Below, one piece after another: positions 1 to 64,000 of a DNA stretch of 64,000 nt; within the stretch, counting starts at the first letter, position 1; each line of letters opens with the position of its first letter. The DNA is taken from assembly GCF_029688845.1 (NCBI RefSeq), contig NZ_JARUKW010000015.1, positions 1 to 64,000 of the forward strand, written 5' to 3'. Position numbers and translations under genes: made by a program. The notes beneath the pieces were generated by a model. The model ran no database searches. It had not been told where the DNA came from and saw nothing but the letters and a program-made list of their open reading frames with translations. Origin of the DNA: Natronococcus sp. A-GB1 (GTDB taxonomy: Archaea > Halobacteriota > Halobacteria > Halobacteriales > Natrialbaceae).

Positions 1-408
1 TGTTACGATCCACCAAGCGACGATCTCGGCAATGGTCGCGTAGTTGAGTGTGCCTGTCGCCAGACCGAGGCCAGCTATCGCTCCAACGGTTGTCATTGAC
101 GTTGGAACAGGAACCCCGAAGATATTGGCGATGAGAATGCCCAGTCCAATGAAAAAGAGGACGGCGACACCTGCGGAGAGCGTGAGATCAATCGTGATGA
201 TCCCTTCGCTCAACGTGTCCATCACGTTCCGTCCGACAGTCCACCCACCGAGAAAGACGAAAAACGTCATGAGGGCCGCCGCCGTCGTCTTTTTGACGAT
301 TCCAGCACCGACAGGTGGCCCCCACGCGATCCCAGTAGATGAGCCACCAATATTGAACCCAACAAAGATAGACGCAACAATCCCAATTGCGAGTAGGGTT
401 TCTACCAT
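1..408 (-). CDS. PiT/PHO4-family inorganic phosphate transporter, N-terminal part (runs off window)
   Basis: Reading the minus strand from the ATG at 408 gives 136 residues with no stop before the window edge. The product is a polytopic membrane protein with Gly-rich helices. The N-terminal GFNIGGSSTG stretch matches the signature loop of sodium- or proton-coupled phosphate permeases (family form G-x-N-D/G-x-x-x), and the later GVPVPTSMTTVGAIAG stretch matches its inverted repeat. This family imports orthophosphate across the cytoplasmic membrane. Only the first half of the protein is present, so substrate and completeness cannot be judged. It is divergent from the replication gene downstream. 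Confidence 0.75.
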   Translation of the reverse strand, partial: MVETLLAIGIVASIFVGFNIGGSSTGIAWGPPVGAGIVKKTTAAALMTFFVFLGGWTVGRNVMDTLSEGIITIDLTLSAGVAVLFFIGLGILIANIFGVPVPTSMTTVGAIAGLGLATGTLNYATIAEIVAWWIVT

Positions 409-738
409 TGATAGATAATAATTGTGCCGTAGTGAAATAACTACCGTAGCAGACGGATAAGTTATACAGCACACACAGGACTGTTGTAGGCATCCGTCAG
501 ATTTGGCTTCTATCAGGCTGTCCAGCCTAGAAGAAAACCTGAAACCGAGAACGGTTCAGGGAGGCTGAGTTCACAATACACGCACCAATTTACCACTCTG
601 AGCCACCATCGTTCAGGAGGCCAAGATTCGAATCCTCACATACCCATCACGCGGTCTGTTACTTTGGAACCAATAATTCGGAAATTCGGAAATGACACAC
701 TTCCACTTATTACGCACAAGAACTGTGTCGACGCATCC
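409..738. promoter_or_regulatory. Divergent intergenic region between PiT gene and orc1
   Basis: This 330-base AT-richer spacer separates the phosphate transporter (minus) from the Orc1/Cdc6 gene (plus) and contains no credible gene. Its notable content is the tandem octamer ATTCGGAA at 676-691, followed by ACACAC and an AT-rich CTTATTA stretch at about 705-711 that could serve as the TATA element of orc1. Confidence 0.5.
676..694 (+). promoter_or_regulatory. Tandem ATTCGGAA element before orc1 (shared upstream site, copy 1)
   Basis: ATTCGGAA occurs twice in tandem (676-683, 684-691). Positions 682-694 align with the 13-bp palindrome GATTTCGGAAATC found upstream of two other genes in this region, and the distance to the start codon is the same: 57 to 45 nt before the ATG at 739. 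CAC follows in all three copies. It could be a regulator site or an origin-type box; the sequence alone does not decide. Confidence 0.55.
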
Positions 739-1746
739 ATGATTACGGACGCTCGGGTTCTCCAACCCGAATTCATCCCGACCGAGGTCAAGCACCGCGA
801 CGCAGAACTCAATACGCTTTCAGCTGCGCTCAACCCGATAACACACGGAGACAATCCAGATACCGCGTTCCTATTCGGTCCATCTGGTGTTGGGAAAACC
901 TGCCTCGCCAAATTCCTCGTCGAGCAACTCCGCGAAACCGTCGTTGATCTGAACTACCAGTACGTGAACTGCTGGGAAGACTACAGCCGCTTCAAAACAC
1001 TGTACCGAATCCTCGACGGCATCAACCACACGTTCGACGTTCACCGGCAATCAACACCGAAAGACGTCCTATTAGAGCGCCTTCGGGAATACGATGGGTC
1101 GCCGTATATCGTGATTCTCGATGAAGTAGACCAACTCGAAGACAAACAGCTCCTGTACGAGTTGTACCGGATTCGTGGACTCACCATGATCCTAATCGCC
1201 AACAGCGAGCAGGATCTCTTCGCATCGTTAGATAACCGGTTGAATAGTCGCTTCCAGGTCTGTACACGAGCCAGGTTCAATCCATACGGGAATGACGCTC
1301 TTGTCGCTATCCTCCGTGATCGTGTTCGCTGGGGCCTCAAATCCGATGTCGTTTGTCCGGATGAACTACGACTCATCGCGGATATGGCAGCCGGTGACGC
1401 TCGTGCGGCAATCGGGATTCTTCGAAAAGCAGTACAGACAGCCAACCAGTCCGGTTACAATGAGGTTTCGTCAGAGGTAATTCGAGGTGTGGTTCCGGAA
1501 GCGAAAGCAGAGATCGAACAACGGTCGCTCGACAAACTGACCGATCACCAGCGTGTGCTGTACGATACGATTCTGGACTACGGCGAGATCGCTCCCAGTA
1601 CGCTGTTTGAGATTTACAGTGAGGTGGTCGAGAACCCAAAAACGCAGCGTATGGTGCGGAACTACCTCACAAAGCTAGAGCACTACAATTTGATCATCTC
1701 AAAGGGAAGTACGAAGGGGCGAACATATCATCCGTATTCTCCGTGA
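739..1746 (+). CDS. orc1: Orc1/Cdc6-family replication initiation AAA+ ATPase
   Basis: A 335-residue AAA+ protein that marks replication origins in archaea and helps load the MCM helicase. The Walker A GPSGVGKT is at residues 47-54, Walker B VILDEVD at about 125-131, a sensor-1 LIANSE at about 152-157, and an R-containing DNRLNSRF follows. The C-terminal third has the winged-helix character used for origin DNA binding. I chose the ATG at 739 because MITDARVLQPEF is the typical haloarchaeal Orc start; the TTG at 664 would add an atypical leader containing the upstream repeat. At 335 residues it is at the short end of the family, as in plasmid- or element-borne paralogues. Lower GC than the chromosome to the right suggests acquisition. 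The next gene is a Cas4-like nuclease on the same strand. Confidence 0.92.
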   Translation: MITDARVLQPEFIPTEVKHRDAELNTLSAALNPITHGDNPDTAFLFGPSGVGKTCLAKFLVEQLRETVVDLNYQYVNCWEDYSRFKTLYRILDGINHTFDVHRQSTPKDVLLERLREYDGSPYIVILDEVDQLEDKQLLYELYRIRGLTMILIANSEQDLFASLDNRLNSRFQVCTRARFNPYGNDALVAILRDRVRWGLKSDVVCPDELRLIADMAAGDARAAIGILRKAVQTANQSGYNEVSSEVIRGVVPEAKAEIEQRSLDKLTDHQRVLYDTILDYGEIAPSTLFEIYSEVVENPKTQRMVRNYLTKLEHYNLIISKGSTKGRTYHPYSP

Positions 1747-1764
1747 TTATCACTATCTGTCTAT

Positions 1765-1777
1765 GATTTCGGAAATC
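1765..1777 (+). promoter_or_regulatory. 13-bp palindrome GATTTCGGAAATC before the Cas4-like gene (copy 2)
   Basis: Perfect inverted repeat GATTTC-G-GAAATC followed by ACAC. It lies 57 to 45 nt before the chosen ATG (1822), the same spacing as the copies before orc1 and before the first transposase-like gene. Confidence 0.65.
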
Positions 1778-1821
1778 ACACGCGCTTGCCCATTACCATA
1801 GAATCTCTTTATCAGTACGCT

Positions 1822-2964
1822 ATGAGCGATGAACCAATCCCTGACTCCCCTCCCGGAGTGGTCGTATCGTCAGTAATCGAACGAGGGCCTGAAGACCTCG
1901 TTCGGAAGCACTTGGTGGATGCAATCTCGAATCAAAGTTTCAACGAGTGGTATCAAGAGCAACAGTTCACCCAGAATATCTTGGAAGGGCGACCGTATTT
2001 CAACGGTGCGTCGCCACCGCCTGAACCCGAGCGTCACTCCCCGAGTAAACTTCTCCAGTGCCACCGGAAGGTCAGTTACTACAAGGAGAACGCTCCTAAG
2101 GAGGGTGACTCGCCGCAGGGTTTGTTCTGGGTTGGGACAAGATTCGAGGAAGACATTGTCGTGCCGTACTTGCTTGAGTCGGCTACGACCGATGACACGT
2201 ACGTGCAGAATTCGATGTGGATTGACACTACAATCGAAACTGAGGAGGACTCCGTCCAGGTGAGAGGGGTTACTGATCCGGTGATCGTTGATGCTGAGGG
2301 TGAACCGCTTCTGGTGACGGAGATTAAAACGACGTCATCGTTAGAGTACCTGTCTGGGCCGAAACCCCATCACAAAGCCCAACTCCACGCGTACCTGTAC
2401 GCGCTGAATGAAAAGCACGACCGCTCGATTCAAGACGGATTGCTGCTCTACGGTGCTCGGGACACGTTAGATATCAAAGCGTATCACGTCCCGTTCGATG
2501 AAACGTTCTGGAATGAAGGGGTCGTAGCATGGATGCGTTCGCAAACCGCTTACCGTGAGAATGGTGAGCTCCCACCAGCTAAGCCGGTGTTTGACTGGGA
2601 GTGCAGTACCTGCCCATTCCAAGGTCGATGCGGTGAAGGTGACGCCCCGTATCAAGACGTTGGGTACACCGGGTTGCTTCCTGGTTTAGCGGAGTATCGA
2701 AAACAGCAGTTGACCGAGTACTTCGATGCCTACCCCTCCGCGAAACTCACTCCGACCCTCGCCCGCAAGTACCCTTCACTGATCGATGAGCAAGGCGTCT
2801 ACGAATGGCGGTGTACAGCTTGCGCGTCAACATACGCGTGGGATGAGCTCGAAGAAAAAGACGATCCTTCAGAACTCCCGCTCTGTGCTGGCTGCGCCGA
2901 AAACGGTGAGTTGACCACGCTCACGGTTCCTACCCCAGAAAATCAACTCACTGATTATCGGTAG
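1822..2964 (+). CDS. Cas4/RecB-like PD-(D/E)XK nuclease with [Fe-S] cysteines and extra C-terminal zinc ribbon
   Basis: A 380-residue protein with the nuclease core of the Cas4/Dna2 group. There is a Cys at residue 80 (KLLQCHRK), the catalytic GVTDPVIVD Asp at 152, the EIK triad piece at 167-169, the QLHAYLYAL QxxxY-type helix at 187-191, and a CxxCx5C cluster at 261-270. C80 plus these three would ligate a 4Fe-4S cluster. Family members are single-strand exonucleases. Residues 331-358 add CxxC...CxxC, a zinc ribbon not usual in compact Cas4 proteins. No cas genes or CRISPR array are nearby, so a role in replication, recombination or mobility of this element fits better than spacer acquisition. 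The ATG at 1822 is preferred over TTG 1786 because of the spacing to the palindrome at 1765. Confidence 0.82.
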   Translation: MSDEPIPDSPPGVVVSSVIERGPEDLVRKHLVDAISNQSFNEWYQEQQFTQNILEGRPYFNGASPPPEPERHSPSKLLQCHRKVSYYKENAPKEGDSPQGLFWVGTRFEEDIVVPYLLESATTDDTYVQNSMWIDTTIETEEDSVQVRGVTDPVIVDAEGEPLLVTEIKTTSSLEYLSGPKPHHKAQLHAYLYALNEKHDRSIQDGLLLYGARDTLDIKAYHVPFDETFWNEGVVAWMRSQTAYRENGELPPAKPVFDWECSTCPFQGRCGEGDAPYQDVGYTGLLPGLAEYRKQQLTEYFDAYPSAKLTPTLARKYPSLIDEQGVYEWRCTACASTYAWDELEEKDDPSELPLCAGCAENGELTTLTVPTPENQLTDYR

Positions 2965-3020
2965 CTGACTTCGCGGATTCGGCTGAGATCTCAATGAATA
3001 AAAGCGCAACTGCTTTACCC

Positions 3021-3046
3021 TACAATCGACTACAACCGCTTACAAA
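3021..3046 (+). promoter_or_regulatory. Three helically phased TACAA repeats at the toxin-antitoxin promoter
   Basis: TACAA starts at 3021, 3031 and 3041, a strict 10-nt period, ending just before the antitoxin ATG at 3049. A TATA-like AATAAAAG stands at about 2997-3004, so the repeats overlap the expected transcription start. This is the position of an autorepressor operator read from one face of the helix. Confidence 0.55.
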
Positions 3047-3048
3047 CA

Positions 3049-3453
3049 ATGCCGATCCATCTTGACACGCACGATTCTGGCATCGACCTGACGCCGGGAA
3101 CGACGAAATCCGACATCGTAGCGTTTCTCTACAAGAATCCCGAATACGGATACAAACCTTCTGAGGTCAGAGACCACCTCGACATCCCCGACGGCACCGC
3201 TACGACTACTCTTAAACGTCTTCACGAGGACGGGCATATCGGGAAAACCGAAGACAGTTACTACCACGCTTTGGATCGAGAGGACCTTCGCCGGTATGTT
3301 GCTAGTCTCGACCAACTCAACCGAATGTTTAGCCACTCGCCCCGAGAAAGTCCCCACCCCCGTTCTGATGTAGAGGGTACCGCCTCAGACGGGATTAATG
3401 ACGCTGAGATTGAAGCCGAGATCGCAGAATTAGAGGCAGAGCTTGAGAAATGA
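3049..3453 (+). CDS. Winged-helix DNA-binding protein, probable antitoxin
   Basis: This 134-residue protein has a clear winged-helix: KSDIVAFLYKNPEYGY, a helix-turn-helix around PSEVRDHLDIPDGTATTTLKRL, then a GHIGKTEDSYYHAL wing, at about residues 20-75. The C-terminus ends in a Glu-rich helix (IEAEIAELEAELEK) suited to dimerisation or toxin neutralisation. The stop codon overlaps the next ATG (ATGA at 3450-3453), so the pair is translationally coupled. The neighbour is MazF/PemK-like, making this the likely antitoxin and autorepressor; the phased TACAA repeats in front of it support that. Antitoxin function is inferred from context, not from a recognised antitoxin family. Confidence 0.75.
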   Translation: MPIHLDTHDSGIDLTPGTTKSDIVAFLYKNPEYGYKPSEVRDHLDIPDGTATTTLKRLHEDGHIGKTEDSYYHALDREDLRRYVASLDQLNRMFSHSPRESPHPRSDVEGTASDGINDAEIEAEIAELEAELEK

Positions 3454-3794
3454 CGAAATTTCCTACGGGGACAGTCACTTGGGCAAATGATCCAACAAAT
3501 GCACACGATGATCGCCCTGTCATCGTTCTCTCTCACGAAAACCGTCCGTTCAACTCGGTGGAGTGTACCGTGATGTGTGTTGGTACTGGCGCAAAGAACT
3601 ACGACCACTACGCGCCTGAGTTGAAAGACGAACACCTCTCGGGTATTTCCTTCAACAACAAAACATACCTGATGCCGTGGGCATTGTATACGATTCCTCC
3701 AGGCGCTATTCGGACAGGCAAGGCAAGCGGCGAGCTCACTGAGACTGGCGAGAATCTCGTGAAGAAGGGCCTACTCAGCCTTTTCAGCGCTTGA
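3450..3794 (+). CDS. MazF/PemK-like toxin of a type II toxin-antitoxin pair
   Basis: At 114 residues the length is typical for the MazF/PemK/CcdB fold. The N-terminus FPTGTVTWANDP...DDRPVIVLSHENRPFNSVECTVM has the G-x-V-x-W...RPVxVLS pattern of these small ribonuclease toxins, in which the strand ends in the R-P-V motif. The C-terminus KTYLMPWALYTIPPGAI corresponds to the usual S/T-x-x-x-x-x-L strand region. MazF-type enzymes cut mRNA at short sites. Its start codon overlaps the stop of the winged-helix gene, the standard antitoxin-first order. Such pairs stabilise plasmids and islands, consistent with the replication and transposition genes around it. RNase activity is inferred. Confidence 0.75.
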   Translation: MTKFPTGTVTWANDPTNAHDDRPVIVLSHENRPFNSVECTVMCVGTGAKNYDHYAPELKDEHLSGISFNNKTYLMPWALYTIPPGAIRTGKASGELTETGENLVKKGLLSLFSA

Positions 3795-3894
3795 GGGGTA
3801 AGACGCCCTACTGCTATTGATCAGCAGAGACACTCTGTTCAAAAGTCCAACATTCTCTAAGTGGAAGTCTCACTGGCCACAACAAACGTACTGT

Positions 3895-4374
3895 TCAATC
3901 CTTCTCCATGAATTCTGAGTAGTCACCATCCACTTCAGCAGGTTCCGTCACGTCTTCACCGTATTTGTCACGTATTGAATGCTCGTCTTCTGCTCGGGCG
4001 ATTTCGTCTTCGTTATCCTCGATCCAGACGCGGAGGTTTTCTCTACCCTCCACGAGTTTCTGTTCAGCTTCGCGGAGTTGTTTGTACGCGTACGTAACTT
4101 CGAACTCGTCCATCTTCTCCAGGACGAGTTCACCACGGTCGGTAATCATGTACTCGTGATGAATTGAGCGCTGATCGAGGTCGTACTCGTCTTCCCCGAT
4201 TCGTGTTGTGATGAGCCCGAAGTCTCGTCCTTCTTCCAATCGAGTGGTGAGCGTTGAGGGGCTGACGCCGACCAGGTCTTTCAATTCGTTAAATCGTCTG
4301 CTTTCATACTTGAGGTGAACCAGCAGTCCGATTGCGCCACTCATCTCTAAGTACCCGCTGATTTGCTTAACCAT
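3895..4374 (-). CDS. Winged-helix transcriptional regulator
   Basis: A 159-residue minus-strand protein. The first ~75 residues form a winged helix of the HxlR/PadR type: ISGYLEMSGAIGLLVHL, the recognition region NELKDLVGVSPSTLTTRLEEG, and a wing ending DQRSIHHEYMITDRGELVL. A long charged coiled-coil-like C-terminus with E/K/R repeats (residues ~95-130) probably dimerises. It is divergent from the transposase-like genes; two palindromes lie in the intervening 220 bases, one directly before its own start, so autoregulation plus control of the divergent genes is likely. The ligand is unknown. Confidence 0.8.
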   Translation of the reverse strand: MVKQISGYLEMSGAIGLLVHLKYESRRFNELKDLVGVSPSTLTTRLEEGRDFGLITTRIGEDEYDLDQRSIHHEYMITDRGELVLEKMDEFEVTYAYKQLREAEQKLVEGRENLRVWIEDNEDEIARAEDEHSIRDKYGEDVTEPAEVDGDYSEFMEKD

Positions 4375-4398
4375 CTATTCGAGTTGTGGGAAGCTCAC

Positions 4399-4412
4399 TA
4401 CAAATAGTTGTA
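4399..4412. promoter_or_regulatory. Palindrome TACAA-ATAG-TTGTA before the winged-helix regulator
   Basis: Perfect 5-bp inverted repeat 25-38 nt upstream of the regulator start (4374, minus strand), in the place where its TATA element would sit. A natural autorepression operator; it shares the TACAA half-site with the toxin-antitoxin promoter. Confidence 0.5.
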
Positions 4413-4442
4413 CTGCGATATTGTTTGGACTGAACTTCGTAG

Positions 4443-4463
4443 TGTAGTACTGTATGTACTACA
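4443..4463. promoter_or_regulatory. Palindrome TGTAGTAC-TGTAT-GTACTACA between divergent genes
   Basis: Perfect 8-bp arms with a 5-nt spacer in the AT-rich divergent region between the winged-helix regulator and the first transposase-like gene. The size is right for a dimeric winged-helix protein. A further half-site, CAGTAG, follows at about 4472. Confidence 0.6.
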
Positions 4464-4539
4464 TTTTAATGCAGTAGTTTAATCTCTGTAATTTATATGT
4501 GTCTGCGGTTCTAACAGCCTTACTGGTGTGTTTCGAACC

Positions 4540-4552
4540 GATTTCGGAAATC
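4540..4552 (+). promoter_or_regulatory. 13-bp palindrome GATTTCGGAAATC before the first transposase-like gene (copy 3)
   Basis: Identical to the palindrome at 1765-1777 and placed 57 to 45 nt before the ATG at 4597, exactly the same spacing. GCAC follows, preserving the CAC seen after the other copies. A TATA-like TTAAAAT at about 4571-4577 lies between the site and the start codon. Confidence 0.65.
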
Positions 4553-4596
4553 GCACCCACGAACCCAAGGTTAAAATCGAAGTAAATCAGATACAG

Positions 4597-5733
4597 ATGA
4601 AACCGACAACCCACTCAAACCACGACCGAAACACCATTCAGCGTGTAGTTGAACTGACCTGCGAACGGATTTTCAGTGAGAACACTGAACGACAGACTCC
4701 GAACGTAGAAACACTTCGTGAGAAACTCGCAGCCAAAAAGTCAGCATCTAACACCGACTCCACCGAGTCATTCCCAGAAAAAGTCGAAGGGCAGCGTTAT
4801 TCGAATGCTGACCAACTCACCTCCTCCGTTGATACCCTCGTTGATTCACTGCACGCGTACGACACGTACGCGGGATCAATCACAGTCGCAATCGACATCA
4901 CCCGGCTCGATCCAGATTACTGGCTCGAAGCCACTACCGCGCCAGGAGACGCAAGCGAGGTGGAAGTCACGCCGACTCCCACACCGCGCTTCGCTACGAT
5001 CACCACTGTCAACACGCCTGTCCCAGTTGTCCTTGCCGTCGAACCGCTGAGCAAGCCAGGCGACGAAACCCAATCTGAGCCGCGAACGTACGCGGAGATC
5101 GTCCGGACGCTCATCGAGCAAGCCAAAGAACACGTTGAGATCGACACGCTCCTGGCATCCCGAGCGTTTCACGCTGGAAACGTCATCGCAGAATTCGAGC
5201 GGCAAAACGTTGCGTACATCATCTTCTCACGACTCACCACGCGAGACCGTGAACGAATCTCAACGATCAAAACCCGTGATGACGCTACACATGCTGTTGA
5301 ACACGATGTCGATGTGTTCGTGGACGGCACGCCGACATGCACCACGAACCTGGTGTACGTCCCCGAAGACTCGGCATCTGATGGGTACGTTGGATTCGTA
5401 ACGAATATCGACGTGTCGAAGTCGGATCTGGAGTCGGATACGGTTCCAGAAACGTATAAAAAACGGTGGATCGCCAACGTTCACAACCGCCTCCTCCGGA
5501 CAAGACTCCACACGAAAGGTGTGTCTCAACTGGAGTTGACACGCGCTGATTACGAGCGTGTAGCAACTGAGGTGAACGCCTACTCGCTGACGAACCACCT
5601 CCTGAGAGAGTCTACCGGGCATACGAGCGAGCAGTTCCCGCTCCCGTTCGACCAGTTCCTTCACTTACTCCACCAGAAGCGATGGGGGGTCACCAGCGGC
5701 ACATCCCCAACTGGAAATCACGAATCGAGGTAA
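4597..5733 (+). CDS. Catalytically degenerate DDE transposase-like protein (paralogue of the next gene)
   Basis: This 378-residue protein aligns along its length with the core of the downstream transposase (5862-7607). The first catalytic Asp is kept (VAIDITRLD, D100). The second motif LLDRGFY is LASRAFH here, placing Ser188 at the Asp position, and the third motif RRRWDIENQ is KKRWIANVH, placing Asn294 at the Glu. Two of three metal-binding residues are therefore gone, while the reading frame and flanking framework (FVTN, YKKRW) are intact. This suggests a retained non-catalytic subunit or regulator rather than a decaying copy. ATG 4597 is chosen because a TATA-like element sits about 25 nt upstream; earlier starts would cover the palindrome. 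Confidence 0.7.
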   Translation: MKPTTHSNHDRNTIQRVVELTCERIFSENTERQTPNVETLREKLAAKKSASNTDSTESFPEKVEGQRYSNADQLTSSVDTLVDSLHAYDTYAGSITVAIDITRLDPDYWLEATTAPGDASEVEVTPTPTPRFATITTVNTPVPVVLAVEPLSKPGDETQSEPRTYAEIVRTLIEQAKEHVEIDTLLASRAFHAGNVIAEFERQNVAYIIFSRLTTRDRERISTIKTRDDATHAVEHDVDVFVDGTPTCTTNLVYVPEDSASDGYVGFVTNIDVSKSDLESDTVPETYKKRWIANVHNRLLRTRLHTKGVSQLELTRADYERVATEVNAYSLTNHLLRESTGHTSEQFPLPFDQFLHLLHQKRWGVTSGTSPTGNHESR

Positions 5734-5861
5734 CCCGGCCAGTCACACCCATTTCCGTACCCTGACGCCCATGACGCGCACTCGACTCCAGCTGGCGACC
5801 TTTACTCGCCCCCCGCTCCAGCTGTGCAACCACCTCGTCCACCCCACGTTCGGTGATTTTT
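5734..5861 (+). other. Spacer between the transposase-like genes with imperfect direct repeat
   Basis: 128 bases without a gene. CTCCAGCTG occurs at 5786-5794 and again at 5816-5824, each followed within a few bases by ACC, giving 30-nt spaced imperfect repeats. They could be transposase-binding sites or a promoter element. The higher GC here than in the flanking genes is odd. Confidence 0.35.
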
Positions 5862-7607
5862 ATGGTGCGTGACGATCCCGCAGTCGCTGAAGCCATCGTC
5901 GTGCACGCAGAGACGCTTTGCAAGCGCGAAAACCACCTGTGGGACGTCATCAACAAACTTTCAATACCAGTAGACCTCCTCACCGACCACCGCGACCAGA
6001 GGAAGGTCGATTTCGGAACGGAAGAGATGGTTCGCGCACACCTGTACCGTCTTATTCGCGGGTATTCACAAAGCGAATTCGCAGACCAGTTGAGTGAGCG
6101 CTCCAGTTTAGTGAAAGCCGCAGGATTTCAAATCAAGAAGTTAGAGGACGCCCCGTCTCAGCAGGACCTTTCATACGCGAAATGCAACTTCAGCGACCCG
6201 ACATGGGATATCATTGAAGCCGCTGCCAACGGTATCAGGCGAGAAGTCGTTGAACACGGCATTATTTCAGAAGCACTCGTCCCAACTCCCGCCCCGGACG
6301 ATGGAGACGAGGAAGACACTGAGAAAACGAAACGCGAGTACAAACGCGAGAAAACGCATAAATCAGTGAAGTTGGCCAGGAAACACGCGTTACCAGAATT
6401 CAAGACAGGTCGTGCGTCGAACCGTCAATACGAAGACATCGAGCTCTTAGACCAAGTTGCACGCATCTGCTCGAATAACGGGAGCGCGCATTCTGAAGGC
6501 GAGATTGGCTACCTACTCAACGATGAGTTGACGTGCGACGGGTCAACGCTTCTCCGCGCGCTCAAATTAATCGCCACGCCTGACGATGATGACTCGATGC
6601 AGCTCACCTTGGACTCGGTGTTCGAGGAAAATCGCATGCCGAAGATCGACGTGATCCGTGACGAGGTCATGAAGGCGTTCGACGGGGCGACGGACAACAT
6701 CATCAACTCGATCCGTGGTGATGACCCGTTCGATGATCGGAAAACCATTGCTGCAATCGACATCACTGATGACCCGTTCACCGTAAGTCCGTGGGAAGAC
6801 AGGGACAAGGAGATCCCGAAGCCGAACTACCCTCGAATGGTCAACGGGTACGTCGATGACGATCCGAAGAAACAAGGGTACAAGTACGCCACAATCACGC
6901 TCGTCGGTGACAACGTCCCGATCATACTCGGTGTTGAACCGTACAAGCAGAATTCAAAGTGGGAAGAGGAAGACGCTCCGTCGTATCCGAAAGCCGATCT
7001 CGTCGAGCGGTTACTGGATCGAGCACAGGAATTTGTGGATCTCGATGAGGTGTTGCTTGATCGTGGGTTCTACAGCGAAGATGTGTACGCAGCTATCGAA
7101 GATCGCGGGTTGTTGTACACCACACCCGTTCCGAGGTACACGGACGATTATGAAAACATCGAGAAGATCAAAGCGCACCCCGAGGCGGACATGGCGGTTG
7201 AACCTGACGTTGAATTCTGGAAAGACGGGGAACTCCACCACACGGCACACTTCCTCTATGTGCCAGTTCGGGATGATGATGCTGACGGGAACTACGCGGT
7301 GTTTGTGACGAACCGTGACAGCGTCGATACTCCTGGCGAGATCAGACACGTTGTGAATCAGTATCGACGGCGATGGGATATTGAGAACCAGTACAAGACT
7401 ATCGTGGAGTACCTACCGCGGACGTCTTCAACCGATTACCGAGTTCGACTCACGAATTTCGTTCTGGCAGCGCTGATCTACAACCTCTGGCGGTTGACTG
7501 ACTACCTCATCAAGATCGCCATCGACATGGATGTTCGAGCTCCACCTGTGCTGACCGCGAAGACGTTCGCTACGGTGCTCGGTCAGTTCCTGTTGCGGGT
7601 GGGGTAG
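5862..7607 (+). CDS. DDE transposase, IS4-superfamily/ISH3-like, with long N-terminal domain
   Basis: A 581-residue protein. The catalytic triad is visible: D300 in IAAIDITDDP, D400 in VLLDRGFYSED, E508 in RRRWDIENQYK (the Y-[RK]x3-E-type motif of the IS4/ISH3 group). An inserted beta-rich segment between the second and third motifs fits this fold. The first ~290 residues contain a helix-turn-helix-like region (LIRGYSQSEFADQLSERSSL) and a charged linker, making it considerably longer than usual ISH3 transposases (about 390). It follows a degenerate paralogue on the same strand. ATG 5862 is used; GTG 5853 is possible. No terminal inverted repeats flanking this gene alone were found, so it may move a larger unit. 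Confidence 0.8.
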   Translation: MVRDDPAVAEAIVVHAETLCKRENHLWDVINKLSIPVDLLTDHRDQRKVDFGTEEMVRAHLYRLIRGYSQSEFADQLSERSSLVKAAGFQIKKLEDAPSQQDLSYAKCNFSDPTWDIIEAAANGIRREVVEHGIISEALVPTPAPDDGDEEDTEKTKREYKREKTHKSVKLARKHALPEFKTGRASNRQYEDIELLDQVARICSNNGSAHSEGEIGYLLNDELTCDGSTLLRALKLIATPDDDDSMQLTLDSVFEENRMPKIDVIRDEVMKAFDGATDNIINSIRGDDPFDDRKTIAAIDITDDPFTVSPWEDRDKEIPKPNYPRMVNGYVDDDPKKQGYKYATITLVGDNVPIILGVEPYKQNSKWEEEDAPSYPKADLVERLLDRAQEFVDLDEVLLDRGFYSEDVYAAIEDRGLLYTTPVPRYTDDYENIEKIKAHPEADMAVEPDVEFWKDGELHHTAHFLYVPVRDDDADGNYAVFVTNRDSVDTPGEIRHVVNQYRRRWDIENQYKTIVEYLPRTSSTDYRVRLTNFVLAALIYNLWRLTDYLIKIAIDMDVRAPPVLTAKTFATVLGQFLLRVG

Positions 7608-7729
7608 CGGTCAGCCGTAGTTTTCGGGTTCGAAATTCCTGAGCGGTAGCTGTTTTTCGCCTACTTTTATTTCGCGCTCAATTACCAGATCGATATCATA
7701 CCTTGTGCTTGGTTTGACTGCTTGTTTTC

Positions 7730-7755
7730 TTACAATCCAAATTAGTGGATTGTAA
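7730..7755. repeat. 10-bp perfect inverted repeat at island/chromosome junction
   Basis: TTACAATCCA, a 6-nt spacer AATTAG, then TGGATTGTAA. It lies in an AT-rich stretch just after the transposase gene and before the high-GC chromosomal gene at 7844. It could be a transcription terminator for the transposase operon or part of an element end; no matching copy was seen on the left side of the region. Confidence 0.5.
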
Positions 7756-7843
7756 TTCTCGACCGACTCTCACTCATTTGTAGCCGATCCATATACGAAA
7801 AGTCTGCGCAATCGCTTTCGGCCTCGCCGTCCTGCGCTCGAGC

Positions 7844-8680
7844 ATGACCACGCTTGCCGACCGCGATTGGCGGCTCATCGCCGATTCGCCCCGCGAGGGA
7901 GCGACACAGATGGCCCTCGAGGAGATCGCCGGACGAACCGCGCTCGAGGACGACCTCCGGACCGTTCGCGTCTACTCCTGGGAGCCGAGCACGCTCTCGC
8001 TGGGCTACCGCCAGGACCCAGACTCCGTCGACTGGGAGTACTGCGAGCGGGCGGGGATAGACGTCACCCGTAGACAGACCGGCGGCGGGGGGATCTACCA
8101 CGATCGGTACGCCGATATCTCTTATACGATCGTCGCGCCCGCCGAGGAGGTACCGGGAGATCTGATGGATTGTTACGCGCTGTTCTGCGAGCCGATCCTC
8201 GAGGCGTTCGACCGCATGGGGATCGACGCCGACTTTGCGGGCGCCGAACAGGAGTCGATCTACTACCCATCCTGCTATCTTCGGGATATCAACCCGGCCC
8301 ACGACGTGGTCGCACCCGCGAGTTCGGGCGCGGACGCGAAGAAACTCAGCGGTAACGCCCAGTACCGACAGCGAGACGTCGTGATCCAGCACGGCTCGCT
8401 GTCGTACGACCTCGAGCCAAACCACCACGTCGACGTCTTCAATAGCGACGTAACTGCGGAGACGTTCGTCAACCGGGTAACGAGCATCCGCGAGCAGACG
8501 AGCCTCGACCGCGAGACCGCCGTCGAGACCGTCGCCGACTCCCTGCAGGAGTGGTGTGGGGCGACGGATGGCGAGTGGCGCGAGGACGAACTCGAGGCGG
8601 CCCGCGACCTCGCCGATCGGAAGTACGGCGCCGACGCTTGGGTTCGGGATCGGGAGGTCCTCGAGGCCAGCGAGCAGTAG
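7844..8680 (+). CDS. lplA: Lipoate-protein ligase A family protein (BPL/LplA/LipB domain)
   Basis: A 278-residue protein with the biotin/lipoate ligase fold. The RRQTGGGGIYHDR motif is the acyl-adenylate loop, and AKKLSGNAQYRQRD contains the catalytic Lys region (K-x-S-G-N-A-Q). These enzymes attach lipoate, or transfer octanoate, to E2 and glycine-cleavage H proteins. It lies alone, in the first high-GC sequence to the right of the accessory region; a TATA-like CATATACG is at about 7789. Whether it is a ligase or a transferase cannot be told from motifs alone. Confidence 0.88.
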   Translation: MTTLADRDWRLIADSPREGATQMALEEIAGRTALEDDLRTVRVYSWEPSTLSLGYRQDPDSVDWEYCERAGIDVTRRQTGGGGIYHDRYADISYTIVAPAEEVPGDLMDCYALFCEPILEAFDRMGIDADFAGAEQESIYYPSCYLRDINPAHDVVAPASSGADAKKLSGNAQYRQRDVVIQHGSLSYDLEPNHHVDVFNSDVTAETFVNRVTSIREQTSLDRETAVETVADSLQEWCGATDGEWREDELEAARDLADRKYGADAWVRDREVLEASEQ

Positions 8681-8744
8681 GACGGTTCCGTCTGCAAGCG
8701 GGGAAGCCGGAGCATCTATTATTCTCTTTCGTTGAACAGTACGT

Positions 8745-9581
8745 ATGCGTCTGACATCGCCGATCGGACTCGGAGTGCGGGCGCTTCTTAGCGCCGGTGT
8801 CGCCGGTGCCGTGCTGGTGGCGAGTGCGGCCGTCGTGGCGGTCTCCGGGGCAGCGCTGTTGCTCGCCGTTCCGGCACTCGTCGCACCGGACGGCTGGCTC
8901 GAGCGAGGACTCCTGTGGGGCGTCGCCGTCAGCGCGGTCCTCGTGCTCCCGGCGTTTGCGATCGTCGTCGGATACCTCGTTCGATACGAGCGGCGACTGT
9001 TACTCGAGGGGACGGCTCCGGTGACGGCGATCGACGCCGAAGAACCGCGAGCCCTGGACGACGACGCCACGCGGTTCGCAACCCAGTTCGGCGTCCCGAA
9101 GCCACAGATTAGACTGCATCCGGCGTCAGCGCCGTTCGCGTACACGACCTCCCGGCCGAACGATCCGCTCCTCGGCGTTCGCCAGACGGGCGAACCCGTC
9201 ATCGTCATCTCGAAGGGGCTCGCTCGAACGCTGCCGCGAGATGAGACTGCGGCCGTCCTGGCCCATGAGTTCGCCCACCTCGCCAACGACGATCTTCGAC
9301 TGACATCCTGGCTGCTCGTTCCGCTGGTCGCCGCCGAGTTCCTCCACGACGGGCGCGAAACACCGACGGACAGGCGGGAACCCCTCGAGCGGCTGGCCGA
9401 CCGCCGCAGCTCCTGTCCGACGACCGACCTGCGAAAGCACGCCCGGTCGACGAACGCGGTGAGCGTGTTGCCGACGCTGGGGTCCGACGACGCTCCCGGC
9501 GGGCTCCGCTCGACGCACCCGTCGCTCGAGACCCGACTCGAAGCGCTTCGCTCCCCGAGCCGCGAGCGCCGAAGCGCGTAG
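8745..9581 (+). CDS. M48/HtpX-like membrane metalloprotease, apparently internally shortened
   Basis: 278 residues with two N-terminal membrane helices (about residues 10-45 and 50-75). A zinc motif AHEFAHLAND (HExxH) is at about 175, and a C-terminus TDLRKHARSTNAVSVLP...STHPSLETRLEAL is typical of haloarchaeal HtpX homologues. Between the HExxH helix and the C-terminus, family members have a further membrane segment and an E-x-x-A-D helix supplying the third zinc ligand. Here HDGRE jumps almost directly to PLERLADRRS, so that stretch of perhaps 60 residues seems deleted in frame. The family cleaves membrane or misfolded proteins; this copy may be impaired. Confidence 0.75.
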   Translation: MRLTSPIGLGVRALLSAGVAGAVLVASAAVVAVSGAALLLAVPALVAPDGWLERGLLWGVAVSAVLVLPAFAIVVGYLVRYERRLLLEGTAPVTAIDAEEPRALDDDATRFATQFGVPKPQIRLHPASAPFAYTTSRPNDPLLGVRQTGEPVIVISKGLARTLPRDETAAVLAHEFAHLANDDLRLTSWLLVPLVAAEFLHDGRETPTDRREPLERLADRRSSCPTTDLRKHARSTNAVSVLPTLGSDDAPGGLRSTHPSLETRLEALRSPSRERRSA

Positions 9582-9626
9582 CGTCGGTCCGTTACCCCTA
9601 TCACGAACCGGTACTGACTGCCAGCC

Positions 9627-10499
9627 ATGAAGGTCGGCGCACACGTCTCGATCTCCGGCTCGCGCGTCTCCTCCGACGACGAAACACCGCCCTACGGCGA
9701 CATCCGCAACGCGGTTCACCGCCAGGTCGCCTTCGGTGGCAACTGTGGACAGGTCTTTACCACGTCACCGCAGGTCTGGGCCCAGCCCGAGATCAGCGAC
9801 GAGGCCGCGGCGGGCTTTCGCGAGGAGAGCGACGACCTGCTCGAGGGGCCGTGGGTGATCCACTCCTCGTACCTGGTCAACCTCTGTACGCCCAAAGACG
9901 ACCTCCGCGAGAAGTCCAAGGAGAGCATGCAGGCCGAACTCGACGCCGCCGAGACACTGGGCATACCGTACGTAAACGTCCACCTGGGCGCGCATACGGG
10001 TGCCGGCGTCGAGGGCGGCCTCGACAACGCGGCGAGTCTCATCGACGAACTCGACGTCCCCGAGGGCGTCCAGATCCTCATCGAGTCCGACGCCGGCAGC
10101 GGCACCAAGCTGGGCGGCGAGTTCGCCCACCTGGCGGGGATCATCGACCGCACGGACGAGGAGATCGGCATCTGCATCGACACTGCCCATACGCTCGTCG
10201 CGGGCAACGACCTCACCACGCCCGAGGCCGTCGACGAGACCGTCTCCCGGTTCGACGACGAGGTCGGCCTCGAGCACCTCGAGTACATCCACCTCAACGA
10301 CTCGAAACACGACGTCGGCACCCACAAGGACGAACACGCCCTCATCGGCGAGGGGTACATCGGCGAGGACGGCATCCGCGCGATCGTCAACCACCCCGAC
10401 CTGCGGGAGCTGCCGTTTGCCCTCGAGACGCCCACCGAGGACGGGAAGGGCTTCGCCTGGAACATCGAGAAGACGAAGGAGCTCCGCGAGGACGCGTAA
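9627..10499 (+). CDS. nfo: Endonuclease IV (AP endonuclease)
   Basis: A 290-residue TIM-barrel tri-zinc enzyme that cuts DNA 5' of abasic sites in base-excision repair. Recognisable elements in order: [11 protein letters not shown] at the start, the NVHLGAH strand, [50 protein letters not shown] (two His/Asp metal ligands), and [13 protein letters not shown] at the end. Length and start match the family. It lies between the M48 gene and a methyltransferase on the same strand with short gaps. Confidence 0.95.
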
Positions 10500-10562
10500 C
10501 CGCCCGATTCGACGACGTTCGGAACCGACCCGTTTTTACTCCCGCTGGCACTACGAGAGGCC

Positions 10563-11369
10563 GTGCGCGAGTTCTCCGAAGCCTACCTCGAGCGAACCCG
10601 CGAGGGGATGTGGGACGACTCCCAGCGGGCGCTCGAGCCCCTCGAGCTCGGTTCCCGCGAGCGCGTCCTCGACGTCGGCTGTGGCACCGGCGAGCTGAGC
10701 CGCGTGCTCGCAGCGGAGTCAGCGGGCGAGGTCGTCGGCTGCGACGCCGATCTCGAACTCCTCGAGTTCGCCGGCGAGCACGTCCCGGTCGTCGCGGGCG
10801 ACGCCCTCCGGCTCCCGTTCCTGGACGATAGCTTTGACCTCGTCGTCTGTCAGGCACTGTTGATCAACCTGCCAGATCCCGAGGCAGCGATCCGGGAGTT
10901 CGCCCGCGTCTCGAGCGATCTCGTCGCAGCGGTCGAACCCGATAACGGCGCCGTCGCGGTCGACTCGAGCGTCGCGAGCGAGGAGCGACTCGAGGATCGG
11001 GCTCGACGGGCCTACCTCGAGGGTATCGAAACGGACGTCACCCTGGGAGCCGACGCCCGCGAGGCGTTTACGAAGGCTGGACTCGAGCTGGTCGAAACCC
11101 GCCGGTACGACCACGAGCGGACGATCGAGCCGCCCTACGGCGAGGCGGCGTTGACGATCGCCCAGCGGAAAGCGACGGGCGCTGGGTTGTCCGACGACCG
11201 GGAGACGATGCTCGAGGGCGACCTGACGAACGAGGAGTACGACGCCCTCCGCAGCGAGTGGCGGGAAATGGGCCGGGACGTGATCGAGCAGATGGAAGAG
11301 CGTACGTATCGTCGACGTGAAGCGATTCCGTTCTTTGTGACGGTCGGGCGAGTAACCGAGGCGCAGTAG
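10563..11369 (+). CDS. Class I SAM-dependent methyltransferase
   Basis: 268 residues from a GTG start. Motif I is LDVGCGTGELSRVLA (about residues 38-52), followed by an acidic strand-2 end (GCDADLELLE), then motif II/III VAGDALRLPFLDDSFDLVVCQALLINLPDP. This is the Methyltransf_11 arrangement used for small-molecule or tRNA-type substrates. The C-terminal half (after about 130) has an extended helical lid. Substrate unknown; no pathway partner adjacent. It lies 64 nt after nfo on the same strand, so co-transcription is possible. Confidence 0.85.
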   Translation: MREFSEAYLERTREGMWDDSQRALEPLELGSRERVLDVGCGTGELSRVLAAESAGEVVGCDADLELLEFAGEHVPVVAGDALRLPFLDDSFDLVVCQALLINLPDPEAAIREFARVSSDLVAAVEPDNGAVAVDSSVASEERLEDRARRAYLEGIETDVTLGADAREAFTKAGLELVETRRYDHERTIEPPYGEAALTIAQRKATGAGLSDDRETMLEGDLTNEEYDALRSEWREMGRDVIEQMEERTYRRREAIPFFVTVGRVTEAQ

Positions 11370-11434
11370 TCGGCAGTGGAACGGCGGTGTGTGTCGGTTC
11401 GGTGAGTGGCTGGTTGTTGCGTGGGTAAGCGAAG

Positions 11435-11508
11435 GGAACAGCCGGCGATACGTCTGCAACGCCAACCAACCACCACGGGGTGGGACTGAAAGGGGCTGGC
11501 GTTCGGGG
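11435..11508 (+). repeat. Dispersed intergenic repeat, copy A
   Basis: The segment beginning GGAACAGCCGGCGATACGTC and running through GGGTGGGACTGAAAGGGGCTG reappears in reverse orientation at 56911-56979 with only a few differences. It lies between genes, downstream of the methyltransferase. No transposase is associated, so it is a short dispersed repeat or a MITE- or ncRNA-like element of unknown type. Confidence 0.7.
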
Positions 11509-11640
11509 AGATACTGACAGAAGCTAACGGATTCTCACGTCCTCCCCAGCAGAGTTGCTCGTGCAAATAACAGGTTCGAAATCATACGTCCAATGGAAGG
11601 TTCACAGCGATAGCTTCGACCGCTCAATCGCTGACCCTCG

Positions 11641-11835
11641 TCAGTCCGACTCCTCGCTTCGGCCGAGTAGCGAGACGTAGACCCCGATCAACCCGGCACA
11701 GACCACGACGATCCCGGTCCAGAGATCAAGGACGTTCACGAGCGCCAGCACCGATCCCGTGAGCACGAGCGCGACGTTCGCAAACACCGCGAGACGGGCG
11801 GTATCGAGTCCCGTCGTCAGCGACGACGTGTTCAT
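11641..11835 (-). CDS. Small two-helix membrane protein
   Basis: 64 residues: a short polar N-terminus (MNTSSLTTGLDTARLAVF), two hydrophobic helices (about residues 15-34 and 38-57) and a charged C-terminal tail GRSEESD. Codon use is haloarchaeal and the gene has its own spacer. No family recognised. It lies just downstream of a conserved hypothetical on the same strand, 46 nt after that gene's start codon side, so it is probably transcribed alone. Confidence 0.6.
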   Translation of the reverse strand: MNTSSLTTGLDTARLAVFANVALVLTGSVLALVNVLDLWTGIVVVCAGLIGVYVSLLGRSEESD

Positions 11836-11881
11836 ACCGATACCTCCGATGGGGGCGACAAAATAGTTCGTATGACGGCGT

Positions 11882-12532
11882 TCAGACGACGTCGCCCCGC
11901 ACCGTCACGCCCTCCTGTTGCTCGCGCCAGGCGTGGACCTCCCGGGCGGCCTCGCCAGCCTCTCCCTCCTCCATCCCGAGCATCTCGAGGGCGGCCGACA
12001 GTGTCGGCAGGGCGAGCTCGCTCTCCCGAAGTTTGCGAAACGCCTCCTCGCTTCTCGTGCCGTCGACCCAGAGACAGACGCCGCGGGGATCGAGCAGCTG
12101 CGTGTAATCCTCTCGAAGCTTTGCGCCGCGCAACCGCTGTGTGACGTTGTCCTCGAAGCCGGCGTTACAGACCTCGAGGTGGATCGGTTCGTCCTCGCCG
12201 AGGAGCTGTGCAGCCAGACACTTCTCGGGGGCGGCGTGGCCGTTCGCGTTGGCGCGCAGGTACTCGGGGTACTCGGCCGCCCAGTCGGCTCGAACCGACT
12301 GACCGACGCCCTCGATACCGTACTCCTCGTCGACGTCCGCCGTCGTGCTGTCGTCGCGCATCAGCACGTCCTTGGTGAGGTAGACGTCGAGTCGTTCGAC
12401 GGGATCCAGCCCGAGCGCGATGTCGCCGAACGCCCAGATCTCGCGGACCGGAACGGGCGTTCGCTCGCGCTCGACGGTCTCGACCAGCGCCTCGAGTCGG
12501 TCGACCGCCTCCTCGCGGGGGAACTCGCTCAT
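11882..12532 (-). CDS. Conserved haloarchaeal protein of unknown function
   Basis: 216 residues from the internal ATG at 12532 (MSEFPREEAVDRLEALVETV), preferred over an upstream start at 12559. The N-terminal half reads like a nucleotidyltransferase-style strand (VREIWAFGDIALGLDPVERLDVYLTKDVLM), where G-D and D-x-Y-L resemble the GS...DxD pattern of minimal nucleotidyltransferases, but the match is weak. The C-terminus is acidic and helical. I do not recognise a named family with certainty. The neighbour downstream in transcription is the small membrane protein. Confidence 0.7.
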   Translation of the reverse strand: MSEFPREEAVDRLEALVETVERERTPVPVREIWAFGDIALGLDPVERLDVYLTKDVLMRDDSTTADVDEEYGIEGVGQSVRADWAAEYPEYLRANANGHAAPEKCLAAQLLGEDEPIHLEVCNAGFEDNVTQRLRGAKLREDYTQLLDPRGVCLWVDGTRSEEAFRKLRESELALPTLSAALEMLGMEEGEAGEAAREVHAWREQQEGVTVRGDVV

Positions 12533-12616
12533 GACGAGGAGTCGGCCCTCGAGTTGCAAAACGGTTTCTCAGTTCGAACTCGACTCGAGCTCGGGCCTCG
12601 TTCACTGCCCGCCGTC

Positions 12617-13090
12617 TCAAGCGGCTTTCTCGCGGTCGGTCGTCACGTACACCGTGTTACGAACCGTCGCGTGGACTGTCCCCTCGCTGTCGACGAGTTC
12701 GACGGTGTAGTGGCGGTCGACCGACTCCGTTCCGTCGGTCGCCAGCTCGGCCTCGATCGCGGCGATCTCCTCGTCGGTGATCGTACACCGGGCGTACAGC
12801 GTCTCCCGACCCGGCTTCTTGAAGCGAATCTCGGCCTCCTTGTCCCAGACGACGTACTCGTTGCCGAGATTTTTGAGGAGCATCATCATGTAGAACGGAT
12901 CGACCGCGGCGTACATGCTGCCCCCGAAGATCGTCCCGACGTAGTTCCTCGTGCGCCAGGAGAGCGGCAGCTCCACCCGAACCTCCCGCCAGTCGGGGGC
13001 GATGTACGTGACTCGGCCGCCCGTCCGACGGTAGGCCGGAAAGAGATTGAATCCGAGGCGGTAGAGTCGCGAGCGAATCGCGTCGAGCAT
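12617..13090 (-). CDS. DUF4442-type hotdog-fold thioesterase-like protein
   Basis: 157 residues from ATG 13090 (MLDAIRSRLYRLGFNLFPAYRRTGG). The sequence YVGTIFGGSMYAAVDPFYMMML is the hotdog-fold helix with the conserved G-x-x-F-G-G/A-x-x-x-A-x-D pattern of DUF4442 proteins, followed by the strand-rich half DKEAEIRFKKPG and a C-terminal AxVRNTVYV strand. The family probably acts on acyl-CoA or stays non-catalytic. It lies upstream of the unknown protein on the same strand, with 84 nt between. Confidence 0.82.
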   Translation of the reverse strand: MLDAIRSRLYRLGFNLFPAYRRTGGRVTYIAPDWREVRVELPLSWRTRNYVGTIFGGSMYAAVDPFYMMMLLKNLGNEYVVWDKEAEIRFKKPGRETLYARCTITDEEIAAIEAELATDGTESVDRHYTVELVDSEGTVHATVRNTVYVTTDREKAA

Positions 13091-13239
13091 ACACCGACTC
13101 GAGGGCGGCCGGTGAAAATCGTTAGCAAACGCTCCTTCCCTGCCCACGAGTTGTCGCCGACCCGGACGGTCGTCGCTTCTCGAGACGCCCGATCGCCGCC
13201 CCGACGGGCGGAGCCGGCAGGTCGTGTCAAGAGCGCAGA

Positions 13240-13245
13240 TTTTTA
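13240..13245 (+). promoter_or_regulatory. TATA element of a leaderless transcript
   Basis: TTTTAT centred 28 nt before the ATG at 13270. This spacing is diagnostic of haloarchaeal leaderless mRNAs and is why that ATG is preferred to the GTG at 13249. Confidence 0.5.
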
Positions 13246-13269
13246 TCGGTGTCCGACGAACGGATCCGT

Positions 13270-13989
13270 ATGCGACACCGCGTCTTCAACGAGGACGGCA
13301 AGGAGGAACTCGTCTTCGTCATGGGCTGGGGGAACCGCTGGACCCACGAGAACGTCAGCTGGCTCATCGGAAAGCTGACCGAGGCCGGCTACCGGGTCCA
13401 CGCCTTCGAGCTCCCGACGAACATCGACGACTTCAAAGCCGACTGGCTCGAGCCGATCGCCGAGTACGTCCTCGACCTCGAGGAGTACCAGCTGCTCGGC
13501 CACAGCGCGGGCGCGCTCATCGGCCAGGCCCTGGATGGCGCGGACAACCACGTCTACCTGAGCCCGTTCTGGGGGTACGGCGAGCGCTACTCGGACCCGC
13601 TGCTCGAGGGCGCCTCGCGGATCGGGACGACGTTCCCCTGTCTCCCCGCGGGCGAGTTCGACCGGAACGCCCTCGGCGAGAAAGCGACCGACCACCAGCT
13701 CGCGACGATTCCGCGGTGGGTTTCGCCCGCGTTCGTCCGCGAGACGCGCCACGCCCAGGAGAACCTGCTGACGATCGATCACGACGCCGTCGTCTTCTGC
13801 TCGCTCACCGATCCCGTCATCAGCCTCCGTCCGATCGGTCACCGGGTGCCCGCCGAGCACGTCGTCCTGTACAACGGTGGCCACGAACTGTTCTCCTCGC
13901 CGGGACGGGAGCGCTACGTCGAACTCTTACTCGAGGCGCTCGAGGAGGGCGCTGCGGCGGTCGAGGCACGCGAGACGGTCCCCGCCTGA
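13270..13989 (+). CDS. Alpha/beta hydrolase fold protein
   Basis: 239 residues. The nucleophile elbow LLGHSAGALIGQAL (G-H-S-A-G, Ser at about residue 85) and an oxyanion region FVMGWGNRWTHEN near the N-terminus are visible. A late Asp (FCSLTDPVISLRP) and a His (YNGGHELFSS) complete a plausible triad. Substrate is unknown; such proteins are esterases or lipases. It stands alone between a divergent hotdog protein and ncsA, 51 nt before the latter. Confidence 0.82.
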   Translation: MRHRVFNEDGKEELVFVMGWGNRWTHENVSWLIGKLTEAGYRVHAFELPTNIDDFKADWLEPIAEYVLDLEEYQLLGHSAGALIGQALDGADNHVYLSPFWGYGERYSDPLLEGASRIGTTFPCLPAGEFDRNALGEKATDHQLATIPRWVSPAFVRETRHAQENLLTIDHDAVVFCSLTDPVISLRPIGHRVPAEHVVLYNGGHELFSSPGRERYVELLLEALEEGAAAVEARETVPA

Positions 13990-14040
13990 ACGAGGCGAAA
14001 AGCCGAAACCGACATACGCGCTCGCTGGTAACTGCCGCCG

Positions 14041-15015
14041 ATGGATTGCAACCGGTGTGAGGAGGAGGCGATCATGCACGCCGCCTATTCGGGGGCACAC
14101 CTCTGCGAGCACCACTTCAGGGAATCGGTCGAGAAGCGGGTGCGCCGACGGGTTCGCCGGGACGACCTCGTTCCACACGACGTGACACCCGACGATCCGT
14201 TGACGTGGGTCGTCGGCCTCTCGGGCGGAAAGGACAGCGTCGTGCTCACGCGAATCCTCCACGAGACGTTCGCCGAGGATCCACGCATCGAACTCGTCGG
14301 GCTGACGATCCACGAAGGGATCGAGGGCTACCGCGACAAGAGCCTCGAGGCCTGCGTCGACCTCGCCGACGAACTCGACATTCGCCACGAGGTCGTCAGC
14401 TACGAGGAGGAGTTCGGAATTCGAATGGACGACGTCGTCGAGGACGACCCCGAGAACATGGCGGCCTGTGCCTACTGTGGAGTCTTCCGGCGGGATCTGC
14501 TCTCGACGTACGCCGAGGAACTCGAGGCCGACCTGCTGCTGACGGGCCACAATCTCGACGACGAGGCCCAGACCGCGCTGATGAACTTCCTCGAGGGTGA
14601 CGTCGCCCAGATGGCCAAACACTTCGACGCGAGTCTGGGACCGCTCTCCGAGCGCGGCGAGCAGGAGGAGTTCGTCCCGCGAGCGAAGCCGCTGCGCGAT
14701 GTTCCAGAAAAAGAGGTTGCGCTGTACGCCCACGTCGAGGACCTCCCCGCTCACATCACGGAGTGTCCCCACGCCAGCGAGGCCTACCGCGGCGAGATCC
14801 AGCAGCTCCTGTACGATCTCGAGGAGAACCACCCCGGAACCCGCCACTCGATTCTCTCGGGGTACGAGGAGCTGGCCGGCATCGTCGCGGACGACCGCGC
14901 AGGCGAGGCTGAGGACGACGGCGACGGTCCCGACCTCCGGGAGTGCGCCGAGTGTGGCTCGACGACGACGCGGGAGGTCTGTCGGAAGTGCGGACTGCTC
15001 GAGTCGCTGGCCTGA
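14041..15015 (+). CDS. ncsA: tRNA 2-thiolation ATPase (TtuA/Ncs6/CTU1 family)
   Basis: A 324-residue PP-loop enzyme. The N-terminal zinc finger CNRCEEEAIMH...CEHHF is followed by the PP-loop VVGLSGGKDSVVL (about residues 57-69), CAYCGVFRRDLL with catalytic/iron-sulfur cysteines, TGHNLDDEAQTALMNFLEGD, and a C-terminal zinc ribbon CAECGSTTTREVCRKCG. The enzyme adenylates U34 or U54 of tRNA and inserts sulfur supplied by a ubiquitin-like SAMP protein. In Haloferax volcanii this gene neighbours ftsZ2, and the same order holds here, convergent with ftsZ2. Confidence 0.92.
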   Translation: MDCNRCEEEAIMHAAYSGAHLCEHHFRESVEKRVRRRVRRDDLVPHDVTPDDPLTWVVGLSGGKDSVVLTRILHETFAEDPRIELVGLTIHEGIEGYRDKSLEACVDLADELDIRHEVVSYEEEFGIRMDDVVEDDPENMAACAYCGVFRRDLLSTYAEELEADLLLTGHNLDDEAQTALMNFLEGDVAQMAKHFDASLGPLSERGEQEEFVPRAKPLRDVPEKEVALYAHVEDLPAHITECPHASEAYRGEIQQLLYDLEENHPGTRHSILSGYEELAGIVADDRAGEAEDDGDGPDLRECAECGSTTTREVCRKCGLLESLA

Positions 15016-15346
15016 GGCCGTAAGACGCGACATCGTTCGCGCCACGAGTTACACCAGTCGAATCCCACCTCGAGCGGCGAACCGCTCGAATCCGGCGTCG
15101 TCACTCGAGGCGGTTGTTCTCCGAGAAGCGATACCCGGCGACCGGCTGGTGTGGTGTGGTGTGTCGGTTGCCGGCGCGGGGTCGCGTCGTATCGTGTCAA
15201 TCGTGGCGGCGGCCGAGCCGTGGTGTGTCAGACGGCCGTCGCGTGGTGTGTCGATCGCAAACGCGACCGAACCGTGGTGTGTCGGTGTCGGTCCGGTCGC
15301 GCGTGGTCAGCGGGATCCGCTCGTGGTGTGTCAGGAGTGTGCCCGA
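15016..15346. repeat. Intergenic array of GTGGTGTGTC motifs between ncsA and ftsZ2
   Basis: A 331-base gene-free spacer between convergent genes. The 10-mer GTGGTGTGTC occurs perfectly five times, starting at 15156, 15220, 15243, 15274 and 15323, plus a degenerate GTGGTCAG at 15303. The unit spacing is irregular (64, 23, 31, 49). It lies beyond the stop codons of both genes, so transcription termination or 3'-end processing is the simplest idea. Confidence 0.6.
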
Positions 15347-16519
15347 CTACCGGATAACGTCGACGCCGTTCTGGCGCTCGAGTTCGTTCCGGCCGCCGTC
15401 GCTCTTCGCACCGTGTTTGAGGTTGTTGCTCGCGTCGAAGTCGCCGTCGCCGGCGCCCTCGATGCTGGCACGGGAGCGGTCGGCCTGCTTCTGGGTCGAC
15501 GGGCCGAGCACCTGGGCGCTCTGGACACCGGTCATGATCGCCATGACCCGCACCTTGCCCTTGTAGTTCTCCTGGATCCGGGCGCCCCAGATCACGTTCG
15601 CCGAGGCCTCGAGGCGCTCGGTGATGTTGTCGGCGATCCCCTCGGCCTCTTTTAGCGTGAGGTCGGGGCCGCCGGTGATGTGGACGAGTCCGCCAGAGGC
15701 GCCGCGGTAGTCGACGTCCAGTAGCGGGTGGTTCATCGCGTCCTTGACGACCTCGTCGGTCTTGTTCTTGTCCTGGGTCTCGCCGACCAACATCACGGCG
15801 ACGCCGCCCTGATTCATGATCGTGGACATGTCCGCGTAGTCCAGGTTGATCAGCGACGGCTGAGTGATCGTCTCCGAGATCCCCTTGACGGTCTCGGCGA
15901 TGATCTGGTCCATCACCGAGAACGCCTTGCCGATCGGGAGGTTCGGGACGTAGTCGAGCAGTCGGTTGTTGTCGAGCACGATGATCGAGTCGGCCTCGTT
16001 GCGAAGCTTCTCGAGGCCCTCCTCGGCTTTTACCGTGCGGGCGCGCTCGACGTTGAACGGCGTCGAGACCATCCCGACGACGATCGCACCCTGCTCCTTG
16101 GCGATCTTCGAGACGACGGGGGCGGCACCGGTACCGGTTCCGCCACCCATGCCCGCCGTGACGAACACGAGGTCCGCGTCGCCGAGCACTTCCTTGATCG
16201 TGCCCTGGGCCATCTCGGTCGCGCGTTCGCCCATCGACGGATCGCCGCCGGCGCCGAGCCCGTTGGTGAGCGACTTGCCCACCAGGATCTTCGTGTCGGC
16301 CTCGATCATCTTCAGGTGCTGTTTGTCCGTGTTTATAGCGACGGTCTCGGCGCCGTCGACGCCGATGTTGTACAGCCGGTTGATGGTGTTGTTGCCGGCG
16401 CCGCCACAGCCGACGATCACGATTCGGGGCTCCCCGAACTCGTCACCGTCCATCTCGGCCTCCATCTCGCGGGCCTCCTCCTCGGCGTTGTCGAGTGCGT
16501 CCTGGACGATATCCTGCAT
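15347..16519 (-). CDS. ftsZ2: Cell division protein FtsZ2
   Basis: A 390-residue tubulin-superfamily GTPase that forms the constriction ring at mid-cell. The GTP loop [12 protein letters not shown] is at about residues 123-134, the T7/synergy loop [15 protein letters not shown] follows, and nucleotide-contact [13 protein letters not shown] is near 38. The C-terminal tail is acidic and ends ENGVDVIR-like (QNGVDVIR), the peptide typical of haloarchaeal FtsZ. The start [22 protein letters not shown] and the neighbours (ncsA on one side, cdrS on the other) identify it as FtsZ2 rather than FtsZ1. It begins 2 nt after the cdrS stop, so the two form one transcript. ATG 16519 chosen; longer readings run through cdrS. 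Confidence 0.95.
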
Positions 16520-16521
16520 CG

Positions 16522-16701
16522 TTACACCTTGGCCCAGTTGCGTTTGCCGGTCTGTTCGGTCCGACCGTCGGACTGTTCGTTGACCATCTCGCGGACGGCC
16601 GAGCGGATCGCCTCGCTCCGATTCGGGAACTCGCCCGAATCGACTAACTGTTCGACCTCCTCGATCTGCTGTTTCGGGATTCGCAGTGTCACACGCTCCA
16701 T
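16522..16701 (-). CDS. cdrS: Ribbon-helix-helix regulator CdrS
   Basis: A 59-residue ribbon-helix-helix protein starting [20 protein letters not shown]. The beta-strand RVTLRI and helices [12 protein letters not shown] and [13 protein letters not shown] are the MetJ/Arc fold, which binds DNA as a dimer. In Halobacterium salinarum and Haloferax, CdrS (cell division regulator, short) is encoded immediately before ftsZ2 and controls cell division. Here the gene order and 2-nt junction with ftsZ2 are the same. ATG 16701 is preferred over an earlier start because the strand begins there. The upstream GTAAGAC sites probably regulate it. Confidence 0.9.
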
Positions 16702-16721
16702 TGTTGTATTCCCCGTTGGGG

Positions 16722-16762
16722 GTAAGACGGTGTGCGCCCCTGTCAGACGCACGGTGTCTTAC
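16722..16762. promoter_or_regulatory. Distal GTAAGAC/GTCTTAC operator pair before cdrS-ftsZ2
   Basis: GTAAGAC (16722-16728) and GTCTTAC (16756-16762) are inverted 7-mers 27 nt apart. Two further 7-mers of the same sequence lie at 16810-16827. They sit directly upstream of the cdrS start (16701). Confidence 0.6.
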
Positions 16763-16769
16763 ACCCAAT

Positions 16770-16787
16770 CCGCCCGACATCGGGCGG
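16770..16787. other. Perfect GC hairpin between cdrL and cdrS
   Basis: CCGCCCGA-CA-TCGGGCGG, 8-bp arms with a 2-nt loop, between the two operator pairs. It may terminate cdrL transcription or form an additional protein-binding site; it lies in the leader of the cdrS-ftsZ2 transcript if the promoter is upstream of it. Confidence 0.45.
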
Positions 16788-16809
16788 TTTCCGGCGTTCG
16801 CCGGCTGGT

Positions 16810-16827
16810 GTAAGACAACCGTCTTAC
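16810..16827. promoter_or_regulatory. Proximal palindromic operator GTAAGAC-AACC-GTCTTAC
   Basis: Perfect 7-bp inverted repeat with a 4-nt spacer in the region between cdrL and cdrS. Same 7-mer as the distal pair; the compact palindrome suits a ribbon-helix-helix dimer such as CdrL or CdrS. Binding is inferred. Confidence 0.65.
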
Positions 16828-16900
16828 GCGACTAAATGCGAGACTGTCGAAGACATTAAAACTTTCGTCCGACACGAGATTCTGTGTATTACACGAGCCC

Positions 16901-17422
16901 TTATGTGGAGTCAAGAACGTCGGCGGCCGGTGTCCGACGGCCACAGCCCGGACAGAACGACCAGTCCGAACGGAGTTCGTCCCCGCAGTCACAGAACAGC
17001 CGTCGGGCGGTTTTCTCGCCGCAGTTGGGACAGTAGACGTGATCGGGATCGACCACCTCACCACACTGTGCACAGTTGGATTTGGAGCCGCGGTCGGCGT
17101 CGGAATCGGTGTCCGACACCGCCGACACGCGGGCGTCGGTGGTGTTACGCGCGCCGTCCTCGAGCGAGATCGTCACGTTGACGTCCTGTCCACGCTCCGC
17201 CGGGCGCTGGGCCCGGAGCTCGGCGAGTCGCTCCGTGAGGAGGTCGTCGACGCGCTCGCGGACGAGGTCGTCGATCGCCGTCTCGCCCGTTCGATCGGGC
17301 GAGTCCGACGATCCCTCGAGGTGCGCTCGCAGGGCCTCGCGCATGACCTCGCTCTTGGAGGCCTCGAGTTCCTCGAGGCGGGCGACGAGGTCGTCGTCCG
17401 CGCGGAACGTGATCTTGCTCAT
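16901..17422 (-). CDS. cdrL: Ribbon-helix-helix/double zinc ribbon regulator CdrL
   Basis: 173 residues. The N-terminal ribbon-helix-helix is at about residues 1-38 (MSKITFRADDDLVARLEELE, KSEVMREALRAHL). The middle is a charged linker, and the C-terminus has eight cysteines (117, 120, 131, 134, 144, 146, 157, 160), a double zinc ribbon. This matches CdrL (cell division regulator, long), the upstream partner of cdrS-ftsZ2 in haloarchaea, reported to regulate that operon. Here cdrL precedes cdrS on the same strand with a 199-base gap filled with GTAAGAC operators. Its own promoter has TATATC at 17451-17456, about 30 nt before the ATG, so the transcript is leaderless. Confidence 0.88.
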   Translation of the reverse strand: MSKITFRADDDLVARLEELEASKSEVMREALRAHLEGSSDSPDRTGETAIDDLVRERVDDLLTERLAELRAQRPAERGQDVNVTISLEDGARNTTDARVSAVSDTDSDADRGSKSNCAQCGEVVDPDHVYCPNCGEKTARRLFCDCGDELRSDWSFCPGCGRRTPAADVLDST

Positions 17423-17534
17423 CCTCTCGAGCGATCCTTGTCATCCCACCTATATCAATTATCTGGTCATCGCGGACGAATCCGTCCCGAATGATAACCC
17501 TTATGTCTCCCTCGGGGACTACGTTGAGATGCGC

Positions 17535-17608
17535 CCGCCCTTAGCTCAGACTGGTAGAGCAGTCGACTGTAGATCGACTTGCCCCCCGTTCAAATCGGGG
17601 AGGGCGGA
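17535..17608 (+). tRNA. tRNA-Tyr (anticodon GTA)
   Basis: The cloverleaf can be folded by eye: acceptor CCGCCCT pairs with AGGGCGG (discriminator A, no encoded CCA); D stem GCTC/GAGC; anticodon stem GTCGA/TCGAC around CTGTAGA (anticodon GTA); T stem CCCCG/CGGGG with loop TTCAAAT. No intron. Its 3' half is repeated several times downstream, marking it as an integration target. Confidence 0.95.
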
Positions 17609-17619
17609 CTGGTTTTCCG
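17586..17619 (+). repeat. tRNA-Tyr 3' end, reference copy of the att-like direct repeat
   Basis: 34 bases covering the T arm, acceptor 3' strand and 11 bases past the tRNA. An identical 34-base copy lies at 17730-17763, 144 bases on. A direct repeat of a tRNA 3' end is the classical footprint of tyrosine-integrase insertion. Confidence 0.8.
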
Positions 17620-18052
17620 CGAACCGTCGAACGGAGTGAGACCGTGAGTGGAAAACACGTCCAACCGAGCCGATTTTGAGCCTGGAAGTCACAGCCCGCG
17701 CAGCGAAGCGAGCAGGAGAATGTCTTCCTCCGTTCAAATCGGGGAGGGCGGACTGGTTTTCCGGTTGATTCGTAGCTGACTGTAGATCGACTTGTCCCCC
17801 GTCCTCGTGAGCGAAGCGAACGAAGGCTCGAAAGTTACAGCCGAGCGCGCAGCGAAGCGAGCATCCGGGACTGTCTCGGCGAGTTCAAATCGGAGGGCGG
17901 ATCTGCTTCCAACCGATTTACAGTAGACAGTCCGTCGGCTGATTACACCACGTTCGAGCCGGCTGTCTGAGGATCTATTTCCTCGAAGTCGGACAAGGAA
18001 TCCGGAGTTGAACTGGCAACCAGTCGGTGTCCGCGCTGTGGGGCCCCGCTGG
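17609..18052. repeat. Gene-free stretch with three partial tRNA-Tyr copies
   Basis: 444 bases without a gene. 17730-17763 is an exact copy of the tRNA 3' end. 17778-17794 is an exact copy of 17 bases of the anticodon arm (tRNA 17565-17581), followed by TCCCCCGT. 17883-17901 copies the T arm and acceptor end with a 2-base deletion. The first and third are preceded by a shared sequence containing GCGCAGCGAAGCGAGCA. The pattern suggests repeated insertion and excision events at the tRNA. Confidence 0.75.
17833..17901 (+). repeat. tRNA-Tyr-derived module D (left of APH/HAD pair)
   Basis: About 69 bases ending in GTTCAAATCGGAGGGCGGA. A closely related module lies at 19832-19902, so the APH-like/HAD gene pair is bracketed by direct repeats. 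Confidence 0.65.
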
Positions 18053-19036
18053 TCACCCTCGTTCGGTCCGTTCGTCCGACACCACGTCCACCAGTGCGTC
18101 CCGATGAAACGCGAGGGCCGCTGCCCTCCCGACGGGGGGGTACCGCGGGTTAGTGACGACGCCAGCGGAGTCCACGGCACTCTCGGCGATGGCAGCGGCA
18201 CGATGTGCCGGATGGACCGATGGGTAGGGTCTGACAGCTGTGTATCCGTCCTCGAACGCCTGCCGGAGTGGACCGGGATCGTCGACGTACCAGTCAGCCA
18301 TGAGGTACTCGGATTTCGCCACGGAGAGCGCTGGCGGGGCCGCGAGTGGCGCTTCCCAGTCCAGCACGGCCGTGACCGACCCGTCGGCGACGAGCGCGTT
18401 GCCGGGACGAAAGTCCCAGGGGAACAGTCGCGCGGTGGGGGCCGCTTCGGCCGGTGAGTCCTTGAACAGCGCACGCAGGTCGTCACACACCGGATCGAAC
18501 GCCTCCGGAAGCCGCTCGACAGCCCGGAGACCGTACTGCCGGAACCACGACGGCCAGTCGCCGTGGCCCGGCGTGAACACCCCGTCCGAGAGGACGAGCC
18601 GTCCGTAGCCGTCGAACTCGAACGCCTCGTGCAACCGACCGAGCGCTTTCCCGAACCAGGAGGCGAGTTCGTGTCGCGTCTCCGCGTCGACCGCCGTAAA
18701 CCGTTCGTGAAGATCCGCCCCACCCACGAATGCCGTAAGTATGTACGCAACGCCGTCATGCGAGCCTGTCGCGAGTACCGGCGGAACGGGGACGAACGTG
18801 CGCTCCATGATCTCGCCCAGCAGTGCTGCCTCCGTCCGGAGCCACGTCGGCTCCTCGCAGACCTGTACCACGACGGGATCGCGCTCGGCAAAGCTGGCGA
18901 TAGCAGTCCGCTTGCGGTTGCCGCGATGGATCAGTTCGATGTCGATCGCCGGTTCGTCGATGGTGGCGAGCGCGGCGTCGCCCGCGGCGCGGAGCGGTTC
19001 GACCTCGAACACGTTCCCCAGTTGCGTGTTAGGCAT
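18053..19036 (-). CDS. Aminoglycoside phosphotransferase (APH)-family kinase-like protein
   Basis: A 327-residue protein of the APH/choline-kinase fold. The N-terminal lobe has an IELIHRGNRKRTAIASF strand and ERDPVVVQV. The catalytic segment is LFPWDFRPGNALVADG, where the usual H-G-D-x-x-x-x-N appears as P-W-D-F-R-P-G-N (Asp and Asn kept, His replaced). VTAVLDWE is the metal-binding D-x-D/E segment. Such proteins phosphorylate small hydroxyl compounds; resistance need not be implied. It is downstream of a HAD phosphatase with an 8-nt overlap (19029-19036), so they are one operon. The pair sits between tRNA-Tyr-derived repeats. Confidence 0.82.
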   Translation of the reverse strand: MPNTQLGNVFEVEPLRAAGDAALATIDEPAIDIELIHRGNRKRTAIASFAERDPVVVQVCEEPTWLRTEAALLGEIMERTFVPVPPVLATGSHDGVAYILTAFVGGADLHERFTAVDAETRHELASWFGKALGRLHEAFEFDGYGRLVLSDGVFTPGHGDWPSWFRQYGLRAVERLPEAFDPVCDDLRALFKDSPAEAAPTARLFPWDFRPGNALVADGSVTAVLDWEAPLAAPPALSVAKSEYLMADWYVDDPGPLRQAFEDGYTAVRPYPSVHPAHRAAAIAESAVDSAGVVTNPRYPPVGRAAALAFHRDALVDVVSDERTERG

Positions 19037-19703
19037 CGTCTCTCCTCAGAATGGACGGTACGTCGCTCAGCGATTCGAGAACGTACTCCGGATCGTACGC
19101 ACCGACGGGTGTCTCGCCGCGCAGCCACGCGGCGGCGAGTCCGGCGTTCTGTGCCCCGGCAACGTCGTACTCCAGCGTGTTGCCGACGTAGAGTGTGCGG
19201 TCGGGTGTCACATCGAGCTCCGCGAGCGCGCGCTCGAACGGCAGGGTATGTGGTTTCGATCGCGGAAGCTCCGCGGCACAGACTACCGTATCGAACCGAT
19301 CGCCGATACCGAGCGCGTCGAGTTTGGTTCGTTGGCTGTCCGTCGATCCGTTCGTGACGACGCCGACCGTCCCGATCGCGGCCGCGGCGTCGAGCGCTTC
19401 GACAGCACCGGGGAGCAACGCGACATCGCTGTCGTCGATGACCGAGACCAGTTCGCGGGCGAGCGCGAGCACGTCCGCGTCGGATCGGTCGTACCGGGCG
19501 GCGACCCGGGCGAACCCGGCTCCGTAGTAGCCAATCGGGTCGTCGTGGTCCGGCGGTCCGGAAAGCGCCGTCCAGAGGTCGCCGGGGTCGCCGAAGGGTT
19601 CCTCGCTGGCCCGCTGGAAAACCCGTTCGTACATTGCCTCGGTATCCTGCGTACGACGGCAGAGCGTCCCGTCGAGATCGAACAGGACGGCGTCGAAGTT
19701 CAT
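19029..19703 (-). CDS. HAD-superfamily hydrolase (phosphoglycolate phosphatase-like)
   Basis: 224 residues from ATG 19703. All four HAD motifs are visible: FDLDGTL with nucleophile Asp near residue 9, VVTNGST (motif II), RSKPHTLPF with the Lys (motif III), and YVGNTLEYDVAGAQNAG (motif IV, with N-T-L-E-Y-D instead of G-D-x-x-x-D). A helical cap lies between motifs I and II. Small phosphate-ester substrate unknown. It is first in a two-gene operon with the APH-like kinase; a kinase/phosphatase pair acting on the same metabolite is a possible reading. Confidence 0.85.
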   Translation of the reverse strand: MNFDAVLFDLDGTLCRRTQDTEAMYERVFQRASEEPFGDPGDLWTALSGPPDHDDPIGYYGAGFARVAARYDRSDADVLALARELVSVIDDSDVALLPGAVEALDAAAAIGTVGVVTNGSTDSQRTKLDALGIGDRFDTVVCAAELPRSKPHTLPFERALAELDVTPDRTLYVGNTLEYDVAGAQNAGLAAAWLRGETPVGAYDPEYVLESLSDVPSILRRDDA

Positions 19704-20115
19704 CACGATCGGGAGTTAGTCCCGTCAGTCAAAAACCCCGCGTCGGGAGTAAGACGAGGATAGGTTCGTTACCTGCCGAAAATCGGGGGAGATGTGTTTT
19801 ACAGATCCGATCGACGTAATTTGAACGGACGAGTCACAGCCCGGAAGCGCAGCGAAGCGACCATCCAGGACTGTCCCGGCGAGTTCAGATCTGAGAGGGC
19901 GAATTTTTACGACCAACTCGAGTGAGGACCGCAGCGATCCGATTACCGAACCGAATGGTTTGTGGAAAATCGTTATATATAGAGACGTCGAACTGTAGTC
20001 GGGGTAGGTGGTGGTGACGGTTTCCCGGCGGAGTGGAAACCGAGGCGGAGTCGAGCTGGACGGCCCCGCCCTCGCCGGCCGGCCGTTTTTGTCCGGGCTC
20101 GTCGTACGACCGCGC
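19704..20115. other. Gene-free region with tRNA-derived remnant and strong TATA element
   Basis: 412 bases without a credible gene. It contains the tRNA-Tyr-derived module at 19832-19902 and a strong TATATATAG at about 19973-19982. No start codon lies at the leaderless distance except a GTG at 20008, which would add an unusual leader to the next protein; an RNA product is possible. Confidence 0.5.
19832..19902 (+). repeat. tRNA-Tyr-derived module E (right of APH/HAD pair)
   Basis: About 71 bases closely matching 17833-17901: CAGCGAAGCGA, then CCAGGACTGTCCCGGCGAG, then GTTCAGATCTGAGAGGGCGA, a diverged copy of the tRNA T arm and acceptor end. Older than the 34-base perfect copy judging by its changes. 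Confidence 0.6.
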
Positions 20116-20502
20116 ATGAGCGAAGACGGACCGAGTCGCGACCGCGCACAGGATCGGGCCGAACAGCGCAAATCCGAACGGGCCGACGAGGCCGAGTCGA
20201 TCCTCGAGACGGTCGAGCGCAACCTGGGCTCGCTCGAGTACCCCGTCTCGAGCGAGGAGCTCGCGACCGAATACGGAAGCGAGCCGATCGACATGCCCAA
20301 CGAGACGGAGTCGCTCGGCAGCGTCTTCGACCGGCTGGCCGGCGAGCAGTACGACTCGCCCGAGGAGGTTCGCGAGGCCGTCTACGGCGAACTCACCGGC
20401 GAGGCCGGCGACGCCCGCGAGGCCAACCCCGAACGCGACCTCGAGGGGCTCGACGAGGAGGGGCAGGGATCGGTTAGCGAGAGCGGCGGCGACGCCCTCT
20501 GA
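20116..20502 (+). CDS. DUF5789 family small acidic protein
   Basis: 128 residues starting MSEDGPSRDRAQDRAEQ. The central part LGSLEYPVSSEELATEYGSEPIDMPNETESLGSVFDRL (quoted in pieces: LGSLEYPVSSEEL, IDMPNETESLGSVFDRL) is the conserved core of this haloarchaeal family. A following YDSPEEVREAVYGEL helix and a low-complexity acidic tail complete it. Function unknown; the acceptance of this family is from memory of similar haloarchaeal proteins. It lies 66 nt before an aIF2-beta-like gene on the same strand. ATG 20116 is preferred over an upstream GTG at 20008. Confidence 0.78.
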   Translation: MSEDGPSRDRAQDRAEQRKSERADEAESILETVERNLGSLEYPVSSEELATEYGSEPIDMPNETESLGSVFDRLAGEQYDSPEEVREAVYGELTGEAGDAREANPERDLEGLDEEGQGSVSESGGDAL

Positions 20503-20568
20503 GCGTCCGATTCGGCCGCGGGCGCCGAGAGCAGAACGGATTTACGTCAGCGACGTTTGGACTCGAGT

Positions 20569-21180
20569 ATGGATTACGAATCGAGTCTCGACCGTGCGAT
20601 GGACGAGGTTCCGGATATCGGCGGCGACGAGAGTCGACTGGAGATTCCGGACCCCCACGCCCAGAAGGACGGTGCGTTTACGCGGTTTACGAACCTCGGC
20701 GATATCGCCGACGTCCTCTCGCGCGAGGACGAACACCTTCACCGGTTCGTCCAGCGCGAACTGGGGACCAGCGGCAAGTTCGAGAGCGGCCGCGGCCGGT
20801 ACAACGGGACCTTCTCCGAGCAGGACTTCAGCGCGGCGGTCGACGCCTACGTCGACGAGTACGTGCTCTGTTCGGAGTGTGGCCTGCCCGACACCCGCCT
20901 CGTCCGGGAGAACCGCACCCCGATGCTTCGCTGTGACGCCTGCGGTGCGTTCCGCCCGGTGACCAAGCGCTCGACGAGCAGCCAGCAGCAACAACAGGCC
21001 GACGCCGTCGAGGAAGGCCAGACCTACACCGTCGAGATCACCGGCACGGGCCGGAAGGGCGACGGCGTCGCGGAGAAGGGCAACTACACGATCTTCGTCC
21101 CTGGCGCCGAAGAGGGCGACGTCGTCGACATCTACATCAAGAACATCTCCGGCAACCTGGCGTTCGCTCGGATCGACTGA
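20569..21180 (+). CDS. Translation initiation factor aIF2 beta-like protein with TRAM domain
   Basis: 203 residues. Residues ~1-135 are aIF2-beta: an N-terminal helix (SLDRAMDEVPDI), the core around ISREDEHLHRFVQRELGTSG-like (VLSREDEHLHRFVQREL), and a zinc ribbon CSECGLPDTRLV...LRCDACGAFRPV. Residues ~143-203 are a TRAM domain (EGQTYTVEITGTGRKGDGVA, IFVPGAEEGDVVDIYI), an RNA-binding beta-barrel. aIF2 carries initiator tRNA to the small ribosomal subunit. The TRAM fusion makes this longer than the canonical ~135-residue subunit and indicates the second aIF2-beta type found in haloarchaea. ATG 20569 chosen over 20557. Confidence 0.88.
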   Translation: MDYESSLDRAMDEVPDIGGDESRLEIPDPHAQKDGAFTRFTNLGDIADVLSREDEHLHRFVQRELGTSGKFESGRGRYNGTFSEQDFSAAVDAYVDEYVLCSECGLPDTRLVRENRTPMLRCDACGAFRPVTKRSTSSQQQQQADAVEEGQTYTVEITGTGRKGDGVAEKGNYTIFVPGAEEGDVVDIYIKNISGNLAFARID

Positions 21181-21231
21181 GTCGTCACCGTCGCCTGAAC
21201 GCTTTTGCCGTCGCTCCCACCTTGCTGTAGT

Positions 21232-22431
21232 ATGCACGTTCCTCCGGCGGAGTTCGAGCGACGGCTGTCCGACGTCCGATCGCGACTCGAGGGGACCAGG
21301 GCCGACGCAGGCGTCTGGTTCGGCGCGACGAGCATCGAGTACCTGACCGGGTTCGACCACATCCAGACCGAGCGCCCGGTCGCGCTCGCGGTGACTGACG
21401 AACGGATCGCGATCACCGTCCCGCGACTCGAGGTCGAACGCGTCACAGAGAACCCGCGGATCGATCGGATCTCGCACTATCGGGACTACCCCGGCGGCCG
21501 CCCGATCGGGACCGTCGTCGGGATGCTCGAGGACCTCGACGTTACCAGGGTCGCCGCCGACACCGACGGCGCGCCGGGGACGATGGGGTACCAGGGACCC
21601 GCCCTGAGCGAGTTCCTCGAGGTCGACAGCCAGAGCTGGGTCCCTCGCCTGCGCTGGGAGAAATCGGACGCGGAGATCGACCTTATCCGGGAGTCCGCGA
21701 AGTGGGCGAACCTCGGCCACCGCTACCTCGCCGACTACACCGAGCCCGGCGCCCGCCCCGCGACGGTGAGCCAGCGCGCCTCCACCGACGCCTCGCGGGC
21801 GATGCTCGATACGCTCGGCGACCGCTACGTTCCCCGGACCCGCGGCTCTGGCCCCGTCAGCGCGGGCTACATCACGGGCGAGCAGAGCCGGCTTCCCCAC
21901 GGTCACACGGCGAACCGACGATTGGAAGAGGGGGACGTCCTCGTGACCGGTGCGACGGCGAACGTCGACGGCTACCACTCCGAACTCGAGCGGACGATGT
22001 TCGTCGGCGAGCCGAGCGACGAGCAGGTTCACTACTTCGAACTCATGAAGGAGGCCCAGGAGGTCGCGATCGACGCGCTCGGTCCCGGCGTTCCGATCGC
22101 CGACGTCGACCGCGCCGTCGAGGCGTACTTCGAAGAGCAGGGGGTCGCCGACCTCGCCCAGCACCATGTCGGCCACAACATCGGCCTCGCGGGCCACGAA
22201 CCACCGTATATCGACGAGGGGTGGGGCGACCACTGCGAGAGCGAGCACACGAGCTACGGCGACGAAGACGCCGTGATGCGGCCGGGTCACGTCTGGACAA
22301 TCGAGCCCGGGCTCTACACCGACACGTACGGCTACCGCCACTCGGATACGATCGCGGTCACCGAGGAAGGAACCGAGTGGCTCACCTACTATCCGCGGGA
22401 TCTCGAGTCCAACATCGTCGGCCTCGAGTAA
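21232..22431 (+). CDS. M24 (creatinase/prolidase-fold) protein lacking several metal ligands
   Basis: 399 residues from ATG 21232 (MHVPPAEFERRL). The N-terminal creatinase domain (SIEYLTGFDHI) precedes the pita-bread domain with HHVGHNIGLAGHEPPY and VWTIEPGLYTD. In metal-dependent aminopeptidases the ligands are D, D, H, E, E. Here the first is in VTGATANVDGY (Asp replaced), the second in GYHSELERT (Glu for Asp), and the last in GYRHSDTIAVT (Ser for Glu). The His and one Glu remain. This suggests a creatinase-like, metal-independent activity rather than Xaa-Pro peptidase. The gene follows aIF2-beta by 51 nt. Confidence 0.82.
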   Translation: MHVPPAEFERRLSDVRSRLEGTRADAGVWFGATSIEYLTGFDHIQTERPVALAVTDERIAITVPRLEVERVTENPRIDRISHYRDYPGGRPIGTVVGMLEDLDVTRVAADTDGAPGTMGYQGPALSEFLEVDSQSWVPRLRWEKSDAEIDLIRESAKWANLGHRYLADYTEPGARPATVSQRASTDASRAMLDTLGDRYVPRTRGSGPVSAGYITGEQSRLPHGHTANRRLEEGDVLVTGATANVDGYHSELERTMFVGEPSDEQVHYFELMKEAQEVAIDALGPGVPIADVDRAVEAYFEEQGVADLAQHHVGHNIGLAGHEPPYIDEGWGDHCESEHTSYGDEDAVMRPGHVWTIEPGLYTDTYGYRHSDTIAVTEEGTEWLTYYPRDLESNIVGLE

Positions 22432-22500
22432 CTCCGGGTTCCGGGCCGACCTGGCCCGCCGACCGCGAGAGTAAAGTCAGCTTGTGCTCGTTACGCGAAC

Positions 22501-23139
22501 GTGGCAGTCTCGTTCGACCTCTTCGGCACGCTCGTCGACGTCGACCAGCCCGCGACGCCAGCGGAGGCTGTCGCCGACGAACTCGACTCTCGCGGCGTCG
22601 ACGTCCCCGAGGACTGGGCCGACGCCTACGCGAGCCCGCACGTCGACCCCCCCGAGAACGCGGAGGTACCGCTTCCGGCCCACGTCAGCCGCGCACTCGC
22701 GAGCCGCGGGGTCGAGTTCGAGAACAACGTCGTCAGACGCGCGGTCGTCGCGGCGTTCGACCCCGTAGTCGAGACCCGGGACGGAGCGCTCGACGCCGTC
22801 GCGGCCGCCCGCGCCCGCGGGCCCGTAGCGATCTGCTCGAACTGCAGCGTGCCCGAACTCGTCGCCCGGACGCTCATCCGTGCCGACCTCGATCGGGACG
22901 GGTTCGACGCTATCGTCACGAGCGTCGCCTGCGGCTGGCGCAAACCCGCTCCCGAAATCTTCGAACTGACGGCCGACGAGCTCGGCGTCGCGCCATCGGA
23001 ACTGATCCACGTCGGCGACGACCCCCGAACCGACGGCGGGGTCGAGGACGTCGGCGGCACCGCGATCCTGCTCGAGGACGTCCCCCTCACTGACGTCCCC
23101 GAAACGCTGGCGAGCCTCGAGGAGGGTGCGGAGCCGTGA
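22501..23139 (+). CDS. HAD-superfamily hydrolase at head of corrinoid operon
   Basis: 212 residues from a GTG start (VAVSFDLFGTLVDVD). HAD motifs: FDLFGTL (nucleophile and acid/base, with F between), ICSNCSVPEL (motif II), WRKPAPEIF (motif III) and HVGDDPRTDGGVED (motif IV). It is followed by cbiB 56 nt later on the same strand, so it may supply a phosphatase step in nucleotide-loop assembly (for example alpha-ribazole phosphate), but that is inference from position. Small intergenic gaps continue through cbiZ. Confidence 0.82.
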   Translation: MAVSFDLFGTLVDVDQPATPAEAVADELDSRGVDVPEDWADAYASPHVDPPENAEVPLPAHVSRALASRGVEFENNVVRRAVVAAFDPVVETRDGALDAVAAARARGPVAICSNCSVPELVARTLIRADLDRDGFDAIVTSVACGWRKPAPEIFELTADELGVAPSELIHVGDDPRTDGGVEDVGGTAILLEDVPLTDVPETLASLEEGAEP

Positions 23140-23194
23140 CCGCGAGCACGAAGACGAATACGACCGCGAACAACGCACGACCAACCCAACCCGT

Positions 23195-24145
23195 ATGACG
23201 CTGACGACGGCCGCACTGGTCGGGTTCGCCCTCGGGCTGGACCGCGTAGTCGGGGAGCCGCCAAACGCGGCCCACCCCGTCGCGTGGCTCGGCCGGCTCG
23301 TCGGCGCGCTCGATCGATCCTGGAGCGACGACGATGGCGTCCAGCGGCTGCTGGGCGTGCCGATCGCGCTCTTCGTCCCGCTGGTTCCCGCCGTCGCCGC
23401 GGGCGGGTTCGTCCTCGCCGCGGCGGCCGTCCACCCCGTTGCGGGCGCAGCCATCGCCGGACTCGTTCTCTACCTCACGACCAGCCTGCGAATGCTGCTC
23501 GAGCTCACGAGCGAGGTCGTCGCGGCGACCGCGGACGACCTCGAGACGGCCCGCGACCGAGTTCGCGGACTCGTCGGCCGCGACACCGAGGATCTTTCGC
23601 CCGCCGAACTCCGCAGCGCGGCCCTCGAGAGCGCCGCCGAGAACCTCGCGGACGGGCTGGTCGCGACCTTGCTTCCGTTCGCCGTTCTCGCTCCGTTTTC
23701 GCTGCCCGCCGCGGCCGCCGCAGCGGCCTGGGTCAAGGGCGTCAATACGCTAGACTCGATGCTCGGCTACCCCTCGAAACCCCTCGGGACGGCGAGCGCG
23801 CGCCTCGACGATCTCGTGATGTGGCTCCCCGCTAGGCTGAGCGCCGTCGCGATCGCCGTCGCCGCGGCCGATCCCGGGGCGCTCGCCCGCGCTCGAGCGT
23901 GGACTTGGACGCCGCCGTCGCCGAACTCAGGGTGGCCGATGGCGACGCTGGCCTGCGCGCTCCCGGTTCGGCTCCGCAAACCCGGCGTTTACGATCTGAA
24001 TCCCGACGCCGCGCTCCCGACCCTCGAGGACGGCGAGCGGGCGGTCGCCCTGGTCCTCCGCGCGGCGCTGGTCGCCGCCGTCCTCGCGGTCGCGCTGGGG
24101 GCCGCGCTCGAGGCGCTCCTGTCGACCGCGGGGGTGGTCGCGTGA
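23195..24145 (+). CDS. cbiB: Adenosylcobinamide-phosphate synthase CbiB
   Basis: 316 residues, polytopic. The N-terminal LGFALGLDRVVGEPPNAAHPVAW-like stretch (GEPPNAAHPVAWLGRLV) is the CbiB signature D-x-x-x-G-x-P-x-x-x-H-P-V. Later SAAENLADGLVATLLPFAV, AAWVKGVNTLDSMLGYPSK and LNPDAALPTLEDGERA are typical. CbiB joins aminopropanol phosphate (from CobD product) to cobyric acid. Its stop overlaps the GTG of cobS (GTGA, 24142-24145), indicating coupled translation in the cbiB-cobS-cobY-cobT-cobD-cbiZ operon. Confidence 0.93.
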   Translation: MTLTTAALVGFALGLDRVVGEPPNAAHPVAWLGRLVGALDRSWSDDDGVQRLLGVPIALFVPLVPAVAAGGFVLAAAAVHPVAGAAIAGLVLYLTTSLRMLLELTSEVVAATADDLETARDRVRGLVGRDTEDLSPAELRSAALESAAENLADGLVATLLPFAVLAPFSLPAAAAAAAWVKGVNTLDSMLGYPSKPLGTASARLDDLVMWLPARLSAVAIAVAAADPGALARARAWTWTPPSPNSGWPMATLACALPVRLRKPGVYDLNPDAALPTLEDGERAVALVLRAALVAAVLAVALGAALEALLSTAGVVA

Positions 24146-24897
24146 GGACGTGGCTCGGCGCCTGTCGGGGTGCCCTCGCCTTTCTCACGCGACTCCCCGT
24201 CAGCCACCGCGAGGACGACTGGGAGGCCTTCCGCGCACGGCCGGCGACGTTCCCGTTCGTCGGGCTCGTCGTCGGCGCGCTGGCCGCGGTTCCCCTGTTG
24301 GCCGCCGACGTCCTCGCGGCGCCGACAGTCGCGCTGGGGTACCTCCTCGCTGTCTACGCCGTCGTAGGGATCCACAACCTCGACGGGGTCGCGGACCTTG
24401 GCGACGCCCTCGTCGTTCACGGGGGTCTCGAGCGCCGACGGGAGGTGCTGAAGGATACGACTACCGGGGTCGGGGCGCTCCTGGCCGTCTCACTCACGGT
24501 TGCGGGGCTCGCACTCGGCGCTCTCGGCGTCGCCGAGCTGTCGGCAACCGACGCCGTCGGCGTCGCCATCGCCGCGGAGATCGGCGCCAGGCTCGGGCTG
24601 GCCACGATGGCCGGCTTCGGGACCGCGAGCCACGAGGGGATGGGCAGCCAGCTGACCGAGGCGGCGACCCCCGGGAAGCTCGTCCTCCCCGCAGTCCTCG
24701 TCCTCGGAGTCGCAGTGGTCCTCTGGCCCCACCCCGCAGCGGTCGCCGTCCCGGGAGCCCTCGTCGGGGCCGGGCTGCCCTGGCACTGGGCGCGGCGCAA
24801 CCTCGGCGGCGTCAGCGGCGACGTCTTCGGCGCGGCCGCCGAGATCGGTCGCGTCGTCGGACTGCACGCGGGGGTGATCGCGTGGACGCTCTCCTGA
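24142..24897 (+). CDS. cobS: Adenosylcobinamide-GDP ribazoletransferase (cobalamin synthase) CobS
   Basis: 251 residues from a GTG that overlaps the cbiB stop. The N-terminus GALAFLTRLPVSHREDDWEAF is the CobS start region. HNLDGVADLGDALVVHGG is its D-x-x-x-D-x-x-D catalytic loop, and VLKDTTTGVGALLAV follows, with several membrane helices. The enzyme joins alpha-ribazole to GDP-cobinamide at the membrane. The next gene, cobY, starts 16 nt before the cobS stop. Confidence 0.93.
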   Translation: MRTWLGACRGALAFLTRLPVSHREDDWEAFRARPATFPFVGLVVGALAAVPLLAADVLAAPTVALGYLLAVYAVVGIHNLDGVADLGDALVVHGGLERRREVLKDTTTGVGALLAVSLTVAGLALGALGVAELSATDAVGVAIAAEIGARLGLATMAGFGTASHEGMGSQLTEAATPGKLVLPAVLVLGVAVVLWPHPAAVAVPGALVGAGLPWHWARRNLGGVSGDVFGAAAEIGRVVGLHAGVIAWTLS

Positions 24898-25457
24898 TGT
24901 GTGGCGGGAGGGGAACCCGCCTCGAGAGTCCCCACGAAAAACCGCTGTACCCGATCGCCGGGACGCCGATGGTCGATCGCGTGCTCTCGAGCCTCGAGAC
25001 GAGCCGGATCGAGACGACCGTCGCGGTCGTCTCGCCGAACGCCCCCGAGACGGCCGAGCATCTCGAGCGAACCGACGCCGTCCGGACGATCGAAACCGAG
25101 GGCGAGGGGTACGTGACCGACCTGCTCTCGGCCCTCGAACACTCCGGGATCGAGCCGCCCGTGCTGTCGGTCGCGGCCGACCTCCCGCTGCTCGAGGACG
25201 CGGTCGTCGATCGCGTCCTCGCGATCCACGGCGAGCGCGAGGCCTCGCGGACCGTCTGCGTCCCCGCGGCGCTGAAGCGCCGTCTAGGGGTCGGTATCGA
25301 CACCCGACTCGAGGACGCCCCCCATCTCGCGCCGACCGGGGTCAACGTCGTCGGCACGACGGAGGAATCAATGACACAGGTGAGCTACGACCCGTGGCTG
25401 GCGGTGAACGTGAACCGACTCGAAGACGCCCGCATCGCGGAGGACCGATGCGAGTAG
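24882..25457 (+). CDS. cobY: Adenosylcobinamide-phosphate guanylyltransferase CobY
   Basis: 191 residues from a GTG at 24882 (VDALLMCGGRGTRLE). The nucleotide-binding loop CGGRGTRL at residues 7-14, the EKPLYPIAGTPMVDRVL activation region and the PVLSVAADLPLLE metal-binding segment mark the MobA-like NTP transferase used by archaea in place of CobU. It makes adenosylcobinamide-GDP. It overlaps cobS by 16 nt and cobT by 10 nt, tightly packed. CobY lacks the kinase of CobU, which fits salvage through CbiZ here. Confidence 0.9.
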   Translation: MDALLMCGGRGTRLESPHEKPLYPIAGTPMVDRVLSSLETSRIETTVAVVSPNAPETAEHLERTDAVRTIETEGEGYVTDLLSALEHSGIEPPVLSVAADLPLLEDAVVDRVLAIHGEREASRTVCVPAALKRRLGVGIDTRLEDAPHLAPTGVNVVGTTEESMTQVSYDPWLAVNVNRLEDARIAEDRCE

Positions 25458-26491
25458 TTCTGACCGCAGGGACGACCGAGACGGCGCTGATCGACGGCAT
25501 CAGCGCCGCGGGCGCCGCGCCGGAGCTGATGGTCCACACGCCCGCGGCCGACGCCGAGATCCTCGCCCACGGCAAGCCGACCGCCGCGCCCGTCGTACCC
25601 GTGAGTCCGACGGGCTGTCCGACGCCCGCGGCGGTGACCCGCGCGGTTCGGGAGGCCGTCGGCTTCGAGTTGACGGTCGTCGACGCGGGTCTCGCGGAGC
25701 CGACCGCCGTGCCGACGGTCGATCTCGAGGCCGTGCCCGGAGCCGACGTCCGCGAGCCCGTCGCCGTTCCCGGGGCCGAACGGCTCTTCGAGCGCGCGCG
25801 GGAGTACGGCCGCGAGCGTTCGGACGAGGGGCTCCTGCTCGGCGAGACGATTCCGGGGGGAACGACGACCGCCCTCGGCGCGCTGACCGCCCTCGGCGAG
25901 CCCGCCGGAGTGTCCTCGTCGCTGCTCGAGAACCCCCTCGAGCGAAAGCGCCAGGTCGTCGAGCGCGGCCTCGAAGAGAGCGGGCTCGACCCGGGCGACT
26001 GCGAGGATGATCCACTACGAGCGATCCGGGCTGTCGGCGATCCCGTCCAAGCCGCCGTCGTCGGGATCGCAGCCGGAGCGCTCGAGGACGGGACTCGAGT
26101 GATCCTCGCCGGCGGAACTCAAATGGTCGCGGTTGCGGCCCTCCTCCGGCACGCCGGAATCGATTCCGCGCTCGAGGTCACGACGACCTCCTTCGTCGCC
26201 GACGAGCAGGGCGAGGCTCTCCCCGAAGCGTGTGCTCGCCTCGACTGCGAGCTGACCGTCACCGACCCCGGCTTCGACGGGCACGATCACGTCGCGATGG
26301 CTCGCTACTGCGCGGGCGAGGCGAAGGAGGGCGTCGCGATGGGCGGTGCGCTCTCGCTCGTCCCCGACGGCGAGATGGGTGCGGTGCGGGATCGGCTCGA
26401 GGAGGTCTGCCGTCGACTCGAGATCGACGACGAGCGCGACGGAGCGACCGATGAACGGGCCGAGCGCCCGGAGGGAACGCATGGATCCTGA
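25448..26491 (+). CDS. cobT: Archaeal CobT-type nicotinate-nucleotide phosphoribosyltransferase (TIGR00303 group)
   Basis: 347 residues from ATG 25448 (MRVVLTAGTTETALIDGISAAGAA). The GLLLGETIPGGTTTALGAL block and the VILAGGTQMVAVAAL block are the characteristic Gly-rich motifs of the archaeal CobT-like family; the C-terminus DHVAMARYCAGEAKEGVAMGG carries the second conserved cluster. Proposed to activate the lower-ligand base to alpha-ribazole phosphate. The assignment rests on the motifs and operon position between cobY and cobD, and the biochemical role in archaea is less certain than for bacterial CobT. Confidence 0.85.
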   Translation: MRVVLTAGTTETALIDGISAAGAAPELMVHTPAADAEILAHGKPTAAPVVPVSPTGCPTPAAVTRAVREAVGFELTVVDAGLAEPTAVPTVDLEAVPGADVREPVAVPGAERLFERAREYGRERSDEGLLLGETIPGGTTTALGALTALGEPAGVSSSLLENPLERKRQVVERGLEESGLDPGDCEDDPLRAIRAVGDPVQAAVVGIAAGALEDGTRVILAGGTQMVAVAALLRHAGIDSALEVTTTSFVADEQGEALPEACARLDCELTVTDPGFDGHDHVAMARYCAGEAKEGVAMGGALSLVPDGEMGAVRDRLEEVCRRLEIDDERDGATDERAERPEGTHGS

Positions 26492-27509
26492 CTCGATCCG
26501 CACCGCCGAGCGGGTCCCCCACGGCGGCGAGCCCGACCGCGAAATCCTGGATTTCTCGGCGAACACGAACCCCGAGACGCCCGACGGGACGGAACGGATC
26601 TACCGGGACGCCCTCGAGCGAAGTCGCCGCTACCCCGACGACGTCTACCCAGATTACCGGGCGGCCGCGGCCGAGTTCGTCGGCTGCGATCCCGAGCACG
26701 TGATCCCGACGCCCGGCGGGCTGGCGGCGATCCGGCTGACGATGGAGTGCGTCCTTGAGCCCGGCGACAGCGCCGTAGTCCCCTACCCCAGCTTCGGCGA
26801 GTACGCCCGCGAGATTCGGCTGCAGGGTGCGACACCTGCGTTCGTCCACGCTGATGACCTGCTCGAGATCGGTACTGACGCGCTCTCGAACTACGCGCTC
26901 GCGGTCGTCTGCACGCCGAACAACCCGACCGGGAAGGCGATCGATCTCGACGCGCTCGAGGCCGTCGCGGCCCGCTGTGGCGAGGCCGAAACGACGCTGC
27001 TGGTCGACGAAGCTTTCCTCGGGTTTACCGACCTGCCCTCCGCGGCGGGGTTCGACCGCGAGAACGTCGTCGTCGCGCGCTCGCTGACCAAGCTGTTCGG
27101 GATCCCCGGGCTCCGGGCGGGCTTCGCAGTGGCGAGCGGGACGCTACGAGGGGACCTCGAGACGGCTCGGCGAACCTGGTCGCTCGGGACTCCGGCCGCG
27201 CGCGTCGGCGCCCACTGTTTGCGCCAGGACGGGTTTGTCCGCGAAACCCGCACCCAGGTCGCCCGCGAGCGCGATCGGATGCGAGAGGCACTTTCGACCC
27301 GTTTCGAGGTCACCCCCTCAGACGCACCGTACCTGCTCTGTGACGTCGGCGACCGAAGCGTGGTGGGGGTTCTCGAGCGCGCCCGCGAACGGGGCGTCGC
27401 GATCCGAGACGCGACGACGTTTCGGGGACTGGACTCCCACGTCCGGGTGGCGGTCAAGGACCGCGAGGCGAACGATCGACTCCTCGAGGCGCTGGGGTGT
27501 CCGCCGTGA
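26481..27509 (+). CDS. cobD: Threonine-phosphate decarboxylase/aminotransferase-fold CobD
   Basis: A 342-residue fold-type I PLP enzyme. LDFSANTNPETPDG is the substrate-binding start, VVCTPNNPTGKAIDL holds the Asn for PLP, LLVDEAFLGF the Asp for the PLP ring, and RSLTKLFGIPGLRAGF the Schiff-base Lys. CobD makes aminopropanol phosphate for CbiB. It is histidinol-phosphate-aminotransferase-like in sequence; operon position gives the assignment. The stop overlaps cbiZ (GTGA, 27506-27509). Confidence 0.9.
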   Translation: MDPDSIRTAERVPHGGEPDREILDFSANTNPETPDGTERIYRDALERSRRYPDDVYPDYRAAAAEFVGCDPEHVIPTPGGLAAIRLTMECVLEPGDSAVVPYPSFGEYAREIRLQGATPAFVHADDLLEIGTDALSNYALAVVCTPNNPTGKAIDLDALEAVAARCGEAETTLLVDEAFLGFTDLPSAAGFDRENVVVARSLTKLFGIPGLRAGFAVASGTLRGDLETARRTWSLGTPAARVGAHCLRQDGFVRETRTQVARERDRMREALSTRFEVTPSDAPYLLCDVGDRSVVGVLERARERGVAIRDATTFRGLDSHVRVAVKDREANDRLLEALGCPP

Positions 27510-28276
27510 CCGACGGTCCCCACCTCGAGAGTCGCAGACGGGACGGCGTCTTACGGCTCGCGCGTTCGGGTTCGAAGTGGCTCTCGACGGGGTGGAACGG
27601 CGGGCGTCAGCGAGCCGACTGCGCGTACAACGTCTCGGTGCCCGAGGGGTGGGGTCGAACGGACCTCGAGGCGTACGCCGCCGAACGGCTCGAGCGGGCA
27701 GGCTTCGAGTGTCCGGGTCCCGTACTGTTTACGGGTGTCGACGTCGTGGACGCCCGGGGCGCACACTGCGGCCCGGTGACGGCGTACGCGACCGCGGGGG
27801 TCTCGAACCCGGCGGCGCTGCCGATGGAGCCGTCGGGGGGCTCGCTCGAATCCTCGACAGTCGGAGGTTCGGACGCCGACTCGCCCGCCGGAACCGTTAA
27901 CGTCGTCGTGTACGCCGACCGCCGGCTCGCCGACGGCGCGCTGGCAAACCTCCTCGCGGTCGCTGCGGAGGCGAAGGCGGCGACGCTGCTCGCCGAGACG
28001 GGGTTTCCGGGGACGACGACCGACGCGATCATCGTCGGCCACGATCCAGACGGCCAGCCCGCGGCGTTTTCCGGGAGCGCGACGCCCGTCGGCGCGGCGA
28101 CTCGAGCCTGCGTTCGCGACGCCGTTCGCGCCTCGCTGCATGCTCACTACAGACCCGACAGCGACGTAGAATGCCCCGACTCGCTCGAGGACGCGGCCTA
28201 CGGCGTCTCGACCGACGTTCGGGCGCAGGTGCTCGAGCCCGGGCTCGAGGTGGCCGACGGCGAGCCCGAACGGTAG
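27506..28276 (+). CDS. cbiZ: Adenosylcobinamide amidohydrolase CbiZ
   Basis: 256 residues from a GTG overlapping cobD. The N-terminal RSGSKWLSTGWNGGRQRADCAYNVSV-like segment (KWLSTGWNGGRQ, ADCAYNVSVP) and the central GVDVVDARG, YATAGVSNPAA, NVVVYADRRLADGALANLL and GTTTDAIIVGH blocks are CbiZ hallmarks. CbiZ hydrolyses adenosylcobinamide to cobyric acid so the archaeon can re-enter the pathway at CbiB. As the last gene, it completes a salvage module from cobinamide to cobalamin. Confidence 0.92.
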   Translation: MTDGPHLESRRRDGVLRLARSGSKWLSTGWNGGRQRADCAYNVSVPEGWGRTDLEAYAAERLERAGFECPGPVLFTGVDVVDARGAHCGPVTAYATAGVSNPAALPMEPSGGSLESSTVGGSDADSPAGTVNVVVYADRRLADGALANLLAVAAEAKAATLLAETGFPGTTTDAIIVGHDPDGQPAAFSGSATPVGAATRACVRDAVRASLHAHYRPDSDVECPDSLEDAAYGVSTDVRAQVLEPGLEVADGEPER

Positions 28277-28287
28277 TCGACGCGTTC

Positions 28288-30042
28288 TCAGTGCCGTTTC
28301 TGCATCACGGGCCGAGCCTGTGTTGGCTGTCGTACGCGTGATTCGACCGGATCGAGCGCGGCGACGAGGGTCGCCAGCTGGTATCGCTGATGCGGGCGAT
28401 GCCCGCTTCCGTCCCAGGCGATCCGCTGGATTTCCTCGGCCGAGAAGTGGCGACCGAGCCCGTCGGCATCGGCGACGGCCTCGGCGAGCAGCTGCCGGGA
28501 GTGGATCCCGCCCCCACTACCCTGGGACTCCACGAGGGAGCGGACGCGTTCTTTCAGCCCGGGCCGCGCGCCGGGCCAGCCGTAGGCGAGCTTCTTGGCC
28601 CTGTACTCGGCGGAGGTGATCGGAACGCCGAAGTCGACGTACTCGATCTCGGCGAGCTCCCGCGAGAGCAGGGAGAGAAACTCGCGGTACAGCTCGGTCC
28701 CCGCCTTCTGCTCGGGCGGGCAGGCCATCGCCGCCGCGAACAGGTCCGGCGCGTAGAACGGCGTCGTCGTCCAGAGATGGTGGCGGGTCCGGTCCTCGCC
28801 GTGGTTGAGCATGTTGATGCCGCGCTCGCGGATCAGGAAGTGAACGTGGGCGCCCTCGAGCGTCGCTTCGGGGTAGGACGCGATCCGGTCGCCGACGGAG
28901 CCGACGAGCCGACCCGGTTCGAGGTCGATCAGCTCCTCGATTTCGGCGGGCGCAAACTGCCGGTTCGTTCGGACGAGCGTCTCGACGAGCTCCGTCCTCG
29001 AGTCGACCGCAGTCGGCGGCGTGAGGTCGGGGAAGATCTTGTCCCCTCCGTCGCCGGTTACCAGGGCCGCTCCCGGGTGGTCGGCGGCGAGCTGCTCGGC
29101 GAAGTCGAGACGCAGCGCCATCCCCACGGTGTTCATCCCTGCGTCATCTCCAGGAGGGCCTCCCGGTGGCGCTCGGACCTGTCGACGAAGTACGACGACC
29201 ACGGCACTCCGAGGGAGTGGGCGACCTCGCGGGCGACGTTCGCCTCGTCTGCGTTAGAGCCGTCCTCCCGTACCGACGTCGCGGCGAGCAGCGTTCCCTC
29301 GGCGACGTCGCCCAGTACCGTGTCGTAGCCGGCGACACGCCTCGACGAAACGGTCCTTCAACGCGCGGGCGTTCCCGGTGACGCCCCGATCGTCGTTCTC
29401 CTCCCGGTCGAACCGGAACTCGTGGAGCGACGTGACCTCGTCGCGCCCAACCTCGAGCAGCGAACCCGGCGGCAGCTGGCTGATTTCGTCGAACGGCGTT
29501 CGAGTGCCCAGCGGGTACCCGAACAGCAGCATCTGTCCGAGGCCGAGCCGATCGACGCCGACGTCCTCCCCCCGGAGAGCGGCCGCGAGCCGACGGACGA
29601 TCTCGAGCTCTCGGGTGACGATCGTCGTCCCCCCGATCGTGGCTCGATAGGTCGGGAGCCGTCCGAAAACGTCGTTTACGACCCAGGTGGTCCCGCTCGA
29701 GCGGTCGACGACGGTGATGAGAAACTCCCCGTCCCGCGTCGCCACCCACTCCGACAGGCGATCGATGTTTCCCTCGTCGATCCACGCCGCCACGTTCTCG
29801 AGGGCGGCCTCGGTGTCGCGGCGATCGTAGAGCCGTCCCTCGAGCAGGATCGTCCGGTCGTCGGTTTCGACGATGTCGACCGGATACGCCTCGTACCCGG
29901 TGTGTGCGATCCGTTCTCCGGTGCTTCGAATCACCGTTTCGCGATCGTAGCGATCGGTAAAGCAAACGGAGTCGAGTGCGCGGTCGACGCTCCCCTGATC
30001 GACGGTCCCCCCACAACACCTGACGATAGTCGTTCTGGGCAT
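28288..30042 (-). pseudogene. Asparagine-synthase-like gene, broken by two frameshifts
   Basis: Three reading frames join into one asparagine synthetase-family protein. N-terminal glutaminase-like part: 30042 down to about 29335 (residues like GEFLITVVDRSSG, VNDVFGRLPTYR). Middle: about 29335-29137 in another frame (DTVLGDVAEGTLLAATSVRED, HSLGVPWSSYFVDR). C-terminal synthetase part: 29137-28288 in a third frame (LVTGDGGDKIFPD, HHLWTTTPFYAPDL). The frame breaks are near 29335, around CGCCGGCTACGAC, and near 29137, where CAGGGATGAAC lacks one base for Q-G-M-N. The N-terminus begins MPRTTIVRCC, without the Cys2 nucleophile of a glutaminase. It could be real decay or sequencing error. Confidence 0.8.
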
Positions 30043-30239
30043 CCGTTAGCAATGCTCTCCAGACGCCAATCAATTCAAATGTTTGCCAACTAATTCGAAC
30101 AATAGATTTCACTCCATATAGTCAAACTCTCTAATACTATTTCTGGGTTTTTCAGTCACACGTGTTTTGGCATACTACACTCTCCTGTCGTGCGCTCCTC
30201 CCGACGAATCTGGGATAACCCGATAGCAACCCCAGGTCG

Positions 30240-32339
30240 CTACGCGAGCCGAAGGAACCGTCGATCGTCCTCGCGCTCCTCGGTCGCCGGATACATGATC
30301 ACGAAGTTGTCCTCCGTGAGCGTAGAGATCCGCTTCGGCAGCGTCTGTAGCTCGGGATGCCAGCCGGGATCGTCCCGACGGGAGCTCACGCAGACGACGA
30401 GGTCCTCGGCCCGCACGTCCTCGCGCAGCCGCGAGCGCAGCGCGGTCCAGTCGGCCACCGACTCGATCGCCCCGGAGCGGTCCGGCTCGACGGCGGCGAC
30501 CAGCTCCTCGAGCCGTTCGGGATCGTCCTCGAGCGCGAGGACGCGGATCGGCGCTCCGGTTCGCTCGGCGACGAGCTTCGTCGTGTGTACCGCCTCCTGG
30601 AAGCCGTCGTTGCGGTCGATTCCCGGCGGGAGCACCAGGACGATCCGCCGGGTCGTGTTGAGCGGTTCGTGAATCCGCCCGACAAGCGTCAGCTGGGTGG
30701 TTCGACGCAGCACCTGATCGATCGTGTGGCCAAACACCCGCTGCTCCCGCGAGCGGGCGCCGTCCCAGCCGATGACCAGCGACGTGATTCGGTTCTCGAG
30801 CGCCGATCGGACGATCCCCGAGGCGACGTTGTGATCGATGCGCACGCGACCCTCGAGGGGAACCTCCGCACCCGCGGCGTACTTCTCGAGGGTCTCGAGC
30901 CGGTCCTCGGCCGCGTCGACCCTGGATCGGGTTCGCGCGACCGACTCCGGGCGAACGACCGAGACCGCGCGCACCGGTTCCCCGACGCGCGCGTCGCGGA
31001 CCGCGAAGGCGAGATCCAGCAGGGATTCGGCGTGTCGCGACTCGCTCGACACCGGGACGAGGATCCGCTGTGGTGTCTCGTCGGGATCGTAGGGTCGCTG
31101 CTCGCGGTTCCGAGCGAGGACGCCGCCGGAGCGCTCGACGACGGCGGGGCTGACGAGGGCGACGACGAGGATCATCAGCACGACCGCGTTGATCATCTCG
31201 AGTCCGAACCCGGGGACGCCGGCGTCGAAGCCGATCTGGACGATCGCCAGCGCGGCGGCGGCCTGGCCGACCGAAAGTCCGAACATGCTCCGGACCTCGT
31301 CGTCGTCGTACCCGTAGAGCCGTCCGGTCGCCCACGCCGCGGCGTACTTCGTCGTGAAGACCATCACGATCAGCGAGCCGGCGATCACGAGCGTGTCGGC
31401 GCCCGCGAGGAGGACGCGGGCGTCGACGAGCATCCCGACCGACAGCAGGAAGAAGGGGATAAAGAGGGCGTTGCCGACGAACTCGATACGGTTCATCAGC
31501 GGCCCGGTTTCGGGAACCAGGCGGTTGAGCGCGAGCCCGGCAAGGAAGGCGCCGACGATGTGTTCGACACCGGCGAGTTCGGCCAGGAACGCACAGAGAA
31601 AGAGGACGGCCATCACGAACAGGAACTCGAAGTAACTCTCCTCTGCGTGGCCGCGAAAGAACCAGCGCCCGAGCCGGGGGACGAGCAGCCAGATCCCGAC
31701 GAAGAAGACCGTCAGCCCGACGCCGAGCTGGAGCCAGAACGCGGCGTCGAGCGCCCCGTCGGTGGAGGCGATGACGACCGCGAGCACGAGCAGGGCGAGG
31801 GTGTCGGTCAGGATCGTTCCGCCGATCGTCGCGGTCACCGCCTCGTTGTTCGCGATTCCGAGACGGTTGACCACGGGATACGCGAGCAGCGTGTGCGAGG
31901 CGAAGATGGCGGCGAACAGCGACGCCGCCGCGAGGGTCAGATCGAGGAGGTAGACGCCCACGACCGTTCCGACGGCCTGCGGGATGAGAAAGGAGAGCAA
32001 CCCGAAGACGACGCTGCGGCCCCTGTACTCGACGAACTGGTTGAGGTTGATCTCGAGGCCCGCGACGAACATCAGGTAGACCAGCCCGACCTCGCCGAGC
32101 AGCTGGATCGTCGCGTCGCGCTCGAGCAGGTGGACGCCGTTCGGGCCGATCGCCGCACCGACGAGGATGATGCCGACGATCCCCGGTAGTCGATAGCGTT
32201 TGAGGGCCAGCGGCGCGACCAGGAAGATCACCATCGCGAGCCCGAAGATGAGGATCGGATCGTCGAACGGGATCGTGATCGGCGACTCTCCCGCGACGGC
32301 GACGACACTCGACGCGTCTGCGTCCCGCTGTCCCTCCAT
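30240..32339 (-). CDS. Kef-type (CPA2) monovalent cation/proton antiporter with C-terminal Usp-like domains
   Basis: About 699 residues from ATG 32339. Twelve or so membrane helices cover residues ~15-400. The region includes [22 protein letters not shown] (the CPA2 N-terminal helix pair), [37 protein letters not shown] and [13 protein letters not shown]. The last ~280 residues are soluble and hold two universal-stress-protein-like halves ([20 protein letters not shown], and [16 protein letters not shown]), likely nucleotide-binding regulatory domains. It exports or exchanges sodium or potassium for protons. Start beyond 32339 (32369) is possible. It is monocistronic; AT-rich sequence after it separates it from the asparagine-synthase remnant. 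Confidence 0.85.
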
Positions 32340-32473
32340 CGTCTGACCGTTATCCGCCCGACACATCAAGGACTAGCTATTCTATTGCCGGGTCGAGCCG
32401 GGGACTCGATCGACGACCCCGAAGCGAGGGCGACCCGCCGTCGTTAACACCACTGAATCCGTACTGGGAGTCG

Positions 32474-32890
32474 ATGACAGTCGATGCGGATCCGTCGGCG
32501 ATTCGCTCGATCGCCGTCTCGAGAGACGACGCCGTTGACGCCTTCGTCTACGGACGCGAGAATCCCGGAGCTGCGGTCCTTCGCGTGACGCCCCCCTTCC
32601 ACGGTCGGATGCGGGCCCGGATTCACGTCTACCGCGCCGACGACACCCGCGTAACCGGCGCCGTCCACGTCCAGCCCGAGACGCTCCTCGAGACCGAAGC
32701 GGTGGCGAACTACCCGACCCTCGAGGACGAACGCGAGGACGCGCCGCCGGACGAAACCGAACGGGTCCGAAAGCGCCACGCCGAGGCGGTCGACGCGTGG
32801 CGGGAGCGAGCGCGGGAGGCGATCGTCGAGACGGTCGCGCTCGAGAGCGCCGACGGCTCGACGACCGTTTCGGTCAAACCCCTCGAGTAG
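32474..32890 (+). CDS. Conserved haloarchaeal protein of unknown function
   Basis: 138 residues. The middle contains AAVLRVTPPFHGRMRARIHVYRADD-like beta-strand sequence (VTPPFHGRMRARIHVYR) with a FHGRMRARIHV motif that looks conserved, and a helical, charged C-terminal third (ERVRKRHAEAVDAWRERAREAI). No catalytic motif recognised. It is divergent from the antiporter and followed by a small gene. Confidence 0.65.
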   Translation: MTVDADPSAIRSIAVSRDDAVDAFVYGRENPGAAVLRVTPPFHGRMRARIHVYRADDTRVTGAVHVQPETLLETEAVANYPTLEDEREDAPPDETERVRKRHAEAVDAWRERAREAIVETVALESADGSTTVSVKPLE

Positions 32891-32991
32891 CCCGTCGAGC
32901 CGGTCGAACTCGAGGCCCGATCCGCCGTCCCGTACTTTCACTTTCACTCCGGACGGCTCGGATTGACGTTCCGTCCGCCCAATCGATAGGT

Positions 32992-33201
32992 ATGTCCCAG
33001 ACCGTACTGCGGATCGACGCCCGGAGCCAGCGAACCGAGCCGACCGACGCCGCTGCGACGGTCGAGGCACCCAGACGCCGAGTCGACGTCTCTTCGCTTC
33101 ACCTCGACGAGATCCAGACCTACGTCGACGCGAACCTCGAGACCGACCGGGTCTCCCTCGAGCGTCGCGGTTCTCGAACTTTCCTTCTGGTCGAACGCTG
33201 A
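32992..33201 (+). CDS. Small hypothetical protein
   Basis: 69 residues from ATG 32992 (MSQTVLRIDARSQRTEPTDA). The second half, LDEIQTYVDANLETDRVSLERRG, reads as a helix followed by strands, like a small adaptor domain. An AATCGATAGG stretch precedes the start. Only codon bias and position support it; no family recognised. Confidence 0.5.
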   Translation: MSQTVLRIDARSQRTEPTDAAATVEAPRRRVDVSSLHLDEIQTYVDANLETDRVSLERRGSRTFLLVER

Positions 33202-33232
33202 CGGTCGCTCGGTGGTCGGAGGCCACGGACAA

Positions 33233-33619
33233 CTACAGTTTCGAGACGCCAGCCGCCTCTTCAGCAGCCTCGCGAACCGCCTCGACGGTCGCGTTCGGCG
33301 CCGTCGCCGCGACGGCCGCGTTGAGCGCCCCCTCGAGGATCGGTGCGTCCGCGACGACCTCCTCGTCGACTGCGGCCTCCTCGAGGGCGAGTTCGGCGTT
33401 CATCACGGCGCTCCCGAGGTCGACGAGAACGACGACGCCCTCGCCGTTCCCGTCAGCCGCCTCGACCGCCTCGCGGATCGGCCCCGGTGTCGTCCCGATT
33501 CGACCATCCTCGGTGCCGCCGACGGCCTCGATCCGGGCGTCGCCGCCCATCTCCCGGGCGATCTCGCGGATCCCCTCGGCGGCTCGTTCGCTGTGCGAGA
33601 CGACGACGATCCCGACCAT
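33233..33619 (-). CDS. dhaM: Dihydroxyacetone kinase phosphotransfer subunit DhaM
   Basis: 128 residues of the EIIA-mannose-like fold. VSHSERAAEGIREIA near residue 8 holds the phospho-accepting His of the V-x-S-H-S motif; GTEDGRIGTTPGPIREAV and VLVDLGSAVMNAEL are the other signature pieces. DhaM passes phosphate from phosphorylated HPr to ADP bound to DhaL. It overlaps the dhaL stop by one base, and the operon order is dhaK-dhaL-dhaM. A PTS-fed kinase implies EI/HPr elsewhere in this genome. Confidence 0.92.
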   Translation of the reverse strand: MVGIVVVSHSERAAEGIREIAREMGGDARIEAVGGTEDGRIGTTPGPIREAVEAADGNGEGVVVLVDLGSAVMNAELALEEAAVDEEVVADAPILEGALNAAVAATAPNATVEAVREAAEEAAGVSKL

Positions 33620-34365
33620 CAGCTTCCCCCGTCGCTGTTCGCGCTCTCGTCTACGTCTCCGCCGACGGCCGGCTCCCCGAGTTCTTCGGGGTCGACGTCG
33701 GCTTCGGCGTCGATCTCGACGTCGCCGTCCAGATGTTCCTCGGCGACCGCGAACAGCTCCTCGAGCAGGTACAGGGTGCTCGTTGCGCCGGGGTCCTGGT
33801 GGCCGACGGAGCGCCAGCCGAGATAGGAGGCTCGCCCCTTTTTCGCGCGTATCGGCGTCGTAAACGCGACGCCGCGTTCGGCCGCGTCGACGGCCTTCCC
33901 GAGCGCCTCGAGGGGGTCGTGGTCGTCGACCTCGATCGCCTTTCTGTAGGTGTGGACCGCCGGCGTGATCGCGTCGACCATCGTCTTGTCCCCGACGGAC
34001 GCCTTCCCTCGTTCCTCGACGGTCTCGAGGTACCGTTCGGCGAACGCGACCGACGACTCGGCGGTAACTCCCTCCTCGAGCTCCCCGCTCGCTTTCATCA
34101 GCGACCCGCCGTACAGCGGGCCGGCGGCACCGCCGACCTCCGAGACGAGCGCAACGCCGACGGTCTTGACCAGCGTAGCGGGGTCGTCGTCGGCGTCCTC
34201 GAGTCGCGCCAGGGCGGCCTGGAACCCGCGGTTCATGTTCGCGCCGTGGTCGGCGTCGCCGATCGCCGAGTCGAGGTCGGTCAGGAAAGACTTCTCCGCC
34301 GCCATTCGGTCGGCCATCGCCGCCGTCGCCTCGCGGATCGCCTCGGACTGAGCTTCTCGGCCCAT
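33619..34365 (-). CDS. dhaL: Dihydroxyacetone kinase ADP-binding subunit DhaL
   Basis: 248 residues of an all-alpha barrel. LTDLDSAIGDADHGANMNRGF is the Mg-ADP-binding D-x-x-x-G-D-x-D-x-G motif. GGAAGPLYGGSLMKA and GDKTMVDAITPAV follow, with KKGRASYLGWRSVGHQDPG near the end. The C-terminus carries an acidic tail. DhaL phosphorylates dihydroxyacetone held by DhaK, and is recharged by DhaM. It starts 8 nt after the dhaK stop. Confidence 0.93.
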   Translation of the reverse strand: MGREAQSEAIREATAAMADRMAAEKSFLTDLDSAIGDADHGANMNRGFQAALARLEDADDDPATLVKTVGVALVSEVGGAAGPLYGGSLMKASGELEEGVTAESSVAFAERYLETVEERGKASVGDKTMVDAITPAVHTYRKAIEVDDHDPLEALGKAVDAAERGVAFTTPIRAKKGRASYLGWRSVGHQDPGATSTLYLLEELFAVAEEHLDGDVEIDAEADVDPEELGEPAVGGDVDESANSDGGS

Positions 34366-34373
34366 CCCGGAGT

Positions 34374-35378
34374 TCAGCCCTCCGCCACGGTCAATCCGGG
34401 TGTCTCGGCCGGGTAGGCGAGCAGCTCCTTCAGCTCGTCGTCGAGTTCAAGCACCGTGATCGAACACCCCATCATGTCCAGCGAGGTCATGTAGTCCCCG
34501 ACCCGGGCGTTCCAAGTCTCGAGCCCGTGATCCTCGAGCAGTTCCTGGAGCCGGCGGTTGACGACGTACAGCTCCATCAGCGGCGTTCCGCCCATCCCGT
34601 TGACGATCGTCGCGACCTCGGCACCCGACTCGAGCTCGAGGTCCTCGAGGACGGCCTCGGCGAGGTGGTCGGTGATCTTGTCGGCCGACATAACTTCGGT
34701 GCGTTCAGTGCCCGGTTCGCCGTGGATGCCGATCCCCAGTTCGATCTCGTCCGCGCCGAGGTCGAACGTCGGCTCGCCCTTCTCGGGGGTGACACAGGAG
34801 GTGAGCGCCGTCCCCATCGTTCCGACGCGGCCATTTACTTTCTCGGCGATGCGTTCGATCTCCGCCAGGTCGGCGCCCCGATGGGCCATCGCGCCAGCAG
34901 CCTTGTGAACGAAGATCGTTCCGGCGACTCCCCGACGGCCGGACGTGTACAGCGAGTCCTCGACGGCGACGTCGTCGTCGACGACGACGTACCCGACGTC
35001 GGTATCGGCCTCCATCTCGGCCATCTCGATCGCCGTCTCGAAGTTCATCACGTCGCCCTCGTAGTTCTTGACGACGCAAAACACCCCCTCGCCGCCGTCA
35101 CAGGCCTGGATCATCTCGCTTATCTGGTCGGCCGTCGGCGAGGTGAACACCTCGCCCGCGGCCGCGCCGTCGAGCATCCCGTCGCCGATGTAGCCCGCGT
35201 GGGTCGGCTCGTGACCGCTGCCACCGCCCGAGACGATTCCGACCTTTCCCTCGACCGGAGCATCGGCACGGACGACCACCTCCGTTCCCTCGAGCCGGCG
35301 CAGTTCGGGATGGGCCGTGACCATCCCCTCGAGCATCTCGTCGACGACTGTGTCCGGTTCGTTGATGAGCTTCTTCAT
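34374..35378 (-). CDS. dhaK: Dihydroxyacetone kinase substrate-binding subunit DhaK
   Basis: 334 residues from ATG 35378 (MKKLINEPDTVVDEML). GIVSGGGSGHEPTHAGYIGDGML is the start of the family; SGGGSGHEP and THAGYIG carry residues that hold the substrate. DGAAAGEVFTSPT, KNYEGDVMNFETA, RRGVAGTIFVHKAAGA and LGIGIHGEPGTE (with the His that covalently binds dihydroxyacetone) follow in order. It catalyses phosphorylation of dihydroxyacetone together with DhaL and DhaM, feeding glycerol and overflow dihydroxyacetone into glycolysis. It is first in the dhaKLM operon. Confidence 0.95.
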   Translation of the reverse strand: MKKLINEPDTVVDEMLEGMVTAHPELRRLEGTEVVVRADAPVEGKVGIVSGGGSGHEPTHAGYIGDGMLDGAAAGEVFTSPTADQISEMIQACDGGEGVFCVVKNYEGDVMNFETAIEMAEMEADTDVGYVVVDDDVAVEDSLYTSGRRGVAGTIFVHKAAGAMAHRGADLAEIERIAEKVNGRVGTMGTALTSCVTPEKGEPTFDLGADEIELGIGIHGEPGTERTEVMSADKITDHLAEAVLEDLELESGAEVATIVNGMGGTPLMELYVVNRRLQELLEDHGLETWNARVGDYMTSLDMMGCSITVLELDDELKELLAYPAETPGLTVAEG

Positions 35379-35511
35379 ACTCCCACGAGTATTGTAGTCA
35401 CATAGCACGATAACGCTTGCTCGTCGCCGCGTCGAACGAAACGCGGACAAACGGCTCCGCCGTCCGAAGGAGGGCGACGGAACCGTCGCCGTCACTCGGA
35501 TTCCGATTGGC

Positions 35512-36675
35512 TCAGACCGGGAGCGGGACCCAGCCCGACGTCGGGAAAACGCCGACGAGCGCGAGGACCGCGATGACGAACGTCGTCGCGACGATGCTGG
35601 TCGCAGGCGGGTCCCAGTGGGTGTCACCGTGCATATAGAAGATCCGCTGGGAGAGTTCGCCGAACAGGGCACCGAGGATGCCGAAGATCGCCCCGAGGAC
35701 GATCGCCTCGGCCAGCAGGAGCTCCGCCTGGGCGGCGCTCGGCGTCGCGTCGGCCAGCGTCAGACCGGCGTAGGCCATCGGTGCCGTCGCCGCCGGGAGC
35801 GTGATGTGGTGCGTGACGGGCACCGGCACCTGGAAGATGGCGAAGTCGTTGGTGATACCGAGGTTAAGGAAGACCAGGCTGGCGGCGCTGATCCCGAACG
35901 CCAGGTACGGACTGCCGGTCGCCCAGAACGTGAGTCCGCCGAGGACCCCGAACGCAAACCCGATGATAACGACGCCGGACCACCGGTAGAACCACGGCAG
36001 CCAGGGCTCGACGTCGAGCCGGGGATTCGGCTCGCCGGCCTCGCCCGCGGTCTCGTGGTCGTCCTCACGTTCGAACGGCGAGATGTCGAGGAGGCCGTCG
36101 GCGCGAACGTCGCCGACCGCATCGTAGCCTAGCGCGAGTCGGTGCACGAGCGCCGAAATCACGACGCCCATGGCGATCGGATCCCACGGCAGGCTGAGAC
36201 CGTCGGAGACGAAAAACACCAGGAAGCCGAGGATCCCGAAGGCGCCGCCGACGAGCAACACGTCGTCGTATTTGCCGCCGAACGCGATCAAGATATTCTT
36301 CGCGTCGTGGTAACCCCAGTTACCGCCGAACCCGGGCTCCATGTACCCCTGCTTCGCGGCGTACGCGCTCGCGGCGGCGCCCCCCGCAAAGGCGATGTGC
36401 GGACCAAAGAAAGCGCCGAAGGCGATCTCGGCGGTGACGGCCCCCGCGGGATCCCCGAGCCCGAACCCCTCGTCAAGGGTAACCATCCCGGCGATCCGGG
36501 CAATCTCGCCCGCGACCACCATGAACCCAGTGAACACGAACGCGGGGAGTGACCCGAGTGCCGCGCCGAGAACGCCGCCGGCGAACGCGGCGACGATCAT
36601 CGCGAGCAACAGTTCGATCGGCCAGCCCAACACCTGGAGGACGACGACGTCCGCCACCAGTGCTTCAACCGACAC
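35512..36675 (-). CDS. Polytopic membrane protein upstream of dhaKLM, possible dihydroxyacetone permease
   Basis: About 387 residues with many hydrophobic helices: LLLAMIVAAFAGGVLGAAL, FVFTGFMVVAGEIARIAGMV, AFGAFFGPHIAFAGGAAASAYAA, VLLVGGAFGILGFLVFFV, and more up to ILGALFGELSQRIFYMHGDTHW. A hydrophilic loop rich in D/E sits near the middle. It is read in the dhaKLM direction, 133 nt before dhaK, so a substrate-import role is a reasonable guess. I do not recognise its family. The GTG at 36675 is used; a TTG at 36681 would add two residues. Confidence 0.7.
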   Translation of the reverse strand: MSVEALVADVVVLQVLGWPIELLLAMIVAAFAGGVLGAALGSLPAFVFTGFMVVAGEIARIAGMVTLDEGFGLGDPAGAVTAEIAFGAFFGPHIAFAGGAAASAYAAKQGYMEPGFGGNWGYHDAKNILIAFGGKYDDVLLVGGAFGILGFLVFFVSDGLSLPWDPIAMGVVISALVHRLALGYDAVGDVRADGLLDISPFEREDDHETAGEAGEPNPRLDVEPWLPWFYRWSGVVIIGFAFGVLGGLTFWATGSPYLAFGISAASLVFLNLGITNDFAIFQVPVPVTHHITLPAATAPMAYAGLTLADATPSAAQAELLLAEAIVLGAIFGILGALFGELSQRIFYMHGDTHWDPPATSIVATTFVIAVLALVGVFPTSGWVPLPV

Positions 36676-37132
36676 GGGCAATCACCCTCCGTTCCGACCG
36701 AGTCGCCGCCGGTGCGGTAATCCCGCGTTTCGAACCGGATCGGCCCCCGCCGTTCGCCCCACCCCATCTCGGACTCGCTGCGCCGTGTGTCTGTGCTACT
36801 GGTCGAGTACCGGTACTGATCGAAGTATCACCCATCATGGTTGCCTCTCGTGCTCGCCTCGGACGCCGACCGAGGAGAGTCATGTGATAGCATGACAATC
36901 AATAAGTAATAGTTTCTCCACGGGTCACAGAACGTTCTGAAGGTATGAATGATGGGTTCAGAACCCCCAAAACCCGCTGTTTACGGCGGGGAGACGTGCC
37001 GCCACCTGATTTCTGTAAGGCGTATGATGTGGCTTTCGAGGACGACGTGGTCGGAACAGAGAACGTTCGACCGACAAAGCCGAGTTCCGAGTTCCTGGCC
37101 AGTCGTCCGAGGACAGGAGTACTGTCGAGAGC
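36676..37132. other. Gene-free region upstream of the membrane protein, with hairpin
   Basis: 457 bases with no convincing gene. It is AT-rich around 36890-36925 (TCAATAAGTAATAG), probably the promoter of the membrane protein-dhaKLM unit. A hairpin CCCGCTG-TTTA-CGGCGGG lies at 36973-36990; hairpins of that form end haloarchaeal IS200/IS605-type elements, so a remnant is possible, but no transposase sequence is present. Confidence 0.4.
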
Positions 37133-37663
37133 TCAGTCCGATCGGATCCACTCGAGCAGAGCCGCCGGAAGCGCGTCGCGGGTCTCCGGGGTCACCTCGA
37201 ACATCGCGACGTCCTCGCGCGACCGCACCGTCTCGAGAAACGGGTTCGAATCGCTGGCGGCGATCGCCGCGAGGACCGGCGTCCTCGAGTCGAGTGCGCC
37301 CCGTGTGGCCGCGACGAACTGATCGCTCTCGAGTTGCATCGGCGCGATTTCGTCGATCACGACAGAGTCGCAGTCGTCGACGGCCGTCGAGAGCGCCGAC
37401 CGGGACAGCCGATCGATCGCCGCGATGTCGACCCCGTACCTGCCGACGGTGGGGCCGTCGACGTCGACGTGTGCCATCACGTCCCGCTCGCCGGTCGCCA
37501 GATCGACGATCTCGAACCCGACTCGCTCGCCGTCCTCGCGGCGTTCGGGACAGACGAGCCCGCCCACGTCGTTCCCGTTTTCTTCGAGCGCGGCGACTGT
37601 GTGCTCGAGCGCGGTCGTCTTCCCGCTTCGCGGCGGGCCGGTAACGAGGGCGTTTCGTGGCAT
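37133..37663 (-). CDS. THEP1-type nucleoside-triphosphatase
   Basis: 176 residues. Walker A GPPRSGKTT (about residues 9-17) is followed by GGLVCPERREDGERVGFEIVDLATG, a THEP1 family feature, and Walker B SVVIDEIAPMQL, with an internal VRSREDVAMFEVTPETRDALP region. The family hydrolyses ATP and GTP slowly and may act in nucleotide or RNA metabolism; exact role unknown. It is on the minus strand, 127 nt from a divergent amidohydrolase gene. Confidence 0.88.
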   Translation of the reverse strand: MPRNALVTGPPRSGKTTALEHTVAALEENGNDVGGLVCPERREDGERVGFEIVDLATGERDVMAHVDVDGPTVGRYGVDIAAIDRLSRSALSTAVDDCDSVVIDEIAPMQLESDQFVAATRGALDSRTPVLAAIAASDSNPFLETVRSREDVAMFEVTPETRDALPAALLEWIRSD

Positions 37664-37790
37664 CGGTCTGTCGGCAGTACCGCGAGCGCCGACGTAGTGG
37701 TACCGGCTCGGCTCCGGCGGTCGCGGAGCGACCGGTCCGCGCGACGACCGACCCCCCGAGCGTTTTCACGCTGCTCGGCGGACCATCCCT

Positions 37791-38918
37791 ATGACTCCCA
37801 CTCGAGACGACGGCAGTGGCCCGACCGGGACTGACTCGCAAGCGACCGCAACGTCGGCCGCGACGCGACGGGACGACGCTCCCTCCCCGGACGTCTCGGG
37901 CTCGACGAACGACGGTGACCGAACGTCGTCCGCCCGGGAACCGATTCGACGCCGCGTCCTCGAAGGAGCCGCTGGTGCCGTCGCTGCCGGGACGGTCGGA
38001 ACGACGGGATCGGTCGGCGCGACGGCGGACGAACCGGGCGGCGAAACCGTCGACCGAACCGCCGCCCGACAGGAGGCCGACGGGCTGCCGCTGCTCGACG
38101 GTCACGTCCACCTGATTCCCGAATCGACGCTCGGCAGGGATCCGCTCGATGCGGATGGGCTGGTCGCATGGATGGACGACAACGGGATCGACCGCGCCGT
38201 CGTCCTCGCGCTCGACTCCCCCGAAGCCTACCCGGTCCCGGCCTCGAGCCCGTGGATCCTCGAGCAGGTCGAACCCTACCCGGAGCGCCTGCTCCCGTTC
38301 TGTACGATCGATCCCCGAACGATCGTCTACGGCGAGGACGCCGTCGAGGAGCTACTCGAGCGCTACGTCGAGCGGGGTATTCGCGGGTTCGGCGAGCTGA
38401 AAGCCGGCGTCCCGATCGACGATCCTCGCGCCGAACGGATCTACGAACTGTGTGCCGAGTACGAGCTCCCGATCCTGTTTCACACCGACGAGAAGGCGAT
38501 GATGGACGAGGTCGGACTGCCGAGACTCGAGGACGTCGTCGCCTCCTTTCCGGAGGTGGACTTCCTCGCACACGCCCACGGCTGGTGGGCCCACGTCGCG
38601 GCCGACGTCGAGGAGGCTGATCTCGGGGACTACCCCGACGGCGAGATCGACGAGCCCGGTCGCGTCCCGGCGCTGCTCGAGCGATACGACAACCTCTACG
38701 GCGACCTCTCGGGGATCTCGGGCTGGAACGCGCTGACACGGGACCCCGCGTTCGGACAGGCGTTCCTCGAGACCCACGCCGAGCAGTTGATCTTCGGCAC
38801 CGACTACATCTACCCTGGCCAGGAGGTCCCCCAGCTCGAGCTGTTCGAGCGCTTCGACCTCGAACGCTCGGCGCGAGAGGCGATCCGGTCTGGGAACCTC
38901 GAGGGCGTGCTCCGCTAG
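37791..38918 (+). CDS. Tat-exported amidohydrolase-fold (TIM-barrel) protein
   Basis: 375 residues. A long Ser/Asp-rich leader precedes REPIRRRVLEGAAGAVAAG, a twin-arginine-like signal with RRR followed by a hydrophobic stretch, at about residues 50-80. The barrel has HxH metal ligands in LLDGHVHLIP, LFHTDEKAMM with a third His, AHAHGWW and FGTDYIYPG (Asp). This is the amidohydrolase_2 arrangement. It would act outside the membrane on a carboxylate or amide; substrate unknown. It faces the THEP1 gene divergently. Confidence 0.82.
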   Translation: MTPTRDDGSGPTGTDSQATATSAATRRDDAPSPDVSGSTNDGDRTSSAREPIRRRVLEGAAGAVAAGTVGTTGSVGATADEPGGETVDRTAARQEADGLPLLDGHVHLIPESTLGRDPLDADGLVAWMDDNGIDRAVVLALDSPEAYPVPASSPWILEQVEPYPERLLPFCTIDPRTIVYGEDAVEELLERYVERGIRGFGELKAGVPIDDPRAERIYELCAEYELPILFHTDEKAMMDEVGLPRLEDVVASFPEVDFLAHAHGWWAHVAADVEEADLGDYPDGEIDEPGRVPALLERYDNLYGDLSGISGWNALTRDPAFGQAFLETHAEQLIFGTDYIYPGQEVPQLELFERFDLERSAREAIRSGNLEGVLR

Positions 38919-38984
38919 GGCCGAAGTATCGGCCCTGCCACTTCGTCGCCAACGTATATCAGTTCGGACGGTGGGTACACGTAC

Positions 38985-39245
38985 ATGGCAGAGAAGACGG
39001 ACCACGAGGAGGACGTTTCGCGCGAGGAAGCAGCCGACCTCCTGCAGGACCTTGCACGTGAGATCCGCGGGCAGGGCGCAGGCCCGATCGACGTACAGGT
39101 CGGCAACAAGACGCTGGCGCTGACTCCCTCCTCGACGCTCGAGTACGGGATCGAGGTCGAGGAACGCTCGCCGATGCTCGGGGGCGACCGCGAGGAGATC
39201 ACCGTCACGCTCGAGTGGGAGGTCGACGACGAACCCACCGAGTAA
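38985..39245 (+). CDS. Amphi-Trp domain protein
   Basis: 86 residues. The pattern SREEAADLLQDLAREIRGQG (helix) followed by IDVQVGNKTLALTPSSTLEYGIEVEER (strands, quoted here in pieces: VQVGNKTLALTP, LEYGIEVEER) and VTLEWEVDDEP with the single Trp is the amphi-Trp repeat found in haloarchaea. Function unknown. It follows the amidohydrolase by 66 nt on the same strand. Confidence 0.8.
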   Translation: MAEKTDHEEDVSREEAADLLQDLAREIRGQGAGPIDVQVGNKTLALTPSSTLEYGIEVEERSPMLGGDREEITVTLEWEVDDEPTE

Positions 39246-39349
39246 GTCGAGCGTAGCCGACTCGTTGTGCCCGACACGGCACTCGAGCGAAGAGTGCTCG
39301 AGTCGCCGGTAGCTGTTTCGCAGTTCTCATCGCTCCTCTCGAGGATCGG

Positions 39350-39856
39350 TCACCGGTACTCCGAGATCGTCCGATACGGAACGTAGTACCCGATGTCATC
39401 GATCCACGTCGACAGCCACTCGTCAGCAGTCGCTTCATCGATCTTTCCAGCATCGATTGCAGCCAACAGAACGCCAACCGATCCGACGACAGTCAGGCCC
39501 TGATCTTTCGCAAACGACCGGGCATCTCCATCATCGGTCAGTAGCCGACCGCCGTGTGCGTCCGCAAGGGCAAACGCCTGCGCTTCACCGGGATCGAGAT
39601 AGTCAGCGACAACGGCCTCTCTGTTTGCGACTGTATTCGAAACCGTCGCGACTGGAATCTCGTTGTCGAGTGTATCGAGTGCTGACTGAAGCTACGGATG
39701 ATCATCAGCGCCATTTTCGAGTTCCTCACGAACGACTGGAACCGCACAGATTCCGGAGAGACCTGCAACTACCCACAGCTGGTCGATGTACGCAAAGTTC
39801 GAGAGAACAGTCGTGTTCAGGACGCTCGGGCTCGTTGGAATATCGTCACCCGTCAT
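39350..39856 (-). pseudogene. PIN-domain toxin broken by an in-frame TAG (VapC-like)
   Basis: The frame from ATG 39856 to TGA at 39350 codes for 169 codons of a PIN-domain protein: SVLNTTVLSNFAYIDQLW, VPVVREELENG, ALADAHGGRLLTDDGDARSF, VVGSVGVLLAA. Codon 55 is TAG (39692-39694, minus strand), right after ADDHP. The rest reads on smoothly with a normal end, so this is a single-base nonsense mutation rather than decay. The first metal-site position is Asn rather than Asp. PIN proteins are RNases. Its ATG overlaps the antitoxin stop (AAATGA), the hallmark of a toxin-antitoxin pair. Confidence 0.85.
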
Positions 39857-40221
39857 TTCGTCCGTGACGCTTCGTCACTCGAGTCCTCATCACCGAATTC
39901 GAGTTCGGTCGCTGCCTCTCTCTCGTAGGCTGCGTCGTCTTCGTCGACGAGTCCGAGGCGGAGCTCAACGCCGTGCTCACGAAGGATATCACGCATCGTC
40001 CAGCGGTCGACAGCAGCAAGTCTCGCAGCATCACCGAGGGTGATTCGCTCCCGTTCGTAGAGGGCGACCGCAGCCGCAATACGCTCGTTTTCGTGGTTCT
40101 CGAAGTATTCACGCACGAACTCTCGCAACGCATCGCTCTTGCCAGTAAATACGCCAGCCTCGACAGTACCCTCTATGAGGAGGTCGAGGTCGTCCGGATA
40201 CGACCCGGTGATTCGTGCCAT
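39853..40221 (-). CDS. UPF0175-type antitoxin upstream of broken PIN toxin
   Basis: 122 residues. An N-terminal ribbon-helix-helix-like region (MARITGSYPDDLDLLIEGTV, DALREFVREYFENH) precedes the UPF0175 helix-turn-helix ITLGDAARLAAVDRWTMRDILREHG. A C-terminal tail DEDDAAYEREAATELEFGDEDS is acidic. UPF0175 proteins pair with PIN (DUF3368-like) toxins. The stop overlaps the toxin ATG. With the toxin truncated at codon 55 the antitoxin is probably orphaned. Confidence 0.82.
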   Translation of the reverse strand: MARITGSYPDDLDLLIEGTVEAGVFTGKSDALREFVREYFENHENERIAAAVALYERERITLGDAARLAAVDRWTMRDILREHGVELRLGLVDEDDAAYEREAATELEFGDEDSSDEASRTK

Positions 40222-40340
40222 TGTTCTGTTCCAAACTACGCCTTCATACTATTTATGAAATGCGCCGGAAATCCGTATATCGAGAGACCGGGTCCAAACT
40301 TCTCTCTTGCTCGGCTTTGGGAGAACTACCTCACTTCGTC

Positions 40341-40363
40341 TTCGCGCGGTTTCACCGCGCGAA
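40341..40363. terminator. Perfect GC-rich hairpin TTCGCGCGGT-TTC-ACCGCGCGAA
   Basis: 10-bp arms and a 3-nt loop between the antitoxin (starts 40221, minus) and the sulfurtransferase end (40464, minus). It lies downstream of the sulfurtransferase stop on its own strand, so it may terminate that transcript. Confidence 0.5.
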
Positions 40364-40463
40364 CGGTCTGCGAGACCGGAGGTATCGCCCTATCCAGTCG
40401 TTCTGCCCCTTCTCGCGGGTCGCTATCGCTCCCCGCTCGTTTTTCGGGAGAACTTCGCTCCGC

Positions 40464-41351
40464 TCAGTTCTCCCCCTTCTCTATCGGCGCCCGAATCAAA
40501 TTCCCCCACTCGGTCCAAGAACCGTCGTAGTTGTGGACGTCCTCGTAGCCGAGCAGTTCGTGCAGGGCGAACCAGGCGATCGCCGACCGTTCGCCGACCC
40601 GACAGTAGGTGACGACCGTCTCGTCGCCGTCGATCCCCTGATCGGCGTACAGTTCCTCGAGCTCGTCGGGGCGCTTGAACCGGCCGTCGTCGCGCAGGTT
40701 CGTCTTCACGGGGACGTTCGAGGCGCCGGGGATGTGGCCGCCGCGCTGGGCGGTCTCCTGGAGTCCTTCGGGAGCGATAATCTCGCCCGTGAACTCCTCG
40801 GGCGATCGAACGTCAACCATCGGGATCCCGGCCTCGCGGGCCTTGTCGACGTCGTCCTGGTAGGAACGAATGCTCTCGAAGGGGCCCTTCGCGGTGTACT
40901 CGACGGCGTCGAACTCTGGTTCCTCGTCGGTCAGCGGGTACTCCTCGTTGACCCAGTAGTCCTTCCCGCCGTCGAGGACGCGGGCGTCCTCGTGGCCGTA
41001 GTACTTGAACTCCCAGTAGGCGAACAGGGCGAACCAGTTGGGGATCCAGCCGTCGCCGTAGAAGACGACCGTCGACTCCTCGCTGATGCCGTGGTCGCCG
41101 ACGACCCGCTCGAAGTCGTCCTTTTTGAGGATGTCCCGCTGATCCGGATCGGAGAGGTCCTCGTCCCACTGCATTCCGATCGCGCCCGGAATATGACCCT
41201 CGTCGTACCGCGAGGGAAAGTCGCCCTCCTCGGGTGACTCGGGGCTGTTGACCTCCACGAGACGGTAGTCGGGATCGTCGGCCTGGAACGCCTCGAGGTG
41301 GTCTTCGACCCAATCCGCCGAAACCAACACGTCGGTGTCGTACTCGCTCAT
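40464..41351 (-). CDS. Thiosulfate sulfurtransferase (tandem rhodanese domains)
   Basis: 295 residues from ATG 41351 (MSEYDTDVLVSADWVEDHLE). Two rhodanese domains: the first includes GDFPSRYDEGHIPGAIGMQWD, which marks an inactive-type half, and the second carries the catalytic loop TYCRVGERSAIAWFAL, in which the Cys accepts sulfur. The MVDVRSPEEFTGEI strand begins the second domain. The enzyme moves sulfane sulfur from thiosulfate to cyanide or other thiols. It stands alone. Confidence 0.92.
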   Translation of the reverse strand: MSEYDTDVLVSADWVEDHLEAFQADDPDYRLVEVNSPESPEEGDFPSRYDEGHIPGAIGMQWDEDLSDPDQRDILKKDDFERVVGDHGISEESTVVFYGDGWIPNWFALFAYWEFKYYGHEDARVLDGGKDYWVNEEYPLTDEEPEFDAVEYTAKGPFESIRSYQDDVDKAREAGIPMVDVRSPEEFTGEIIAPEGLQETAQRGGHIPGASNVPVKTNLRDDGRFKRPDELEELYADQGIDGDETVVTYCRVGERSAIAWFALHELLGYEDVHNYDGSWTEWGNLIRAPIEKGEN

Positions 41352-41457
41352 GCGAGGCGTGCTCCGACGAGCAGCGAGAAAAGGGTAACACGGCCCGAGC
41401 CGACACGTCCGAAACCGGATCGGTACACATACGCCGCTGGACTGACGACCACCGCCA

Positions 41458-42180
41458 ATGCGACTCGCGAGAATCGAGACGGCCGACGGACCGGTAACCG
41501 GACAGTACGAGGACGGTGTCGTCCACACGGATGGCGACGAGTACGAGGTCGGCGTCGACGGCGACCTCCTCCCGCCCTGCGAGCCATCGGCGATGTACTG
41601 CGTCGGGCGCAACTACGCCGAAACGCTCGACCAGATGGAGTACGAGCGTCCCGAGGAGCCCGACTTCTTCATCAAGCCGCCGGCGTCGCTTTTGGCCCAC
41701 GAAGAGCCCATCGAGTACCCCGAGTTCACCGAGGAGCTGACCTATGCCGGCGAGCTCGCGGCCGTGATCGACGAGCGTTGTCACGACGTTTCCGAGGACG
41801 AGGTCCCCAACGTCGTCCGCGGCTACACGATCATGAACGACGTCGACGCGCTCGACCAGCAGGGCCGAACGGCACGGAAGGCGTTTGACGGCTCCGGCCC
41901 GCTGGGGCCGTGGCTCGAGACCGACCTCGATCCGCGGGAAATCGACATGCACACCGACATCGGTGATGAGCGACGCCAGGACGCGAACACGGAGCTCATG
42001 CTGTTCGACCCCTACGAGATCGTCTCCTATCTCTCGAGGCGATTTACGTTCCGCCCCGGCGACGTCGTCGCCTTCGGCAGCCCCGCGAACCCGGGGCTAG
42101 TCGAACCCGGCGACACCGTCGAGATCACCTACGAGGGCGTCGGCACGCTACGAAACGAGATCGTCAACTCGAGCGAGTAG
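41458..42180 (+). CDS. Fumarylacetoacetate hydrolase (FAH) family protein
   Basis: 240 residues. CVGRNYAETLDQME is the N-terminal FAH motif (x-x-G-x-N-Y), FIKPPASLLAHEEPI the substrate pocket, and RRFTFRPGDVVAFGSPANPG with VGTLRNEIV the C-terminus. The divalent-metal motif is usually E-x-E plus D. Here it reads LTYAGELAAVID, so the first Glu is Ala, while IMNDVDALD keeps the Asp. The family cleaves or hydrates C-C bonds of beta-diketo acids. It is divergent from the sulfurtransferase. Confidence 0.85.
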   Translation: MRLARIETADGPVTGQYEDGVVHTDGDEYEVGVDGDLLPPCEPSAMYCVGRNYAETLDQMEYERPEEPDFFIKPPASLLAHEEPIEYPEFTEELTYAGELAAVIDERCHDVSEDEVPNVVRGYTIMNDVDALDQQGRTARKAFDGSGPLGPWLETDLDPREIDMHTDIGDERRQDANTELMLFDPYEIVSYLSRRFTFRPGDVVAFGSPANPGLVEPGDTVEITYEGVGTLRNEIVNSSE

Positions 42181-42219
42181 TCGCTCGCCGCCTATTTTAC
42201 AACTGCGTCGGAGAGACAC

Positions 42220-42879
42220 CTACTCGAGGTCCTCGCCGTCCATCAGCGCGGCGGAGATCAGATTCCGCATCCCGCGTCGGAGCCGTCCGCTCATGGCCGT
42301 CGAGGAGAGTCCGATTTCGTCGGCAATATCGCTCAGGGCCATCTCTCGAGGCTCACTGAAGTAGCCGCAGTCGTAGGCCACCGTCAGCGCCTCGACCTGT
42401 TCCTCCGTGAGTCCGTAGGCGACGCCGGTCTCGTTGCGGGCCCGGCCGTATACCTCGACGATGTCGAAACTCACGTCGTACTCCTCGGAGTACTCCCAGA
42501 TCGTGGTCAGCGCCTCCCGGTCGGGGAGGTGGAGGGTGACGAACCAGCCTCGACACTTCGTCTCGGCCGAGGACATGAATCCGTTTACCTGCGTGACGAC
42601 GGGGCTCAGGAGCTTCGTCTCCGCCGAGTGTTCGATGTAGTAGATGTGGGTCTCCTCACCCTCGTCGACGAGATGGTAGTCGCCGACGGTCGGATCCGCC
42701 TCGAGGAACCCCTCGAGTTCGCCGACGTCGTCGTACTCGAGGAGAAACGGGAAGACGTGCGATCCGGGATCGGTGTTGGCCTGCGTAAGGACCTTGATCT
42801 CGAGGTCGTCGGCCCGTCGCAACGTCGGCACTAACGCCAGGTGCTCGTGTTCAGCGTACGCTTTGACTGTGATCGACAT
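42220..42879 (-). CDS. Bacterio-opsin activator-like HTH transcription regulator (HTH_10)
   Basis: 219 residues. The N-terminal domain (about 1-150) is the Bat-type sensing domain with HIYYIEHSAETKLLSPVV and GWFVTLHLPDREALTTIWEY. The C-terminal HTH_10 is TEEQVEALTVAYDCGYFSEPREMALSDIADEIGLSSTAMSGRLRRGMRNLI, quoted in parts: LTEEQVEALTVAYDCGYF and DIADEIGLSSTAMSGRLRRG. It is a typical haloarchaeal one-component regulator. Target genes unknown; FAH protein is convergent. Confidence 0.9.
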   Translation of the reverse strand: MSITVKAYAEHEHLALVPTLRRADDLEIKVLTQANTDPGSHVFPFLLEYDDVGELEGFLEADPTVGDYHLVDEGEETHIYYIEHSAETKLLSPVVTQVNGFMSSAETKCRGWFVTLHLPDREALTTIWEYSEEYDVSFDIVEVYGRARNETGVAYGLTEEQVEALTVAYDCGYFSEPREMALSDIADEIGLSSTAMSGRLRRGMRNLISAALMDGEDLE

Positions 42880-43046
42880 CGCTTAGCGACCGGGCCGATC
42901 GTGCGGGAGTCGTTCGCGCACCACGCAGTGGCTGTTCGAAGAACCGTCGCTGATGGGTCGGGTGATCATGTCCCACACTGCTCATGGGAGTCCCATAAGC
43001 TATTCGTCGTCGGTTCTCGGGCCGCTCCGTCCGAGAGCGACGGAAA

Positions 43047-45467
43047 TTACCGGTCGTCGGTCGCTCGAACGGTCCGAATCGCGGCGTCGTTCTCGGCGAC
43101 GTCGTGAACCCGGACGACGTCGGCGCCGCGCTCGGCCGCCATCGCCGTAACGGCGACCGTCGGCGGGAGTCGCTCGCCGGGCTCGCAGCCGACCCGATCG
43201 AACATCGACTTGTGGGAGTGGCCGACCATGACCGGACAGCCGAGCGCCCGAAACTCGTCCAGTCGGGAAAGTAACTCGAAGCACTCCTCGGCGTTCTTTC
43301 CGAACCCGAACCCGGGATCGACGACGATCCGATCGCGCTCGAGGCCGGCCCGTTCCGCCAGCAGGACCGTCTCCTGGAGGTCGTAGACGACCTCCTCGAC
43401 GACGTCGTCGTAGGCGACCGTTCGGTCGGGATCGACCGGCGTATCCAGGCTGTGTGTGATGACGAGGGTGGCGTCGTGCTCGGCGGCGACGAAGCGCATC
43501 TCCGGATCCTCGAGCCCGGAGACGTCGTTGACGATCTCGGCGCCCGCCTCGAGGCCCGCGTCGGCGACGGCCGCTTTCCGCGTGTCGACCGAGATCGGGA
43601 CCTCGAGGTCGGCGAGCGCCTCGATAACGGGAACGACACGATCGATCTCCTCGGCGACCGGGACGGGGTCGGCGCCGGGACGGGTGCTCTCGCCGCCCAC
43701 GTCGACGATGTCGGCGCCTGCCTCGACCAGCGCCTCCGCGCGAGCGACGGCGTCCTCGAGCGCGTCGTACTCGCCGCCGTCGTGGAAGCTGTCGGGGGTA
43801 ACGTTCAGCACGCCCATGACGGCCGTCTCCAGATTCCACGGGAGTCGACGGTCGTCCTCGCGTCCGCCGCCGTCGTCCTCGACGATTTCCCGGAGCTGAC
43901 TCGAGACGTGAGCTAGCCCGAGTTCCTCGCCGTCGAGTTCGTCGATCAGCTCCCGGAACTGGGCGTTGGTTCCCGAGAGCACGGTTGTTACTCGGCGGGT
44001 CGAGGTCTCGGTCGGCGAGAGCGTACAGCTCCCGCCGATCGCCTCGAACGTCCGGCTGATCCGCTCGGCCTGCGGATCACGGAGGTAGGTTTTGACCGTC
44101 CGGCCGACGGCCCGTTCGGCGGTCGCCTCGACGACCGGCTCCTCGAGGCCCATCCCCTCGAGTACCGATCGGGCCTCGGACTCCGTCTCCGTCCGCTTGG
44201 GGACCTGGAGTCGGGACCATCGGTCGCGGGCCTCGGCGACCGCGTACAGCGAGCCGGTGACGAGCACGGCGTCGTTCTCGCCGGCCCGCAAGAGCGCGCG
44301 TTCGGTCGCCTCGAGGACCGATCCCGACCGGTCGATCCGACCCGCCCGTCCCTCGAAGGCGTCGGCGAGGACCGCGAGCGACTCGGCCCGTGGAACGTTC
44401 GGCTGACAGAGGAAGACCGAATCGGGGTCGGGGAGCGCTTCGACCATTCCCTCGTGATCCTTCTCGGTCATCGCGCCGAAGACCAGGTGGAGTTCGTCGT
44501 ACGCGTAGCGCTCGAAGAGGTCGGCGAGCGTCTCGCAGGCACCGGGGTTGTGTGCGCCGTCTAACACCGCGATCGGCTCCCTCGAGACGACTTCGAAGCG
44601 GCCAGGCCAGTGAGCCTTACGGAGCCCGCGCGCGATCGTGTCGTGGTCGACCGACGCGATCTGGTCGGCCAGCACCGCGGCAACGCCGGCGTTGGTCGCC
44701 TGATGAGTGCCGGGAAGGGGGAGGTTCGTCTCGACCGACCACTCCGGCGCCGTTATCGAGATCGCGCTCTCGACGGGCGAGTCCAGCCCGCGTTCGGTCG
44801 CGACCACGTCCGCGCCGTCGCTGCCGACCGAGATCGCATCCGTCTCCGTCCGAATCGCCTCGAGGGCCGCCCCGTCGGCGCCGGTGACGAGCGGGGCGTC
44901 GGCGGGGGCGACCTGGGCCTTGTCGCGGGCGATCTCCTCGATCGTCTCGCCGAGGAGATCGGTGTGCTCCAGGCTGACGCTGGTCACCGCGCTCGCAACC
45001 GGATCGACTGCGCTCGTCGCGTCGTACCGGCCGCCGATTCCGACCTCGAGGACGGCGACGTCGACCGACTCGGCCGCGAAGTGTGAGAGTGCGAGCGCCG
45101 TGAGCACCTCGAAGTACGTCGGCGCGTCCCCGGCCTCCCGAAGTCGTTCGACCGCATCCTCGATCTCGACGACGAACGAGCAGACGCGCTCCTTCGGGAT
45201 TTTCCGGCCGTCGACGAGGATCCGCTCGCGCACGTCGTCGAGGTCCGGCGAGGTGTAGAGCCCGACATCGTAGCCGTCCTCGCGGAGCACCCGCTCGAGC
45301 ATCCGCGCCGTGCTTCCCTTTCCGTTCGATCCCGCGATCTGGACGCAGTCGATCTCCTCGTGCGGTCGACCGAGCGCCGAGAGCAGCGTCGCGGTCGTCT
45401 CCGTCCCGAGTTTCGGTCGCCGTCGTTGCAGCGACTCGAGGTAGTCGACCGACTCGTGGTATTCCAT
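43047..45467 (-). CDS. folCP: Bifunctional folylpolyglutamate synthase / dihydropteroate synthase
   Basis: An 806-residue fusion. The FolC-like half (1-~410) has the P-loop IAGSNGKGSTARMLE, EVGIGGRYDATSAVDP, EHTDLLGETIEEIARDK and DGAHNPGACETLADL. After a linker, the FolP-like half (from ~500) has AVMGVLNVTPDSFHDGGEY, VDVGGESTRPGADP, VDPGFGFGKNAEE and VGHSHKSMFDRVG. The second makes dihydropteroate from p-aminobenzoate; the first adds glutamates. Fusion of both in one protein is known for haloarchaea (Haloferax folCP). ATG 45467 is used. The alaX gene is divergent with 82 nt between. Confidence 0.93.
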   Translation of the reverse strand: MEYHESVDYLESLQRRRPKLGTETTATLLSALGRPHEEIDCVQIAGSNGKGSTARMLERVLREDGYDVGLYTSPDLDDVRERILVDGRKIPKERVCSFVVEIEDAVERLREAGDAPTYFEVLTALALSHFAAESVDVAVLEVGIGGRYDATSAVDPVASAVTSVSLEHTDLLGETIEEIARDKAQVAPADAPLVTGADGAALEAIRTETDAISVGSDGADVVATERGLDSPVESAISITAPEWSVETNLPLPGTHQATNAGVAAVLADQIASVDHDTIARGLRKAHWPGRFEVVSREPIAVLDGAHNPGACETLADLFERYAYDELHLVFGAMTEKDHEGMVEALPDPDSVFLCQPNVPRAESLAVLADAFEGRAGRIDRSGSVLEATERALLRAGENDAVLVTGSLYAVAEARDRWSRLQVPKRTETESEARSVLEGMGLEEPVVEATAERAVGRTVKTYLRDPQAERISRTFEAIGGSCTLSPTETSTRRVTTVLSGTNAQFRELIDELDGEELGLAHVSSQLREIVEDDGGGREDDRRLPWNLETAVMGVLNVTPDSFHDGGEYDALEDAVARAEALVEAGADIVDVGGESTRPGADPVPVAEEIDRVVPVIEALADLEVPISVDTRKAAVADAGLEAGAEIVNDVSGLEDPEMRFVAAEHDATLVITHSLDTPVDPDRTVAYDDVVEEVVYDLQETVLLAERAGLERDRIVVDPGFGFGKNAEECFELLSRLDEFRALGCPVMVGHSHKSMFDRVGCEPGERLPPTVAVTAMAAERGADVVRVHDVAENDAAIRTVRATDDR

Positions 45468-45549
45468 ACCAACCGTGGTGCCGGGAGCCCCTATGAAAGT
45501 ACTGACACTGCCCCGCACGGTTATGACGGCGTGCCCCGATACTCCCGGC

Positions 45550-46758
45550 ATGACACCGGACGCGACGGGGAGCCGCGCCGCCGCGGAGCCCTACGTAACC
45601 GAGTTCGAGACGAGGGTACGGGCCGTCGACGGAACCGACGTCAGACTCGAGGAGACGTACTTTTACCCGGAAGGAGGCGGTCAGCCGGCCGACGGGGGAA
45701 CGATCGGGAACGCGGAGGTGATCGACGTTCAGACACAGGACGGCGCGGTCGTCCACACGCTGGCGTCGGCTCCCGGGTTCGAGACGGGCGAGACCGTCGT
45801 CGGCTCGATCGACGAGGAGTTCCGCACGTACTGCATGCGGGCCCACACCGCCAGCCACCTGCTGTACGGCGCCGGACGGCGGCTGCTCGAGGATCACGGC
45901 TACGGCGGGTTCGATATCGGAACCGAGACGTGTCGGATCGATTTCGAGACGAGCGAGCCCGAGGCGATCGACGCGCTCTCGCTCGAGCGCATGCTCGCCG
46001 AAGCGGTCTGGGAGTCCCGACAGATAACCTGGCGGGAGATGGACATCGAGCAGGCGAGAGCCGACGATGAGATCGTCTTCAACCTCACGCCCGAGGCCGA
46101 GCGGGCCGACACCGTTCGAATCGTCGAGATCGAGGACTGGGATATCGCGGCCTGTGGCGGCACCCACGTCCGAAACACGATCGAGATCGGTCCGCTCGCG
46201 GTGCTGGATATCTCGAACCCCGGCGCGGACCTCGTCCGCGTCGAGTACGCCGTCGGTCCGGCCGCGATCCGGGCCAGGACCGATCGGACGCGAGCGACCA
46301 CACGTGCCGCGAGCGCCCTCGAGACCGGCGTCTCGGAGCTGCCGAAACGAGCCGGCGCCGTCGCCGAGCGCAACGCCGAACTGGAAGCCGAACTCGACGA
46401 GCTTCGGGACCGACTGCTCGAGAATCGCCTCGAGACCCTCGCCGATGACGCAGTGGAGCGGGACGGCCAGGAGTGGGTCGTCGGCACGGTCGGCGTCGAG
46501 GGGGTTGGCCCGAACGACGCGTCCGAACGAGCCCAGGAGAGCGCCGGACGGGTCGGCAACGTCGTCGTGCTGACGGGTGTCGACGGGAGCGCGTTCGTCG
46601 TGGCGGCGACGACGGGCGAGACGGACGCGAGCGGGATCGTCGAGGACGTCACTGCAGAGTTCGGCGGGGGCGGCGGCGGAGGCGAGACGCTCGCCCAGGG
46701 TGGCGGCCTCGACGCCGATCCCGAGGCCGTCGTCGACTACCTTCGCCGGGAGCACTGA
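45550..46758 (+). CDS. alaX: Alanyl-tRNA editing protein AlaX (long, with DHHA1)
   Basis: 402 residues. The editing core has TYFYPEGGGQPADGG and the zinc motifs RAHTASHLLYGAG (HxxxH) and AACGGTHVRNT (C-x-x-x-H), which together form the zinc centre that hydrolyses Ser-tRNA-Ala or Gly-tRNA-Ala. A coiled-coil linker (ERNAELEAELDELRDRLLENRLE) leads to a DHHA1-like end with GGGGGGGETLAQGGG. The start ATG 45550 is preferred over 45475. The gene stands alone before a convergent RidA gene. Confidence 0.9.
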   Translation: MTPDATGSRAAAEPYVTEFETRVRAVDGTDVRLEETYFYPEGGGQPADGGTIGNAEVIDVQTQDGAVVHTLASAPGFETGETVVGSIDEEFRTYCMRAHTASHLLYGAGRRLLEDHGYGGFDIGTETCRIDFETSEPEAIDALSLERMLAEAVWESRQITWREMDIEQARADDEIVFNLTPEAERADTVRIVEIEDWDIAACGGTHVRNTIEIGPLAVLDISNPGADLVRVEYAVGPAAIRARTDRTRATTRAASALETGVSELPKRAGAVAERNAELEAELDELRDRLLENRLETLADDAVERDGQEWVVGTVGVEGVGPNDASERAQESAGRVGNVVVLTGVDGSAFVVAATTGETDASGIVEDVTAEFGGGGGGGETLAQGGGLDADPEAVVDYLRREH

Positions 46759-46992
46759 GCGAACCGGCAGCGAAATTCCGGTGATCCGTCCTCGAAATCG
46801 TCTCTTCCTCGAGCAGTCGGGGCGATCGACGGAGTCAACCACATCTTCTCGAAGAACGGACACGTGTTGTTTCGTCCTGGTTTGCCACCTCGAGACACGG
46901 CGAGTTCACTGCAGGGGCGATCCGATCTGTGCGAGCCCTACACCGGTCGCTCTTGAGGAGTCGAACGCCGGCAAGAACGGCTCGAGCGGGCG

Positions 46993-47373
46993 TTACTCTA
47001 CTGTCGCAATCGCCTCGACCTCGAGGGCCGCGCCTTTCGGCACCTCGCCGACCTCGAGGGCGCTCCGGGCCGGGGGTTCCTCGTCGAAGAACTCGCTGTA
47101 GGCCTCGTTGAACTCGTCGAAGTCGTCGATATCGTTCAGGAAGACAGTCATCTTGAGGACGTCCTCGAGGGAGCCGCCCTCGGACTCGAGGATCGCCTCG
47201 ACGTTCTCGAGACATCGTCGAGTCTGGTCGCCAACGGACTCATCATCGAGGAGTTCCCCATCGGCGGTCATCGGCAGCTGACCGGCCGTAAACAGGAGAT
47301 CGCCGTTCGTCGTCGCCTGGCTGTACGCGCCGACCGCCTCCGGTGCGTCGTCGGTGTGGATCGTTCGTTTCAC
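46993..47373 (-). CDS. ridA: RidA family reactive-intermediate deaminase
   Basis: 126 residues, the usual size. GAYSQATTNGDLLFTAGQLP at the start, NVEAILESEGGSLEDVLKMTVFL in the middle and PARSALEVGEVPKGAALEVEAIA at the end are the classic Rid signature pieces, the last holding the catalytic Arg. The trimer deaminates 2-aminoacrylate and other enamines. It is divergent from the deacylase gene. Confidence 0.92.
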   Translation of the reverse strand: MKRTIHTDDAPEAVGAYSQATTNGDLLFTAGQLPMTADGELLDDESVGDQTRRCLENVEAILESEGGSLEDVLKMTVFLNDIDDFDEFNEAYSEFFDEEPPARSALEVGEVPKGAALEVEAIATVE

Positions 47374-47490
47374 GCCCCGACATACTGGTCGGGGTGTCTT
47401 AAAATTCGGCTCCGGATCCGCGAACGTAGCTGGTCGCGGCAGGAGCCGCCGCGACCAAAGCTACAAGCCGCGGCGCTGGCTCCATCGGAT

Positions 47491-48447
47491 ATGGAACACG
47501 AGACCGTCTCCCACTCGGTGAGCGAGCGGACGCTCGCTCGACTCCCATCGGGAACGGACGTCTCGGTGACCGTCCACCGGTACGAGGGCGGGCCCGGGCC
47601 AACGGTGTACCTGCAGGCCGCACAGCACGGGATCGAACTGAACGGGACCGCGGCGCTGCGCCGACTCCACGAGCGGCTGCTCGAGGCCGAACTCGCGGGA
47701 ACCGTAATCGCCGTTCCGGTGGTCAACAGCCTCGCGTTCGATCACGGCTCCTACGTGACGCCCCAGGCCGTCGACGCGGTCAACCCGAACTTCAACAGGG
47801 TGTGGCCCGGAAACGACGACGGCACGCTCCAGGAGCGAGCGGTCGCCAGCCTCTGGGGACTGATCGAGGCCGCCGACGTCGTGATCGACCTCCACAGCGG
47901 CACCGCGGACATGCTCGAGCACGTCCGATTTCAGAACGGCGAACATGACTCCCAACGACTCGCGTCGGTGTTCGGCGCCGACTACCTCATGACCGACCCG
48001 AAGCCGGATCGTTCGCTCGAGGAGTACCGTGGAACGTTGCGAGCGGCCGCGCGGCTGGCGGGGACGACGGTGATCGTCCCGGAGCTCTCGAACAGCCGGC
48101 AGGTCGACCTCGAGGCGGCCCGACGGGGCGCCGACGGTATCGAGAACGTCCTGGGCGAGGTCGGCATGCTCCGCACGGAGCCACGCGATCCTCCCTCGCA
48201 GACGGTGCTGTACGACGACGGGGGACGGGTCGGCGCCGACCGGTCGGGACTCTTCGAGCCCGCCTCGGGGGTAGCGATCGGTGACCACGTGAGCGAGGGA
48301 CGCGAACTCGGAACGCTGTACTGTCCGGCCACGTTCGAACGACGCCAGTCCGTGACCGCCACCACCTCTGGTGTGATCTACTCGCTGACCCTCGAATCGG
48401 CCGTCACCGCCGGGGAGAAGCTGGCCGGAATCGCCGAGCTCGAGTGA
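47491..48447 (+). CDS. Succinylglutamate desuccinylase/aspartoacylase-family zinc amidohydrolase
   Basis: 318 residues from ATG 47491 (MEHETVSHSVSERTLARL). The zinc ligands are in LQAAQHGIELNGTAAL (H-x-x-E) and VVIDLHSGTADMLEHVRF (His), with PVVNSLAFDHGSY and NPNFNRVWPG in between. These are the AstE/aspartoacylase motifs. A C-terminal lipoyl-like beta half (GLFEPASGVAIGDHVSEGREL) is present. It deacylates an N-acyl amino acid; substrate not defined by sequence. Confidence 0.85.
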   Translation: MEHETVSHSVSERTLARLPSGTDVSVTVHRYEGGPGPTVYLQAAQHGIELNGTAALRRLHERLLEAELAGTVIAVPVVNSLAFDHGSYVTPQAVDAVNPNFNRVWPGNDDGTLQERAVASLWGLIEAADVVIDLHSGTADMLEHVRFQNGEHDSQRLASVFGADYLMTDPKPDRSLEEYRGTLRAAARLAGTTVIVPELSNSRQVDLEAARRGADGIENVLGEVGMLRTEPRDPPSQTVLYDDGGRVGADRSGLFEPASGVAIGDHVSEGRELGTLYCPATFERRQSVTATTSGVIYSLTLESAVTAGEKLAGIAELE

Positions 48448-48704
48448 GCGGCGGCGTGGAGGAGCCACGCGTCTCGTTGGTGTCGGAGATCGGAACGGGT
48501 CGGGCCTCGAGCGTCCACGAACCGGCTCGTCGGCAGACACCTGTCCGGACAGTTCGTGTCCCTGTCCCCCGTCGACGGAGCTGGTCCTGAAACTGGTCGC
48601 GCGACTGTGCCCCCAATCAGTATACAAATACGTTCTGGGGGGTGTGCACCGGCAATACACGACCGGGATGGGGATATTGACCGATCGCTCGTAGCTGAGT
48701 ACGT
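48448..48704. other. Intergenic region before the His-rich lipoprotein gene
   Basis: 257 bases with no gene seen. AT-rich segments CAGTATACAAATACG (about 48618-48632) and GGGGATATTGACC (about 48669) precede the next start codon and may hold promoter elements. No repeat recognised. Confidence 0.35.
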
Positions 48705-49817
48705 ATGACGATCAACCGACCGGAATCGATAGACAGACGGCGCGTAATTCAGGCACTCGGTGCAGGAGGAGTAGTCGCACTCGCCGGCTGTACAGGAGAC
48801 GAGGACGCTGACGAGGACGACGAGGTGGACGATGAGGAGGTCGACGACGAAGAAGATGACGAGGAGCCGGAAGAGGAAGAAGAGCTTGCGAGCCTCGAGG
48901 AGGCGCCGACCGGCGAATCGCTCTCGGAGGAGGACATCCAGGCCCTCATCGACGCCTTCGACGACGAGCCGATGAACGAGGACCAACAGGAGATCGAGGG
49001 CGACGAGCGCAACTACACGCCGAGACACGTCTGGAAGTGGGTCAGCGACGAGAACCTGATCGGCCTTCACTTCAACGAGCCGAACCCGGAGGAGGCGACG
49101 GAGCTCGACTACGTCACGATCGGGCAGAAGGGGCTGTTCACCGAGGAGAGCCAGCCCGACGAGGAGTTCACGCACTTCCACAGCCATACGGCGGACGGCT
49201 GGGAAGCGGGCCACGGCGGCGAAACCGGCGACGAAGGGTACTGGCTCACCCACATCGCGGTTCGGGAGATCGAGTACCCGTTCCACGACGAGCCTATCGA
49301 ACCACGGGTCGACTACGGGTTCATGCCGACCCCGCCCGAGGAGGGCACCGAGGGCCACGACGTCGACTGGGAGGCCCCCGACGGCGGTGAGGGCGACCTC
49401 GACGACGAGGATCGCGACGAACTCATCGAAATCTTCGACGACGAGTGGACCAACGAGGACCAGCAGGAGGCCGACGGTCGGACGCCCGCCCACGTCTGGA
49501 AATGGGTCAGCGAGGACACGATGATATTCCTCCACTGGGACGAACCGAACGTCGAGGAGGCCGAGAATCTGATCTACTTCGGGATGGGCGGGCGCGGTCA
49601 GTTCACGGCCGACGACATCCCCGCCGGCCAGGAGGACGACTTCACGCACTTCCACAAACACGAGGCCGACAGCTGGGAAGCCGGTCACGGCGGCCAGGAC
49701 TCCGAGCAGTGGGGCTACTGGCTTGTCCACCACGCGACCCGCGACCACGAGATGCCCTGGGGCGACGTCGAAGTCGGTATCGACCGCGAGTTCATGCCCA
49801 CCCCTGTCGAGGAGTAA
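48705..49817 (+). CDS. Tat lipoprotein with duplicated His-rich domain
   Basis: 370 residues. A twin-arginine signal (RRRVIQALGAGGVVALAGC, lipobox Cys29) precedes an acidic linker. The body is two tandem repeats, residues about 76-210 and 237-367. Each holds a HVWKWVS start, a THFH.H-type cluster (HFHSH at 157-161, HFHKH at 315-319), WEAGHGG (166-172 and 324-330), a further His-bearing strand, and FMPTPxEE at the end. I do not recognise the family. The His clusters look metal-binding, and the adjacent halocyanin (7 nt on) suggests a copper or redox context. Function unknown. Confidence 0.75.
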   Translation: MTINRPESIDRRRVIQALGAGGVVALAGCTGDEDADEDDEVDDEEVDDEEDDEEPEEEEELASLEEAPTGESLSEEDIQALIDAFDDEPMNEDQQEIEGDERNYTPRHVWKWVSDENLIGLHFNEPNPEEATELDYVTIGQKGLFTEESQPDEEFTHFHSHTADGWEAGHGGETGDEGYWLTHIAVREIEYPFHDEPIEPRVDYGFMPTPPEEGTEGHDVDWEAPDGGEGDLDDEDRDELIEIFDDEWTNEDQQEADGRTPAHVWKWVSEDTMIFLHWDEPNVEEAENLIYFGMGGRGQFTADDIPAGQEDDFTHFHKHEADSWEAGHGGQDSEQWGYWLVHHATRDHEMPWGDVEVGIDREFMPTPVEE

Positions 49818-49823
49818 CGATCG

Positions 49824-50735
49824 ATGGACGATCGAGCACCGAGTCGTCGCCGGGTGTTGGTCGGCGCGGCGAGCGCTGGCGCGGTTGGGCTCGTCGCCCT
49901 CGCCGGCTGCGTCGGTGACGAGGAGGAAGCCGACGATGTCGACGACGAGGACGCCGACGACACGGATACCGATGACGACGCAGACACCGCCGATGACGAC
50001 GCGGACGTCGTCGAGATCGAGACCCGCGAGGGTGAAGAGGGTGAGCCCGACTTCGTCTTCGATCCGGTGATCGCGGACGTCGAGCCCGGCGATACCGTCC
50101 GGTGGATCAACACCGACGGCGTCTTCCACACGGTGACGTCGACGGACTCGCTCGAGGCCCGGACCGAGAGCGGCGAGTTCAACGAGGAGCTCTCCGCCGA
50201 GGGTGACACCGTCGAGTGGACTGCCGAGGAGGAGGGGCTCCAGCACTACTATTGCGAGCCCCACGTCGGCTTCATGATCGGTACGCTGGCCGTCGGTGAC
50301 GTCGACGACGCGGAGTTCGAGGACGCCGAGGAAATCCACGAGGATCCCGAAGGCGTCGACGAGGACGAAGACGACGAGGACGTCGACGATGAAGACGAGG
50401 ACCTCGAGGAGGAGTTCGTCGACATGACCGGCGAGGACGTCGTGACGGTCGAGACCCGCCAGGGCGAGGACGACGAACCCGACTTCGTCTTCGACCCCGC
50501 GTTCGTCACGGTCGACGCAGGGACGACGATCGAGTGGGTCAACACCGACGGCGTCTTCCACACGGTCACGTCGACCGACGACATCGAGGTTCGAAGCGGC
50601 GGCGGCGACGAGTTCGACGCGACCATCTCGAACGAGGGGGCGACCTTCGAGTGGGAAGCCGACGAACCGGGGACGCAGCCGTACTACTGCTCGCCCCACG
50701 CGGGGTTCATGTACGGCGCGATCGAGATCGAGTGA
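49824..50735 (+). CDS. Di-domain halocyanin (plastocyanin-like blue copper protein)
   Basis: 303 residues. A Tat signal with lipobox LAGC (Cys29) and an acidic linker lead into two cupredoxin domains, separated by another acidic linker. Each has the type-1 copper ligands: His in GVFHTVTSTD, Cys in HYYCEPH (or PYYCSPH), His two residues later, and Met in GFM. Halocyanins are membrane-anchored electron carriers. The gene follows the His-rich lipoprotein by 7 nt, so the two are likely co-transcribed. Two domains in one chain is less usual than the single-domain form. Confidence 0.92.
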   Translation: MDDRAPSRRRVLVGAASAGAVGLVALAGCVGDEEEADDVDDEDADDTDTDDDADTADDDADVVEIETREGEEGEPDFVFDPVIADVEPGDTVRWINTDGVFHTVTSTDSLEARTESGEFNEELSAEGDTVEWTAEEEGLQHYYCEPHVGFMIGTLAVGDVDDAEFEDAEEIHEDPEGVDEDEDDEDVDDEDEDLEEEFVDMTGEDVVTVETRQGEDDEPDFVFDPAFVTVDAGTTIEWVNTDGVFHTVTSTDDIEVRSGGGDEFDATISNEGATFEWEADEPGTQPYYCSPHAGFMYGAIEIE

Positions 50736-50776
50736 GGAAGGGAACACACTTCCGCGCTCGGCTACTCTCCGCTCAC

Positions 50777-51289
50777 GTGAGCGCCGACGCTTCCCCCCGC
50801 GTCGAGGTCTACCCGGGCCGCGAGGTCGTCGTCGAGTTCGACCCCGAGCTGACCTTCGAGTGCGTCGAGGACTGCACCTGGTGCTGCCAGCACGGCGTCT
50901 TGCTGTACGGCGACGACCTCCTCGAGCTCGCAAAGCGGGCGAACCTCGCCGAGACGACGACGGAGTTTCGCGGCGAGAAGTTCGTCACCCGCGAGGAGAA
51001 GGGGCGCGACGATCATGCCGCCGACGACGGCTGTGCCTGTGCGTTCCTCCGGGAGGACGGCCTGTGTTCGCTGCACCTCGAGGAGGACTGGAAACCGACC
51101 CGGTGTTCGGTCTTTCCCCTCGGCGTCTGGCGCGAGGACGGCGACCTCCACGTCGACGTTCGTGACTCCGCACACGACCACTGTGAGGGGTTGAACGTCA
51201 GCGATCGGGTCGTGATCGACAACCTCGACGCCTTCCTGCCGGAGCTGCTGTGGGACCTCGAGAACCCCGATTCCAAGCGAGAGCTGTGA
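50777..51289 (+). CDS. YkgJ-family cysteine cluster protein
   Basis: 170 residues from GTG 50777 (VSADASPRVEVYPGREV). Cys pattern CVEDCTWCCQHGVLLYGDDLLEL, then GCACAFLREDGLCSLHLEEDWKPTRCSVFPLGVW is the YkgJ/UPF0153 arrangement of an Fe-S or zinc cluster. The family is of unknown role. It follows the halocyanin on the same strand after 41 nt. The GTG start keeps the conserved N-terminal strand. Confidence 0.82.
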   Translation: MSADASPRVEVYPGREVVVEFDPELTFECVEDCTWCCQHGVLLYGDDLLELAKRANLAETTTEFRGEKFVTREEKGRDDHAADDGCACAFLREDGLCSLHLEEDWKPTRCSVFPLGVWREDGDLHVDVRDSAHDHCEGLNVSDRVVIDNLDAFLPELLWDLENPDSKREL

Positions 51290-51352
51290 GACTCGGACCC
51301 ACGACACTGCGTCTCGCCAATCATTTAAACGTATGGCCGTCGTAGATAGCCT

Positions 51353-51637
51353 GTGTCAGAAAACTCCGGGCGACGGAACCTCCGTATGCCCAACGACGAT
51401 GAAGTATTCGCGGTTGTGACCGAACACCTCGGGGGCAACCACGTCCAGCTCCAGTGTGCCGACGGCGAGGAACGGCTCGGCCGCATTCCGGGACGAATGA
51501 AGTACCGAACCTGGATCGAGCAAGACGATATCGTCGTCGCCGAACCCTGGGACTGGCAGGACGAAAAGGCGACCATCGAGTGGCGCTACACCAGCCAGGA
51601 CGCCGATCAGCTTCGCCGCGAAGGTCACATCGACTGA
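51353..51637 (+). CDS. eif1A: Translation initiation factor aIF1A
   Basis: 94 residues from a GTG start ([22 protein letters not shown]). The OB-fold core [29 protein letters not shown] contains the conserved R-x-G-R-I-P-G-R-M segment (quoted as [15 protein letters not shown]), and [19 protein letters not shown] follows. aIF1A helps scan and position the initiator tRNA on the small subunit. It is monocistronic, between the YkgJ protein and a small hypothetical. Confidence 0.93.
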
Positions 51638-51775
51638 AATTTTAATCGCGGAGTTCCCTCCCGCCTCCCAGTGGCGTCGCCGCACCCCTCGCCGCCGGGG
51701 TTTCGAGCGGTAGCTCCGTCTCGACTTGCCCGTGCAACGCCAACGGTTGTGCGTTTTGATCATAACTGTTAGTGT

Positions 51776-52075
51776 ATGTATATTAGGGACGGGAGCGCGA
51801 GAGCGAAGTTCGACGAACACAACGAGGACGACGTCGAGTACGTCGGCTCGACGACGGAGGGGACGCCGATGTTTTTCGACACGGCGAGTCGGTCCGTCTT
51901 CGAGGGCGAGTACGACGACGAGGAAACGATCGTCGATCGCCCTGAAACCGAGCGCGAACTCGAGGACCGGGCGTCCGTCGGCGAGGCGATCGAGACGCTG
52001 GGCGACGAGCTCGGCTGGGAGTCGCTGTCGGAGTTCGGCCGGGAACACACCCGTGACGACGAGAACGCCGAGTAG
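51776..52075 (+). CDS. Small haloarchaeal hypothetical protein
   Basis: 99 residues starting MYIRDGSARAKFDEHNEDDVEYVGS. The sequence is very acidic, with a two-strand motif GTPMFFDTASRSVFEGEYDDE and a C-terminal helix. An AT-rich GATCATAACTG precedes it by about 25 nt, consistent with a leaderless start. Family not recognised. It is convergent with the SDR gene, its stop abutting that gene's end. Confidence 0.65.
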   Translation: MYIRDGSARAKFDEHNEDDVEYVGSTTEGTPMFFDTASRSVFEGEYDDEETIVDRPETERELEDRASVGEAIETLGDELGWESLSEFGREHTRDDENAE

Positions 52076-52774
52076 CTACCGCGTCGCCTGCTTCCACTCC
52101 CGAAGACCGAGGACGGCCCCGTCGAGGTCGTCGGCTGGCGCGTCGGTCGCGCCCCAGACGAACATTTCCGCGACGTCGTCGGGATCCCGTCCGCTTCCAC
52201 CCGAGAGCCGGGTCGCGACCTGCCCCGGGTCGAGACAGCCCACGACGTAGTCGGTGTCGGCCGCGAACCCGCGTGCGACGGCCTCCGTCGTCGCCTTCGA
52301 GATCGCGTACGAGCCGTACCCCGGTTTGCCTTCCCGCGCGACCGCCCCGGTCGGCACGAGCACCCGCGCTTCCTCGTTGAGATGCGGGAGTGCCTCGCGG
52401 ATCGTCGCGAACACGCCTCGACCGTTGCTCCGCCAGTGGTCGTCGAACGCCGCGTACGACTCCCGATCGGTCGGCGTTGCGCCAGCCTCGCCGTGGTAGA
52501 CGCCGGCCGCGGCGACGACCACGTCGATCCCGCCCTCCGGCCCCGTCCGCGAGGCCGTCTCGACCAGCCGTTCGACGTCGAACTCGTCGCGGACGTCCGT
52601 CCGGACGCCCGTGGCCGTCGCCCCGCGCTCCTCGAGGGCCTCGACGGTCTCCTCGACCGCATCACCGTCCCGAGCGCCGACGACCACGGTCGCACCCCTG
52701 TCCGCGAACGCGCCGGCGACGGCCCGTCCGATCCCGCGCGTGCCACCGGTTACGAGAACTATCAGCTCGTCCAT
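52076..52774 (-). CDS. Short-chain dehydrogenase/reductase (SDR)
   Basis: 232 residues. The Rossmann start VLVTGGTRGIGRAVAGAF is the NAD(P)-binding T-G-x-x-x-G-x-G, VVAAAGVYHG is the N-A-G-like strand, and GSYAISKATTEAVARG is the catalytic Y-x-x-x-K with a preceding Ser in VPTGAVAREG. Classical SDR length. Substrate unknown. It is on the minus strand, divergent from crtD (110 nt between). Confidence 0.88.
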   Translation of the reverse strand: MDELIVLVTGGTRGIGRAVAGAFADRGATVVVGARDGDAVEETVEALEERGATATGVRTDVRDEFDVERLVETASRTGPEGGIDVVVAAAGVYHGEAGATPTDRESYAAFDDHWRSNGRGVFATIREALPHLNEEARVLVPTGAVAREGKPGYGSYAISKATTEAVARGFAADTDYVVGCLDPGQVATRLSGGSGRDPDDVAEMFVWGATDAPADDLDGAVLGLREWKQATR

Positions 52775-52884
52775 GGCTGGCGTATGGAGCGCAGCTACAG
52801 GAACCCATCGACGACCGCCTTCGAGTCCGGAAATCCGAGCAGGGATGACGTACGTTTATACTCGGGCCGACGTTCAGGGAATGT

Positions 52885-54366
52885 ATGCAATCGCTTGACG
52901 GAGAGTCGATCGTCGTGATCGGCGCTGGGGTCGGCGGGCTCTCGACGGCCTGCTATCTGGCCGATGCGGGCGCCGACGTGCAGGTCATCGAGAAGAACGA
53001 ACAGCTCGGTGGACGCGCGAGCCGGCTCGAGCGCGACGGGTTCCGGTTCGACATGGGCCCCTCGTGGTACCTGATGCCCGACGTCTTCGAGCGCTTTTTC
53101 GACCACTTCGACCGAACGCCGACCGACTACTACGGGCTGACCCACCTCGATCCACACTACCGGATCTTCTTCAAAGACGGGGACGAGGTCGACGTCACGC
53201 CCGAGCTCGAGCGAACCAAGCGGGTTTTCGAAAGCTACGAGGACGGCGCCGGCGAGGCCCTCGAGCGCTACCTCGAGAAGTCCCGCGAGAACTACGAGGT
53301 CGGGATGGAACATTTCGTCTACGAGGACCGCTCGAAGCTCCGGGACTACCTCGATCTCGACGTCGCCAGACAGGCTCGAGGACTGTCGCTTCTGGGGTCG
53401 ATGCAGGGTCACGTCGAGGACTACTTCGACCATCCCAAGCTGCAACAGATCATGCAGTACACGCTGGTCTTCCTCGGGGGGTCGCCGAAGAACACCCCTG
53501 CCCTGTACAACCTGATGAGCCACGTCGACTTCAACCTCGGCGTCTGGTACCCCGAGGACGGGGTTGGCGGCGTCATCGACGGGATCGTCGAGCTGGGCCG
53601 GGAGCTGGGCGTCGAGTACGAGACGAACCGCCCCGCGACCGGGATCAAGGGCCGGGAGGGCGCCTTCCTCGTCGAGACCCCGGAGGGCCCGCTGCGACCG
53701 GATCTGGTCGTCAGCAACGCCGACTACCCCCACACCGATCAGGAGCTGCTTCCGGAGGAACGGCAGGGGTACGACGCCGACTACTGGGAGTCGCGCACGT
53801 ACGCCCCCTCCGCGTTCCTGCTGTACCTGGGTATCGAGGGCGACGTCGACGAGCTGGCCCACCACACCCTCGTTCTCCCGACCGACTGGGAGGAACATTT
53901 CGATCAGATCTTCGAGGAGCCCGCCTGGCCCGACGATCCAGCCTACTACTGCTGTGTTCCCTCCGAGACCGACGACGACGTCGCCCCCGACGGCCACAGC
54001 AATCTGTTTGTGCTCGTCCCGATCGCGCCCGGACTCGAGGACACTCCCGAACAGCGAGAACAGTACCGCGACCTGGTTCTCGACGATCTCGCCGAACACA
54101 CTGGGACCGACCTCCGGGACCGGATCGTCCTCGAGGAACGGTTCTGTATCGAGGACTTCGCGAACCGGTACAACAGCTACAATGGGACGGCACTGGGACT
54201 CGCGCACACGCTCCGGCAGACGGCCCTCTTTCGCCCGCCCCACCGCGCCAAGCGGGTCGACGGGCTCTACATGGTCGGCGGTGACACGACGCCGGGGATC
54301 GGCGTCCCGATGTGTCTTATCAGCGGCGAACTGACCGCCGAGGCGGTCCTCGAGGACCACGGGTGA
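52885..54366 (+). CDS. crtD: Carotenoid 3,4-desaturase (phytoene desaturase family) CrtD
   Basis: 493 residues. FAD dinucleotide fold VVIGAGVGGLSTACYLADAG at the N-terminus, EKNEQLGGRASRLERDGFRFDMGPSWYLMP (in pieces: EKNEQLGGRAS, FDMGPSWYLMP), LVVSNADYPHTD and the C-terminal GLYMVGGDTTPGIGVPM. It belongs to the CrtI-type desaturases. The next two genes, lyeJ and cruF, complete the C50 carotenoid set, so it is best called CrtD, which acts in the conversion of C50 intermediates to bacterioruberin. It is first in that operon. Confidence 0.92.
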   Translation: MQSLDGESIVVIGAGVGGLSTACYLADAGADVQVIEKNEQLGGRASRLERDGFRFDMGPSWYLMPDVFERFFDHFDRTPTDYYGLTHLDPHYRIFFKDGDEVDVTPELERTKRVFESYEDGAGEALERYLEKSRENYEVGMEHFVYEDRSKLRDYLDLDVARQARGLSLLGSMQGHVEDYFDHPKLQQIMQYTLVFLGGSPKNTPALYNLMSHVDFNLGVWYPEDGVGGVIDGIVELGRELGVEYETNRPATGIKGREGAFLVETPEGPLRPDLVVSNADYPHTDQELLPEERQGYDADYWESRTYAPSAFLLYLGIEGDVDELAHHTLVLPTDWEEHFDQIFEEPAWPDDPAYYCCVPSETDDDVAPDGHSNLFVLVPIAPGLEDTPEQREQYRDLVLDDLAEHTGTDLRDRIVLEERFCIEDFANRYNSYNGTALGLAHTLRQTALFRPPHRAKRVDGLYMVGGDTTPGIGVPMCLISGELTAEAVLEDHG

Positions 54367-54403
54367 GCCGAATGCGAGACGTCGCAGGGGGGACGCCGCA
54401 GTG

Positions 54404-55288
54404 ATGACCGACGATTCGAACCCCGCCGGCGGGACCGGCACGAACGGGGGTGCCGTCGACGAGCTGTCGTACCTGTTCGTCCTCTCGCGGCCCCGGTTCT
54501 GGCTCTACCTGGCCGGGCCCGTACTGGTCGGGGTCGCCTACGGCGCCTCGTCGGTCGGGGAGCTGCTCGACCCCGCTGCGATCGCCCTCTTCCTGTACTT
54601 CCTGGTGCCGGCGAACGTCTTCCTCTACGGCGTCAACGACATCTTCGACCGCGAGATCGACGCGGCGAACCCGAAGAAGGAGGACCGCGAGGCGCGCTAT
54701 CGCGGTCAGCGGACGGTCCCGCCCGCGGTCGCGCTGACGGGCGGACTCGGACTCGCGCTGTTCCCGCTCGTCCCGCGGGCGGCCTGGCCCTGGATCGCGG
54801 GGTTTCTCGTCCTCGGCGCGGCTTACAGCGCCCCGCCGCTGCGGTTCAAGACGACCCCGCTACTGGATTCGGTTTCGAACGGGCTCTACATCATGCCCGG
54901 AGCCGCGGCGTACGCCGCCGTCGCGGGCTCGCAGCCGCCGGTCCTCGCGGTCATCGGCGGCTGGCTGTGGGCGATGGGGATGCACACGTTCTCGGCAATC
55001 CCCGATATCGAACCCGACCGGGAGACGGGAATTCGGACGACAGCGACAGCCCTCGGCGAGACTCGAACCTACGCCTACTGCGGCGTCTGCTGGCTCGCGA
55101 GCGCGCTCGCGTTCGCCGCGCTCGATCCCCGCCTCGGCGCGGCGATGGCCGTCTACCCGCTGCTGGTCGTCGCGATCGCGACCTCGAGCGTGGCCGTCGA
55201 TCGGGCCTACTGGTGGTTCCCGGCGATCAACACGGTCGTCGGTGCAGCGCTGGCGATGGGCGGACTCTGGGTGATTCTGCATGGATGA
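54404..55288 (+). CDS. lyeJ: UbiA-family lycopene elongase LyeJ
   Basis: 294 residues, about nine membrane helices. The first Asp-rich motif is GVNDIFDREIDAANPKKEDREARY, the N-D-x-x-D-x-x-x-D prenyl-diphosphate site, and the second is AIPDIEPDRETGIRTTATALGE, D-x-x-x-D. LyeJ adds C5 units to lycopene on the way to bacterioruberin. It starts 37 nt after crtD and its last codons overlap cruF by 8 nt. ATG 54404 is used; the GTG at 54401 is possible. Confidence 0.9.
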   Translation: MTDDSNPAGGTGTNGGAVDELSYLFVLSRPRFWLYLAGPVLVGVAYGASSVGELLDPAAIALFLYFLVPANVFLYGVNDIFDREIDAANPKKEDREARYRGQRTVPPAVALTGGLGLALFPLVPRAAWPWIAGFLVLGAAYSAPPLRFKTTPLLDSVSNGLYIMPGAAAYAAVAGSQPPVLAVIGGWLWAMGMHTFSAIPDIEPDRETGIRTTATALGETRTYAYCGVCWLASALAFAALDPRLGAAMAVYPLLVVAIATSSVAVDRAYWWFPAINTVVGAALAMGGLWVILHG

Positions 55289-56144
55289 GCTGACGACGGG
55301 ACGACCGACCGAGTGGAACCGAGCCGACTTCCAGCAGCGACTCGAGGACGTCATCCGCGAGAACCGGTTTACGATCGCGGTGGTGTTTCCGGCGATCGGC
55401 GCGCTCACGCTGGTCGCCAGCGCCGAGGGGCTCCTACCGGAGCCGCTGGCGTACAACCCCCTGTTGATCCTCTTCGGGACGGCCGTGATGCGCTCGCCGC
55501 TGGTCGTCGGCCTCCTTCCCCGGATCGGCTGGTGGGCGGCTGGTTGTCTCGGCGTCCTGACGGTCTACACCTACGCGATCGAGATCGTCGGCGTCCGGAC
55601 CGACTGGCCCTACGGCGCCTTCGAGTACACGATTCAGCTCGGGCCGATGTTGCTCGGCGAGGTGCCTCTGGCGCTGCCGCTGTTTTTCATCCCGCTGGTG
55701 CTCAACGCCTACCTGCTGACGCTGCTGGTACTCGGCGGGCGAGCCGACAGTGCCCTCGTCCGGATCCCCGCGGCGATCGCCGCCGTCGTCGCGATCGACC
55801 TCGTGCTCGACCCCGCGGCAGTCGCGATCGGCTTCTGGGCGTTCGAGTCGGGCGGCTACTACGGCGTCCCCCTCTCGAACTACGTCGGCTGGGTGATCTC
55901 GGGCACCGTCGCCGTCGTCCTCGTCGATCTCGCCTTCGACCGGGCGGCGCTGCTCGAGCGCGTTCGCTCCTGTGTGTTCATCCTCGACGACCTGGTCAGC
56001 TTCGTCCTGCTGTGGGGCTCGATCAACCTGCTCTACGGCAACTGGATCGCCGCCGGGGTCGCCGGACTGTTCTGTCTGGGGCTGTTCCGGACCGACCGGT
56101 ACGACCTCGAGATGGTCAGGACGGCACTCCCGGGCGGGAGCTGA
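55281..56144 (+). CDS. cruF: Bisanhydrobacterioruberin hydratase CruF
   Basis: A 287-residue polytopic protein of the DUF422/CruF family. The segment TVYTYAIEIVGVRTDWPYGAFEYTIQLGPML (in pieces: YAIEIVGVRTDWPYGAFEY) and the later DPAAVAIGFWAFESGGYYGVPLSNYVGW hold the conserved Glu, Asp and Gly-Tyr residues. CruF hydrates the end groups to give bacterioruberin. It completes crtD-lyeJ-cruF, with an 8-nt overlap to lyeJ. Confidence 0.9.
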   Translation: MDELTTGRPTEWNRADFQQRLEDVIRENRFTIAVVFPAIGALTLVASAEGLLPEPLAYNPLLILFGTAVMRSPLVVGLLPRIGWWAAGCLGVLTVYTYAIEIVGVRTDWPYGAFEYTIQLGPMLLGEVPLALPLFFIPLVLNAYLLTLLVLGGRADSALVRIPAAIAAVVAIDLVLDPAAVAIGFWAFESGGYYGVPLSNYVGWVISGTVAVVLVDLAFDRAALLERVRSCVFILDDLVSFVLLWGSINLLYGNWIAAGVAGLFCLGLFRTDRYDLEMVRTALPGGS

Positions 56145-56183
56145 TCGGATCGACGCGAGAACGGCGTTCGGTGTCGGACCGGC

Positions 56184-56330
56184 TCAGACGAAGATGGCGC
56201 TGATCGCCGGTCCGAACAGAAGCAGTACGACGATCGCGAGGACCGTCAGGGCTAGCCAGACGGCCAGTCCGGTCGCGGCGAAGCGGGCGTTCTCCTGGTC
56301 GAGTTCGAGTGGGTCGTGTTGCGTGCTCAT
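56184..56330 (-). CDS. Small single-span membrane protein (48 residues)
   Basis: Minus strand, ATG at 56330 to TGA at 56184. The N-terminus MSTQHDPLELDQENARFAAT is polar and acidic; GLAVWLALTVLAIVVLLLF forms one or two helices, ending GPAISAIFV. Codon usage and lack of internal stops fit a real gene. It overlaps no other gene and lies convergently after cruF. No family recognised. Confidence 0.6.
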   Translation of the reverse strand: MSTQHDPLELDQENARFAATGLAVWLALTVLAIVVLLLFGPAISAIFV

Positions 56331-56836
56331 AACTCATCGTTCGAGCTTGTGGACAACGAAATCGTATCCCCGATATCGGGGGCGTTTAAGATATCGGCAA
56401 CTGGTGAGGCGGGTTCGCTCTTCGGAGGAGGGGATAAACTCGCGCTACGTACGGGTGAACGACGCCTCAGCTCGGTCTGACCACTCCTTCTGCGGTGGCG
56501 CGCGCTGTCGGTGAGGCGCGACCGAAGGGAGCGCCTCGAAAGAGCGAACGGGGAACGGAGTGACCCGTGAGCAGACCGGCCGAACGTCAGTGAGGGCGGT
56601 CGACGATGCTGCGCGAGGTCTTTGCGAGCTATGCGAGCGAACGGCTTGGAAGACACAACGCGTCTTCCAGTGGATGAGCGAGCGACAGCGGAGCGAGCGT
56701 CGCGCGGAGCCGAAGGTTCCGCGGACCATGCGAACGGGCTGATAGCCCGTGAGCAGAAATCGGATGGGGAGGACGTGGCGATCCCCTGTGTTCGTGCGAG
56801 CAGCGTCTGCTTCTATCGGTATTACCGCGAAAGCCC

Positions 56837-56919
56837 CTGCCGTTCTCGGGCGTTCTGACTCGCTGCGCGCGCTCCTTGCAGTCGCGTGCTTGTGTCGTCG
56901 GAACGCCCGAGAACGGCAG
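56837..56919. repeat. 19-bp perfect inverted repeat, 45-nt loop
   Basis: CTGCCGTTCTCGGGCGTTC and its exact complement GAACGCCCGAGAACGGCAG. The right arm runs into the dispersed repeat at 56911-56979, so the two may belong to one element. Large perfect stems of this size are unusual in spacer DNA here. Confidence 0.7.
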
Positions 56920-56979
56920 CCCCTTTCAGTCCCACCCCGTGTGGTTGGTCGGCACTGCAGACGTATCGCCGGCTGTTCC
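56911..56979 (-). repeat. Dispersed intergenic repeat, copy B (reverse orientation)
   Basis: The reverse complement of copy A at 11435-11508, matching through CCCCTTTCAGTCCCACCCCG, the TGGTTGG block and ACGTATCGCCGGCTGTTCC. Both copies lie between genes; copy B shares its first bases with the right arm of the long hairpin. Confidence 0.7.
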
Positions 56980-57044
56980 ATTCGCAGATGAAGTTACCAT
57001 CCCGCTGAGTTTCGGGAGTGGCTCAGAATACTGGATCCGGACTG

Positions 57045-57995
57045 CTACCGCGTCGGAACGCGGTCGCCGTGCTCCGGGCCGCGTCGATCCGGCTCGAGGG
57101 CTGGAATCGCGGACACCCGGGCGAACACTGCCTCCGGGTCGCGGTTCCAGTGCCAGTGCCAGCGGGTCTTTGCGAGGCACTTGAGCTTCCGTGTCGTCGA
57201 CAACGACGGGTCCGCCGAGAGCACGTCGTACTCCCGATCGCGGATCACCGCGTGGTGTTCGGCGTACAGCACCGCCGCGAGCAACACCGGCAGCTGGCAG
57301 TCCTCGGGCAGGTAGCGAATGCCGGCGACGCCCTCCCGGTAGAGGTCCTCGGTTCGGCGTAGCTCCTCGGCCATCGCGTCCCGAAACGACTCGGAGTACT
57401 CGAGATTCTCGACCTGGCGCTCGGGAACGTCGTGGGCCCGGAGCGTCTCCTGAGGGAGATAGATGCGGTCGCGCTCGAGGATATCTTCGCGGACGTCCCG
57501 CAGGAAGTTCGTCATCTGGAACGCCTCGCCGAGTTTGACCGCGTGGGGCAGGGCGGTCTCGGGCTCGTCGGGCTCCATGATCGCCGTCATCATCACGCCG
57601 ACGGAGGCGGCCGAACCCCGCATGTACGTCTCGAGGTCGGCGTAGGTCTCGTACCGGTAGGTCTCGATGTCCGACTCCATCGCGTCGAGGAAGGTTTCGA
57701 TCTCCTCGTCGGCGATCCCGTACCGGTCACAGAGTTCGCGAAACGCCTCGAGGACCGGATCGTTAGGCTCGGCGCGGCCGAGGGCCTGTGCGCGAAGCGA
57801 CTCGAGTTCGGCGCGCTGTTCGGCCGCCGGGACATCCGCGGCGTCGTCGACAATCTCGTCTGCGATGCGAAAGAACGCGTACAGGACGTGGGTGGCGTTG
57901 CGAACCCGCTCGGGGAGAAACCGTGTTGCGAGGTAGAAGGTCTTCCCGGTCCGCTTCTGGATCGCCTTGCCCGCGTCAATGTGTTCCTGTTGCAT
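57045..57995 (-). CDS. crtB: Phytoene/squalene synthase CrtB
   Basis: 316 residues. The first Asp motif is RIADEIVDDAADVP (D-E-x-x-D-D) and the second FLRDVREDILERDRIYLPQE (D-V-R-E-D...D-R). The start TGKTFYLATRFLPERVRNATHVLYAFFRI is the prenyl-transferase helix, given in parts: KTFYLATRFLPERVR. It condenses two geranylgeranyl diphosphates to phytoene, the first step of the carotenoid pathway. It is convergent with crtD-lyeJ-cruF across 1 kb, so bacterioruberin genes cluster here although crtI-type phytoene desaturase proper is not in the window. Confidence 0.92.
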   Translation of the reverse strand: MQQEHIDAGKAIQKRTGKTFYLATRFLPERVRNATHVLYAFFRIADEIVDDAADVPAAEQRAELESLRAQALGRAEPNDPVLEAFRELCDRYGIADEEIETFLDAMESDIETYRYETYADLETYMRGSAASVGVMMTAIMEPDEPETALPHAVKLGEAFQMTNFLRDVREDILERDRIYLPQETLRAHDVPERQVENLEYSESFRDAMAEELRRTEDLYREGVAGIRYLPEDCQLPVLLAAVLYAEHHAVIRDREYDVLSADPSLSTTRKLKCLAKTRWHWHWNRDPEAVFARVSAIPALEPDRRGPEHGDRVPTR

Positions 57996-58170
57996 TTGCG
58001 ACTCCGGCCGTCCGACGGCTGCCCGCTCGGGGGCGCCGTCAAACGGCTATCAGGGATAACACATACGACAGATACGTATAAAACTACTAGCCCTCACAGG
58101 GATGGGCTCCCGGCCGAGTCCCTGCAAGAGAGGGTCAGATGCGGATGATATTGCTGGTTCATGGAGGGAG

Positions 58171-59412
58171 CTACGTCTCGTCGCTCGCCTCGAGGAGTTC
58201 GTCCGCGAGCATCGGGATGAACGCCCCGATGTCGGTGACCATTCCGATGGCCTGAGCGCTGCCCCGGTCCAGCAGCTGGGTGACGGTTGCGGGGTTGATG
58301 TCGACACAGACGGTCTTCGTGGTCGACGGAAGGCAGTTGCCGACGGCCACGGAGTGCAGCAGCGTCGAGAGCATGAGCACGAGATCGGCCTCCTGTGCCT
58401 GTTTGCGGATCGCGTTCTGGGCCTCGAGCGAGTCGGTGATCGTGTCGGGTAACGGGCCGTCGTCGCGGATCGAGCCTGCGAGTACGTAGGGGACGTCGTT
58501 CCGGACGCACTCGTACATCACGCCCTCGTCGACGACCCCTTCCGCGACGGCCTCCTCGATCCCGCCGAGGCGGGCGATCTCGCTGATCGTGTAGATGTGG
58601 TGTTTGTGTCCCTTTCGGGGGTGTTCGAGGCTCTCCGTATCGACGCCCAGCGAGGTGCCGTACAGGTCCCGCTCGAGGTCGTGAACGGCGAACCCGTTGC
58701 CCGCGCTGATCGCGTCGACGTAGCCCGCCCGGACGAGGGCGGCCAGCGCATCCCGCCCGCCCGAGTGGACGATCGCCGGCCCACAGACCGCGAGGACGGT
58801 CCCGTCCTCGGCGTTGACCTCCCGCATCTCGTCGGCGATTTCCTCGATGAGCGACGCCGACGGACGTTCGCTCGAGACCCCGCCCTGCATGAACCCGAAC
58901 GAGCCGCCGCTCCCGTTGCGGGGGCGTTCGGGCGGGTCCACCCTGATCCCGGTCTCGCCGGTGACGACGAGGTCGCCCTTCTCGATCGCGTTCAGCACCT
59001 TCGTCCGAACTCGAACGCCGTCCTCGCGGTCGACGACCAGCGCGCAGTCCATCTCGACGCCCTCGACGTCGTGCCACTCGCCGTCGACGCGGACGGCCGT
59101 CGGGTGGTTGGTCGTCGAGTAGAAGTCGACCGGAACGATTCCGTCCCCCGGCGCGGCCTCGAGGGTCGCGTCCCGGGGATCGGCCACCGTCGCCCCCTGC
59201 TGGTTGAGTTCGTGGAGGATCGCCCGCAGCTCCTCCTCGGTGTCGGCCATCACCCGCATCCGGCAGTAGGTCTCGGCATGTTTGTGTCGGCCGACCTCGA
59301 ACTCCTCGACCTCGAACTCCCCGCCCATATCCATCACGGCTCCGAAACAGGCCCCCATCGTCCCCGAGTCGATGATGTGTCCCTCGAGCTCTACGGTTCG
59401 CGCCACAGTCAT
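58171..59412 (-). CDS. TIGR00300-family protein, ornithine cyclodeaminase-like
   Basis: 413 residues from ATG 59412 (MTVARTVELEGHIIDSGTMG). The N-terminal LOR-like domain (RHKHAETYCRMRVMADTEEEL) is followed by a Rossmann-type region with GDLVVTGETGIRVDPPER, AVCGPAIVHSGGRDAL, EHPRKGHKHHIYTIS and STTKTVCVDINPATVTQLLDRG. It matches the archaeal group shown to have ornithine cyclodeaminase activity in a methanogen. It would convert ornithine to proline with NAD. Experimental support in haloarchaea is unknown to me. It is convergent with crtB on one side and divergent to a small zinc ribbon on the other. Confidence 0.85.
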   Translation of the reverse strand: MTVARTVELEGHIIDSGTMGACFGAVMDMGGEFEVEEFEVGRHKHAETYCRMRVMADTEEELRAILHELNQQGATVADPRDATLEAAPGDGIVPVDFYSTTNHPTAVRVDGEWHDVEGVEMDCALVVDREDGVRVRTKVLNAIEKGDLVVTGETGIRVDPPERPRNGSGGSFGFMQGGVSSERPSASLIEEIADEMREVNAEDGTVLAVCGPAIVHSGGRDALAALVRAGYVDAISAGNGFAVHDLERDLYGTSLGVDTESLEHPRKGHKHHIYTISEIARLGGIEEAVAEGVVDEGVMYECVRNDVPYVLAGSIRDDGPLPDTITDSLEAQNAIRKQAQEADLVLMLSTLLHSVAVGNCLPSTTKTVCVDINPATVTQLLDRGSAQAIGMVTDIGAFIPMLADELLEASDET

Positions 59413-59483
59413 CACCGTCCCGTTGGCGATGGGGGACCGTCAATCTGTGCGTCTCGGACCGCGAGCGAGCCGGCTCGGGATCA

Positions 59484-59490
59484 AGCTATA
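59484..59490 (+). promoter_or_regulatory. TATA element of the small zinc-ribbon gene
   Basis: AGCTATATGG places a TATA-like CTATATG about 28 nt before the ATG at 59517, the leaderless spacing. Confidence 0.45.
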
Positions 59491-59516
59491 TGGGTCTCCT
59501 GGACGTACGGTACCGT

Positions 59517-59669
59517 ATGGCATCCACACTCGGCAAGTCGCGGTGTCGAAGCTGCGGGTTCGAGGCGCCGGGCGGCGACGACGCCTGGGTCCGACTCGAG
59601 GTCCCGAAGCTCGGACGAATGACCCAGTGTCCGGACTGTGGCAGCACCGACGTCATGACCCATCGATAG
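59517..59669 (+). CDS. Small zinc-ribbon protein (50 residues)
   Basis: MASTLGKSRCRSCGFEAPGG at the start, and QCPDCGSTDVMTHR at the end: a CxxC...CxxC zinc ribbon in a 50-residue chain. The spacing between the pairs (about 26 residues) is right for a single zinc. Many haloarchaeal zinc micro-proteins of this type affect growth or stress response. It is expressed from a leaderless TATA and followed by msrB after 39 nt, so could be co-transcribed. Confidence 0.7.
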   Translation: MASTLGKSRCRSCGFEAPGGDDAWVRLEVPKLGRMTQCPDCGSTDVMTHR

Positions 59670-59708
59670 GGGAGACAGACTCTTGGCCCTCACCGTCTTA
59701 CGGGGCCC

Positions 59709-60107
59709 ATGAGCAACGAACCCGACGTGCCGACCGACGACCGCGAGTGGCGCGAGGAACTCACCGACGAGCAGTACCGCATCCTCCGCGAGGCCGGCAC
59801 CGAGGCGCCGTTCAGCGGCGAGTACGTCGACCACAAGGAAGACGGGAGCTACGCCTGCGTGGGCTGTGGCGCCACCCTGTTCGACTCGGAGACGAAGTTC
59901 GACTCCGGCTGCGGGTGGCCCAGCTTCTCGGACGTCGACGACGACCGCGTCGAGACCCGTCCCGACAACAGCCACGGGATGCAGCGGACGGAAGTGCTGT
60001 GTGCGAACTGTGGGGGCCACCTCGGCCACGTCTTCGACGACGGCCCCGAGCCGACCGGCAAGCGCTACTGCATCAACTCGGCGGTCCTCGACTTCGACGG
60101 CGAGTAG
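59709..60107 (+). CDS. msrB: Peptide-methionine (R)-S-oxide reductase MsrB
   Basis: 132 residues. [19 protein letters not shown] begins the fold. The structural zinc cysteines are in CVGCGATLF and [15 protein letters not shown]. The catalytic Cys is in [11 protein letters not shown], and the substrate pocket GCGWPSFSD is intact. It repairs oxidised methionine with thioredoxin. Complete and typical. Confidence 0.95.
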
Positions 60108-60195
60108 CCCGCCACCACGGCGGCCCCGTCCCCGACGAGGACCTAAAGCGAATGCAGGCACTACCCTTTTCGAACGCACGATCCCATCATCGTCC

Positions 60196-60402
60196 ATGTC
60201 GAGCGAACGCCCGACCGCGGAGGAGCTACGACAGGGACTGACCGTCGAGATCGTACAGGAGGATCAGGACGTCCACTCGGAGGACACCGAGCCGCTGATC
60301 GGCGAGGTCGGCACTGTCTACGAGGACACCCCCGACGGGCCCCGCGTCGAGCTAAAAAACGGCGTCGTCGGCCACGTCCAGTCGATCGCCCCCGACGAGT
60401 AA
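60196..60402 (+). CDS. YwbE-like DUF2196 protein
   Basis: 68 residues (MSSERPTAEELRQGLTVEIV). The core RQGLTVEIVQEDQDVHSEDTEPLIGEVGTVYEDTPDGPRVELKNGVVGHVQ, quoted in short parts (GLTVEIVQEDQ, GPRVELKNGVVGHVQ), is the YwbE family, an SH3-like barrel with unknown role. It lies 50 nt before the YihY gene on the same strand. Confidence 0.85.
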   Translation: MSSERPTAEELRQGLTVEIVQEDQDVHSEDTEPLIGEVGTVYEDTPDGPRVELKNGVVGHVQSIAPDE

Positions 60403-60452
60403 CTCTCGACGCTATTTTACCCCAGGCCGCTCGAGTTCGGCCCGAGTAGTCG

Positions 60453-61307
60453 ATGAGAGGATCCCGCTGGCTCGAGGTGGGCCGCCACGTCGCCGCCGTC
60501 GCCAGGCAACGACAGATCAGCGTCAAGTCGGCCGGACTTGCCTACCACGCGTTCAACACACTGGTACCGCTGGTTATTCTCGTGCTCGTCGGCGCGGCGC
60601 TCATCGACGCTCTCGAGCCGATCCTCGAGGGCGTCGCCGAGACGTTCGGCCTCGAGGACGCGCTGGCCGACGCGGATCTCGAGGAGATCGCCGGCGACCG
60701 CGGCGACCGGATCCGCGCGGCGCTGCTCGCGCTCGCCATCTTGCTGTGGAGTGCGGCCCGTTCGTTCCAGGCGATAAACAGCGCGTTTACCGGCATCTAC
60801 GGCTCTCGAGAGCACCAGTCGTACGTCGAGAGCGTGACGACCGTCACGCTCGTGACCGCAGTCAACAGCCTGCTCGCGACGGTCACGATCGCGCTGGGTG
60901 TCGTGCTTGTCGGCGTCGTCGGGGTCAGCCTCCCGATCCAGGCGGGCGGGCTGCTCGCAGCGGTTGCGAGTGCAATCGGGCTCCTCGTCGCCCTTCCGCT
61001 CGTGTTTTTCCCGATGTACTACCTGTTCCCCCAGACCGACGTCTCGGTGCGGGAGGTGTTGCCGGGGACGGCGTTTGCAGCCGTCACCTGGGCGGCGCTG
61101 GCGGTCGGCTTTCGGATCTATATCGCGACCTCCGAGAGCGTCGTGCTGTTCGGGATCGCCGGCGCCGTCCTGCTGATCCTGACGTGGGTCTACCTCGGCG
61201 CGCTCTGTCTGCTGATCGGCGCCGTCGTCAACGCAGTGCTCGCCGGCCGCGTCGACCCGGACGACGAGTGGCTGCCGCCGGAGGAACTCGAGCTCCCCGA
61301 TCGTTGA
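60453..61307 (+). CDS. YihY/BrkB-family inner membrane protein
   Basis: 284 residues, six membrane helices. The start RQRQISVKSAGLAYHAFNTLVPLVILVLVG contains the family K-x-x-x-L-A-Y-x-x-F-x-x-L-x-P motif. ALLALAILLWSAARSFQAINSAFTGIYG is the second signature. The family was first named ribonuclease BN but is a membrane protein of unclear function, perhaps transport. It is convergent with a secreted protein. Confidence 0.88.
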   Translation: MRGSRWLEVGRHVAAVARQRQISVKSAGLAYHAFNTLVPLVILVLVGAALIDALEPILEGVAETFGLEDALADADLEEIAGDRGDRIRAALLALAILLWSAARSFQAINSAFTGIYGSREHQSYVESVTTVTLVTAVNSLLATVTIALGVVLVGVVGVSLPIQAGGLLAAVASAIGLLVALPLVFFPMYYLFPQTDVSVREVLPGTAFAAVTWAALAVGFRIYIATSESVVLFGIAGAVLLILTWVYLGALCLLIGAVVNAVLAGRVDPDDEWLPPEELELPDR

Positions 61308-61314
61308 CGTCCCG

Positions 61315-61845
61315 TTACGTCACCGTCAGCGTCCCGCGCTCACATACCGGCCCGACGGCGACCGACCACTCGAGGGCGCCCGAGTCGAGATCGGTGTAGC
61401 TCGCGTACGCGTCGGTATGCTCGCCGGGAGCCAGCGACGGCGTCTCGAGTTCGTCCTCGACGCAGCCGACCTCGAGGGCGATCGGTACCGAGCGCGTCTC
61501 CTCGCCGCAGTTGGCTACCGTAATCAGGAACTCGGCGCGCCCGTCCGAGGCGGCGACCGACTCCGGGGGCGAGACGGACAACTCGAGCGTGGGCGCGGCG
61601 GTATCGGGGTCGTCGAGGGCATCGCGGGCCGACTCTTCGTCGGATCCCTCGAGGTCGGCTTCGCCGCCCGGCTCGTCGGACCTGCCCGCTTCGTCTGGCT
61701 CCTCGGCGTCCGGTCCGCTCTCGTTCGAGTTCATGTCGGCTCCGTCGCCGACGGCCTCGTCGCCAGTGCCGACGGCGGTGATCGCGTCGCCAGCGACCAG
61801 CGCGAATCCGCCCGTGATCACACTTCGTCGGCGAGGGTTTATCAT
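61315..61845 (-). CDS. Secreted Tat-signal hypothetical protein
   Basis: 176 residues from ATG 61845 (MINPRRRSVITGGFALVAGD). RRRS plus a short hydrophobic run is a Tat signal. A long acidic, Ser-rich linker follows to about residue 90, then a beta-sandwich-like domain with TLELSVSPPESVAA, FLITVANCGEETRSVPIALEVG and LEWSVAVGPVCERGTLTV. It resembles CARDB-like extracellular domains. Function unknown. Confidence 0.7.
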   Translation of the reverse strand: MINPRRRSVITGGFALVAGDAITAVGTGDEAVGDGADMNSNESGPDAEEPDEAGRSDEPGGEADLEGSDEESARDALDDPDTAAPTLELSVSPPESVAASDGRAEFLITVANCGEETRSVPIALEVGCVEDELETPSLAPGEHTDAYASYTDLDSGALEWSVAVGPVCERGTLTVT

Positions 61846-62197
61846 ACGACGTCCGTCGGACCTGCTGTATGTCAATACCTGGTTAATATAAAACATTGAA
61901 TGTCGTAGAACCGTTCACAGAGGCTCGTTACTGGATCGCTACTCGGTTTCGTCCCACCGAACCGTGTGAAACGGCACGAAACGAGTGAAACACGAAGTTC
62001 GTACTACCGATCGGTTCACCGACCGCAGCGAGCACGGACGCGCTCGCTGTCTGCCGACTCGGTCGATGCGGTCGTAGATCCGCTCGGTCGGCCGATCGAG
62101 CCGGTCTGTAGCCCGGCCCGACGAGGGTGGACGTAGAGCGGTTGTCGGCTCGACCGATCGGTACGTTCTCACCGACGGAGGTCGAAGCGACGAACGA
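61846..62197. other. Intergenic region with three GAAAC repeats
   Basis: 352 bases without a gene. AT-rich sequence at 61873-61900 (CCTGGTTAATATAAAACATTG) serves as the likely promoter of the secreted protein. GAAAC recurs at 61968, 61978 and 61987, close to one helical turn apart, which could be a binding site for the regulator downstream. Nothing else is seen. Confidence 0.4.
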
Positions 62198-64000
62198 ATG
62201 GCTTCCGTATGGACTCGCGACGATCCTCGGCTACTCGTCGTCGAAACCGGCGCCGAGACGCCGCTCGCGAATCGCGTCCGCGAACTCGAGCCGGGCACGG
62301 TTCGATCGGCACCCGACATCGGGACCGCACTCGAGACGCTGTCGGCGACCGAGATCGACTGCGTCGTCACCGCACAGCGACTCGACGGCACGACCGGGCT
62401 CGAACTGCTCGAACGACTCCGCGAGCGCGATCCGGCGTTGCCGGTCGTTCTCGTCCCCGAGGAGGGCAACGAGGGGCTCGCGAGCGATGCGGTCGCCGCG
62501 GGAGTGACCGAGTACCTCCCTCTCTGCGGGCTGGACGAACTCGAGTCGACGATCGACCGCGCGCTCTCGACGGGAACCGCCGAGCGCCGACGCCGAGAGC
62601 GAGCCCGACAGTTCGAGTCGATCTTCGCGGATCCCGACGCTTACTCGTGGACCCTCGACCCCGACGGCCGGATTCGTCGAGCCAACGAGGCCGCGCTCGA
62701 GGCGCTTGACGCCGGTGCAGACGAGTTCATAGACCGATCGTTCGCAACGCTGTCGTGGTGGGAATCCGAGGCGGTGATCGGCGAGGCGATCGATCGGGCC
62801 GCGGCGGGAACGATCGCCCGCCGGGAGCTCGAGGTGAGCCTCGACGCCGAGCGCGAGGCAGAGCCCCGGACCCTCGACGTCACGGTACGACCGGTTCGGA
62901 ACGAGAGCGGCGCCGTCGTCTCGCTGTTCGCCCGTGCCGTCGACGTCACCGAGCGCGTCCGCCTCGAGACCGAACTCCGCCAGTCCGAGGAGCTCCACCG
63001 GGTGACGCTCAACCACATGACCGATACCGTCCTCATCACCGACGACGAGGGCGCGTTCACCTACGTCTGTCCGAACGTCCACTTCATCTTCGGCTACACC
63101 GACGACCAGATTCACGAGATGGGCACGATCGACGAGCTTCTGGGACCAGAGCTGTTCGATCGCGAGGCCCTCGCCGCAGAGGGCGTGCTGACCAACATCG
63201 AGTGTACGGCAACCGACAGGGCCGGCCGGGAACACAGCCTGCTGGTCAACGTCCGCGAAGTGTCGATCCAGGACGGGACGATGCTGTACAGCTGTCGGGA
63301 TATTACCACCCGAAAGCGCCGTGAGGAGGCGTTGACGGCGCTACACGGCACCGCCCGCGAGCTGCTGTACGCCGAGACCGAACCCGAGATCGCCGACCGG
63401 ATCGTCGCGGACGCGACCGACGTCCTCGACCTCGAGGCCAGCGCGGCCCTGCGGTTCGACACCGAGGAGAACGTGTTGCGGCCGGTGGCGGCCTCGCCGG
63501 GAATGGACCGACTGCACGGTCCACTCCCGAACAGGCGGGCGAACGACGCCAGCATCTCCGGACAGGTCTTTCTCGCGGGCGAGGCCCAGTTCTTCGGCGA
63601 CGTTCGGGAGTCGCCGACGCTGTCGGATCCGACCACGGAGCTCCGGTCTGTGGGGTTCGTCCCGCTGGGCGACCACGGCGTCTTCGTCGTCGGCTCGTCC
63701 GAGGTCGACGCCTTCGACGAGGTCTCGCGGGAGCTGACCGAGCTGCTCGCAGCGACCGCGGAGGCCGCCCTCGACCGGGTCGAGCGCGAGCGGCGCCTGC
63801 GCGATCGGGACCGCGAACTCAAGCGGCGGAACCAGCAACTCACCCGCCTCAACCGGATGAACGAGATCATCCGGGAGATCGACGCCGCGCTCGTCGGCGC
63901 CGAGACTCGCGAGGAGATCGAACGCGCCGTCTGCGAGCGATTGACGGCGGCCGAACGGTTCGCGTTCGCCTGGATCGGGGCCGCAGACGCCGTCGGCGAG
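62198..64000 (+). CDS. Multi-domain Bat-like sensor regulator, N-terminal part (runs off window)
   Basis: 601 residues before the window edge, with no stop. Residues ~1-125 are a receiver-like domain in which the phospho-Asp position is Ala (DCVVTAQRLDGTTGLELL; family form has S-D-Y-x-x-P-G). A PAS domain follows (SIFADPDAYSWTLDPDGRIRRANEAAL), then a second PAS (VTLNHMTDTVLITDDEGAFTYV, FGYTDDQIHEM), a GAF domain (ELLYAETEPEIADRIVADATDVL) and the start of another. Haloarchaeal proteins of this build end in an HTH_10. It probably senses redox, light or a small molecule by PAS/GAF. Confidence 0.85.
   Translation, partial: MASVWTRDDPRLLVVETGAETPLANRVRELEPGTVRSAPDIGTALETLSATEIDCVVTAQRLDGTTGLELLERLRERDPALPVVLVPEEGNEGLASDAVAAGVTEYLPLCGLDELESTIDRALSTGTAERRRRERARQFESIFADPDAYSWTLDPDGRIRRANEAALEALDAGADEFIDRSFATLSWWESEAVIGEAIDRAAAGTIARRELEVSLDAEREAEPRTLDVTVRPVRNESGAVVSLFARAVDVTERVRLETELRQSEELHRVTLNHMTDTVLITDDEGAFTYVCPNVHFIFGYTDDQIHEMGTIDELLGPELFDREALAAEGVLTNIECTATDRAGREHSLLVNVREVSIQDGTMLYSCRDITTRKRREEALTALHGTARELLYAETEPEIADRIVADATDVLDLEASAALRFDTEENVLRPVAASPGMDRLHGPLPNRRANDASISGQVFLAGEAQFFGDVRESPTLSDPTTELRSVGFVPLGDHGVFVVGSSEVDAFDEVSRELTELLAATAEAALDRVERERRLRDRDRELKRRNQQLTRLNRMNEIIREIDAALVGAETREEIERAVCERLTAAERFAFAWIGAADAVGE

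Follow-up and report, generated by a model that had tools for sequence, protein, structure and literature searches.

A probable cargo-carrying DDE transposon of haloarchaea that encodes Orc1/Cdc6 and an exchangeable nuclease

Near the start of the window, the 64,000-nucleotide stretch of Natronococcus sp. A-GB1 DNA analysed here, genes for an Orc1/Cdc6 initiator homologue and a Cas4-like nuclease stand together with regulatory genes and two genes for DDE proteins. An earlier note, made from the letters alone, had taken this set for a single mobile or self-replicating element beginning at position 664. The locus raises the question of whether these genes do form one unit and, if so, what an initiator and a nuclease would be doing beside a transposase.

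Comparison with other strains indicates that the region is almost certainly most of one complete haloarchaeal cargo-carrying DDE transposon of 9.3 kb, with its right terminus at window position 7806 and its left terminus on a second contig of this genome (C34:246488). The termini are imperfect inverted repeats of about 36 bp. Homology to a Natronorubrum daqingense plasmid ends at 7806 and homology to congeners begins at 7807, from which point onward all eight of eight congeners match the window, while the upstream flank on C34 directly precedes the left end; judged from these flanks, the insertion site is empty in the congeners. Shared inverted ends, a 7-bp target duplication and the empty site bear out the view of the gene set as a single mobile unit, and the strain comparison that the earlier note had proposed for finding exact ends and a target-site duplication yielded both. 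The lower GC that had drawn attention to the region is likewise real (0.49-0.57 across 0.5-7.5 kb versus 0.62-0.73 across most of the remaining window). The start at 664 has to be given up, as the window begins at a contig break inside the transposon and the real left end is on C34.

The ends in this genome lie on two contigs that are linked by gene continuity and a 7-nt overlap (TGTTACG, between the end of C34 and the start of C7), with no single read spanning them; the joined frame of the inorganic phosphate transporter (PiT) gene is open over 440 aa, and the two halves of the gene are adjacent in the congener G294. Two other candidate boundaries were rejected: the double TTCGGAA motif at 676 as left terminus, because C34 holds the real inverted end and orc1 genes without any transposase have the motif 5' of them too, and GTCTG at the left junction as target duplication, because it falls within the right end in both copies.

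Table 1. Features of the transposon, with positions in the window
Feature	Position	Strand	Remarks
PiT gene, N-terminal part (cargo)	1..418	-	Remainder and universal stress protein gene at C34:246488-248009
Tandem TTCGGAA, candidate Orc1-type cis-site	676..692	+	Also precedes orc1 in transposase-free Orc1-PolB units
orc1/cdc6, AAA+ with C-terminal winged helix	739..1746	+	Likely start ATG 739
Palindrome GATTTCGGAAATC	1765..1777	+	Contains TTCGGAAAT, 54 nt upstream of the cas4 start
Cas4-like Fe-S nuclease with extra C-terminal zinc ribbon	1822..2964	+	Likely start ATG 1822
MarR-like winged-helix protein, optional	3049..3453	+	MarR_2 E=5e-5, below cut-off; partner of PemK-like protein
PemK/MazF-like protein, possible toxin, optional	3450..3794	+	PF02452 E=0.005, below cut-off
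HxlR-type regulator	3895..4374	-	PF01638 E=9e-6, above Pfam cut-off; divergent from transposase operon
Second GATTTCGGAAATC copy	4540..4552	+	Contains TTCGGAAAT, 54 nt upstream of the short DDE gene
Companion transposase, catalytically altered	4597..5733	+	D kept, second D->S, E->N
ISH3-like DDE transposase, D-D-E intact	5862..7607	+	NF033541 E=3e-23, PF01609 E=5e-8
Right terminal inverted repeat	7767..7806	-	CAGACTTTTCGTATATGGATCGGCTACAAATGAGTGAGAG; TIR profile
Target-site duplication CGCAATC	7807..7813	+	Second copy adjoins left end on C34

The gene assignments of the earlier note fared well on the whole. The Orc1/Cdc6 protein that it named passes the TIGR02928 cut-off (E=7e-56, 189.6 bits versus 181.3), has intact Walker A (GPSGVGKT) and Walker B (DEVDQ) motifs, matches PDB entry 2qby_A (2e-21) and shows a dN/dS of 0.10. 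The reading of the neighbouring protein as a Cas4-like nuclease with an extra zinc ribbon holds on its profile matches (TIGR00372, E=7e-11, under the curated cut-off; phrog_1706, 5e-22) and on its residues: the PD-(D/E)XK residues and four Fe-S cysteines of the Cas4 family are present, D152, E167, K169, Q187, C80, C261, C264 and C270 being invariant in 21 sequences, and the four further cysteines of the ribbon are invariant across 21 relatives. The best PDB match of its moderately confident model is Sulfolobus Cas4 SSO0001.

The catalytically intact transposase, encoded at the right end of the element, scores 82 bits with NF033541, below the curated cut-off of 225, and has a dN/dS of 0.07. That a second, related DDE protein is degenerate also proved correct, the shorter protein having lost two of its three catalytic residues; its frame is open in both copies, with a dN/dS of 0.34, and its model, of moderate confidence, matches the Tn5 transposase and the Tn5 inhibitor (1b7e). 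By this analogy the companion is a candidate inhibitor of transposition, a role for which we consider the case evenly balanced. The winged-helix regulator turned out to be of the HxlR type; in most relatives one was found next to the transposase, and it probably acts as a repressor. As for the proposed toxin-antitoxin pair, the genes are present and include a MarR-like partner, but the toxin match is weak and the pair, which has a similar counterpart on a Halocatena salina plasmid (L029), is absent from most relatives and does not define the element.

The N. daqingense plasmid holds a 96%-identical core with different cargo; homology starts at the tandem TTCGGAA motif, which is the cargo/core junction, and in this copy both ends are present and a matching target duplication is absent. 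A search with an end profile found seven more Orc1 elements with paired inward ends in several haloarchaeal families, flanked by duplications of 7 bp (G294, ATCGGCG; G189, GAACGCA; G192, CTGACTT), of 6 bp (G262, GAAGTT; G253, GCGACC; G249, GAGCTC) or, in G204, by repeats matching at 6 of 7 positions, so that with the element of the window the eight comprise four, three and one of these classes, respectively. In G009 and G043 we saw 5-bp or imperfect duplications only. The core across elements consists of an ISH3-like DDE transposase, in most cases a divergent HxlR, Orc1/Cdc6 and one nuclease, and haloarchaeal families share the gene order Orc1, Cas4, HxlR, DDE, as the earlier note had anticipated for a genuine unit. 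Cargo varies while Orc1 and nuclease remain: the window element carries a universal stress protein and a phosphate transporter, and its relatives carry DISARM (one element), P-type metal ATPases, a Na/Ca exchanger, and K+ and amino-acid transporters.

Several copies reside on plasmids; viral contigs gave only two remote Orc1 matches, and the phage records searched gave none. A peptide-pattern scan of genome contigs returned only four loci because the patterns were narrow. The hxlR-DDE pair of Halobacterium BOL4-2 was considered as a minimal insertion sequence (IS) and rejected, as one end proved to lie further left and to take in two unknown genes.

Among 26 loci the nuclease slot is occupied by Cas4 in 15 and by a DEDD exonuclease in nine, and no locus has both; two unrelated nucleases exchange for each other in one position and never occur together. 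The transposase lies within 9 kb of 25 of the 30 Orc1 entries on one side of a supported branch (98/88) and of one of the 37 on the other (Fisher, 2e-12), and the Orc1 clade of these transposons is almost confined to such elements. These comparisons show that the module of Orc1 and one nuclease is held in a long-lived partnership with the transposase.

The core genes also share a cis-site. The common promoter element said to link three transcription units is TTCGGAAAY, and each of orc1, cas4 and the short DDE gene has it 54 nt ahead of the likely start codon. Other genera show this spacing as well. In ten loci the motif stands 54 nt ahead of cas4, and its distance from orc1 is 50-57 nt. Since it also lies 5' of orc1 in Orc1-PolB units that have no transposase, the motif and Orc1 may both be there for ordinary replication. 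The 320 nt 5' of orc1 showed no inverted ORB pair or G-string origin, and 419-738 contains no G4 or C4 runs, only the tandem TTCGGAA pair; the suggestion of self-replication therefore found no support beside orc1.

A motif of a different kind marks the insertion sites. The end profile of a second transposase subgroup was discarded, having mostly caught a target motif outside the ends, and it was through this that the motif was discovered. With a matrix trained solely on flanks of another transposase subgroup, seven of the eight Orc1 elements are inserted 14-17 bp from this rare intergenic motif (gaps of 17, 17, 17, 17, 16, 16 and 14 bp). The p value per position is at most 1.7e-5 in G189, G192, G294, G262 and G249 and weaker for G204 (1.5e-4) and for the window's own site (3e-4); scores of 15 or more occur at only 27 positions in 1.63 million. 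A relative IS of 2.0 kb without Orc1 (G330, target duplication GAAGTT) is inserted beside the same motif at the same distance, so the family can transpose and choose its targets without Orc1, which led us to reject Orc1 as target selector.

On balance we favour an explanation in which a cargo-carrying DDE transposon has its intermediates handled by Orc1 and the nuclease, is restrained by HxlR and is damped by the pseudo-transposase. The DDE transposase would bind the ends, cut and insert, with the target motif read by the transposase itself or by a host protein; HxlR would restrain transcription, and the shortened pseudo-transposase might dampen transposition in the manner of the Tn5 inhibitor. 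Orc1 and nuclease, co-produced through the shared upstream site, would act after cutting or strand transfer, Orc1 recruiting host helicase or replication machinery to the insertion intermediate or an excised circle, with ends or flaps trimmed by the nuclease, and in this way might help large, cargo-laden elements to finish transposition. The assignment of Orc1 and nuclease to replication or repair of transposition intermediates is tentative, its chances in our estimate falling a little short of even. Bolder, and rather unlikely, is the proposal that Orc1/Cdc6 and a replaceable nuclease are obligatory partners of the DDE transposase, forming a heteromeric machine of origin independent of Tn7 and Mu that couples large-cargo transposition to host replication.

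The stable linkage of an AAA+ protein, a nuclease and a DDE transposase within elements bounded by target duplications, and an insertion distance that recalls attTn7, could instead suggest a machine like that of Tn7 or Mu, with Orc1 as activator or target selector (TnsC/MuB) and the nuclease cutting the non-transferred strand (TnsA). The simple IS that has the same motif and distance with neither Orc1 nor nuclease makes this unlikely, as do a transposase of IS4/ISH3 rather than TnsB type and a nuclease of Cas4 or DEDD rather than TnsA type; a DEDD enzyme is typically a 3'-5' exonuclease rather than a strand-specific cutter of ends. We also doubt that the element is a transposon-replicon hybrid, alternating between transposon and plasmid with Orc1 replicating an excised circle or plasmid form: its Orc1 is a true initiator homologue that keeps the motif of the Orc1-PolB units, and plasmid-borne copies exist, but an origin by published criteria (PMC3528665) is lacking 5' of orc1, there are no partition genes, and no free circular form was found among the plasmid or viral records searched.

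Cas4 homologues occur on many mobile elements and an anti-defence role has been suggested for them (PMC5704561), so that the module, in elements of which one carries DISARM, might be counter-defence or stability cargo riding along, its nuclease interfering with host defence. This is decidedly unlikely when cargo changes while Orc1 and nuclease stay and when these share their cis-site with the core genes. Both orc1 and IS genes abound on haloarchaeal plasmids, and earlier work noted transposases close to orc/cdc6 origins without defining an element (PMC3528665), from which one might suppose that Orc1, Cas4, HxlR and DDE genes merely gathered in low-GC, plasmid-derived islands with no joint function. 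Such an accidental composite is highly improbable and already largely refuted by the ends and target duplications that surround the gene set, the tie of the Orc1 clade to the transposase, the mutual exclusion of Cas4 and DEDD, and the motif that core genes share at fixed spacing.

For a transposon group of which we found no earlier description in the literature searched, this sets out where the elements end, what sites they target and which genes form their core. They also offer one way in which orc1, solo-Cas4 nucleases, metal resistance and DISARM defence could travel between archaea. With Cas4 replaced in some elements by an unrelated exonuclease at the same place, it becomes a specific and testable claim that the life cycle includes a nuclease step; insertion specificity, too, can be tested in a tractable host, thanks to the target motif at its fixed distance.

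Among known systems, the earlier note had set the locus apart from casposons, prophages and plain insertion sequences, rightly for a cargo-carrying DDE transposon bounded by target duplications. With casposons and other Cas4-carrying integrated elements it has in common an archaeal mobile unit, inverted ends and a Cas4-type nuclease; unlike casposons, the window unit has a DDE transposase and neither cas1 nor an internal family B polymerase; a scan of seven window genes and inspection of ORFs in relatives bounded by target duplications showed no Cas1. Tn7-like elements also combine a DDE transposase, an AAA+ ATPase, a nuclease and defence cargo with a fixed distance from a motif, but no homologue of TnsA, TnsB, TnsC or TnsD was found here; the element instead has Orc1/Cdc6, dispensable for target choice, with a Cas4 bearing Fe-S cysteines or a DEDD/RNase_H_2 nuclease, and a DDE_Tnp_1/ISH3-like rather than an rve transposase. 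The element is, to judge from its best-matching model (NF033541), DDE core, Y-(2)-R-(3)-E signature and imperfect inverted ends, related to ISH3-like insertion sequences. Published ISH3 elements measure 1225-1500 bp, with CRGT ends and 4-5-bp duplications (PMC2266710), whereas ours span 2-19 kb, end in CAGA, CACA or CCCA, duplicate 6-7 bp, encode transposases of about 580-600 aa that score below the model cut-off, and have HxlR, Orc1, nuclease and cargo aboard. Transporter IS, such as IS231-type IS4 elements with passenger genes, share the IS-derived ends and the passengers between left end and transposase; they differ from the present elements, in which several genes (HxlR, Orc1, nuclease) form a conserved core and the cargo can reach about 14 kb. 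The companion protein resembles the Tn5 inhibitor, Inh, in being a DDE-fold protein that is shorter at its N terminus and not fully capable of catalysis, and in its structural match to 1b7e, but Inh arises from a second start of the same gene, whereas the companion has a divergent gene of its own, in which two catalytic residues are replaced.

On a Natronorubrum daqingense plasmid, a BLAST search against plasmids found window 679-7806 in one piece at 96.2% identity, and in 8/8 congeners, all without the element, the alignment to the right flank begins at or after 7807. Given that the N. daqingense homology stops at 7806 and the congeners start beyond it, the right end is fixed identically by two independent comparisons. 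The window's first base is the start of a contig, and the chromosomal DNA preceding the lipoate-ligase gene in congeners was located near the end of another contig of the same genome, C34. At that junction the flank ...GGCGCAATC gives way to CAGAGATTCGGCATTTGGAAACCTACAAATG, which mirrors the right end CAGACTTTTCGTATATGGATCGGCTACAAATG, and CGCAATC on either side of the element constitutes a 7-bp target duplication. Inward from this left end lie a universal stress protein and then a phosphate transporter, which resumes at window 418-1; the contigs overlap by 7 nt, the frame is open (440 aa), and the two halves adjoin each other in one congener. The left end and the continuity of the transporter into the window together give the element a length of about 9.3 kb. 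In the N. daqingense copy, a left end of the same kind lies 7.5 kb before orc1, potassium and amino-acid transporters take the place of this cargo, and comparison of the flanks showed no duplication.

Features of the window unit, target duplications of related elements and example target-motif sites (G, genome; C, contig)
Feature	Location	Detail
orc1	739 (likely start)	first gene of 664-7607
Cas4-like nuclease	1822-2964	
MarR-like/PemK-like small pair	3049-3794	
HxlR regulator	3895-4374	minus strand, divergent
Short DDE protein	4597-5733	
ISH3-like DDE transposase	5862-7607	
Exact duplication	G294	ATCGGCG
Exact duplication	G189	GAACGCA
Exact duplication	G192	CTGACTT
Exact duplication	G262	GAAGTT
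Exact duplication	G253	GCGACC
Exact duplication	G249	GAGCTC
Duplication	G204	GACGGT[C/G]
Weaker duplications	G009, G043	
Motif ATAAATCNNATANCGCTATAT	G000:C16:41052, C54:48187, C54:52182, C55:202777	

The GC content of 664-7607 is 0.49-0.57, versus about 0.67 outside. Window 622-640, which separates the phosphate-transporter gene from orc1, resembles a tRNA T-arm fragment (GATTCGAATCC), and no tRNA was called there. Relative to the copy L023, synonymous divergence falls from ~0.17 (DDE, HxlR) to ~0.02 over cas4-pemK (window 1822-3794), a drop that suggests mosaic exchange within the element between the two copies.

Orc1 relatives were gathered solely by Orc1 similarity from 392 genomes of the order, about 60 neighbourhoods were examined, and a profile of the element ends was used to seek paired inward ends. 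Such pairs are present elsewhere, and the duplication-bearing elements are 5.0 to 19.2 kb long. Insertion points were intergenic where flanks were joined and inspected; the window element's own is spanned by an antisense frame only. Sequences like ATCCTCCGAAACTGTG recur outside the ends at the G043:C5, G253:C14 and G189:C2 insertion flanks, inverted about the G043 site.

A matrix trained solely on the flanks of a second transposase subgroup revealed a motif outside the ends, of the form ATAAATC..ATA.CGCTATAT..AAT. It lies 14-17 bp from the end in 7/8 elements and at exactly 17 in four, including the window's own, whose match is weak taken alone; the 4.5-Mb genome to which the window belongs holds only four sites at up to two mismatches. 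The target motif ATAAATCNNATANCGCTATAT is rare, conserved, intergenic and beside insertions. A 2.0-kb relative in G330 (motif at 16 bp, duplication GAAGTT) has a transposase, lacks orc1 and Cas4, and has no detected HxlR; because it uses the same motif without orc1, target choice is probably a property of the transposase or of a host factor.

Among 26 unique Orc1 loci with a transposase nearby, Cas4 occurs in 15, a DEDD-type exonuclease (PF13482, E=8e-5) in nine, neither in two, and both together in none. A supported branch of the Orc1 tree (98/88) has transposases in 25/30 rows on one side, several of the other five being short contigs, and in 1/37 on the other, which is mostly PolB-paired. 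In a related Orc1 group, comprising L097:4842-9124 and ~19 similar loci, a gene resembling family B DNA polymerases (704 aa in L097) follows ~1 kb downstream; units of 4.2 kb that share 85-87% identity across several genomes begin ~65 nt before orc1 and may themselves be mobile. TTCGGAAAY stands 54 nt ahead of the likely cas4 start in ten loci, 50-57 nt ahead of orc1, and, in both the window and the N. daqingense copy, 54 nt ahead of the gene for the short DDE protein. Other cargo includes P-type metal ATPases and a Na/Ca exchanger, and the 19.2-kb G262 element encloses DrmA, DrmB, DrmC, a DrmE-like protein and a cytosine methylase. This DISARM set (G262:C50:32403-51565; L159, L071) looks complete, and its transposon, bounded by a 6-bp duplication, is a possible vehicle for DISARM transfer.

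Sequence comparison shows the ends, duplications, empty site, target spacing and gene association. The main transposase, with D-D-E intact, would cut and join DNA, and HxlR would act as repressor. The short DDE protein, retaining the first D alone, may inhibit transposition: its frame is open in two copies under mild constraint (dN/dS 0.34 vs 0.07 for the transposase), its G146 counterpart has likewise lost the second D and E, and its structure model resembles Tn5 transposase and the Tn5 inhibitor. Short-plus-long pairs also occur in other genera (L082, L074), and the G088 short protein retains the second D and E. Orc1 and the nuclease may serve replication or repair, the least certain step and one we place slightly short of even. 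We favour this role on the grounds that Orc1 is truly homologous to initiators and dispensable for targeting, that a DEDD exonuclease is what takes the place of Cas4, and that the Orc1-nuclease module accompanies the larger elements.

Earlier work recorded transposases close to orc1 origins and defined no element there (PMC3528665), and haloarchaeal loci that pair Orc1 with a transposase go unmentioned in a survey of Cas4 (PMC5704561). The literature searched, with subscription papers and ISfinder outside its scope, does not describe these elements, whose novelty is not certain. Judged by transposase, the closest kin is the ISH3 family, although the transposase falls short of that family's score threshold and the elements differ from it in size, in their terminal bases and in how long a duplication they make; the likeness to Tn7 is one of analogy only.
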